Assembly (NCBI GenBank): GCA_018399535.1
Contig: JAGYOR010000004.1
Span: 1-35,737 of the forward strand
Source: Deltaproteobacteria bacterium
GTDB lineage: Bacteria; Desulfobacterota; Syntrophia; Syntrophales; UBA2210
Length of the DNA stretch: 35,737 bases
Reading direction: 5' to 3'
A program made the translations under genes and the position numbers. The notes beneath the pieces are model-generated. The model was not told the DNA's origin and made no database searches. It worked only from the letters and a program-made list of their open reading frames with translations. This document shows, one piece after another, positions 1-35,737 of the stretch (its first letter is position 1; every line of letters starts with the position of its first letter).

Positions 1-1
1 G

Positions 2-499
2 CCATTCGACACGGGCAAGAGGCGCCATACGTCTTTTGCCTCGGTTTTCATTTACCCGGAGGTCGAAGACGACGTGGACGTGGTTATCGAAGAAAATGAT
101 CTCAGGATAGACACCTACCGTTCAAGCGGTGCCGGCGGACAGCACGTGAACAAGACCGATTCGGCGGTACGGATCACCCACCTTCCCACGGGCATCGTGG
201 TTCAGTGTCAGAATGAACGCTCGCAGCACAAGAACAAGTCGACCGCCATGAAAATCCTCCGTTCCAGGATTTACGAGGTACGCCGCCTCGAACAGCTGGA
301 GAAAAGCGACGAGGTGAACAAGACCAAAAAAGACATCGCCTGGGGAAGCCAGATCCGGTCATACGTGCTGCATCCCTACCAAATGGTGAAAGACCATAGG
401 ACCAACAGGGAAACGGGGAACATCGAGCGGGTGCTCGACGGAGACATTGACGAGTTCATCGAGGCGTATCTGGTTCAGGAGTCGATCCTGGCGCCGTGA
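2..499 (+). CDS. prfB: Peptide chain release factor 2, C-terminal part (5' truncated by window edge)
   Basis: Open frame from base 2 reads [24 protein letters not shown]...[41 protein letters not shown]. It carries the GGQ motif, and 'PF' at the edge fits the RF2 SPF tripeptide. Confidence 0.95.
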
Positions 500-561
500 C
501 CGCTGGGTGGGGCGAAAAACGTCGCACAACTATTTAAGAGTATATTCGAGGGAATTTTATA

Positions 562-2646
562 GTGAAATGCAATGTAATGCCGAGAAAATCGTACGGAGTG
601 TGTAGTATTTTTCACGTGTTGTGGGTGATTTTCTTTCTCCTGTCGCCTGTGTTGACGTCGTGCACACTGCATCAGGGCGGTTACGCGCATCGAGAACCGG
701 TAACAATTCGCGGAGACGATCCGGCCCGGAGCGCCCCGAAAGAATCGTCGGAACAGGGAACGCCTGCAAACGTTCATGCGGGGGCGCGGCCGTGCGATAA
801 CGATGACCGGGAAGAAGAACTGTCAGCCGGCCGGTTTGCGAATGAGCCCGACTTCAGAGAAGAGAAAGCCTCGGAAGACGGTGAATGCCGTGACAAAGCG
901 GAACGGAAGGAAGCGGCCCAGGAAGCAATCGATGAAGCGCTTGTTCTTCTCAATCAGTCACGGGAATTCTGGGAACGGGGTGAACTCGACAGCGCGCTCG
1001 CGCTTCTCGATCAGGCATACGCGCTTACCCTCGACATAAACAACGATCCCAATATCACCTGGCAACGGGACGATCTCCGCTTTCTGATCGCAAAGCGTAT
1101 CATCGAGATATATGCCTCCAGAAGCACCGTGGCCGTGGGATCACAAAGCGAAATCCCTCTTTCCGACGTTCCCGAGGTGAACCGGGAGATCGAAAGATAT
1201 CAGAAACAGGAACGGGAGTTTTTCCTGCGATCGTATCGGCGTTCGGGCGCTTATCGGGACGTGATCGTAGAACGGCTTCGAGAAGCGGGGCTTCCGGAAG
1301 AATTGTCCTGGCTGCCTCTGGTGGAAAGCGGTTTTATCGTAAAGGCCTTTTCATCGGCCCGCGCCCTTGGATTGTGGCAATTTATACCATCGACGGGATA
1401 CAAATTCGGGCTGAAACGCGACCAGTACGTTGACGAACGTATGAATCCGGAACTATCAACCAATGCGGCAATTGCCTATCTTACCGAGCTGCACGGTATT
1501 TTCGGCGACTGGCAAACGGTTCTCGCCGCTTACAATTGCGGCGAGGGAAGGGTATTGCGGGTGATATCCGGCCAGCAAGTCAATTATCTGGATAATTTCT
1601 GGGATCTTTACCGGAAGCTGCCTCCGGAGACAAGGAGATACGTGCCTAAATTTCTGGCGGCGCTCCGGATTATTAAAGAGCCTGAAAAATATGGTTTCGA
1701 TCTCGCAAGCGAACCGATGGATGAACCGCTTGTCTACGAGACGGTCGCCATCGAGAAAAGCATGCGGCTGACCGATATAGCGAAACATCTCGATATGAAA
1801 GTCAGTGAACTTGAATCACTGAATGTTGAACTGCGCCTGAAGGTGACCCCCAACCGGCCGTATGAACTCAAGGTTCCTCCGGGAAAGGACGAAACACTGC
1901 TCGCAGTTCTGGACGACATTCCCGCCGCTCCCGCCGCTGCGGTCCAGGCGGGTTCCGTTGTACGTCACCGGGTACAGCGTGGTGAATCGCTGTCCACCAT
2001 CGCCTCACGTTACGGCAGTTCCGTCAGTCTTATCGCGCGAGCCAATAATATTGCCCGTCCCTATCTCATACGCGCGGGACAATGGTTGCATGTACCCGTG
2101 TCGGGAGCCGCTTCGGCTTCTCGGACCGTCTTGTCAAAACCGGCACGGCACCGGGTACAACGGGGCGAATCGTTGTCCACCATAGCCGTCCGTTACGGCA
2201 GTTCCGTGGGCGCCATCGCGCGGGCCAACAATATTTCACGTCCCTATCTCATATGCGCGGGGCAGGAGCTGACTATCCCGGCCGGAACCGGGGCGGCAGT
2301 CTCCGGAAGCACGAGGCTGGTTACATACAAAGTTAAGAAGGGTGATTCGCTGTTTCATCTCGCCCGCAGGTACAACACGACCGTCAGCCGGATCAGGACG
2401 GCGAACAACCTCGGGGGCAATCTTATTCGAGTCGGACAGGAACTTCTCATCCCCACGACGGCGACGGCTGAAAGCGACGACGGATCGGCGGGTGGTTCGC
2501 CGGAAACGTATGTGGTTCGAAGAGGCGACAGCCCCTACACCATAGCGAGACGATTCAACATAAGCCTGCATTCTCTTCTTCGAATCAACAGCTTGTCATC
2601 TGATGATGCTATTTATCCGGGCCAGACAATTATTCTGAAAGAATGA
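562..2646 (+). CDS. Membrane-bound lytic murein transglycosylase (MltD-like) lipoprotein with SLT domain and four C-terminal LysM repeats
   Basis: GTG start with upstream GAGGG; signal peptide with lipobox-like LTSC; SLT core ESGFIVKAFSSARALGLWQFIPSTGYKFGL...AAYNCGEGRV; four LysM units of the (V/K)xRGxSLxxIAxRYxxS type. Confidence 0.92.
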   Translation: MKCNVMPRKSYGVCSIFHVLWVIFFLLSPVLTSCTLHQGGYAHREPVTIRGDDPARSAPKESSEQGTPANVHAGARPCDNDDREEELSAGRFANEPDFREEKASEDGECRDKAERKEAAQEAIDEALVLLNQSREFWERGELDSALALLDQAYALTLDINNDPNITWQRDDLRFLIAKRIIEIYASRSTVAVGSQSEIPLSDVPEVNREIERYQKQEREFFLRSYRRSGAYRDVIVERLREAGLPEELSWLPLVESGFIVKAFSSARALGLWQFIPSTGYKFGLKRDQYVDERMNPELSTNAAIAYLTELHGIFGDWQTVLAAYNCGEGRVLRVISGQQVNYLDNFWDLYRKLPPETRRYVPKFLAALRIIKEPEKYGFDLASEPMDEPLVYETVAIEKSMRLTDIAKHLDMKVSELESLNVELRLKVTPNRPYELKVPPGKDETLLAVLDDIPAAPAAAVQAGSVVRHRVQRGESLSTIASRYGSSVSLIARANNIARPYLIRAGQWLHVPVSGAASASRTVLSKPARHRVQRGESLSTIAVRYGSSVGAIARANNISRPYLICAGQELTIPAGTGAAVSGSTRLVTYKVKKGDSLFHLARRYNTTVSRIRTANNLGGNLIRVGQELLIPTTATAESDDGSAGGSPETYVVRRGDSPYTIARRFNISLHSLLRINSLSSDDAIYPGQTIILKE
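1966..2275 (+). repeat. Two near-identical tandem LysM-coding units, period 183 bp
   Basis: caccgggtacagcgtggtgaatcgctgtccaccatcgcc... from 1966 recurs as caccgggtacaacggggcgaatcgttgtccaccatagcc... from 2149. Confidence 0.8.
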
Positions 2647-2672
2647 ACAACGGTTTTCACGGAACGGGACTG

Positions 2673-3140
2673 TCATTCCTGCGCGAGGTGATAATTTCTG
2701 AGCGCGAAGAAGAGTTCGTTTTCCTTTTGAAGCATACGGGTTGCTTCCTCCTGCGACGCTTCGTGATCATAGCCGAGCAGGTGTAACAGTCCATGGATGA
2801 CAAGATACAGAATCATGTCGGCCGCCGGAAGATCTCCCGCCCGGGCGTCTCTTGCGGCTGTCTCGGCGGATACGACAATGTCGCCGAGTACGTTGGGTGT
2901 TATACCCCCGAAATCACCTTCCAGCATTGAAAAGGAGATAACATTGGTGGGGCGGTCGCGTTGCAGGTAACGGTTATTCAGGGTCCTGATTTCGTCGTCG
3001 TCGACCAGTATGACCGAGACCTCGGTATCAGTGCACTCCAGAAGCTCCAGAAGGCGGGTGAGGAACTGTTTGATTTCCCGGGATTTTACGGGAATTTTTG
3101 ACTGCCGGTTTTCGACGGAGACTGCCGTTTTTCTGTTCAT
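2673..3140 (-). CDS. ybeY: Endoribonuclease YbeY / rRNA maturation factor
   Basis: Metal-binding HGLLHLLGYDH motif (HxxxHxxxxxH), plus RPTNVISF and LGDIVVS blocks. Confidence 0.93.
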   Translation of the reverse strand: MNRKTAVSVENRQSKIPVKSREIKQFLTRLLELLECTDTEVSVILVDDDEIRTLNNRYLQRDRPTNVISFSMLEGDFGGITPNVLGDIVVSAETAARDARAGDLPAADMILYLVIHGLLHLLGYDHEASQEEATRMLQKENELFFALRNYHLAQE

Positions 3141-5445
3141 TTGATGTTTCTTTCCCGTCTGTCTCGTAATATTCTATCCTGTGATGAAAAATACCATTGA
3201 GAATCCGTGCGAAACTTTCGGCGATCCTGTTCAGGTCGCTGAAGGTAAGATCGGATTCATCGAGCTGACCGTCGTCGACGGCCTCGCGAATCCTCGTGTC
3301 GATCAGTGCTTTTATGCGTGAAGGCGTGGGATTTTTCAGTATCCGCGACGATGCTTCCACGATGTCGGCCAGGAGCACCAGGGCGGCTTCTTTTGACTGG
3401 GGTTTTGGTCCGGGATAGCGGAAATCGCTTTCCAGGATAGGCGGCTGCGAGGGATCATGTTCCTTTTTGGCCTTTTCGTAGAAGAATATGGCCAACCGGG
3501 TGCCGTGGTGCTGCCGAATGATGTTGCATATTTCATCACCCAGTTTGATGGTGCCTGCTATATCGCAACCCTCTTTGACATGAGAAATGATGACGCGGGA
3601 ACTCATGGAAGGTTTCAGCTTGTCGTGCTTGTTTTCCCATGTCTGCTGGTTTTCAACGTAGTAGCTCGGTTTCTTCATCTTGCCGATGTCGTGATAATAG
3701 GCTCCCACCTTTGCCAGCAGTGAATTGGCTCCGATTTCTTCGGCGGCGGCCTCGACCATGGAGGCAACGATAATCGAATGATGGTATGTACCGGGCGCCT
3801 TGATAATCATTTCCTGGAATATGGATTGATTCAGGTTTGCCAGTTCCAGAAGTTTTATGTCCGTGGTGTAGCCGAAAAGATACTCGAAAAGCGGTACCGT
3901 ACCGGAAACAATGATGCCGGCCAGCAGTCCTCCCGACAGAGCCATGACGAGTTTCAGCGCCGTTTCTGCGGCAAGCAGCGTTCCGCCGAAAAGAACCAGT
4001 GCCAGTACCACTATGAGATTCAGGGCTCCCACGATCAGGCCTGTTTTAAAGAAGTCCGAACGCTTCCGGCAGTGAACGATAAAGTGCGAGGCAACAATTG
4101 ATCCGCTGAAGGCGTAAATAAAGATCGCGGCCTTGTCCTGGAAGAGAAAGGTCACGAGAAACGAGGTAAAGATCGAAAAGATGAGCCCCACGTCACGGCT
4201 GCCCAAAAGGACGGAAACGAGCATTGATCCGGTTGCGAATGGTATCGCGTAGACAAGGGGATTGCCGGGCGTCTGCAGTGAGGGCCATGCGGCTTCCGAA
4301 ATAAATACGCCCGCCTGCACCAGTACGATCTGCACGACGGCGACGAATGCCATGAAGACCAGGTTTTTGACGGTTCCCGGAATCGAATGTATGCGGTGAA
4401 CCGATATTCGATACAGGACAAGGGCGAGAATCGCAATAAGAAGGGCTGTTCCCATCAGCAGAGAGATCCCCTTGAGTGGGTGGGAGTTATGCCTGGCGGA
4501 AAGCATTTCCAGCTTTTTCCGGTCTTCCTCCGTGATCCGCTGGCCTTCCCTGACGATCATCTCGTTTTTCAGCACCTTGAAGAAAACAGGCTTGACATCA
4601 TCAACCATTCGTTGCCGGTTTCGTTCCGTCTGTACTTCGGAAAACACCAGGGTCGGGCGCAGGGCCCTCTCAGCAAGAGTCGCCGCGATGTTCAACAGGT
4701 CCAGTCCGAGCGGCTCTTTCATTGTTCCAACCGCGTTCCCGAGGAAACGACGTGCTTCCTTCACCGTCGCGATGGCATCCATGTCGAGAGAAACCGTTTC
4801 TTCCCCCGAACCTTCTTCGTGAATGAGAAAGGCGCCGGTGTCGTGAAGAACTGCCGCTGGGCGTTCGTCAATGACAAAAGGATTTTTATAGGCTTCAAGC
4901 AAAAGCCGCGTCGCCGCGTCGGCGACGGGACGAGCAAACCCGGCTTCGACGAGCAGGGTAAGTTCCTCGTCATTCAGTTCAATACCGGTTTTCGCTTCGA
5001 AAACGTTGCGAATTGTTTCGATTGCCTTTCGGCGTTCGCCGGTGTCCTGTTCATCATTAACGGGCATGTCCCGGCATATTTCTTCAGCAGCATGAAACGC
5101 TTCGATCATGTTGCGGGCGACCAGAACGGGAAGGCTTGCCGTGTATTCATAAACGGGGGGAGCCTCTTTCGACGCCTCATTTTTTTTCTGTTCGGTGGCG
5201 GCCGTGTCTTCCACCAGTAAATCACGGTCGGCCTTTATATCCTTGGAGGCAACCATGCCTACGGTGTAATCTGGTATTCCGGAGCCGGCCCGCGGGGACA
5301 CCAAAACCGCCAGAATAATCGAGGCGACAATGAGAATCAGCCACATCTGAAAGGTGGAATTGACGAGGAAGGTGGGCAGTCGGTCGGTAAAAGGAACCGT
5401 TTTTCCGTTCGTCTTTTTTTTGCTTATGTTGAACATGTGAGCCAT
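3028..5445 (-). CDS. 7TMR-HDED / HD-domain phosphohydrolase, PgpH/YqfF family (family includes c-di-AMP phosphodiesterases)
   Basis: N-terminal TM and extracellular region, multiple TM helices, HD motif GTYHHSIIVASMVEAAAEEIGANSLLAKVGAYYHDIGKMKKPSYYVENQ. Start placed at internal ATG 5445 (MAHMFNISKKK) after GGGAAAG rather than the upstream TTG at 5469. Confidence 0.9.
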   Translation of the reverse strand: MAHMFNISKKKTNGKTVPFTDRLPTFLVNSTFQMWLILIVASIILAVLVSPRAGSGIPDYTVGMVASKDIKADRDLLVEDTAATEQKKNEASKEAPPVYEYTASLPVLVARNMIEAFHAAEEICRDMPVNDEQDTGERRKAIETIRNVFEAKTGIELNDEELTLLVEAGFARPVADAATRLLLEAYKNPFVIDERPAAVLHDTGAFLIHEEGSGEETVSLDMDAIATVKEARRFLGNAVGTMKEPLGLDLLNIAATLAERALRPTLVFSEVQTERNRQRMVDDVKPVFFKVLKNEMIVREGQRITEEDRKKLEMLSARHNSHPLKGISLLMGTALLIAILALVLYRISVHRIHSIPGTVKNLVFMAFVAVVQIVLVQAGVFISEAAWPSLQTPGNPLVYAIPFATGSMLVSVLLGSRDVGLIFSIFTSFLVTFLFQDKAAIFIYAFSGSIVASHFIVHCRKRSDFFKTGLIVGALNLIVVLALVLFGGTLLAAETALKLVMALSGGLLAGIIVSGTVPLFEYLFGYTTDIKLLELANLNQSIFQEMIIKAPGTYHHSIIVASMVEAAAEEIGANSLLAKVGAYYHDIGKMKKPSYYVENQQTWENKHDKLKPSMSSRVIISHVKEGCDIAGTIKLGDEICNIIRQHHGTRLAIFFYEKAKKEHDPSQPPILESDFRYPGPKPQSKEAALVLLADIVEASSRILKNPTPSRIKALIDTRIREAVDDGQLDESDLTFSDLNRIAESFARILNGIFHHRIEYYETDGKETSNEQKNGSLRRKPAVKNSRKIPGNQTVPHPPSGASGVH

Positions 5446-5507
5446 GAGACAACTTTCCCGGGCCGGCAACGGCCAAGCGGCCGCGGCGGCTCGAAGCGAT
5501 AAATAAA

Positions 5508-6518
5508 TCAGACGCCTGCCCCGGATTTCCCGTCGAGATTATTATAGGCCTTGATTATTTCCTGGACCAGCGGGTGCCGGACGACATCGACATCTGAAAA
5601 ATAGATAAAATCGATGCCCCGTGTTTTCGCGAGAATCGATTCAGCGTGGATCAACCCGGATATTTTGCCGTCAGGAAGATCCGTCTGGGTTATGTCTCCT
5701 GTGATAACGGCCTTTGAATCGTAGCCCAGCCTGGTGAGAAACATTTTCATCTGTTCGGGTGTCGTGTTCTGCGCTTCGTCGAGTATAATGAATGAATCAT
5801 TCAGTGTTCGACCTCTCATGAACGCCAGGGGGGCGACCTCGATGATACCCTTTTCGATCATGGCCGTGACCCGGTCGAAATCAATCATGTCGTACAGGGC
5901 ATCATAAACCGGTCTCAGGTAAGGATTTACCTTTTCCGCCAGGTCGCCCGGCAGAAAACCCAGCTTTTCTCCGGCTTCCACGGCAGGCCTGGTAAGGACG
6001 ATCCGGTTGACTTTTTTCGAAAACAATTCGGAAACGGCCATGGCCATTGCAAGGTAGGTTTTCCCGGTTCCGGCCGGTCCTATTCCAAAAACAATGTCGC
6101 GTTTTCGAATGGCATCGAGGTACTGTTTCTGGGCGATGCTTTTCGGAGTTATTATCTTTTTTTTCGAAGAAATAAAAACAGTATCGAGAAAGATGCGCTC
6201 CAGATCGACACGTGCGTCACCTGACAAAATCCGGTGAGCGTAATCAATGTCTGCCGCGTAGACAGGGTATCCCTTTTCCACGATTCGGTAGAGCTGCTCC
6301 AGGAGGTTGCAGACGAAATCCACCGTCTCGCTGTTCCCCTTTACAGAAAGAACATTTCCCCGGATGTGTATGGAGACATTGGCAAGTTTTTCGAGCCGCT
6401 TTGCATTCCCGCTGTGTTCGCCGAGAAGCGACTGGGTCACGGTATTGTCGGGAAATTCAATTTTCCTGACCGTGGCGGCCTGTGAGATTTCAGTATTCAA
6501 AGCAACCCGCGTATGCAA
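5508..6518 (-). CDS. phoH: PhoH family ATPase
   Basis: Walker A GIGPAGTGKTYLAMAMAV; FIILDEAQNTTPEQMKMFLTRLG; TGDITQTDLP. Start codon appears to be TTG. Confidence 0.93.
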   Translation of the reverse strand: MHTRVALNTEISQAATVRKIEFPDNTVTQSLLGEHSGNAKRLEKLANVSIHIRGNVLSVKGNSETVDFVCNLLEQLYRIVEKGYPVYAADIDYAHRILSGDARVDLERIFLDTVFISSKKKIITPKSIAQKQYLDAIRKRDIVFGIGPAGTGKTYLAMAMAVSELFSKKVNRIVLTRPAVEAGEKLGFLPGDLAEKVNPYLRPVYDALYDMIDFDRVTAMIEKGIIEVAPLAFMRGRTLNDSFIILDEAQNTTPEQMKMFLTRLGYDSKAVITGDITQTDLPDGKISGLIHAESILAKTRGIDFIYFSDVDVVRHPLVQEIIKAYNNLDGKSGAGV

Positions 6519-6587
6519 CTTTCCGGTTCCGATACCATTGCGCTTCGAAAGTGTTTTTTTAACGCGCTTTTTTCCTATACCGCAACT

Positions 6588-6602
6588 CCCGGCAGAACCG
6601 GG
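6588..6602 (-). other. Small inverted repeat (CCCGG-TTCTG-CCGGG) in the predicted 5' leader of phoH
   Basis: Directly visible 5-bp GC stem with 5-nt loop, between the candidate promoter and the phoH start. Confidence 0.4.
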
Positions 6603-6632
6603 ACAGACCTGGAACCTGTAAAAAGCGGAGAG

Positions 6633-6661
6633 ATGCTAGCACTTTGAATTGTCTATTGCAA
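6633..6661 (-). promoter_or_regulatory. Candidate sigma70 promoter for phoH-pgpH-ybeY
   Basis: Minus strand TTGCAA-N17-TAGCAT, with TGC directly before the -10 (extended -10 like). Confidence 0.5.
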
Positions 6662-6678
6662 ACCTTTTTGGGTGCTTA

Positions 6679-7929
6679 TTAGTTCTTGAAATCATTAAGA
6701 AATAATCGAGCGAACACCTTCGCGTTGCCGACCATCGTGTCGATTTCACAGTATTCATCCGGCTGATGCGCCATGCGGTTGAGTTTCGACCAGGCTGCAA
6801 CGGGAAGACCCTTCTCGCGAAGGTAGGCGGCGACGGTTCCTCCGCCGATGCCGACGGGTACAGGCCTCACCCCGTAAACACGTGCCACCGCTTCCGTCAG
6901 CATGGTCACGACCGGTGCGTCTGCCGGGGTGGGCGGCGGCGCCTGTGTTTTCTGCTGTGGTTCAACCTGGATGGCAACGTTCCATTGCTTTTCGATCCTG
7001 CGAGTGATTTCTGAAATTTTCTTCATAACCTCGTCAAGATCATGGACGGGAAGAATCCGGCAGTCCAGGTGGAAGACGTCGTCCCCCGGAATGGTGTTTA
7101 TGTTGGGAACGTTCGCTTCTTTTTTCGTCGGTTCGAAGGTGCTCTCGGGCGGATCGTACAGTTGGTCGCGTTCCGGGAAGAGTTCGTGGAGGCTGTCCAG
7201 CGCCGTCACCAGGTGAGATGCAGCCCTGAACGCGTTATTTCCCATGGAGGGAACACTGGCGTGGCACTGCTTGCCAATGGTCCTGAAGCGAAGCCAGAAT
7301 ATGCTCTTCTCGGCTATTTCTATGCCGTCTCCCCGATCATTGCCGAAATCGGGGACCACGATGTAATCATCGGGTTTAAACAGGGGAGGTTGTTGCTCGA
7401 GCAGGTGGCGAAGTCCCTTAACGCTCGCTGTTTCTTCGTCGGCGACGAAGGCCAGGGCAACCGTCGCAGCGGGCGTAATGCCGTTCTGAATAAGGCTTCT
7501 GGCCGCCATGATCGACGATACAAGGTCCTGCTGGTTATCCTCGGTTCCCCGGCCGTAGACCCTGTCGTCTGTGACGACAAGGTCATAGGGATCATGTGAC
7601 CAGAGAGAACGTTCACCCGGAGGAACCACGTCGAGATGTGTGATGATCCACACGGTTTTGTCAGTGTCGGTTCCGGGAATAGTCGTGATAATGTTGGGAC
7701 GGGTTCCCGTCGACGTTCGTTCATCGGGAGCGTCGAATCGGCGCATATTCGTAAATCCCCATGAACGGAGCACATTTTCAAGCGCCCGCGCTTTTTCCTC
7801 TTCGCCGTCGCCCCCGCTTTCCGGCGCAAGAGCCGGAATGGCCGTCAGAATTCTCTGAAGCTCCACCGTGTCGTCCCGGTACGAATCAATGGTGCGTGAG
7901 AGTTGTTCAAATTTTTCATCGTCGATCAT
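6679..7929 (-). CDS. M20 family metallopeptidase (ArgE/DapE/CPG2-like)
   Basis: THLDVVPPGE, VYGRGTEDNQQ, FVADEETAS and C-terminal GIGGGTVAAYLREKGLPVAAW blocks typical of M20. Confidence 0.88.
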   Translation of the reverse strand: MIDDEKFEQLSRTIDSYRDDTVELQRILTAIPALAPESGGDGEEEKARALENVLRSWGFTNMRRFDAPDERTSTGTRPNIITTIPGTDTDKTVWIITHLDVVPPGERSLWSHDPYDLVVTDDRVYGRGTEDNQQDLVSSIMAARSLIQNGITPAATVALAFVADEETASVKGLRHLLEQQPPLFKPDDYIVVPDFGNDRGDGIEIAEKSIFWLRFRTIGKQCHASVPSMGNNAFRAASHLVTALDSLHELFPERDQLYDPPESTFEPTKKEANVPNINTIPGDDVFHLDCRILPVHDLDEVMKKISEITRRIEKQWNVAIQVEPQQKTQAPPPTPADAPVVTMLTEAVARVYGVRPVPVGIGGGTVAAYLREKGLPVAAWSKLNRMAHQPDEYCEIDTMVGNAKVFARLFLNDFKN

Positions 7930-8017
7930 GATATAAAACTCCGCCTTTCAATGTCGTTTTATTTTTTCTGCCGGTCGTGACGGGTTCTATCCGTGAGGAA
8001 CAATTTTTCCGCCGCTT

Positions 8018-9517
8018 TTATTCCGTTACAGGCTTCCGTGCATCCTCCAGCAAGTCGCTGCGTATTTCAACGAGAGTTCCCTTAGCGGCGAGTTGTTCCA
8101 TGAAAGAATCCGGATTTCCAAGCACAAGGAGAACGCTTCTGTTGCTTCCCAGGTACGCGTCGGCGCTGCGGCGTACGTCTTCGGCATCCACGGCGGCGAT
8201 TCTGTCGGTGTAGGTTTGAAGAAAATTATCGGGAAGCCCCCGGAACGCGTTCATCATTTGTTTTCTGGTAATTATGGATGCCGATGTAAATGAAAAGACA
8301 TGGCTGTTGATAAGTGATTTTCGCGATCGATCGAGCGTTTGCGCATCCACCGCGTTCCGGGCCAGGTCATCCAGTATGGCGTTTGCAAGGTCCACGACGT
8401 TTGCGGTTGATTCGGACCTCGTCATGGCATAGACGGCGACCACGCCGAAATCGCTTTTCGGTTCGTAAATGGAACCCGCGCTGTAGGCAAGACCTCTCCT
8501 GGTCCTGATTTCAGTCATCATGCGCGACTGGAAACCGCCTCCACCGGCGATGTCGTTAAGCACTTCCATGGCGTAAAAATCGGGATCATTTTCCCCGGGG
8601 ACCAGGTATCCGGCAACGATCACCGATTGAGGAAGATCTTTCGGCAGGTAGTAAATCGGGGCTGACTCCCTGGGGTCAGGCGGTTCGGGAAGCGGTTCGG
8701 ATTCTTCAAGGGAACGTGAACCGAACAGGTCGTTTAATTTTGTCCTGATCTCACGTAATGAAACGTCTCCGGAAACAGCCGCCATTGCCGGACCTGATTG
8801 AATGAAGTTTTTGTGAAAGGTTCTGCAATGGTCCCGTGTGATGGCCCGCACGGAATCGATCGAGGGCGATCGGCCCCACCGTTCGTCGTCATAGAGAAGA
8901 CGTGATAATTCGCGGAAGGCGAGCCGTTGCGGGTTGTCCGGAATACGCCTGAGATCCTCGACGGTGACGTTTACAGCATTTACCAGGCGTTGTTCGCTGA
9001 ATCGGGGATGGTGCAGGATGTCGCTGAAAATTTCAAGCGCGCGGTCAAAGGTATCGGCCGTCGCGTCGAGAGACAGCACCATGGTTTTCTTGCCGACTGA
9101 CACGGAAATATCGGCTGCCAGAAAATCAAGTTCATCGTCCACCTCGTCGGGAGTCATACGGATTGTACCACCCCTGATCATTGATTTTCCCGTCATGGCC
9201 GCCAGTCCCTCCAGTCCCGGGGGATCGAAAACGGAACCGGCGCGCATGGCCAGCGACAGGCTGACCAGCGGAAGTTCCCTGTCTTCCATGAAGAAAAGAA
9301 CCATTCCGTTGTCGAGAACGACGCGCTCCGGCGCCGGCGGGTCGAAATCAAGTGGTTCAACGGCTATAGCATCCGGATCGGGCAGGATCGGCCCGACGGT
9401 TACGCGGTCTTCCGGAACAGGGCGTCGCGGGCCGTCGTACGGGCCGAATATAGAGGAGCAACCGGCAACCGACAGAAAAAAACAGGAAACGAGCAGGACG
9501 CAATATACCTTCTTCAT
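8018..9517 (-). CDS. M16 family peptidase-like subunit lacking HxxEH (predicted non-catalytic partner), lipoprotein
   Basis: N-terminal signal peptide with SVAGC lipobox; M16 fold blocks; zinc motif replaced (GLAAMTGKSM); C-terminal FQSRMMTEIRTRRGLAYS block. Confidence 0.88.
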   Translation of the reverse strand: MKKVYCVLLVSCFFLSVAGCSSIFGPYDGPRRPVPEDRVTVGPILPDPDAIAVEPLDFDPPAPERVVLDNGMVLFFMEDRELPLVSLSLAMRAGSVFDPPGLEGLAAMTGKSMIRGGTIRMTPDEVDDELDFLAADISVSVGKKTMVLSLDATADTFDRALEIFSDILHHPRFSEQRLVNAVNVTVEDLRRIPDNPQRLAFRELSRLLYDDERWGRSPSIDSVRAITRDHCRTFHKNFIQSGPAMAAVSGDVSLREIRTKLNDLFGSRSLEESEPLPEPPDPRESAPIYYLPKDLPQSVIVAGYLVPGENDPDFYAMEVLNDIAGGGGFQSRMMTEIRTRRGLAYSAGSIYEPKSDFGVVAVYAMTRSESTANVVDLANAILDDLARNAVDAQTLDRSRKSLINSHVFSFTSASIITRKQMMNAFRGLPDNFLQTYTDRIAAVDAEDVRRSADAYLGSNRSVLLVLGNPDSFMEQLAAKGTLVEIRSDLLEDARKPVTE

Positions 9518-11052
9518 GGGTTTTCTTCACTTTCCAGGAGTGCTACCGTCCTGTTTTTTTTCACGAAATATTCGGCTGCAGCCGACTGAATATCATCAAC
9601 TTCGATTGAATCGATATGATCGAGATAGGTCGAAAGATAACCGCAGTCTCCCAGGGTTGCCTCGAAGTAGGATAAAACAGAGGCGATACCGCTGTTGGAA
9701 TCGAGCATGCGGTAAAGATCCCCCCGAATTCCGTTCTTTGCCTTTTGAAGTTCACGTCGGGAAACAGGTTCTTGTTTCAGCCGTTCAAATTCGTCGAGAA
9801 TAGCTGATTCCAGATCAGCGAGTGACACCCCGTCCAGCGGTTCCGCTTCCACCATAAAAAGATTTTCATACAATATGCCGGGACTCCCGTTGACCGCGGA
9901 AACGTCTCCGGCCAGTTCCTTTTCAATGACGAGAGAACGGTATAAACGCGATGAACGCCCCCCGGCAAGAATATTTTCAATAATATCGAAAATATAGTCT
10001 TCCCGAGCGGGTGCGGTCGGTTTTTTGAACCCCATGATAAGCCGGGGGTTTGCTGATGATGTAAGTACGGCACGTCTTTCGCCCTGTTGAGGCGGTTCGG
10101 TGGTAACGCTCCGGGTGATAAGATCGTCGGCCGGTGACGGTTCAAGAGCGCCGAAATAACTGTTGATAAAAGACAGGGCTTCCGAATTCGTCACGTCTCC
10201 CACGACGGCGATCACCATGTTTGAAGGACGGTACAGGGAACGGAAAAACCGGCTCAGGTAATCGATGTCGAGACGGGCGATATCGTCGCTCCATCCCAGT
10301 ATGGGTCTTCCGTAGGGGTGGGCGATAAAAGCCGTTCCCAGGAAGAGTTCCCTGAGCTGCCGCTCGGGACGGGAATCAACCACTTGGCGCCGTTCTTCCA
10401 TGACCACGTCCCGTTCAGAAAGAAATTCCCGGAAAACGGGATTCATGAGCCGGTCCACCTCGATCCTGGCCCACAGTTCCAGTGCGTTGGCCGGCAGGTT
10501 CACCATGTAGGTAGTCAGCTCGTAGCCGGTCGAAGCATTGAGGCCCACGCCCCCGCGTTCCCTGTAAAGCCTGTCTATTTCATTTGAGACGATGAGGGAA
10601 CGCTTTTCTTCCTCCAGCCGATCGATTTTTTCGGCCAGTTCCCTGGCCTCGGAGGACTCATTTCCATCACGCTCCAAAATCCGCTTCAGAGTCGATCGTG
10701 CTTCAGAAATCCGGCGGCGCAATGATTCTTCAGCTTGGTAATCGACGGTCCCGATGGTGGTGGTTCCCTTGAACATCATGTGTTCCAGGAGATGCGCGGC
10801 GCCGGTTCGACTGGTAAGATCGTCGACCGCCCCCGCACGGTGGCGGATATAGAGGGACACCGTGGGGCTTATGGGACGTTCCATGACGAGGACCCGTATG
10901 CCGTTTGGAAGGATTGTCTTATGAACCCCCGTTGTCGGGTCAAAGGCATTCGCCTGTGGCGAAAATGCCAACAAAATCAGCATGAAAAAAGTTGCGGCAA
11001 TCAGCGGAGCTGATCCGATCCACCGACCGTCAGAAGAAATACGCTTTCTCAC
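9514..11052 (-). CDS. M16 family zinc peptidase, catalytic subunit with HxxEH
   Basis: GAAHLLEHMMFKGT; distal Glu region SERDVVMEERR; GTG start overlapping the upstream gene stop (GTGA) behind AAGGAGG; its stop overlaps the downstream gene by 4 bp. Confidence 0.9.
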   Translation of the reverse strand: MRKRISSDGRWIGSAPLIAATFFMLILLAFSPQANAFDPTTGVHKTILPNGIRVLVMERPISPTVSLYIRHRAGAVDDLTSRTGAAHLLEHMMFKGTTTIGTVDYQAEESLRRRISEARSTLKRILERDGNESSEARELAEKIDRLEEEKRSLIVSNEIDRLYRERGGVGLNASTGYELTTYMVNLPANALELWARIEVDRLMNPVFREFLSERDVVMEERRQVVDSRPERQLRELFLGTAFIAHPYGRPILGWSDDIARLDIDYLSRFFRSLYRPSNMVIAVVGDVTNSEALSFINSYFGALEPSPADDLITRSVTTEPPQQGERRAVLTSSANPRLIMGFKKPTAPAREDYIFDIIENILAGGRSSRLYRSLVIEKELAGDVSAVNGSPGILYENLFMVEAEPLDGVSLADLESAILDEFERLKQEPVSRRELQKAKNGIRGDLYRMLDSNSGIASVLSYFEATLGDCGYLSTYLDHIDSIEVDDIQSAAAEYFVKKNRTVALLESEENP

Positions 11053-11306
11053 GGGTCCTCCTTTTTCGGAGTCGAACGGGCGTTCCGGCCACCGTCTGCC
11101 AGGCGGCCGTAAATTCTGAAAAGGGGATACAGCATGATGCTGGCACTTACGAGGATCAGCATGCTGGACGAAAAGAAATACATGATAAATGAAAAGGGAT
11201 CATCAAGGCCGTAACAGCCGATCATCACCCTGACGCCCCTGTACAGGAAATATCCGGAAACGAAAAGAATAACAAGCTGTTTTGTCCACCAGAATAAAGG
11301 GTTCAT
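11049..11306 (-). CDS. Small (85 aa) predicted two-TM membrane protein, function unknown
   Basis: ORF with two hydrophobic segments; ends in a 4-nt GTGA overlap with the M16 gene; SD AAGGAGG for the next gene lies within its 3' end. Confidence 0.65.
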   Translation of the reverse strand: MNPLFWWTKQLVILFVSGYFLYRGVRVMIGCYGLDDPFSFIMYFFSSSMLILVSASIMLYPLFRIYGRLADGGRNARSTPKKEDP

Positions 11307-11371
11307 AACACGTTCGGCGTGAGTCTAGTATGTTCTTTACTGTGAATCAAGGTATTTAATATCGTGGGTTA

Positions 11372-12748
11372 CTATTGTTTCCGGGTATGAGAGGCTCTCG
11401 CCCTGACTTTCAATGATCGGAGAAATTGTACGTCATCCGGGTCCGGCAGGCAGGGGAAAATCGAGTTGTTGTGGTAAAGTGGTTCGCCGGCCAGGTCCAG
11501 GTTTGAGGCGGCCAGGGCCGACGGCCAGAGTGGAGTATGGGGAATGGGCGAATACTCGGCGATAACCGGCCGAACGCCCAGCGACGAAACGTATTCCACC
11601 GTGTCTTCCATTTCCTTCCTGTCTTGTCCCGGCAGGCCGCAGAGCAGGTAAAGACCGATATCTTCGCCGCAGAACCCGGCCCGTTTCAGATGCCGGACGG
11701 CTTCAGCGGTTTCGGGATTGCTGATTTTGTCTCCCGTCGCTTTTTGCCTGTCGGCCAGCGAGGTTTCGAAACCGAACCTCAATGTTTTGAAGCCCGCCCG
11801 GTACATGAGCCGTGCGAGCGTTTCGTTCATTCCACGCAGGTGCATCCCGTTCGGGCAGTGAAATCGACATGAAAAGCCTCGACGCATGATTTCCTCGAGC
11901 AGGGGGACGAGGCGTTTTTCAGCGTTGACGACGAGGGCGTCGTCATAAAAGGAGAAATCACGAACGCCGTACGAGTCAACCCAGTATTCGATCTCGTCGG
12001 CCACCGACAGCGGGTCGCGTTCCTGAAAGAAACCGTTAAGATAGCGGGATGCGCAGTAACCACAGGAATAGGGACATCCCCGCGATGTAAGCAGAACGGC
12101 CTGGTCGAAAGACGGCAGCAGGTCATAGGCGGGGAAGGGGAGGGATGCCAGTGTTTCATGGGGCTCAAAAAAGTTGAGGTCCGTGCCGAGAAGCATTTTC
12201 AGCACGGCCCGGAGTGAGTTTTTGCTCTCGGGTTTTCGAAAAAGAACATCCCCTTCGACAACCAGGTCGGCTCCGGAGCGGGCGCGCGCGTGTTCCGGGC
12301 ACAGCGTCGCGTAGATGCCGCCCAGGGCAAGCGGCACGTCCGGGAACAGTTGCTTTATCATTCCGATGGCCTCAAACACACCGGGATACCAGTATGTCAT
12401 AACGGAGGTCACGAATATGGCGTCAGGACGGCCGCACCGGCGAAGCGCCTCCCTGAATCTGTCGGGGGACATGCCGTAGCGGCTGTAGCGGCGTGGAATA
12501 TGGGCAAGAGCGGCGGGTTTTGAAATTTCTTCCTTGCGAAAGCGGCCCCGTCCGTTTTTTCTTGTGCCGAAACGCAGGGCTTCGGCGTCGTTAAGACAAT
12601 CGACGAGTTCGACGCGGAATCCCTCGTTTCGAAGAACGGAGCCGATATAAAGCAATCCAAGCGGTTTCGCCCAGTAGTCATACGCGGCGAAGTCGTGGAT
12701 CCAGGGATTGACAAGAAGAATCTTTTTGTTGTGATCGTGTGATGTCAT
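11372..12748 (-). CDS. Cobalamin-binding-domain radical SAM protein (uncharacterised)
   Basis: N-terminal KILLVNPWIHDFAAYDYWAKPLGLLYIGSVLR (B12-binding-like), then TSRGCPYSCGYCASRY (CxxxCxxC) and a radical SAM TIM-barrel-like remainder. Confidence 0.9.
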   Translation of the reverse strand: MTSHDHNKKILLVNPWIHDFAAYDYWAKPLGLLYIGSVLRNEGFRVELVDCLNDAEALRFGTRKNGRGRFRKEEISKPAALAHIPRRYSRYGMSPDRFREALRRCGRPDAIFVTSVMTYWYPGVFEAIGMIKQLFPDVPLALGGIYATLCPEHARARSGADLVVEGDVLFRKPESKNSLRAVLKMLLGTDLNFFEPHETLASLPFPAYDLLPSFDQAVLLTSRGCPYSCGYCASRYLNGFFQERDPLSVADEIEYWVDSYGVRDFSFYDDALVVNAEKRLVPLLEEIMRRGFSCRFHCPNGMHLRGMNETLARLMYRAGFKTLRFGFETSLADRQKATGDKISNPETAEAVRHLKRAGFCGEDIGLYLLCGLPGQDRKEMEDTVEYVSSLGVRPVIAEYSPIPHTPLWPSALAASNLDLAGEPLYHNNSIFPCLPDPDDVQFLRSLKVRARASHTRKQ

Positions 12749-12756
12749 GGTGGGGC

Positions 12757-12785
12757 ATAATAATACGACTCGTCAATGACGGCAA
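12757..12785 (-). promoter_or_regulatory. Candidate promoter for the radical SAM gene; would give a nearly leaderless mRNA
   Basis: Minus strand TTGCCG-N17-TATTAT with the ATG only 8 nt beyond the -10. Confidence 0.35.
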
Positions 12786-12861
12786 GCGCCGGCGGATGCC
12801 GTACTCTTTTTATTCCGGTTGAAGATTCCCCAGGTCCCCGGAATCACGGCACGCTGTGATG

Positions 12862-12890
12862 TTGATGTTTCGCGCGCCATCTGCTAAACA
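12862..12890 (+). promoter_or_regulatory. Candidate sigma70 promoter for the GTPase pair
   Basis: TTGATG-N17-TAAACA, preceded by TGC (extended -10 like). Confidence 0.4.
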
Positions 12891-12900
12891 GAAAACAATA

Positions 12901-12919
12901 CCGGTGTGCGTTTCACCGG
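12901..12919 (+). other. Inverted repeat CCGGTG-TGCGTTT-CACCGG at the predicted 5' end of the GTPase-pair transcript
   Basis: Perfect 6-bp stem with 7-nt loop, no U-tract. Confidence 0.5.
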
Positions 12920-12949
12920 CCGGAAAAATGAGCCTGAAATGGAGAACCG

Positions 12950-14671
12950 ATGAACGATTCGGGACCGCCCGCACCGGAGTTGTCATGGCTGGGCATCCGG
13001 CCGTCGGGCCTTGCTGTCGCGGCGGAAGATATGCGCGAAGCATCGGAGTCCCTGAGGATCGAACAGGATATTTTTATTTATAAAAAGGAGGTGGACTGTC
13101 TCTGGATCGCCCTCCTGGGAGGCACCGGAACCGGCAAGTCCACCATATTCAACGCCCTGGCCGGTAAAGACATCAGCCCGGTCGGCGTGGCCCGTCCCAC
13201 GACAACATCGCCGGTGGCATACGGTCATCGTGATCATGCAGTCACCGGGAATTTCCCCTTTTCCCTGTCACGTTCCGAGAGAACATTACGCGACGAAACG
13301 GACGAAGGTTCCGTAACAGGAAATGGTGGCACTACCTTTATACGTTATGTCGAACACGGCGAGGATCACCTGTCGCATCTCGTCCTTCTCGACACGCCTG
13401 ATCTTGATTCGCTGGAATCGGGGAATCGTTACCAGGCACGCCTCATGTATCACCTCTCCCACGGCGTTATCTTCGTGACAAGCCAGGAAAAATACGCGGA
13501 CCAGGTTCTGTTTCGTTTCATGCACCGCGCGTCAGTGGAAAGAAAGCCCCTGTTCGTTGTGTTCAACAAGGCCGAGAAAGGCCAGACAGCGGCTGAACTG
13601 GTGAACGTTTTCAGGGATCGGGGTATTCCGCTCAATGAAGAGAGATTTTTTGTCATTCCTTTCATGGGAACAGCGGAACGTGACGGCGGAACGCTGCGTC
13701 GCATTCTGGAGGATTTTGTACTGAAGCTCCAGGAGGCCTTCTCACGCGCCGAAAAGGAAACAATTGTCCGCGAGGACCGGCAGAGAACCCGGCGGAATAT
13801 CGCCGACAAGGCCGACCGCCTGTTGGATATGATCGAACGGGAAAAACAGGCGGAAGATACGTGGGTTGAAAAGCTCGATTCACTCGTCGATTCCTCGGCC
13901 CGTTTTCTTCTCGAGGAAATGAAGGCACGGCACGAGCAGAGAAACCTTCACGCGATCAAGCGGGAAATAAAAAAAATATTCGGCGCTTATGACGTTCTTG
14001 CAACGCCCCGCGGCTACATAGCCTCGCTGGTCCGGGCGCCCCTGGACCTGCTCCGTATTCGGCGTCTGGAAACAGACGAAGAAAAAAAGGAAAGCCTGCT
14101 TCGGGCCGGGCGAAGGATCGATAATTCGCCGATTATATCGGCGGTTGAACGTTTGAACGTTCTGATTCTCGAAAATCTTTCGCCTTCGTCTCCAGACGCT
14201 CCGCTGTTCGCCGACCTCCGGAAGGGGGAAAAGGCCATGAATGAGCGTGAAATCGAGACCCGGCTTTCCGATTTACAGGCTGAAATAGCGGGATGGCTGG
14301 AGAACACGATTCGTGAACTTGAACGGGATCTGCCCCGGGGCAAGAAAGTGGGAATCTATTCTACCTCGGTGCTCTGGGGCGCGGCCATCCTGTCATTTGA
14401 AACGGTTCTGGGCGGAGGCATAACCCTCCTCGAGATGGCATTCAATACGGTGCTGGCGCCTTTTGTCACCAAGAGTTCTGCTGATCTTTTCGCCCACCGG
14501 GAACTCCGGGCGATCATTCGGGATATGAACGACCGATACCGGGGGGGAGTCCTTTCGATTTTCGAGGAGCAGCGTGACCGCTACACGTCGATTATCGCGA
14601 AATACGCAATACCTGAAAGCGCAACTGATGAATTGGCCAGGCTGAAACGGGAAATGGAGACATCGGCGTGA
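12950..14671 (+). CDS. Dynamin-like / 50S ribosome-binding-type GTPase domain protein (GTPase 1 of tandem pair), predicted membrane-associated
   Basis: P-loop LLGGTGTGKSTIFNALAG; G3 LLDTPDLDSL; G4-like FNKAEKG; TSQEKYAD; long charged helical segments; hydrophobic stretch VLWGAAILSFETVLGGGITLLEMAFNTVLAPFV. Confidence 0.85.
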   Translation: MNDSGPPAPELSWLGIRPSGLAVAAEDMREASESLRIEQDIFIYKKEVDCLWIALLGGTGTGKSTIFNALAGKDISPVGVARPTTTSPVAYGHRDHAVTGNFPFSLSRSERTLRDETDEGSVTGNGGTTFIRYVEHGEDHLSHLVLLDTPDLDSLESGNRYQARLMYHLSHGVIFVTSQEKYADQVLFRFMHRASVERKPLFVVFNKAEKGQTAAELVNVFRDRGIPLNEERFFVIPFMGTAERDGGTLRRILEDFVLKLQEAFSRAEKETIVREDRQRTRRNIADKADRLLDMIEREKQAEDTWVEKLDSLVDSSARFLLEEMKARHEQRNLHAIKREIKKIFGAYDVLATPRGYIASLVRAPLDLLRIRRLETDEEKKESLLRAGRRIDNSPIISAVERLNVLILENLSPSSPDAPLFADLRKGEKAMNEREIETRLSDLQAEIAGWLENTIRELERDLPRGKKVGIYSTSVLWGAAILSFETVLGGGITLLEMAFNTVLAPFVTKSSADLFAHRELRAIIRDMNDRYRGGVLSIFEEQRDRYTSIIAKYAIPESATDELARLKREMETSA

Positions 14672-16395
14672 TGGAATACCGCGACAGCCTCTTGAAGCTC
14701 GTGGAAGAATTCGAAGACCTCCTCGGAGGAGGCGGTACATTTCTCGCGCTGAATGAAGGAGAATCCGGCCGGCTTCGCGATCTTGTCGGCGGGGCGCGCC
14801 GCAAACTCGGCAATCTGGAAGAAGACGTACTTACCGTTGGTCTCATGGGTGGAACGGGCGTCGGCAAATCAACGATCATGAACGCCCTGGCCGCGGAAAC
14901 AATATCATCAACCAGCCATCGGCGACCCCACACGGACGAGGTGCTGATCTACCGCCACCAGGAGACCTCCCTTCCCGCGTCGTTCCGAATGACGGGACTT
15001 CCCTGCCGGGAATACCTTCACGAGGCGGAGGACGTGCGGAGCATCATTCTCTGTGATCTTCCGGATTACGACAGCATCGTGGAGCGACACCGGGAGACGG
15101 TGACGGCCTTTTTAGAAACGCTGGACGTGCTCGTATGGGTTTTGTCGCCGGAAAAATACGCTGACGGGCAATTTTATGATTTCCTTGAAAAAATGCCCAA
15201 AGACCGTCGTAATTATTATTTTGTTCTGAACAAGGCGGACATATTTTTTGACGGAGAAGAAAGGGACAAAAAGAACGGAAACGATCTGGAGACCGCCATG
15301 AGCGTCCTCAGAGACCACCTGGCCGCCGCCGGCATAACCGATCCGGTTGTGTATCACGTGTCGGCGGCCGAATATCTCGATAATAAAAAGCCGTCCTATT
15401 GGAACCAGATCGAACTCATGCGGAGAGAGATATTCCGTGAGAGGGACATCAAGGAACTGACGGGCATCAAGATGCTGAATATCGAAGCTGAGCTCGGACC
15501 CTTGTACAGCGCGCTGGAACGGGAAACGGCGGCGGTGGCCAGATTGCATGATGTGCTGGCTGAATGGACGAATATAACGGATGAAGAGATGCATAAAACC
15601 GCCGCCGACGTCGAACGGGCGGCCGAACCGTGGGCGGACGCGCTGGCGAAAGAATCGTCTGAAGAGCAGGTCCCGGTTGATCTCCTGATAGGTCCCGGCC
15701 GAGTTATTGAGCTGTTTGCCGCCAGGCTGCATGGAAGGGCCGGAAGCGATCCACGCAAAGCTTCCAAAATGCGGGACAAGGCTGTAAAAGACTTGCGTTC
15801 GGTTCTCAAGCGTCGTCTTGCCCTGCGGCGGGATCGGCTTTATTCGGAATTGTACCGTCGCCTTTCACTGGCAGGTATGCCCGGTGAGATCGAACGCTCT
15901 CTCGATTTCGACAAATGTCTTTCCTCGTTCGACGATAGGGTTCACGGTGTTTTGGCCACCGGCGGCAAGACACGCGCAGATGTACTCTCGCCGACGTTTT
16001 TCAGGGGCTTTCAGCGTTTTGTCTACGGCGCGCTGTTTTTGATATTTCTGATCGTTCTGCCGGGCAGGGATAACGTGAGCGCTTTTCTTGATAATCCCGG
16101 AGTCCACAAGGCCCTGACACTGGCAGTAGCGGCCGTTATTTCACTGTTCAGCGGTCGCGGCCTGGCGGCAATGGCCAGTCTCGTTCTCATCGGCTTTGCG
16201 CTTGGCTGGCGCTTCTATGGCAGGTATCGCAGTCTCATTCGGTCGATAGAAGAAAAAAGATCGCTGGCGATGCAACAGGCTACAGGGGAAGCGGCCGCCG
16301 AAGCATTGAAAGATCAGGCTCGAACGATACAGCAAGCGCTTGCCTTAGCGGAATCGAAGTTGTCGCATCTTCGAACCCTGCTGAATGATCGATAG
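14668..16395 (+). CDS. Dynamin-like GTPase domain protein (GTPase 2 of tandem pair) with C-terminal TM helices and coiled coil
   Basis: P-loop GLMGGTGVGKSTIMNALA; G3 LCDLPDYDS; G4 VLNKAD; VWVLSPEKYAD; TM segments VYGALFLIFLIVLP and ALTLAVAAVISLFSGRGLAAMASLVLIGFALGWRFYG; ATGA overlap with GTPase 1. Confidence 0.87.
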   Translation: MMEYRDSLLKLVEEFEDLLGGGGTFLALNEGESGRLRDLVGGARRKLGNLEEDVLTVGLMGGTGVGKSTIMNALAAETISSTSHRRPHTDEVLIYRHQETSLPASFRMTGLPCREYLHEAEDVRSIILCDLPDYDSIVERHRETVTAFLETLDVLVWVLSPEKYADGQFYDFLEKMPKDRRNYYFVLNKADIFFDGEERDKKNGNDLETAMSVLRDHLAAAGITDPVVYHVSAAEYLDNKKPSYWNQIELMRREIFRERDIKELTGIKMLNIEAELGPLYSALERETAAVARLHDVLAEWTNITDEEMHKTAADVERAAEPWADALAKESSEEQVPVDLLIGPGRVIELFAARLHGRAGSDPRKASKMRDKAVKDLRSVLKRRLALRRDRLYSELYRRLSLAGMPGEIERSLDFDKCLSSFDDRVHGVLATGGKTRADVLSPTFFRGFQRFVYGALFLIFLIVLPGRDNVSAFLDNPGVHKALTLAVAAVISLFSGRGLAAMASLVLIGFALGWRFYGRYRSLIRSIEEKRSLAMQQATGEAAAEALKDQARTIQQALALAESKLSHLRTLLNDR

Positions 16396-16430
16396 GGAAG
16401 AGAACCAAAAAAATATTTCGTCCTCGAGTC

Positions 16431-16458
16431 TTGAAAAATTCTGAAGTCAGGTTATAGT
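16431..16458 (+). promoter_or_regulatory. Candidate sigma70 promoter for dtd operon
   Basis: TTGAAA-N16-TATAGT upstream of dtd. Confidence 0.5.
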
Positions 16459-16525
16459 CACAGGTTTCCAGGAGCGCGATTTATTTCGGGGCGGTCGAAC
16501 GGAATAGAGACGTATCGGGAGTATC

Positions 16526-16987
16526 ATGCGGGCACTGATTCAGCGGGTTGATTATGCGAAGGTGTATATTGAAGGAATACTTGAAGGATCGGCTCACGTG
16601 GGACTTCTCGTTCTTTTGGGCGTTGCCGCTTCTGACGACGAGGCCGCCGCTGAGATGCTCGCGGAAAAGGTCGTTCATCTCCGGATATTTGAAGACGATG
16701 CCGGGAAGATGAACCGTTCCATCCTGGACGTTTCCGGTGATATGCTGATAATTTCCCAGTTCACCCTGTTTGCCGACACGAGCAAGGGACGGCGACCTTC
16801 TTTTAACGGAGCTTGCGAACCGGTCAAGGCTGAACGATTATATCGTTATTTCGTCGATGTCGTTCGTAGACGGGGCGTTGAAGCATCGACGGGATCATTC
16901 GGGAAAATGATGAAAGTGGAACTCGTCAACAATGGTCCCGTCACCATATTGCTTGATACTGATACCTACGCGGGGGAAAAATCGTGA
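16526..16987 (+). CDS. dtd: D-aminoacyl-tRNA deacylase
   Basis: MRALIQRVDYAKVYIEG, SQFTLFADTSKGRRPSFNGA, VELVNNGPVTILLDT; SD GGGAG upstream. Confidence 0.95.
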   Translation: MRALIQRVDYAKVYIEGILEGSAHVGLLVLLGVAASDDEAAAEMLAEKVVHLRIFEDDAGKMNRSILDVSGDMLIISQFTLFADTSKGRRPSFNGACEPVKAERLYRYFVDVVRRRGVEASTGSFGKMMKVELVNNGPVTILLDTDTYAGEKS

Positions 16988-17499
16988 CAGACACAGGCAA
17001 AGACGGCGTCTTACCGGAAAAACAATGGTTCCCCGTCAGGATCGACAAGGACGGGATGTGGTACTATCATGACGCCGAAATATTCAGAAAAGACATCCTG
17101 GCGGAGTTCTTCCAGAATCTGAAGCGCGACGATGACGGCGATTATTATGTCGTCACGGAGGACACCAGACAGTACATCACCGTGGAGGATGTTCCTTTCG
17201 TGGTGAAGGCCGTATGGATCGAAGCTGACGAAACCGGAACGGAGCAGGCAACCATACTGCTGAGCGATGATTCGACGGAAAAGCTTGATGCAGGGACGAT
17301 TCGCTCCGGTGATGGAAATGTGCTGTATTGTTCAATCAAGGGCGGCACATTCGAGGCCCGTTTTTCCCGCGCCGCTTATTATCAACTGGCGCAATACATT
17401 GAATACGATGAAAAAAGCGGTGAATTCGTGTTGATTCTCGAAGGCGGACGCTATCCGCTCGAAAAGGCGGACCACGAGTCATCCCCTAATGGAGGTTGA
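16984..17499 (+). CDS. DUF1285 domain-containing protein
   Basis: [63 protein letters not shown] matches the DUF1285 pattern; overlaps dtd stop by 4 nt. Confidence 0.75.
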
Positions 17500-17501
17500 A
17501 A

Positions 17502-18968
17502 ATGCTTGACGAACATGTTCCCGAAGGCCTGACGTTTGACGACTTGCTCCTGCTTCCGGCGGAGTCGTCCGCATTGCCCAAAGCGGTGGATACATCAACG
17601 ATTCTGACACACCGGATACGTCTCAGCATTCCACTCATCAGCGCAGCCATGGACACGGTTACTGAATCCCGCACCGCGATCTGCCTGGCACGTGAAGGAG
17701 GTATTGGAACGATACACCGCAATATGAGCATCGAACGCCAGGCCATCGAAGTAGACCGGGTAAAAAAATCAGAAAGCGGCATGGTTGTCGATCCTATTAC
17801 AATCGAACCGGAACAGAAAGTAGCCGATGCACTCAGCCTGATGAGCCGCTACAGCATATCGGGCGTACCGGTCGTCAAAGGAAGAAAACTCGTTGGAATC
17901 CTTACCAATCGGGATTTGAGATTCGAAGACGATCTCGAACAGCCGGTGTCTTCCGTGATGACGAAGGAAAACCTCGTCACAGTATCGGCGGATATAACGC
18001 TCGAGGAATCCAAGAAGCTTCTTCACAAACACCGGATCGAAAAGCTGCTGGTCGTCGATGGTGACTACAATCTGAAGGGGCTGATCACCATCAAGGATAT
18101 TGAGAAAATAAGGCGTTATCCAGAGGCCTGCAAGGATTCGCTGGGTCGCCTGCGGGTGGCGGCAGCCGTGGGCATTGTTGACCGGGAACCGCGAATTCAG
18201 GCGCTTCTTGACGCGGGCGCCGATGTTATCGTCATCGATACGTCGCATGGTCATTCTTCGGTTGTCCTTGATGCCATCCGGTCCACCAAGGCGAATTTCC
18301 CCGACTGCGATCTCATAGCGGGGAATGTAGCCACCGGTGAAGGCACCGAAGCGCTTATCAAGGCCGGAGTGGACGCGGTCAAGGTCGGCGTGGGTCCCGG
18401 CTCAATCTGCACGACGCGCATTGTCGCCGGCGTCGGAGTTCCACAGATGACGGCTATACGGGAGTGTACCAAAATGGCCGTAAAATACGACATCCCGGTA
18501 ATCGCCGACGGCGGCATCAAGTATTCCGGAGACGTGGTCAAGGCGCTTGCGGCCGGAGCGAACTCCGTCATGATCGGCAGTCTTTTCGCCGGCACCGAGG
18601 AAAGTCCCGGAGAAACCGTTCTTTTTCAGGGGAGAACCTATAAGGTGTACCGCGGTATGGGATCACTGGAGGCCATGAAGGCGGGGAGCAAAGACCGTTA
18701 TTACCACGGAGACGAATTCGAAAATACCACCATGAAGCTCGTCCCCGAGGGCATTGAAGGCAGGGTACCCTTTCGGGGGACGCTTTCGGCCAGCGTACAC
18801 CAGCTCATAGGCGGCATTCAGTCGGGTATGGGATATGTTGGATGCCACACAATCGATGAATTGCGAACAAAGACGAAATTTGTACGCATAACCAATGCCG
18901 GACTTCGCGAGAGTCATGTTCACGACGTGATAATCACCAAGGAAGCTCCCAATTACTGGATTGACTGA
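17502..18968 (+). CDS. guaB: Inosine-5'-monophosphate dehydrogenase
   Basis: [14 protein letters not shown]; tandem CBS domains; catalytic loop [23 protein letters not shown] at 17502 with GGAGG 6 nt upstream is preferred over the TTG at 17496 in the ORF track. Confidence 0.97.
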
Positions 18969-18971
18969 CCG

Positions 18972-21900
18972 ATGCAGCACAGCGATTTTGTTCATCTTCA
19001 TGTCCACACGCAGTACAGCCTTCTTGACGGCGCCATACGTCTCGACGACCTTTTCGAGGCGGCCAGGAATTTTAAAATGCCGGCTGTCGCCATCACTGAT
19101 CACGGCAACATGTTCGGGGCGATCGATTTTTATCAGAAGGCCCTGAGTTACGGCATCAAGCCGATTATCGGCTGCGAACTGTACGTGACGATGGGAAGCC
19201 GTTTCGACAAGGGGGCCTCGGATTCCGGCGACACACCCCGTCATCTTGTAGTCCTTGCCCGCAACATGGAGGGCTATCGGAATCTCATGAAGCTCACCAG
19301 CAGCGGTTACCTTGAAGGCTTCTACTACCGGCCTCGCGTCGATAAACAGCTGCTCGCGGAATGCAGCGGTGGACTTATCGGCATGAGCGCCTGCCTGAAC
19401 GGCGAAGTGGCTTCCTGTATTCTGTCGGGAAACCGTTCCGGAGCGGAACGGGCGGCGGCAGAGTACCGGGACATCTTCGGCGAAGGAAATTTTTACCTGG
19501 AACTCATGGAAAACGGGCTGCCGGAACAGAAAGAAGCAAACGCGGGTCTCGTCGACGTGAGCCGGAAGCTCAACATCCCCCTCGTAGCCACGAACGATTG
19601 TCATTACCTGCGTCGCGAAAACGCGGAAGCACATGAAATCCTGCTGTGCATTCAGACGGGGAAGACCATAGACGATCCGAACAGAATGCGGTTCAAAACC
19701 GACCAGTTTTACTTCAAATCACCGGAAGAGATGAAGCAGAACTTCAGCTATGCGCCGGAAGCCATCGAAAACACGATCGCCATATCGGAGCGGTGTAATC
19801 TGACGCTGGATTTCGATCAGATATTTCTTCCTCACTTTGAGCTGGACGAGAGCGTATCTACTGAAGAATACCTGCGAAAACACGCACGCCAGGGATTGGA
19901 AAGGCTTTTTACATCCATTTCGGGAGGTGATCGTCCCGAGGTACAGGAGCGCTACAGGGAGCGTCTTGAAAGCGAACTGGACATAATCGAATCGATGGGA
20001 TTCCCCGGGTATTTTCTTATCGTGGCCGATTTTGTCGACTACGCGAAAAGAAACTCGATTCCCGTGGGACCCGGGCGGGGTTCAGCCGCGGGAAGTCTCG
20101 TCGCCTGGGCACTGGGGATCACCACCATCGATCCCATACGGTACGGGCTCTTTTTTGAACGTTTTCTCAACCCCGACAGGCGCAGCATGCCGGACATCGA
20201 TATCGATTTCTGCATCGAGGGGCGGGATGCCATCATAGACTACGTTACCCGCAAGTACGGCGCGGACCGTGTAAGCCAGATCATTACCTTCGGGAAAATG
20301 CAGGCAAAGGCGGTAGTAAGGGACGTCGGGCGGGCTCTCAACATGCCCTACGGGGAAGTTGACCGTATAGCCAAGCTTATTCCAAACGTGTTGAATATTA
20401 CTCTTGACGATGCCGTCAAGCGTGAGAGCAGGCTCAGGGAAGAAATCGACAAGAATCCCGCCATCAAAAAACTTATAGACATGTCAAAATCCCTTGAGGG
20501 CCTGACGCGTCACGCTTCAACCCACGCCGCCGGCGTCGTGATTTCCGATGTGCCTCTCGTCGAGCGGGTGCCGCTTTTCAAAAGCCCCAGAAACGACGAC
20601 GTGGTCACCCAGTACCCTATGAACGACCTGCAGCGGGTTGGATTGACCAAGTTCGATTTTCTCGGGCTCAAAACACTGACCGTCATCGAGAAGACGCTGC
20701 GGTTCATCGAGAAGGGAAGGGGGGTCAAGCTCGATTTTGACGAGATTCCTCTTGATGATTCAAAGACATACCAGCTCCTCATGAACGGGCAGACGGACGG
20801 CGTCTTCCAGCTTGAAAGTTCGGGCATGAAAGATATTCTTGTTTCAATGAAACCCGACCGCATTGAAGACCTGATTGCTCTTATAGCCTTGTACCGCCCC
20901 GGGCCCATGAACATGGTGCCGGATTTTATCGCCCGTAAACAGGGAAGGCAGAAAATCTCCTACGAAGTCGGTCAGCTCGAAAATATTCTGAAAGAAACGT
21001 ACGGCGTTATTCTGTACCAGGAACAGGTGATGCAGATCGCCAGCACCATAGGAAACTATACCATGGCCGAGGCGGACAATCTCCGGCGGGTCATGAGCAA
21101 AAAAAAGGTTTCCGATATGGAGCGTGAGAAACCCAAGTTTCTGGAGGGCGCCAAGAAAATCAAGATCAACGAGGCGCGGGCAAAAAAAATCTGGGAGCAG
21201 ATGGAGACGTTCGCAGAATATGGATTCAACAAGTCCCACAGCACGGCTTACGCCTTCATTTCATTCCAGACCGCTTACCTGAAGGCCCATTATCCCGTCG
21301 AGTTCATGGCCGCGCTTCTTACAAGTGAAAAGAACAATCGCGACAATATAATAAAATACATCAGTGAGTGCCGTGACATGGGAATCCCGGTGCTTCCTCC
21401 CGACGTAAATGAATCAGAAAAAGATTTCAGCGTGACCACGGATCAAAGTATACGCTTCGGCCTTGCGGCGGTGAAAAACGTCGGTGAAGGGGCCGTGGAT
21501 GCCATTATAGAAGCCCGTAATGAATCGGGAACCCGCGAACTCTTTCCATCCTTTTATGATTTCTGCACACGCACTGATTTTCGAAAAGTAAACAAAAAGG
21601 TGGTCGAAAGTCTCATCAAGTGTGGAGCTTTTGATTCCCTCGAACCCAACCGTCGCCGTCTGATGGAGGGATACGAGGCTATCGTCGATCTTGCCCAGAA
21701 GCGGAAAAAGGATCGACTGAGCGGTCAGAAAAGCCTTTTTGACCAGCCCGAAATGATGGAAGAAGCGGAACCTTCGCTTCCAGACATTCCCGAATGGGAC
21801 CAGGATGAATTGCTCGCCCACGAAAAGGACACCCTCGGGTTTTATGTTTCCGGGCATCCACTTCTCAAATATTCCGACATGCTCGGACTGGTCGCATCGG

Positions 21901-22430
21901 CTACATCGGAAACGGTGGGGTCTCTTTCGGATGGATCACCGGTAAGCATCTGCGGCGTTGTCAGCGGCGTTCGAGAGGTTTCGACGCGAAAAAAAGAAAC
22001 GATGGCATACGTAACGCTCGACGATATGAAGGGTCTTGTTTCCATCATACTGTTCCCGGAAGTATATCGTGCAACGTACGGCCTGATCGCCGGAGACATG
22101 CCCATTCATGTTAAGGGAACCATCGACGCGGGCGAAGAGGGGACAAAGATTCTTGCCACAGAGGTCGTTCCCCTTGAAGATGCCGTAAAAAACCCAGTAG
22201 GATCGGCCCATTTCACCGCCAACCTGGCGAATATCGAGCAGAACCTGGGGACCCTCAAAGAAATACTTGAGAAACACAGGGGAAGCTGCCCGGCCTATCT
22301 CCACCTCAACGGCGACAATCACGCCGAAACCATTATTTATCTCGGCGAAAAAGGCAAGGTGGAGCTGTCCGACTCGATCCGCGCCGATGTGGACCGTATT
22401 CTCGGTCCCGGTTCGACCGTGTTTATCTGA
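18972..22430 (+). CDS. dnaE: DNA polymerase III subunit alpha
   Basis: PHP start FVHLHVHTQYSLLDGA; GPGRGSAAGSLVAWALGIT; PDIDIDFCIEGRD; YQEQVMQIA; C-terminal OB fold region; 1152 aa. Confidence 0.97.
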   Translation: MQHSDFVHLHVHTQYSLLDGAIRLDDLFEAARNFKMPAVAITDHGNMFGAIDFYQKALSYGIKPIIGCELYVTMGSRFDKGASDSGDTPRHLVVLARNMEGYRNLMKLTSSGYLEGFYYRPRVDKQLLAECSGGLIGMSACLNGEVASCILSGNRSGAERAAAEYRDIFGEGNFYLELMENGLPEQKEANAGLVDVSRKLNIPLVATNDCHYLRRENAEAHEILLCIQTGKTIDDPNRMRFKTDQFYFKSPEEMKQNFSYAPEAIENTIAISERCNLTLDFDQIFLPHFELDESVSTEEYLRKHARQGLERLFTSISGGDRPEVQERYRERLESELDIIESMGFPGYFLIVADFVDYAKRNSIPVGPGRGSAAGSLVAWALGITTIDPIRYGLFFERFLNPDRRSMPDIDIDFCIEGRDAIIDYVTRKYGADRVSQIITFGKMQAKAVVRDVGRALNMPYGEVDRIAKLIPNVLNITLDDAVKRESRLREEIDKNPAIKKLIDMSKSLEGLTRHASTHAAGVVISDVPLVERVPLFKSPRNDDVVTQYPMNDLQRVGLTKFDFLGLKTLTVIEKTLRFIEKGRGVKLDFDEIPLDDSKTYQLLMNGQTDGVFQLESSGMKDILVSMKPDRIEDLIALIALYRPGPMNMVPDFIARKQGRQKISYEVGQLENILKETYGVILYQEQVMQIASTIGNYTMAEADNLRRVMSKKKVSDMEREKPKFLEGAKKIKINEARAKKIWEQMETFAEYGFNKSHSTAYAFISFQTAYLKAHYPVEFMAALLTSEKNNRDNIIKYISECRDMGIPVLPPDVNESEKDFSVTTDQSIRFGLAAVKNVGEGAVDAIIEARNESGTRELFPSFYDFCTRTDFRKVNKKVVESLIKCGAFDSLEPNRRRLMEGYEAIVDLAQKRKKDRLSGQKSLFDQPEMMEEAEPSLPDIPEWDQDELLAHEKDTLGFYVSGHPLLKYSDMLGLVASATSETVGSLSDGSPVSICGVVSGVREVSTRKKETMAYVTLDDMKGLVSIILFPEVYRATYGLIAGDMPIHVKGTIDAGEEGTKILATEVVPLEDAVKNPVGSAHFTANLANIEQNLGTLKEILEKHRGSCPAYLHLNGDNHAETIIYLGEKGKVELSDSIRADVDRILGPGSTVFI

Positions 22431-22449
22431 GTTACGGAATTTCAACGCG

Positions 22450-23193
22450 ATGCAGAAATATCACGAACGTGACTATCGTTTTCGCGTGCCTCCGCCTCGG
22501 GGCATGATCTGTCGGACCGTCAAAATCAGGGAGTCCGACCTTGCCGTGATCAGTGAAAGGGATCTATCCCGAAAGGCAATGACGGTTCTTGCCGAATACC
22601 GACGTCAAATCGAGGCGTATGCCTCGACAAGAAAGGATTTTCTGACGGCACTTGCTCCGTTGAAAGACGATCAATGGGCGCCGGCGATCGTCAGGGACAT
22701 GATGAAAGCGTCCCGTACCGTCGGAGTCGGACCAATGGCCGCCGTGGCCGGCGCGATAGCGGAATACGTCTGCAGGGACATTGCAACTGAAAGCGAAGAT
22801 ATCATCATCGAAAACGGGGGGGACATTTTTCTTTTGCTGCGTACGAGGAGTTCACGCGTAGCGCTCTTTGCCGGAGATTCCACGTTGAGTAACAAAATGT
22901 CGCTCATCATTGAACCGGTGAAGACGCCGGTGGCCGTCTGTACCTCGTCGGCGACGGTGGGTCCGTCGCTGAGTTTCGGTCGTGCCGACGCGGCCTGCGT
23001 CGTTTCGAATTCGGGTGCGCTTGCAGACGCGGCGGCAACGTTACTGTGCAACAAGACGAAAAAGAAAGGTGATATCAAAACGTCGCTGGAGCTGGCAGAG
23101 ACAATAGAGGGGGTACGGGGAGCTGTTCTTATAGTGGGAGACACATTCGGTGCTTGGGGCGACGTGGAACTGGGAGATGCAGGATCAGCGTGA
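22450..23193 (+). CDS. UPF0280 family protein (ApbE-like fold)
   Basis: MQKYHERDYRFRV...RTVGVGPMAAVAGAIAEYV...IIIENGGDIFL...ICTSSATVGPSLSFGRADAACVVS-like blocks. Start moved to ATG 22450; the ORF-track start at 22267 lies inside dnaE. Confidence 0.85.
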   Translation: MQKYHERDYRFRVPPPRGMICRTVKIRESDLAVISERDLSRKAMTVLAEYRRQIEAYASTRKDFLTALAPLKDDQWAPAIVRDMMKASRTVGVGPMAAVAGAIAEYVCRDIATESEDIIIENGGDIFLLLRTRSSRVALFAGDSTLSNKMSLIIEPVKTPVAVCTSSATVGPSLSFGRADAACVVSNSGALADAAATLLCNKTKKKGDIKTSLELAETIEGVRGAVLIVGDTFGAWGDVELGDAGSA

Positions 23194-23258
23194 TATCGAC
23201 ATAAAGTTTACATAACATATCTTATCAGACATTTAAATTGTTGGGTCCGTCGATGTCA
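23191..23258. other. Long-range inverted repeat at the convergent UPF0280/nitroreductase junction
   Basis: TGATATCGAC (23191-23200) pairs with GTCGATGTCA (23249-23258), 10 bp with one G-T wobble, ~48-nt AT-rich loop. Confidence 0.35.
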
Positions 23259-23924
23259 TCAGTCCACCCAGCGTACTATTTCATCTTTCTCGACTCTCAC
23301 CCTCTCGAACGTGTTTACGGGATTCTCCCGGTCCGTGTATCCCAGTGCCACTCCCGCGACTATTCTCTCGTTCTGCGAAATGTTGAATAGTTCACGCATG
23401 AGTCCGGGATACCTGACCGCCGCCGCCATGATGCAACTTCCGACGCCCTTTTCGTGAGCGAGGAGACACAGTGTCTGGATGAATGCCCCCGCGTCGAGCA
23501 TCGCGTATTCGAGGGACAATTCCTTTTCGATGCTTACCACTACCAGGACAGGAGCGCCGAAAAGCTCGGCCATTCGAAGGTAAAAGGCATTCCGTCCTTC
23601 CCTGTCGTCGCGCGCAATTGAAAGAGATGAAAGGGTTCTTCTTCCCACGTCCCGGTATCGTTCCAGGCAGCGAGACGGCCATTTTTCAGGCATGGAGACA
23701 TCAGGTTCCGACGGCGCGCCCGACATGGCGAGCCTCGTGCTTTCTTCCTTGAATCGGCGGAGTGTTTCGCCTCGTACAACGGTAACATTCCACGGCTGTG
23801 TATTTCCCCATGAAGGAGTCCAGCGGGCAGCATCGATAATTTCATCAATCAGCGTTTTTTCAGGCGGTGTATCGCTGAACTCCCGTATGCTTCGACGTGT
23901 CAGAACAGCTTCGAACAAATTCAC
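23259..23924 (-). CDS. Nitroreductase family protein
   Basis: MNLFEAVLTRRSIREFSDTPP, WTPSWGNTQPWNVTVV, MLDAGAFIQTLCLLAHEKGVGSCI; GTG start with GGGGGAGGG upstream. Confidence 0.92.
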   Translation of the reverse strand: MNLFEAVLTRRSIREFSDTPPEKTLIDEIIDAARWTPSWGNTQPWNVTVVRGETLRRFKEESTRLAMSGAPSEPDVSMPEKWPSRCLERYRDVGRRTLSSLSIARDDREGRNAFYLRMAELFGAPVLVVVSIEKELSLEYAMLDAGAFIQTLCLLAHEKGVGSCIMAAAVRYPGLMRELFNISQNERIVAGVALGYTDRENPVNTFERVRVEKDEIVRWVD

Positions 23925-24014
23925 GGTCGCCCTCCCCCTTTATCAAATAACTTAAAGCGATGGATAAATAATAAAGTTAATTATTCAATAATAACAGTAC
24001 TATTAATTAATATA

Positions 24015-25448
24015 TTATCGAACTTTTCCGTAATATACCAGTGCCGACATGGCGCGGGCGCATTGTTCCGGCGTATCATATATGGGAATACCGCCGTCTT
24101 TCAGTATGGATTCCATGACGTCCTTTTCCAAACGCGCAAACCGCAGGCATATGACCGGTTTGCCGTGAACGACTGGCAACGACGCGTATATCTTCGCTCC
24201 TTCGACGGCTTTCTGTACCGGATCGGGGAGCGTTTCGGGCCGGTCGGGGTCGATATCGAGTGACGGGTCCCATATCTGGGGGCTGACGGGAACATTGCTG
24301 ATGACGCCGTCAATATAATCAAGCTCCAGAAGACGTCGAATGATGTCGGCTTCCTGGAGTGCGGTCCTTTGACTTCCGGCGAAATCGACGGGATTTTTTG
24401 CCGGCGGCGCATGGCCGGGAAGAAGAGCGCTGATCATTGAAGCGGTTTCCTGGTCGAGTTCAGGAAGATCGAGACCGAGTGCCGAGCAGGCGTCTGTCCC
24501 GACAACGCCCTGGCCGCCGCTTCCCAGTATGGCCACGCGGTTTCCCGCAGGAAGCGGAAGCCCCACCAGCGCCTCGGCTATCTCAAAAAGGTGAAAAGCC
24601 TCGCGTACCTGAATAATGCCGGCCTGGCGGCACATGCCGTCGAATACACGTCCCGAACCGGCGACTGAGGCGGTATGAGACATAGTCGCCCGCTGCCCGA
24701 CAAGAGATCGACCGGCCTTGTAAAGAACGATGGGTTTTATTTTCGATACCCGTTCCGCCGTTTCGAAAAAGCGACGCCCGTCCCGTAACCCTTCCAGGTA
24801 GATGGTGATAACTTTCGTGCCGTCGTCATCGGCAAGATATGACAGGTAATCAGAGACATCCAGGTCGGCCTGATTGCCGATGCTTATAAAGGAACGCAGG
24901 CCGTAGCCCTTCTCGTTCGCAACCTGTGCCAGGGCGACGCCGAAGGTACCGCTTTGCGAAATGAAGCTCACAGGACCGGCGGTGACGGGGCGGCTGAAGC
25001 AGAGGTTAAGGTTGACTGCGGCGCTCCAGAGGCCCATGCAGTTGGGTCCCACGAAACGGATGCCGTATTTTTCGGAGACTGAGCGGGCTTCGCTCTCGAG
25101 AATCAAGCCTTTTTCACCTGTTTCGGCGAACCCGGCGGATATAACCACGGCCCCCCTGATGCCGCTCACGGCGCAATCGCGCAGGCGATCAGGAACTGAG
25201 GCCGCAGGAGTCGTTATCACAGCGAGGTCGACAGGTTCCGGCAGGTCAAAAACAGTCGGGTAGCATGGCAATCCCTGTATTTCGTCATTACCCGGATTGA
25301 CCGGGTAGACACGCCCCCTGAATCCGGTCGCGAGAAGGCGTTGCACCATCATGAACCCCCACTTGCCAACTTGGCTCGAGGCCCCGACAACTGCCACCGA
25401 GGAGGGTTTTAAAATACAGTCAAGATCAGCTCCGGCATGCTGTATCAC
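24015..25448 (-). CDS. NDP-forming acyl-CoA synthetase, alpha-type (CoA-binding plus CoA-ligase domains, no ATP-grasp domain)
   Basis: PSSVAVVGASSQVGKWGF, VYPVNPGNDEIQGLPCYPTV, GPNCMGLW, SQSGTFGVALAQVANEKGYGLRSFISIGNQADLDVSDYLSYLADD, SHTASVAGS; GTG start. Confidence 0.9.
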   Translation of the reverse strand: MIQHAGADLDCILKPSSVAVVGASSQVGKWGFMMVQRLLATGFRGRVYPVNPGNDEIQGLPCYPTVFDLPEPVDLAVITTPAASVPDRLRDCAVSGIRGAVVISAGFAETGEKGLILESEARSVSEKYGIRFVGPNCMGLWSAAVNLNLCFSRPVTAGPVSFISQSGTFGVALAQVANEKGYGLRSFISIGNQADLDVSDYLSYLADDDGTKVITIYLEGLRDGRRFFETAERVSKIKPIVLYKAGRSLVGQRATMSHTASVAGSGRVFDGMCRQAGIIQVREAFHLFEIAEALVGLPLPAGNRVAILGSGGQGVVGTDACSALGLDLPELDQETASMISALLPGHAPPAKNPVDFAGSQRTALQEADIIRRLLELDYIDGVISNVPVSPQIWDPSLDIDPDRPETLPDPVQKAVEGAKIYASLPVVHGKPVICLRFARLEKDVMESILKDGGIPIYDTPEQCARAMSALVYYGKVR

Positions 25449-25449
25449 A

Positions 25450-26361
25450 CTACAATCCTTCCTCGGCCAGTTTCTTGATGAGGCGTTCCTGCATGTCCGT
25501 GATTGATTTCGGCACTTTTATCGTGAGGTACAGGTAGGCGTTTCCCCTTCCGTTACCCCTGAATCTCGGCATACCGAACCCCTTCATCCTGATTTTTGTG
25601 TGCGGCTGCGATCCGGGTGGTATCTTGACGCGCTTGACAACGCCGTCAATGGTGGGAACGTCGATGGCAGCACCAAGAACAGCCTGGGAATACGTAACAG
25701 TCTGTTGAATCGTCAGGTCGTCGCCGTGCCGGCCAAACCGTTCATGCGGAAGCACGCGTATTGTAATATAAATGTCGCCCGCGCTGCCTCCGTAGGTTCC
25801 GGCGCCTCCCCTGCCCGGAAGTCTCAGCCTCTGCCCCGTCGAGATTCCCGGCGATACCTTGACCAGGAGTTTTTCACCGTGTCCTGATGAGGGTATTGAA
25901 AGTTTTTTTTCAGTGCCGGTAAACGCTTCTTCCAGGGTGATGTCGAGGTTGTAATCGACGTCATTTCCCCGTCTCGGCCTGGGCGAATGCTGTTCCTGCC
26001 GGAAGCCGCCGAACAGGTCGGCAAAGGGATCGTCTCTGAAGGCGGTACGCCGTCCACCCCGCCCCCCGAAACCGAATTCCCGCAGTATGGACTGGAAATC
26101 GAAATTTCTGAAAATGTCTTCCTGTGAAAACCGCCTGCCGAAGGCCTGTGAACCATACGTATCGTATTCACTGCGTTTCTTCGGGTCGCTCAGCACGGCG
26201 TAAGCCTCGCTGATTTTTTTAAACCGGGTTTCCGCTTCTTTGTCGCCGGGATTGCGATCGGGATGATAGAGAAGGGCCTTCTTTCGATAGGCTTTCTTGA
26301 TTTCCTCTGCCGACGCCTTGCGGTCCACGCCCAGTATCGTGTAGTAATCTTCGTTGCTCAT
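25450..26361 (-). CDS. DnaJ C-terminal-domain co-chaperone, CbpA type (no zinc-finger)
   Basis: J-domain [38 protein letters not shown] region; no CxxCxGxG repeats. Confidence 0.93.
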
Positions 26362-26363
26362 GG

Positions 26364-26810
26364 TTATTCATTCATGCCGGAACGCCCTTCCCGGTAAACG
26401 TCAGAAGGCGTACTGAAAAAATCGTTTCTTTCCGGTGGGTCGTAATATCCCCTGTCGGTCAGCGGCACCATATCGAGAGTGTTCCCGCCGCATCGCATGA
26501 CACGGTCGAATGTCATGACAAAACCCTTAATAAAACCGTATCTTTTAAAGACCTCTATGGCATAGGCCGAGCAGGTCGGATACATGGGACAACGATCCCC
26601 GTCAACACGTGATATCGAAAAGAGCAGTGTCCGGAATCCCTTGATAAACGTCCCCTCGGGTTCAGACGAGGGCTTCTCATCATAGCCGGCGGAGACGGCC
26701 GTTTCGGCGCCCGCGTTGAAGTCCCAGGGAGCCTTCCCTGCTTCACCAAACGGAGGAACAAAAACTATCCCGATTGCAGCAACCATTGTTAACAATAATC
26801 CGGTTTTCAT
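26364..26810 (-). CDS. YidD-like (membrane protein insertion efficiency factor family) protein with N-terminal signal peptide
   Basis: [35 protein letters not shown] matches the YidD core; preceded by [25 protein letters not shown] and a ~35 aa linker. Confidence 0.82.
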
Positions 26811-26823
26811 GACAGTCTGCCGT

Positions 26824-27759
26824 TCAAAACGTTACACTTAGAGTCAGATACCTCGACCCGCTGTCGTTCCGCATAAGGGAGACGCCCGACCGTGACTTGA
26901 GCGACTGTATGAGACTTTCCTCCCTGTGCCTGTTCACGGCATGAGCGCTTCCCACAGCGCTGTATATATTCCCGGTATACCACCCGAGCTCGAAAAAGGT
27001 TACGATGCCTCCCGCCACGTGGTCTCCGTTGTCGAAAAGTTCAACGGCCGCCCAGATAAACAGGCCGTTCAGAAGAAACGCCACCAGACCGTCCCGGTAA
27101 TGTCCGGTGTAAACATGGCCGGCGCCGGGTAGCAGTGCGGCCATCGTTCCCGCAGCCGCGGGCGACTTGCGCGGAAGGTCGTCGATCATTCCGAGTCCCT
27201 CTGACAATATGGCGGCCGGATGATGAAACGTACTGTTCGTGGATATCCCGGCGAGCATGCGGCCCGCTTCTTCCCATTCTCGCAGATCAACGTATACCAG
27301 CGCGCGTTCGAAGAGCGCCTTGTTTCGTAATTCACCGGCATCCCCGTCGATAACCATTTGAAATGACGTGAGCGCGTCCTCGAGCAGGCCGAGTTCATGC
27401 TCGGCTTTTCCCTTCAGGTATTCGGCTTCCGGCCTTTTCAGGCTGCCGGGAAACCGCTCGATAAACGTCGCCAGGGATTCGACGGCCTCGGCCCAGTGTT
27501 TCGCCCGGAAATAACACAGGGCTATTTTGAAGCAGGCCTCTTCGCGTAGATTGTCTGCTTCAGAATAGAGAAAAAGGAAGCGCTTGTACTCGCCGATGGC
27601 CCTGAAAAAATCCTCTTCGTTAAAAAGATGTTCAGCAAACTCGAACTGGCGCAGCGCTTCGGCGTCTTCACCGGCGGCGGATTCGTTCGCCAATGCCATC
27701 GGCGCCGACATCAGAAAAACGGCAAGTACAAGTACGTATGCAGCAATTCCCTTTTTCAA
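26824..27759 (-). CDS. Exported TPR-containing protein with C-terminal membrane segments
   Basis: TPR-like helices (QFEFAEHLFNEEDFFRAIGEYKRFLFLY...); C-terminal LLPGAGHVYTGHYRDGLVAFLLNGLFIWAAVELF. TTG start at 27759 gives signal peptide MKKGIAAYVLVLAVFLMSAPMALA. Confidence 0.75.
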   Translation of the reverse strand: MKKGIAAYVLVLAVFLMSAPMALANESAAGEDAEALRQFEFAEHLFNEEDFFRAIGEYKRFLFLYSEADNLREEACFKIALCYFRAKHWAEAVESLATFIERFPGSLKRPEAEYLKGKAEHELGLLEDALTSFQMVIDGDAGELRNKALFERALVYVDLREWEEAGRMLAGISTNSTFHHPAAILSEGLGMIDDLPRKSPAAAGTMAALLPGAGHVYTGHYRDGLVAFLLNGLFIWAAVELFDNGDHVAGGIVTFFELGWYTGNIYSAVGSAHAVNRHREESLIQSLKSRSGVSLMRNDSGSRYLTLSVTF

Positions 27760-27766
27760 GCGAATT

Positions 27767-28348
27767 TCAGATCCTCCGTCCACTCTCAAAGGCCTCGATG
27801 TTGTTGCTCGCCAATCGCTCGGGCAGTGCCTCGCGCAGCACATCTTTCCAGTATGAATCGTTAACGCCGGAGAAAGCGGAAAGCGCTCCCAGCATCACCG
27901 TGTTAGCCATTCGGGCGTCCCCGGCGTTTCTCGCCATATCGGTGGCCTTGAGAATTTTAACACGATGGAAATGACGCTGTACGAATGTGATTATGTCTTC
28001 CGGATACGGTTCATCTCCCAGGTTGACCGACGGGGGGAATACTTCCTCGTCGTTTATGACAACGGCGCTTTCTGCATTAAGGTAATCGATATAACGCAGC
28101 GTCTCCATCCGTTCGAAGGAAACAAGAATATCGACGTCGCCTTTATTCGCAAGGGGCGAATAGACCTTTTCTCCATAGCGGACGTGGCTGCTCACGCAGC
28201 CTCCCCGCTGGGCCATGCCGTGGACCTCACTTTTCTTGACGTCGAATCCCGCTCGAAGCATCACCTCTGAAAATATGTCGCTGGCCAGTATAATGCCCTG
28301 TCCACCAACGCCGACAAATAATATCGTGTGTACTTTCTCGTTACTCAT
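27767..28348 (-). CDS. iorB: Indolepyruvate:ferredoxin oxidoreductase, beta subunit
   Basis: ILFVGVGGQGIILASDIFSEVMLRAGFDVKKSEVHGMAQRGGCVSSHVRYG; ATG at 28348 overlaps the iorA stop (ATGAGTAA). Confidence 0.93.
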   Translation of the reverse strand: MSNEKVHTILFVGVGGQGIILASDIFSEVMLRAGFDVKKSEVHGMAQRGGCVSSHVRYGEKVYSPLANKGDVDILVSFERMETLRYIDYLNAESAVVINDEEVFPPSVNLGDEPYPEDIITFVQRHFHRVKILKATDMARNAGDARMANTVMLGALSAFSGVNDSYWKDVLREALPERLASNNIEAFESGRRI

Positions 28349-30140
28349 TTGCTTCAACCTCGATTATCGCTCCTGTTTTGCAGAGCTGTTGGCACACCCC
28401 GCAGCCGTTGCACAAACTCACGTCGATCAGGGCGATTCCTTCCTGTCTTTTTCTCTTTTTACCTTCAGTGCTTCCGTGAGGCAGGCTGTCGAAAGGACGC
28501 CATGAAATGGCTGGGCACCCAACGTCGAGACAGAGTTTACAGCCGATGCACCGGTCGACATCAACCATGAGAGGCGGTTTCCCCTGAGATTCTTTTGATT
28601 TCAGCAGGGCACAGGCGCCTCGAGCAATGACAAGCGATGGACCATCCGAGGCAAGCTCTTCCTTGAGGACCGTTCGCGTTTCTTTCAAATCGAACGGGTT
28701 GATGACGCGGACATTATCAATGCCAAGGGCATGGGCAAGCGCCTCGAAATCGAGCTTCTTCGTCGCCTGTCCCTGGAGTGTCACGCCCGTCCCGGGATGA
28801 TCCTGCATTCCCGTCATGGCCGTCGTCCTGTTGTCGCAGATGACAATGACGGCGTTGCTCCTGTTGTACGCCAGGTTCAGCAGCGACGCAATGCCGGAAT
28901 GAACAAACGTCGAGTCCCCGATGACGCCGACTACGGCATCACCGCGGCCGAGAGTTTTACTCATGCCATGCGCCATGCCGATGCTTGCTCCCATGCAGAT
29001 GCAGGAATCAAGGCCTTCCAGAGGTTTCATGAATGACAGCGTGTAGCAGCCGATATCACCCGTTACGAATACCCCGAGTTTGCCCAAAACGTAAAATAGT
29101 CCGCGGTGGGGACAGCCGGGACACAGGTTCGGCGGCCGGTCGGGAAGCCCTGGCAGGTCCGGAACGTCAAAGGCCCGGGATTTCCCCGTGATTGATCGCT
29201 CGACGACTCCCGGGTCGAACTCGTTGTTGTAGGGAAAAAGCTCTTTGCCCGTCACATCGATACCCATGGCCCGTACCTGCTCTTCGATGAACGGGTCCAG
29301 TTCCTCGACGACATAGAGCTTTTTCACCTTCGATGCGAATTCCCGAATCATTTTTTCGGGAAGAGGATGGACCATGCCGAGCTTCAGAAACGAATAACCG
29401 GGGAAGGCTTCCCTGGCATAGTTGTAGGTCATGCCGGCGGTTATGATTCCCGCCTCGCTGCCGTTTAACTCCATGACGTTTTCATCGAACGATTCGGCGA
29501 ATTCGCGCAGGGCAGACATTCTTTTCTCGACCACTACGCGGCGGCCTCTCGCCATGCCGGGAACCATGACGTATTTCGCAGGGTCCTTCACATATTCCCG
29601 TTCTTCCCGCCTGGCATTCGGTTCCTCGGGCGCCACCACTGATTTTGAATGCGACACGCGTGTCGTCGATCGAAGAAAAACCGGCGTGTCGAACTGCCGG
29701 CTCAGGGCGAATGCGGCCTTGATAAAGCGCCGCGCTTCATCACTGTCCGCTGGTTCCAGCATGGGAATCTTGGCGGCCCGCGCGTAGTGACGGCTGTCCT
29801 GCTCATTCTGCGAGCTGTGCATTGACGGGTCGTCGGCGGCGACTATCACCAATCCGCCGTTTGTTCCCGTGTAGCTGACCGTAAAAAGTGGATCGGCAGC
29901 GACATTGACGCCAACATGCTTCATGACGGCCATGGCGTCGGCGCCCGCCAGGGCGGCGCCGATTGCCGCTTCGAGCGCTATTTTCTCGTTGGGCGACCAT
30001 TCGGCGTATACGCCGTCGTAAAGTGAAAATTCCTGGGTGATTTCGGTACTGGGCGTTCCAGGGTACGCCGCGGCGAATGAAACGCCCCATTCATAGGCGC
30101 CCCGGGCGATCGCTTCGTTTCCGGACATCAGTTGATTCAT
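28341..30140 (-). CDS. iorA: Indolepyruvate:ferredoxin oxidoreductase, alpha subunit (TPP-binding, C-terminal 2x[4Fe-4S])
   Basis: GNEAIARGAYEWGVSFAAAYPGTPSTEI; LCPGCPHRGLFYVLGKL; CIGCKLCLDVGCP and CNGCGVCQQLC. Confidence 0.95.
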   Translation of the reverse strand: MNQLMSGNEAIARGAYEWGVSFAAAYPGTPSTEITQEFSLYDGVYAEWSPNEKIALEAAIGAALAGADAMAVMKHVGVNVAADPLFTVSYTGTNGGLVIVAADDPSMHSSQNEQDSRHYARAAKIPMLEPADSDEARRFIKAAFALSRQFDTPVFLRSTTRVSHSKSVVAPEEPNARREEREYVKDPAKYVMVPGMARGRRVVVEKRMSALREFAESFDENVMELNGSEAGIITAGMTYNYAREAFPGYSFLKLGMVHPLPEKMIREFASKVKKLYVVEELDPFIEEQVRAMGIDVTGKELFPYNNEFDPGVVERSITGKSRAFDVPDLPGLPDRPPNLCPGCPHRGLFYVLGKLGVFVTGDIGCYTLSFMKPLEGLDSCICMGASIGMAHGMSKTLGRGDAVVGVIGDSTFVHSGIASLLNLAYNRSNAVIVICDNRTTAMTGMQDHPGTGVTLQGQATKKLDFEALAHALGIDNVRVINPFDLKETRTVLKEELASDGPSLVIARGACALLKSKESQGKPPLMVDVDRCIGCKLCLDVGCPAISWRPFDSLPHGSTEGKKRKRQEGIALIDVSLCNGCGVCQQLCKTGAIIEVEANE

Positions 30141-30158
30141 CGGATCTGTTTCTCTTTC

Positions 30159-30851
30159 CTATTTGAGATGGGCTATCCTCCGGGCCGCCAGGGCTGCTAG
30201 CAGCGGATCAGTGTCGGCTTCGTGCACCTTCTCGAAATACTGAACGGCCTGTTCAACGTCGTTCATTTTTTCGTATATCCGCCCGAGGTTCGCGTAATTA
30301 ATGATTCTGAAATGGGGACCCGAAGCATTATCGGCCGCCTGCAAAAAAGCTTCAAGCGCCTTGTCGAACTCTCCCAGGGTTTCGTAGCTGTAGCCGAGTC
30401 CATAGGCTGCGAGCGGTTTTAACATGTCCCGCTTCGAACCTTTTTGAAGATATGTCGTGTAAGCTTCCACGGCCTGTTCGTACTCGCCGAGGGAGTAATA
30501 AATATTGCCGAGGTTGTAGAGTGCCAACCGTGCCGGTTTGCTCCCGGAATATTCTTCCACCAACCGTTCATATTTCGCCGCCGCCATCATCAGTGCGTCC
30601 CGGCCTTCTTCGTCTGCACTGTCGACGGACCCGTAAGACGCGTAAGCCTCGGCATACTGTTCAGCCGCTTTCGATTCATATCGAAGATGGTAGAAATACA
30701 GGCCGAGCGTGATTACAATGACAAGCGCCACAGCTCCCGAAGCGATATAGGCCTGCCGCCGGTGTTCAAGTATGAAATTATATATCCTCAATGAAAGACT
30801 CTGGAACTGGTCGGGTTGCTTCAAGTCTATTTTTGCCGTTCCCTTTGCCAC
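30159..30851 (-). CDS. Single-TM tetratricopeptide repeat protein (YfgM-like architecture)
   Basis: N-terminal TM (AYIASGAVALVIVITLGLYFYHL) followed by TPR units (ALYNLGNIYYSLGEYEQAVEAYTTYL). GTG at 30851 (VAKGTAKIDLKQ) chosen as likely start. Confidence 0.75.
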   Translation of the reverse strand: MAKGTAKIDLKQPDQFQSLSLRIYNFILEHRRQAYIASGAVALVIVITLGLYFYHLRYESKAAEQYAEAYASYGSVDSADEEGRDALMMAAAKYERLVEEYSGSKPARLALYNLGNIYYSLGEYEQAVEAYTTYLQKGSKRDMLKPLAAYGLGYSYETLGEFDKALEAFLQAADNASGPHFRIINYANLGRIYEKMNDVEQAVQYFEKVHEADTDPLLAALAARRIAHLK

Positions 30852-31264
30852 GTCGCGTCTCCTTCCGCTCTTTCGATTTTTGACAGAACCGCCGGAGGAA
30901 TCCTGATGATCAGGCCCCGACTGTCGGTGCACGCGTGAAGCGTCGATGCACGGACCAGCACCTGATCGTCCGCCGCGTTCAATACAGTGTACCGAAACAT
31001 AATGCTCGCACGCCTGACTTCAAATAATTCCGTTTGCACGATAAGTTCATCGTCATATCGCGCCGGCGCCAGGTAATGACAGTTCAGTTTCGTCAACGGG
31101 AAATAGCATGGATCATCAACCGCCGCAGACGGAGAAATACCCAGAGATCTCATCAGCTCCGTCCTTCCCGTTTCGAACCATCTGATATAACCGCCGTGGT
31201 AAACAATACCCATCGCGTCGGTGTCCGCGTAAATGACGCGTACCCTGGTCTCAGAATCCCTCAA
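30827..31264 (-). CDS. YbgC/4-hydroxybenzoyl-CoA-type hotdog acyl-CoA thioesterase
   Basis: RVRVIYADTDAMGIVYHGGYIRWFETGRTELMRSLG; TTG start overlapping the upstream gene end. Confidence 0.88.
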   Translation of the reverse strand: MRDSETRVRVIYADTDAMGIVYHGGYIRWFETGRTELMRSLGISPSAAVDDPCYFPLTKLNCHYLAPARYDDELIVQTELFEVRRASIMFRYTVLNAADDQVLVRASTLHACTDSRGLIIRIPPAVLSKIERAEGDATWQRERQK

Positions 31265-32486
31265 TGAAGCCCCTCCAGTCGCCCATGAAGTGTTCCATGA
31301 GAGCGTGGCCGGGAGAAACCAGTATGCCCGATCGAGCCGCGTTGTTTTCGCCGAAACGGATGCCGCGGGACCTGTTTTCTTCCGAACGCGACGACAGGAG
31401 GGCGAACGGGCTGGGATCCGACACGTGGGTTTTCACGCTGACAGGCGTGGCGTGATCGCTCAATACCACGACCCGGTATTCGTGCTTTCTGAAATCCAGC
31501 CCTTCAAGCATCACGGAGACAACTTCTCTGTCAAATGCTTCCACGGCCTCAATTTTTCCTTTTATGTTGCCCTCGTGACCCATCTCGTCGGGAGCTTCCA
31601 CATGCAGGAAAAGAAAATCGCCCCTTTCAAGCCACCTGAGTCCCTCTTCGGCCTTTCCGCGATAGTTGGTGTCGATATAACCCGTAGCCCCCGGTACCGC
31701 AAGTACCTCAAGTCCCGCGCATACACCGATTCCTTTCAGGAGGTCCACCGCCGAAATCATGGCGCCTGATACCCCGTACTTCAATGTCAGGGGTTCCATG
31801 GGCGGTAATCCACCCTGCCCCCAGAGCCATATGGCATTCGCCGGTTTATCGCCGCGTGACACTCGCCGGCGGTTTACGGGATGTTCCGCCAGGAGTTTTC
31901 GTGACTGTTCCATCAATTCACGGAGACGATCCGATCCGTCGCCTGCGGGCAGGTGATCGGCCACAGCCGATCCCACGATGTCATGGGGAGGTTTCGTAAC
32001 GAGTGAACCGGGACCGTTCTTCCAGATCATCAAATGGCGATACCCGACGCCGGGCCGGAAAAACAGATCCGACGATCCCAGTTCAGAATCGATGTCCCGT
32101 ATTAAAAGGGCCGCCTCGTCAGACCCTATATGACCGGAGGTAAAATCTTCCATGACGTTTTGTTCCGGGCCCCGGCCGTCGTCCAGCGTCACCAGGTTGC
32201 AGCGGAAGGCAACATCTCCCGGATCCAGTTTCACGCCCATACTGGCGGCTTCAAGCGCGCCGCGCCCGGCGTTGCACTTGACCGGGTCATATCCAAGAAT
32301 AGAAAGATTGGCCGTGTCGCTCCCCGGCGTGCATCCCGGCGGTATCGTATCGATAAGGCCGAGGGTCCCCCTGGAGGACATTCTGTCCATTCCCGGTGTC
32401 CGCGCCGCTTCGACAATCGTTTTCCCTCCAAGCTCATCGATCGGATAATCAGCCATGCCGTCACCGAGTAAAATAACATGTTTCAT
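31251..32486 (-). CDS. ApgM-like 2,3-bisphosphoglycerate-independent phosphoglycerate mutase / proposed homoserine kinase
   Basis: MKHVILLGDGMADYPIDELGGKTIVEAARTPGMDRM; CTPGSDTANLSILGYDP; HVEAPDEMGHEGN; VVLSDHATPVSVKTH. ATGA overlap with hom. Confidence 0.9.
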   Translation of the reverse strand: MKHVILLGDGMADYPIDELGGKTIVEAARTPGMDRMSSRGTLGLIDTIPPGCTPGSDTANLSILGYDPVKCNAGRGALEAASMGVKLDPGDVAFRCNLVTLDDGRGPEQNVMEDFTSGHIGSDEAALLIRDIDSELGSSDLFFRPGVGYRHLMIWKNGPGSLVTKPPHDIVGSAVADHLPAGDGSDRLRELMEQSRKLLAEHPVNRRRVSRGDKPANAIWLWGQGGLPPMEPLTLKYGVSGAMISAVDLLKGIGVCAGLEVLAVPGATGYIDTNYRGKAEEGLRWLERGDFLFLHVEAPDEMGHEGNIKGKIEAVEAFDREVVSVMLEGLDFRKHEYRVVVLSDHATPVSVKTHVSDPSPFALLSSRSEENRSRGIRFGENNAARSGILVSPGHALMEHFMGDWRGFIEGF

Positions 32487-33805
32487 GTTGTCGATCCCTT
32501 GTCTTCAATCCTGATCAGAACCGTATCGTCAAGAACCACGTCAAGACCGTTTATTTCCGCCAGCGCCAGACGCACGTCCTTCTCACGCGATTCGTGCGTT
32601 GTCATTACAACGGGGACCGCTCCCTGGTCCTTGCGTTCCGTCTGGATCACAGAGGCGAGGCTGATATTGTAGTTACTCAGTATACCCGATATGACGGAGA
32701 GGACGCCCGGCCGATCAACGGCGGAAAACCTGAAATAGTAATTCGTCCGAACCTCTTCCATGGGAAGAAGCCTGATATCATCGATCCGGTCTTTTTTAAA
32801 GCCCCGAATCGGGACCCTTCTCCAGATTTTTTTCTGAATGTCCCTCCCGATTTCGATCAGGTCACTCACCACCGCGCTTGCCGTGGGCATCATTCCGGCG
32901 CCCTGGCCGTAGAACAGGAGTGTTCCCGAGGCGTCGCCAACAATGTGAAAGGCATTGTTGTTGCCGTTCACGCTTGACAGAAGACTGTCTGTCGGAATCA
33001 TGGTGGGATGAATGCGTGCTTCAACCATGTCCTTGTGTTGAATGGCGATTGCCAGCAATTTTATTTTGTATCCGAGTTGACGTGCGAATTCCACGTCCTG
33101 CTGCTTCAGATCGGCGATTCCCTCCCGGTAAATGTCGTCGAGTTTTACTCTCTTGCCATAGGAAAGAGCAAGGGAGATTGCAAGCTTGTGAGCGGTGTCG
33201 ATGGCATCTACGTCATAGGCCGGGTCGGCCTCGGCGAATCCCAGTATCTGGGCTTCTTTCAACACTGTTTCAAAGGGGAGCCGTTCATCCGTCATGCGTG
33301 TCAGGATGTAGTTGCAGGTCCCGTTCATAATGCCGAATATGGACTTTATATTATTTCCCGCAAGGCTCTCGCGCAGCGCCTTGATGACGGGAACCGCACC
33401 GCCGACGCTCGCCTCGAAGCCGATATTGATATGTTCACGGTCCGCGGCCTCGAAAATTTCATTTCCGTCGACGGCAAGCAGGGCCTTGTTCGCCGTAACA
33501 ACGTGTTTTCCGTGTGCTATGGCTTCCATTAAAATATTTTTTGCCACCCCGAGCCCGCCGACAAGTTCAAGAACGATATCGATTGACGGATCATTAAATA
33601 TATCATTCACATCATCCGTCAGTTCGATTCCTTCCGTTGAAATGCTTCTCGGCGTGATAATATCTATATCGGCGATTGTCTTGACGGCGAGCCTGACGCC
33701 CAGACGTTTTCGAACGAGGTCCTCGTTCTGCTTCAGGAGTTGCACCACTCCGGTTCCCACGGTTCCGAATCCGATGAGTCCGACATTAATCGCTTTTCTG
33801 TTCAC
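32483..33805 (-). CDS. hom: Homoserine dehydrogenase with C-terminal ACT domain
   Basis: INVGLIGFGTVGTGVVQLL, VTANKALLA, GIMNGTCNYILTRM, GFAEADPAYDVDAIDTAHK, ACT region FRFSAVDRPGVLSVISGILSNYNISLASV. Confidence 0.96.
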   Translation of the reverse strand: MNRKAINVGLIGFGTVGTGVVQLLKQNEDLVRKRLGVRLAVKTIADIDIITPRSISTEGIELTDDVNDIFNDPSIDIVLELVGGLGVAKNILMEAIAHGKHVVTANKALLAVDGNEIFEAADREHINIGFEASVGGAVPVIKALRESLAGNNIKSIFGIMNGTCNYILTRMTDERLPFETVLKEAQILGFAEADPAYDVDAIDTAHKLAISLALSYGKRVKLDDIYREGIADLKQQDVEFARQLGYKIKLLAIAIQHKDMVEARIHPTMIPTDSLLSSVNGNNNAFHIVGDASGTLLFYGQGAGMMPTASAVVSDLIEIGRDIQKKIWRRVPIRGFKKDRIDDIRLLPMEEVRTNYYFRFSAVDRPGVLSVISGILSNYNISLASVIQTERKDQGAVPVVMTTHESREKDVRLALAEINGLDVVLDDTVLIRIEDKGSTT

Positions 33806-33860
33806 GATACCCGCCTTTCAACGTCAATATTCCCCGCCCTGTTCATTCGTTCATCTTTCA

Positions 33861-35737
33861 TCAGGCCCGGCAGGCACCTCCGAGCCTGTCGCGCCAGGAA
33901 TTCAGAAAATGTTCGCCGATCAATGGTTTGCGTCCTTTACGCGCATCCCGGACGGCATTGAATGCCTCTTCCCTGGCCGACTCGAGCAGTTCTCCGTCAC
34001 GCAAAACATCGCCGATCCGGAAATCCGGGAATCCCCACTGGCGGATGCCAAGAAATTCTCCCGGTCCACGGATTTTCAGGTCTTCTTCGGCTATATCGAA
34101 GCCGTTGTTCGTCCTTTCCATTACGGACAGGCGCCTCGCGGCGTCACCGGAAACACCGCGACCGGCCACCAGTATACAGGTAGCAGGCAAGCCGCCCCTG
34201 CCGACCCTGCCGCGAAGCTGGTGAATCTGTGAGAGCCCGAAGCGCTCCGCGTGCTCGATGACCATGAGCGACGCCGACGGTATGTCGACGCCTACTTCCA
34301 CGACGGTCGTCGCTACGAGAATCTGAATGTTTCCGCTTCTGAAATCTTCCATTATCGCGAGGCGCTGCAATCCATTCATGCGGCCGTGTACAAGTCCGAC
34401 GGCGAAGTCACTGAAAACGTGGTCCCGAAGATATGTTGCCATGCCCGTGGCGTCTTTCAGGTCCGACGTTTCGCTTTCATCCACCAGGGGATAGATGATG
34501 AATACACGGTTACCCGCCGACGCTTCCCGCCGAATAATATCATAGAGCCGGGTTCGTTCCTCGTCCGGAAGAACCATCGTTTCGACGGCCTGTCTCGACG
34601 GCGGCATTTCATCGATTACGGTGAGATCGAGATCGCCATACACCGTCATGGCAAGCGTCCGCGGTATGGGGGTGGCGGTCATAACGAGAACGTCAGGGCA
34701 GACGCCCTTGTCCCGCAGCCGCGCTCTCTGGAGGACACCGAACCTGTGCTGTTCGTCGATGACGACGGCGCCGAGGCGCTTGAAACAGACCTTTTCCTGT
34801 ATCAGGGCGTGAGTCCCCACGACAATGTCCGCCCTTCCCTCACTGATTTCTTCGAGTACCCGGCGGTGTTCGTCTCCCTTCAGGGACCCGGTCAGAAGCA
34901 CCGCTTTGAGACCCATATGTTCCGCCCACTGTCCGATAGTGCCGTAATGCTGCATAGCCAGGATCTCGGTAGGAGCCATGACGGCAGACTGAAAGCCGTT
35001 TCTGCAGGCTACGATCATCGGTATCATCGACACAACGGTTTTACCGCTTCCTACGTCTCCCTGAAGAAGCCGGTGCATGGGACGCGGCCTCGCCATGTCC
35101 GCGAGAATCTCCTTAACCGCCCTCTTCTGGGCGCCGGTCAGATCAAAGGGAAGAATTGTGCTGAATGTTTCGACAATGTCCCCGTCTGTTCTGAATGCCA
35201 CGCCTGTCTCGGACAGAAGATCGGCGCGCTTGAGCGCAACGCGCAACTGGGAGAAAAAGAACTCGTCGAAAATGAGCCGCCGATGTGCTTTCGATTGACG
35301 GTCGTTATACTCGTCAAAGTCGGCATCGACCGGCGGAAAATGAATGTTCCGCAGCGCCTCGTCGAGGCCGATCAGGTTCCTGCGTCGACACAAATCAGCG
35401 GGCAGCGGTGTATACAGTTTCTCCGGATGATCTTCGAGAAGACCCGCCATGACACGTCGCAACCGCTTCCCGCTCAGGCCGTCCGTTTCGGAATACAGTG
35501 GAACTATTTTCCCGGCATGCACCGGATCGACGTCTTCTTCACGTACCCGCTCGACATCGGGGTGGATCATTATTTTAGCGTCTCCCCGGAGACTCACCGC
35601 GCCGGCAAGAAAAAAGGCGTCGCCCGGTGCGAATGTCTGCCTCAACCGCGAGGGATTGCCGTTGAACCATGTCGCCGTAATAATCCCGCTTTCATCCCGA
35701 AAAACAACATCGAGCACGGTCCGGCGACGGAAACGCT
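33861..35737 (-). CDS. recG: ATP-dependent DNA helicase RecG (5' end outside the window)
   Basis: LLQGDVGSGKTVVSMIPM, VVIDEQHRFGVLQRARLRDKG, MTATPIPRTLAMTVYGDLD, HQLRGRVGRG. Frame stays open to the window edge (RFRRRTVLDVVFRDESG). Confidence 0.95.
   Translation of the reverse strand, partial: RFRRRTVLDVVFRDESGIITATWFNGNPSRLRQTFAPGDAFFLAGAVSLRGDAKIMIHPDVERVREEDVDPVHAGKIVPLYSETDGLSGKRLRRVMAGLLEDHPEKLYTPLPADLCRRRNLIGLDEALRNIHFPPVDADFDEYNDRQSKAHRRLIFDEFFFSQLRVALKRADLLSETGVAFRTDGDIVETFSTILPFDLTGAQKRAVKEILADMARPRPMHRLLQGDVGSGKTVVSMIPMIVACRNGFQSAVMAPTEILAMQHYGTIGQWAEHMGLKAVLLTGSLKGDEHRRVLEEISEGRADIVVGTHALIQEKVCFKRLGAVVIDEQHRFGVLQRARLRDKGVCPDVLVMTATPIPRTLAMTVYGDLDLTVIDEMPPSRQAVETMVLPDEERTRLYDIIRREASAGNRVFIIYPLVDESETSDLKDATGMATYLRDHVFSDFAVGLVHGRMNGLQRLAIMEDFRSGNIQILVATTVVEVGVDIPSASLMVIEHAERFGLSQIHQLRGRVGRGGLPATCILVAGRGVSGDAARRLSVMERTNNGFDIAEEDLKIRGPGEFLGIRQWGFPDFRIGDVLRDGELLESAREEAFNAVRDARKGRKPLIGEHFLNSWRDRLGGACRA

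Follow-up and report, generated by a model that had tools for sequence, protein, structure and literature searches.

Most bacterial dynamin-like proteins (DLPs) are encoded as side-by-side pairs, and one such pair has been solved as a 2:2 tetramer (PMC6104087). The pair of Campylobacter jejuni is reported to form heterotypic G-dimers, and both of its P-loops are needed (PMC6104087). In Streptomyces, DynB is anchored to the membrane by two transmembrane segments and binds its partner DynA (PMC8748795, PMC5827413), and together they stabilise the FtsZ ring or septum at division (PMC8748795). The conserved loss of the guanine-specificity Asp from one partner, described below, provides a direct handle on the reason for this pairing.

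The window analysed here, a 35,737-nucleotide stretch from an uncultured member of the Syntrophobacterales (Desulfobacterota), carries two tandem genes for bacterial dynamin-like proteins, most likely a pair of the DynA/DynB kind. The layout is already known: the sequence-only reading recognised no characterised member that has it; however, it is that of Streptomyces DynA/DynB, and tandem pairs of actinobacteria are related to the pair of the window. The genes and their junction are as follows.

12950..14671, + strand: GTPase 1, first partner, in the DynA-like position; 573 aa (open reading frame, Pfam, AF2 model, Foldseek)
14656..14659, + strand: GGAG, possible ribosome-binding site of GTPase 2, within the 3' end of GTPase 1 (sequence)
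14668..14673, + strand: start/stop overlap GTGATG, with the GTPase 1 stop TGA inside the GTPase 2 start (sequence)
14668..16395, + strand: GTPase 2, second partner, in the DynB-like position (open reading frame, Pfam, AF2 model, Foldseek)

The first gene starts with the ATG at 12950, behind a Shine-Dalgarno-like GGAG at 12941-12944, and stops at 14669-14671. The second ends at 16395 and starts at either GTG 14668 (575 aa) or ATG 14671 (574 aa). The GTG is the likelier start, because the homologue from the same genus (L007) begins with VTEYRD and lacks an ATG at this position, and because the GGAG is located 8 nt upstream of the GTG. Two adjacent proteins of about 575 residues had been predicted correctly, whereas the proposed ATGA overlap reads GTGA with the GTG start or TGATG with the ATG start. 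The junction in most other loci is a short overlap or a gap of up to about 75 bp; in five others no start of a second gene was found within 160 bp of it. The two frames are not due to chance, because they are conserved as long frames in relatives (two sister species share 84-96% identity, and homologues in the remaining genus and family 32-57%, for both proteins) and both match Pfam GTPase models: Dynamin_N for GTPase 1 (2.7e-10), and MMR_HSR1 for GTPase 2 (6.1e-8), which reaches 24.6 bits against Dynamin_N, slightly under the 27-bit cut-off. Scans for promoters (3 sites, 1.9 expected by chance) and terminators (8 sites, 5.0 expected) gave nothing convincing.

The AF2 models of GTPase 1 (pLDDT 76.5) and GTPase 2 (pLDDT 85.3), together with hydropathy, predict that in each protein a dynamin-type GTPase domain leads into helical stalk regions and a hydrophobic tip. 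With the GTPase 1 model, Foldseek places dynamin-superfamily proteins at all of the first 50 PDB ranks, including DRP1 (3.1e-8), the Cj-DLP pair (9.5e-8), BDLP (3.4e-7), and IniA (1.8e-6). The GTPase 2 model is most similar to BDLP (6.6e-11), then Cj-DLP1 (6.7e-10) and IniA (4.8e-9), and its list also contains SynDLP, mitofusins, and LeoA (2.7e-8). Compared with solved DLPs the models have low TM-scores (mostly 0.23-0.5), which is expected where hinges differ. Predicted fold therefore supports the placement of both proteins in the dynamin superfamily, in agreement with the initial reading. A pair of helical-tailed GTPases of the Era/EngA or septin type is a very improbable alternative. Plain HMMER searches against solved structures return mostly P-loop GTPases (Der, Era, IRG, septins), and the single-sequence and profile matches include EngA/Der, Era, and IRG GTPases; however, these matches are driven by the P-loop, whereas whole-chain fold comparison, by which the family was settled, ranks the dynamin superfamily first for both proteins, and both have long predicted stalk helices (residues 269-345 of GTPase 1 and 495-573 of GTPase 2). 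No named subfamily was assigned, because NCBIfam matches are weak and all far under their cut-offs, and those of PADLOC are likewise weak.

The candidate membrane-interacting parts are located towards the C-termini.

14354..14470, + strand: conserved hydrophobic stretch, GTPase 1 residues 469-507, candidate membrane-binding tip (paddle) (conserved columns, hydropathy)
16006..16062, + strand: transmembrane segment 1, GTPase 2 residues 446-464 (hydropathy 1.78; same position in relatives)
16111..16218, + strand: transmembrane segment 2 region, GTPase 2 residues 481-516 (hydropathy 1.73)
16219..16389, + strand: C-terminal part (residues 517-573) of the single helix 495-573 of GTPase 2 (AF2 model)

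Two segments of GTPase 2 reach a Kyte-Doolittle value of 1.6, whereas no segment of GTPase 1 does, its best being 1.33 at residues 469-487. The hydropathy profile bears out the view that both proteins have C-terminal hydrophobic segments, with clear transmembrane helices in GTPase 2 only. The tip of GTPase 1 (residues 464-512) is modelled with low confidence, and the C-terminal helix of GTPase 2 is probably a return stalk or coiled coil. Judged by hydropathy only, the pair has the DynA/DynB arrangement of two transmembrane segments in the second protein and fewer in the first. Among the actinobacterial pairs, 11/13 have one hydrophobic segment in the first protein and two in the second; the other 2/13 have no transmembrane segment in either.

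The sequence motifs of the two partners are as follows.

13118..13141, + strand: P-loop (G1) GGTGTGKS, GTPase 1 residues 57-64 (invariant in the family alignment)
13391..13411, + strand: switch II (G3) DTPDLDS, GTPase 1 residues 148-154, with Asp at the Gly position of DxxG
13484..13501, + strand: QEKYAD block, GTPase 1 residues 179-184 (family alignment)
13565..13576, + strand: degenerate G4 NKAE, GTPase 1 residues 206-209, with the Asp replaced
14848..14871, + strand: P-loop (G1) GGTGVGKS, GTPase 2 residues 60-67, ATG numbering (alignment)
15055..15075, + strand: switch II (G3) DLPDYDS, GTPase 2 residues 129-135 (alignment)
15148..15165, + strand: PEKYAD block, GTPase 2 residues 160-165 (alignment)
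15229..15240, + strand: canonical G4 NKAD, GTPase 2 residues 187-190 (motif comparison)

Both proteins contain the G1 motif GxxxxGKS/T of the dynamin superfamily, and the P-loop and [Q/P]EKYAD block that had been noted in each were recovered. Neither has the DxxG of a canonical G3: they share a DxPDxDS switch II, and DxPD is also present in nearly all relatives. It is treated as a motif variant inside the superfamily and not as a ground for exclusion, because the fold search still puts dynamin-superfamily proteins first. Of the G4 motif N/TKxD of bacterial DLPs, GTPase 2 has a full copy, whereas GTPase 1 has lost the Asp.

This asymmetry recurs across the lineage. Of the 18 Desulfobacterota pairs, 16 lack the G4 Asp in the first gene, as do all 13 actinobacterial pairs, and the second gene retains it in 31/31, so that it occurs in the second partner only at 29 loci of these two phyla and in the first only at none. 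Over three phyla, both partners carry it in only 2/59 pairs. One planctomycete clade is reversed, with the Asp in the first protein and none in the second, as if the partner roles had been swapped. GTPase 1 should be called impaired only presumptively, because conservation of G4 is known to be lower among bacterial DLPs (PMC5827413) and some first proteins keep the Asp: two among the Desulfobacterota pairs (L049, L056) and three homologues from the family of the window (L009, L010, L012). The same facts, with the intact P-loop and switch II Asp of GTPase 1, would fit a symmetrical pair in which both proteins are full GTP-specific GTPases, as Cj-DLP1 and Cj-DLP2, and the missing Asp is meaningless because another residue reads the base. 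The one-sided distribution of the Asp over the 29 loci makes this rather unlikely. A stronger interpretation can be put forward tentatively: in an ancient dynamin-pair lineage, guanine recognition may have been lost repeatedly from one partner and have persisted in the other, and the pair would therefore be an obligate catalytic/regulatory heterodimer. If true, bacterial DLPs would have a new operating principle, that of a dedicated pseudo-GTPase activator. The asymmetry provides a testable, sequence-based prediction of which partner is catalytic.

The two genes are side-by-side, co-inherited paralogous DLP genes. Among 155 genomes of the class, 13 encode GTPase 1 and all 13 also encode GTPase 2, as expected for the adjacent paralogues first described; two further genomes have a match to GTPase 2 only, in frames that are broken or at a contig end. 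Two-gene arrays were found at about 50 loci from several phyla, and at 13/13 actinobacterial loci examined; Desulfobacterota, Planctomycetota, and Actinomycetota share one gene order in their tandem pairs. Some apparently lone second-type genes of Planctomycetota are at contig ends, with a truncated first gene upstream (L089, L097, L100, L125); other second-type loci, such as L098, L106, L108, and L111, have no first gene on the locus.

In a tree of GTPase domains the first/second label changes 2 times, compared to 28 with shuffled labels, and a tree with all first genes constrained to one clade has a higher likelihood (p-AU 0.83). The second genes, including those of actinobacteria and Phycisphaerales, form one clade (SH-aLRT 97 in a quick tree without Streptomyces sequences). 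Separate first- and second-position lineages are consistent with one ancient duplication. Actinobacterial first proteins match those of Desulfobacterota over 494 profile columns, along the stalk (4.8e-34), and match the Desulfobacterota second proteins over just 216 columns (4e-18). The mirror-tree correlation of 18 Desulfobacterota pairs is 0.94, partly from shared species history. The Desulfobacterota pair is thereby placed in a tandem dynamin lineage also found in Planctomycetota and Actinomycetota. Among Desulfobacterota with strain names, the pair is present in Desulfoferrobacter suflitae, Desulforhabdus sp. TSK, and strain NaphS2, which provide starting points for study.

Within the family of the window the pair is patchy, present in 8/19 members including the genome of the window, and is therefore not a core division factor. 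A division-site role in stabilising the FtsZ ring or septum, in place of a stress or repair machine, would follow the published function of DynA/DynB (PMC8748795), whose layout the pair shares and to which related actinobacterial tandem pairs connect it; it is unlikely given this patchiness, the restriction of the DynB partner SsgB to actinobacteria (PMC8748795), and the division genes not being seen adjoining the pair. Patchiness would suit a module for membrane protection or phage defence, for which B. subtilis DynA, active in membrane surveillance and phage tolerance, is a precedent (PMC8844932), and PADLOC LeoBC and LeoA models match weakly (1e-9 to 1e-6). However, these matches mainly cover the GTPase domain and the pair is flanked mostly by genes of housekeeping functions (dtd, IMP dehydrogenase, DNA polymerase III alpha, pgsA, ppiD) and not by defence islands, which renders such a function quite unlikely.

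The neighbours vary between lineages and indicate no role for the pair. DUF4126 and PpiD are encoded nearby in Syntrophobacteraceae and PgsA adjoins the pair at L057/L058; these hint at envelope functions, though they are not common to all lineages. The divergent B12-binding radical SAM gene (11372-12748) was considered as functionally linked to the pair, and this was rejected: a related gene adjoins the pair in the genus and in G006 and is nearby in L049, but is not adjacent in G010, G013, and other relatives.

The favoured reading, with a probability of about 0.72, is a DynA/DynB-kind pair in which GTPase 2 is the catalytic membrane subunit and GTPase 1 its G4-impaired partner in a heterotypic assembly. 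Hetero-oligomeric action is the natural reading by analogy, because most bacterial DLPs in the literature are paired and one pair is a solved tetramer. GTPase 2 would reside in the inner membrane as the GTP-specific subunit, and GTPase 1 would dock onto it from the cytoplasmic side, by way of the stalk and a heterotypic dimer of the GTPase domains. GTPase 1 may act as an activator or regulator whose nucleotide specificity is weak or relaxed, and insertion of its hydrophobic tip could help in tethering or bending the membrane. Assembly cycles, driven by the binding and hydrolysis of GTP in GTPase 2, would take place where the membrane is strongly curved or damaged or where the cell divides.

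Of the two comparisons offered initially, DynA/DynB holds and LeoABC is the poorer one. LeoA/LeoB/LeoC of ETEC are also tandem DLP genes, and the LeoA fold (4aur) matches GTPase 2 (2.7e-8); however, the second DLP is split over LeoB and LeoC and switch II is a classical DxxG (PMC4159319). With two intact open reading frames in the window and 13.7-17 bits against the NCBIfam LeoA cut-off of 325, LeoABC was rejected as the home family. Bacillus DynA likewise joins two dynamin units, and its NCBIfam model matches GTPase 2 with its second half (8.4e-9), but the fused protein (NF052648, model length 1187) was rejected because the genes are separate here and the best score is 33.8 bits against a cut-off of 1600. 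Mycobacterial IniA/IniC are DLPs of one operon, and IniA (6j72) is among the best fold matches of GTPase 2; by contrast, IniA retains the G4 Asp (D202, PMC6715688) and the operon contains a third gene, iniB. Cj-DLP1/Cj-DLP2 of C. jejuni (PDB 5owv, 5oxf) share the overall fold and are a side-by-side heterotypic pair, with about 10-16% identity to the window pair in structure alignment; when purified they are soluble monomers (84.5 and 71.2 kDa), with lipid binding located at the tips of the trunks (PMC6104087), unlike GTPase 2 with its two transmembrane segments. Streptomyces DynA/DynB differ in host phylum, and their role in sporulation septation cannot apply to the window pair; the link to them is distant, at profile level, and runs through Nonomuraea and other Actinomycetota, not Streptomyces sequences themselves. 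They resemble it in being two DLPs, which in the window pair are predicted to act together, and in the two transmembrane segments of the second. The actinobacterial relatives (Nonomuraea L127 and 12 Actinomycetota loci) have the same tandem gene order, in most cases the DxPDxDS switch II, a [KR]YAD-like block, a first protein with degenerate G4 and a second with Asp, and the long profile match of first proteins.

The tandem GTPase genes of the window encode a real, conserved dynamin-like pair that belongs to a known kind. The genes considered here are:

12950–14671, + strand, GTPase 1 (573 aa)
14668 or 14671–16395, + strand, GTPase 2 (575 or 574 aa)
11372–12748, − strand, B12-binding radical SAM gene (Radical_SAM 3.4e-15, B12-binding 3e-12), in divergent orientation to the GTPase genes
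8018–9517 and 9514–11052, − strand, overlapping M16-type peptidase genes (from translations only)

The sequence across the junction of the GTPase genes is GTGATGG, in which the stop codon of GTPase 1 (TGA, 14669–14671) overlaps the candidate GTPase 2 starts GTG (14668) or ATG (14671). The overlap proposed in the sequence-only reading is present; it reads GTGA or TGATG, not ATGA. The same-genus homologue of GTPase 2 at locus L007 begins VTEYRD and has no ATG there; therefore, the GTG start is favored. At most of the other loci, the closest start of the second gene lies anywhere from a short overlap to about 75 bp past the first stop, and five loci have no second-gene start within 160 bp of that stop. 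Because tight junctions recur across loci, translational coupling appears plausible from the sequence.

GTPase 1 matches the Pfam family Dynamin_N above the cut-off (2.7e-10). GTPase 2 matches MMR_HSR1 (6.1e-8) and scores slightly below the Dynamin_N cut-off (24.6 versus 27 bits). Most matches of both proteins in PDB sequence searches are generic P-loop GTPases. AlphaFold2 models built from family alignments have mean pLDDT values of 76.5 for GTPase 1 and 85.3 for GTPase 2. The first 50 Foldseek matches of the GTPase 1 model in the PDB all belong to the dynamin superfamily, and include DRP1, dynamin, the C. jejuni dynamin-like protein (DLP) pair, BDLP, OPA1, mitofusins, IniA, and Mx. The GTPase 2 model matches BDLP best (6.6e-11); next come the C. 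jejuni pair, IniA, SynDLP, mitofusin, and LeoA, and EHD and IRG GTPases rank further down. TM-scores to solved structures are low in both comparisons, plausibly owing to differing hinge angles; therefore, the dynamin assignment rests on the E-values and the uniform Foldseek lists. The predicted folds place neither protein outside the dynamin superfamily, in agreement with the initial assignment. Two transmembrane segments are predicted in GTPase 2, and the sole membrane candidate in GTPase 1 is a conserved, moderately hydrophobic stretch.

The EKYAD block described previously is present in both partners. DLPs generally carry DxxG at switch II (PMC5827413); in GTPase 1 and GTPase 2 the motif is DxPDxDS, and variants of it and of EKYAD recur across the family. 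The Asp of the guanine-specificity motif NKxD (G4) is missing from 16 of 18 first partners in Desulfobacterota and from all 13 in Actinomycetota, and is present in every second partner (18/18 and 13/13). Sign-test values for this asymmetry (3e-5 and 2e-4) exaggerate the evidence, because the pairs are related; its real support is the same direction in two phyla. In three more members of the window's own family, the first partner retains the Asp; therefore, the loss is common, not universal. No planctomycete pair has the Asp in both partners, and the partner that keeps it varies by clade: between L102, L103, L107, L110, L118, and L121 on one side and L072, L074, L082, and L094 on the other, it is the first in one clade and the second in another. 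It is this conserved division of nucleotide competence that merits experiments. GTPase 2 would be the membrane-anchored catalytic subunit, to which GTPase 1 would be recruited from the cytoplasm. GTPase 1 may complete the G-dimer and supply a second membrane contact, and would not itself need to recognize guanine.

GTPase 1 occurs in 13 of 155 genomes of the class, all 13 of which have GTPase 2. Two genomes have GTPase 2 only: in one, the frame is 215 aa long and contains a stop; in the other, it is 243 aa long and lies at the start of a contig. Whole pairs in the class are always adjacent, on the same strand, and in the order 1–2; genome G142 has two. The pair is present in every genus member searched and patchy across the family. 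A scan of GTDB species genomes recovered 17 Desulfobacterota-type loci with full pairs, further full pairs in Planctomycetota, and a few in Acidimicrobiia and other groups.

In a GTPase-domain tree of 133 sequences, first partners from Desulfobacterota and Planctomycetota cluster together (97/89), with the seconds placed elsewhere. In a second tree including actinobacterial pairs (84 sequences), first/second labels change twice, versus 28 times when shuffled, and a tree with all firsts in one clade has a higher likelihood (p-AU 0.83). Partner distances correlate (r = 0.94, n = 18 pairs), to which shared species history also contributes. A single ancient duplication followed by co-inheritance is the simplest reading, though short of proof because of long branches (Phycisphaerales and some actinobacterial firsts).

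The neighbors of the pair vary by lineage, from radical SAM in the genus to DUF4126 and PpiD in Syntrophobacteraceae and PgsA at L057 and L058; this variation suggests a self-contained two-gene module. The radical SAM gene adjoins the pair in the genus and in genome G006, and is close by at L049. A DUF4126 membrane protein gene lies directly upstream of the first GTPase gene at L050, L053, L054, L064, and L126, overlapping it in most, and a PpiD/SurA-like gene lies downstream in several Syntrophobacteraceae. The gene directly upstream at L057 (2557–3171, overlapping the pair) and L058 (7288–7935) encodes a PgsA-like CDP-alcohol phosphatidyltransferase, and a phospholipid link is possible. Candidate cellular roles are division, membrane repair, and phage tolerance. 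The window's own genome encodes another, larger DLP on a different contig (C90, 21908–22600; 801-aa frame; Dynamin_N 71 bits). The translation of 9514–11052 contains an HxxEH zinc motif (HLLEH) that its partner lacks; 8018–9517 and 9514–11052 are judged from their translations to be a putative inactive/active protease pair, respectively.

Most bacterial DLPs are side-by-side pairs (PMC6104087). The C. jejuni DLPs assemble into a 2:2 tetramer whose GTPase activity requires heterotypic G-dimerization, and lipid tethering is also established for them (PMC6104087). Actinobacterial sequences standing in for Streptomyces comprised one Nonomuraea tandem pair and 12 pairs from drawn Actinomycetota genomes; 11 of these 13 pairs have one hydrophobic segment in the first partner and two C-terminal transmembrane segments in the second. 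Their firsts share a 494-column alignment (4.8e-34) with the firsts of Desulfobacterota and match the seconds over the GTPase domain only (4e-18). Their seconds match Desulfobacterota seconds better than firsts (2.8e-39 versus 6.9e-30); both alignments cover the GTPase domain. DynA and DynB of Streptomyces interact in vivo (PMC6104087); two transmembrane segments give DynB its membrane association, and DynA is its binding partner (PMC8748795, PMC5827413). The pair had been proposed as an undescribed system; however, its layout matches that of DynA/DynB, which, likened by published description, is the closest CHARACTERISED system to GTPase 1 and GTPase 2.
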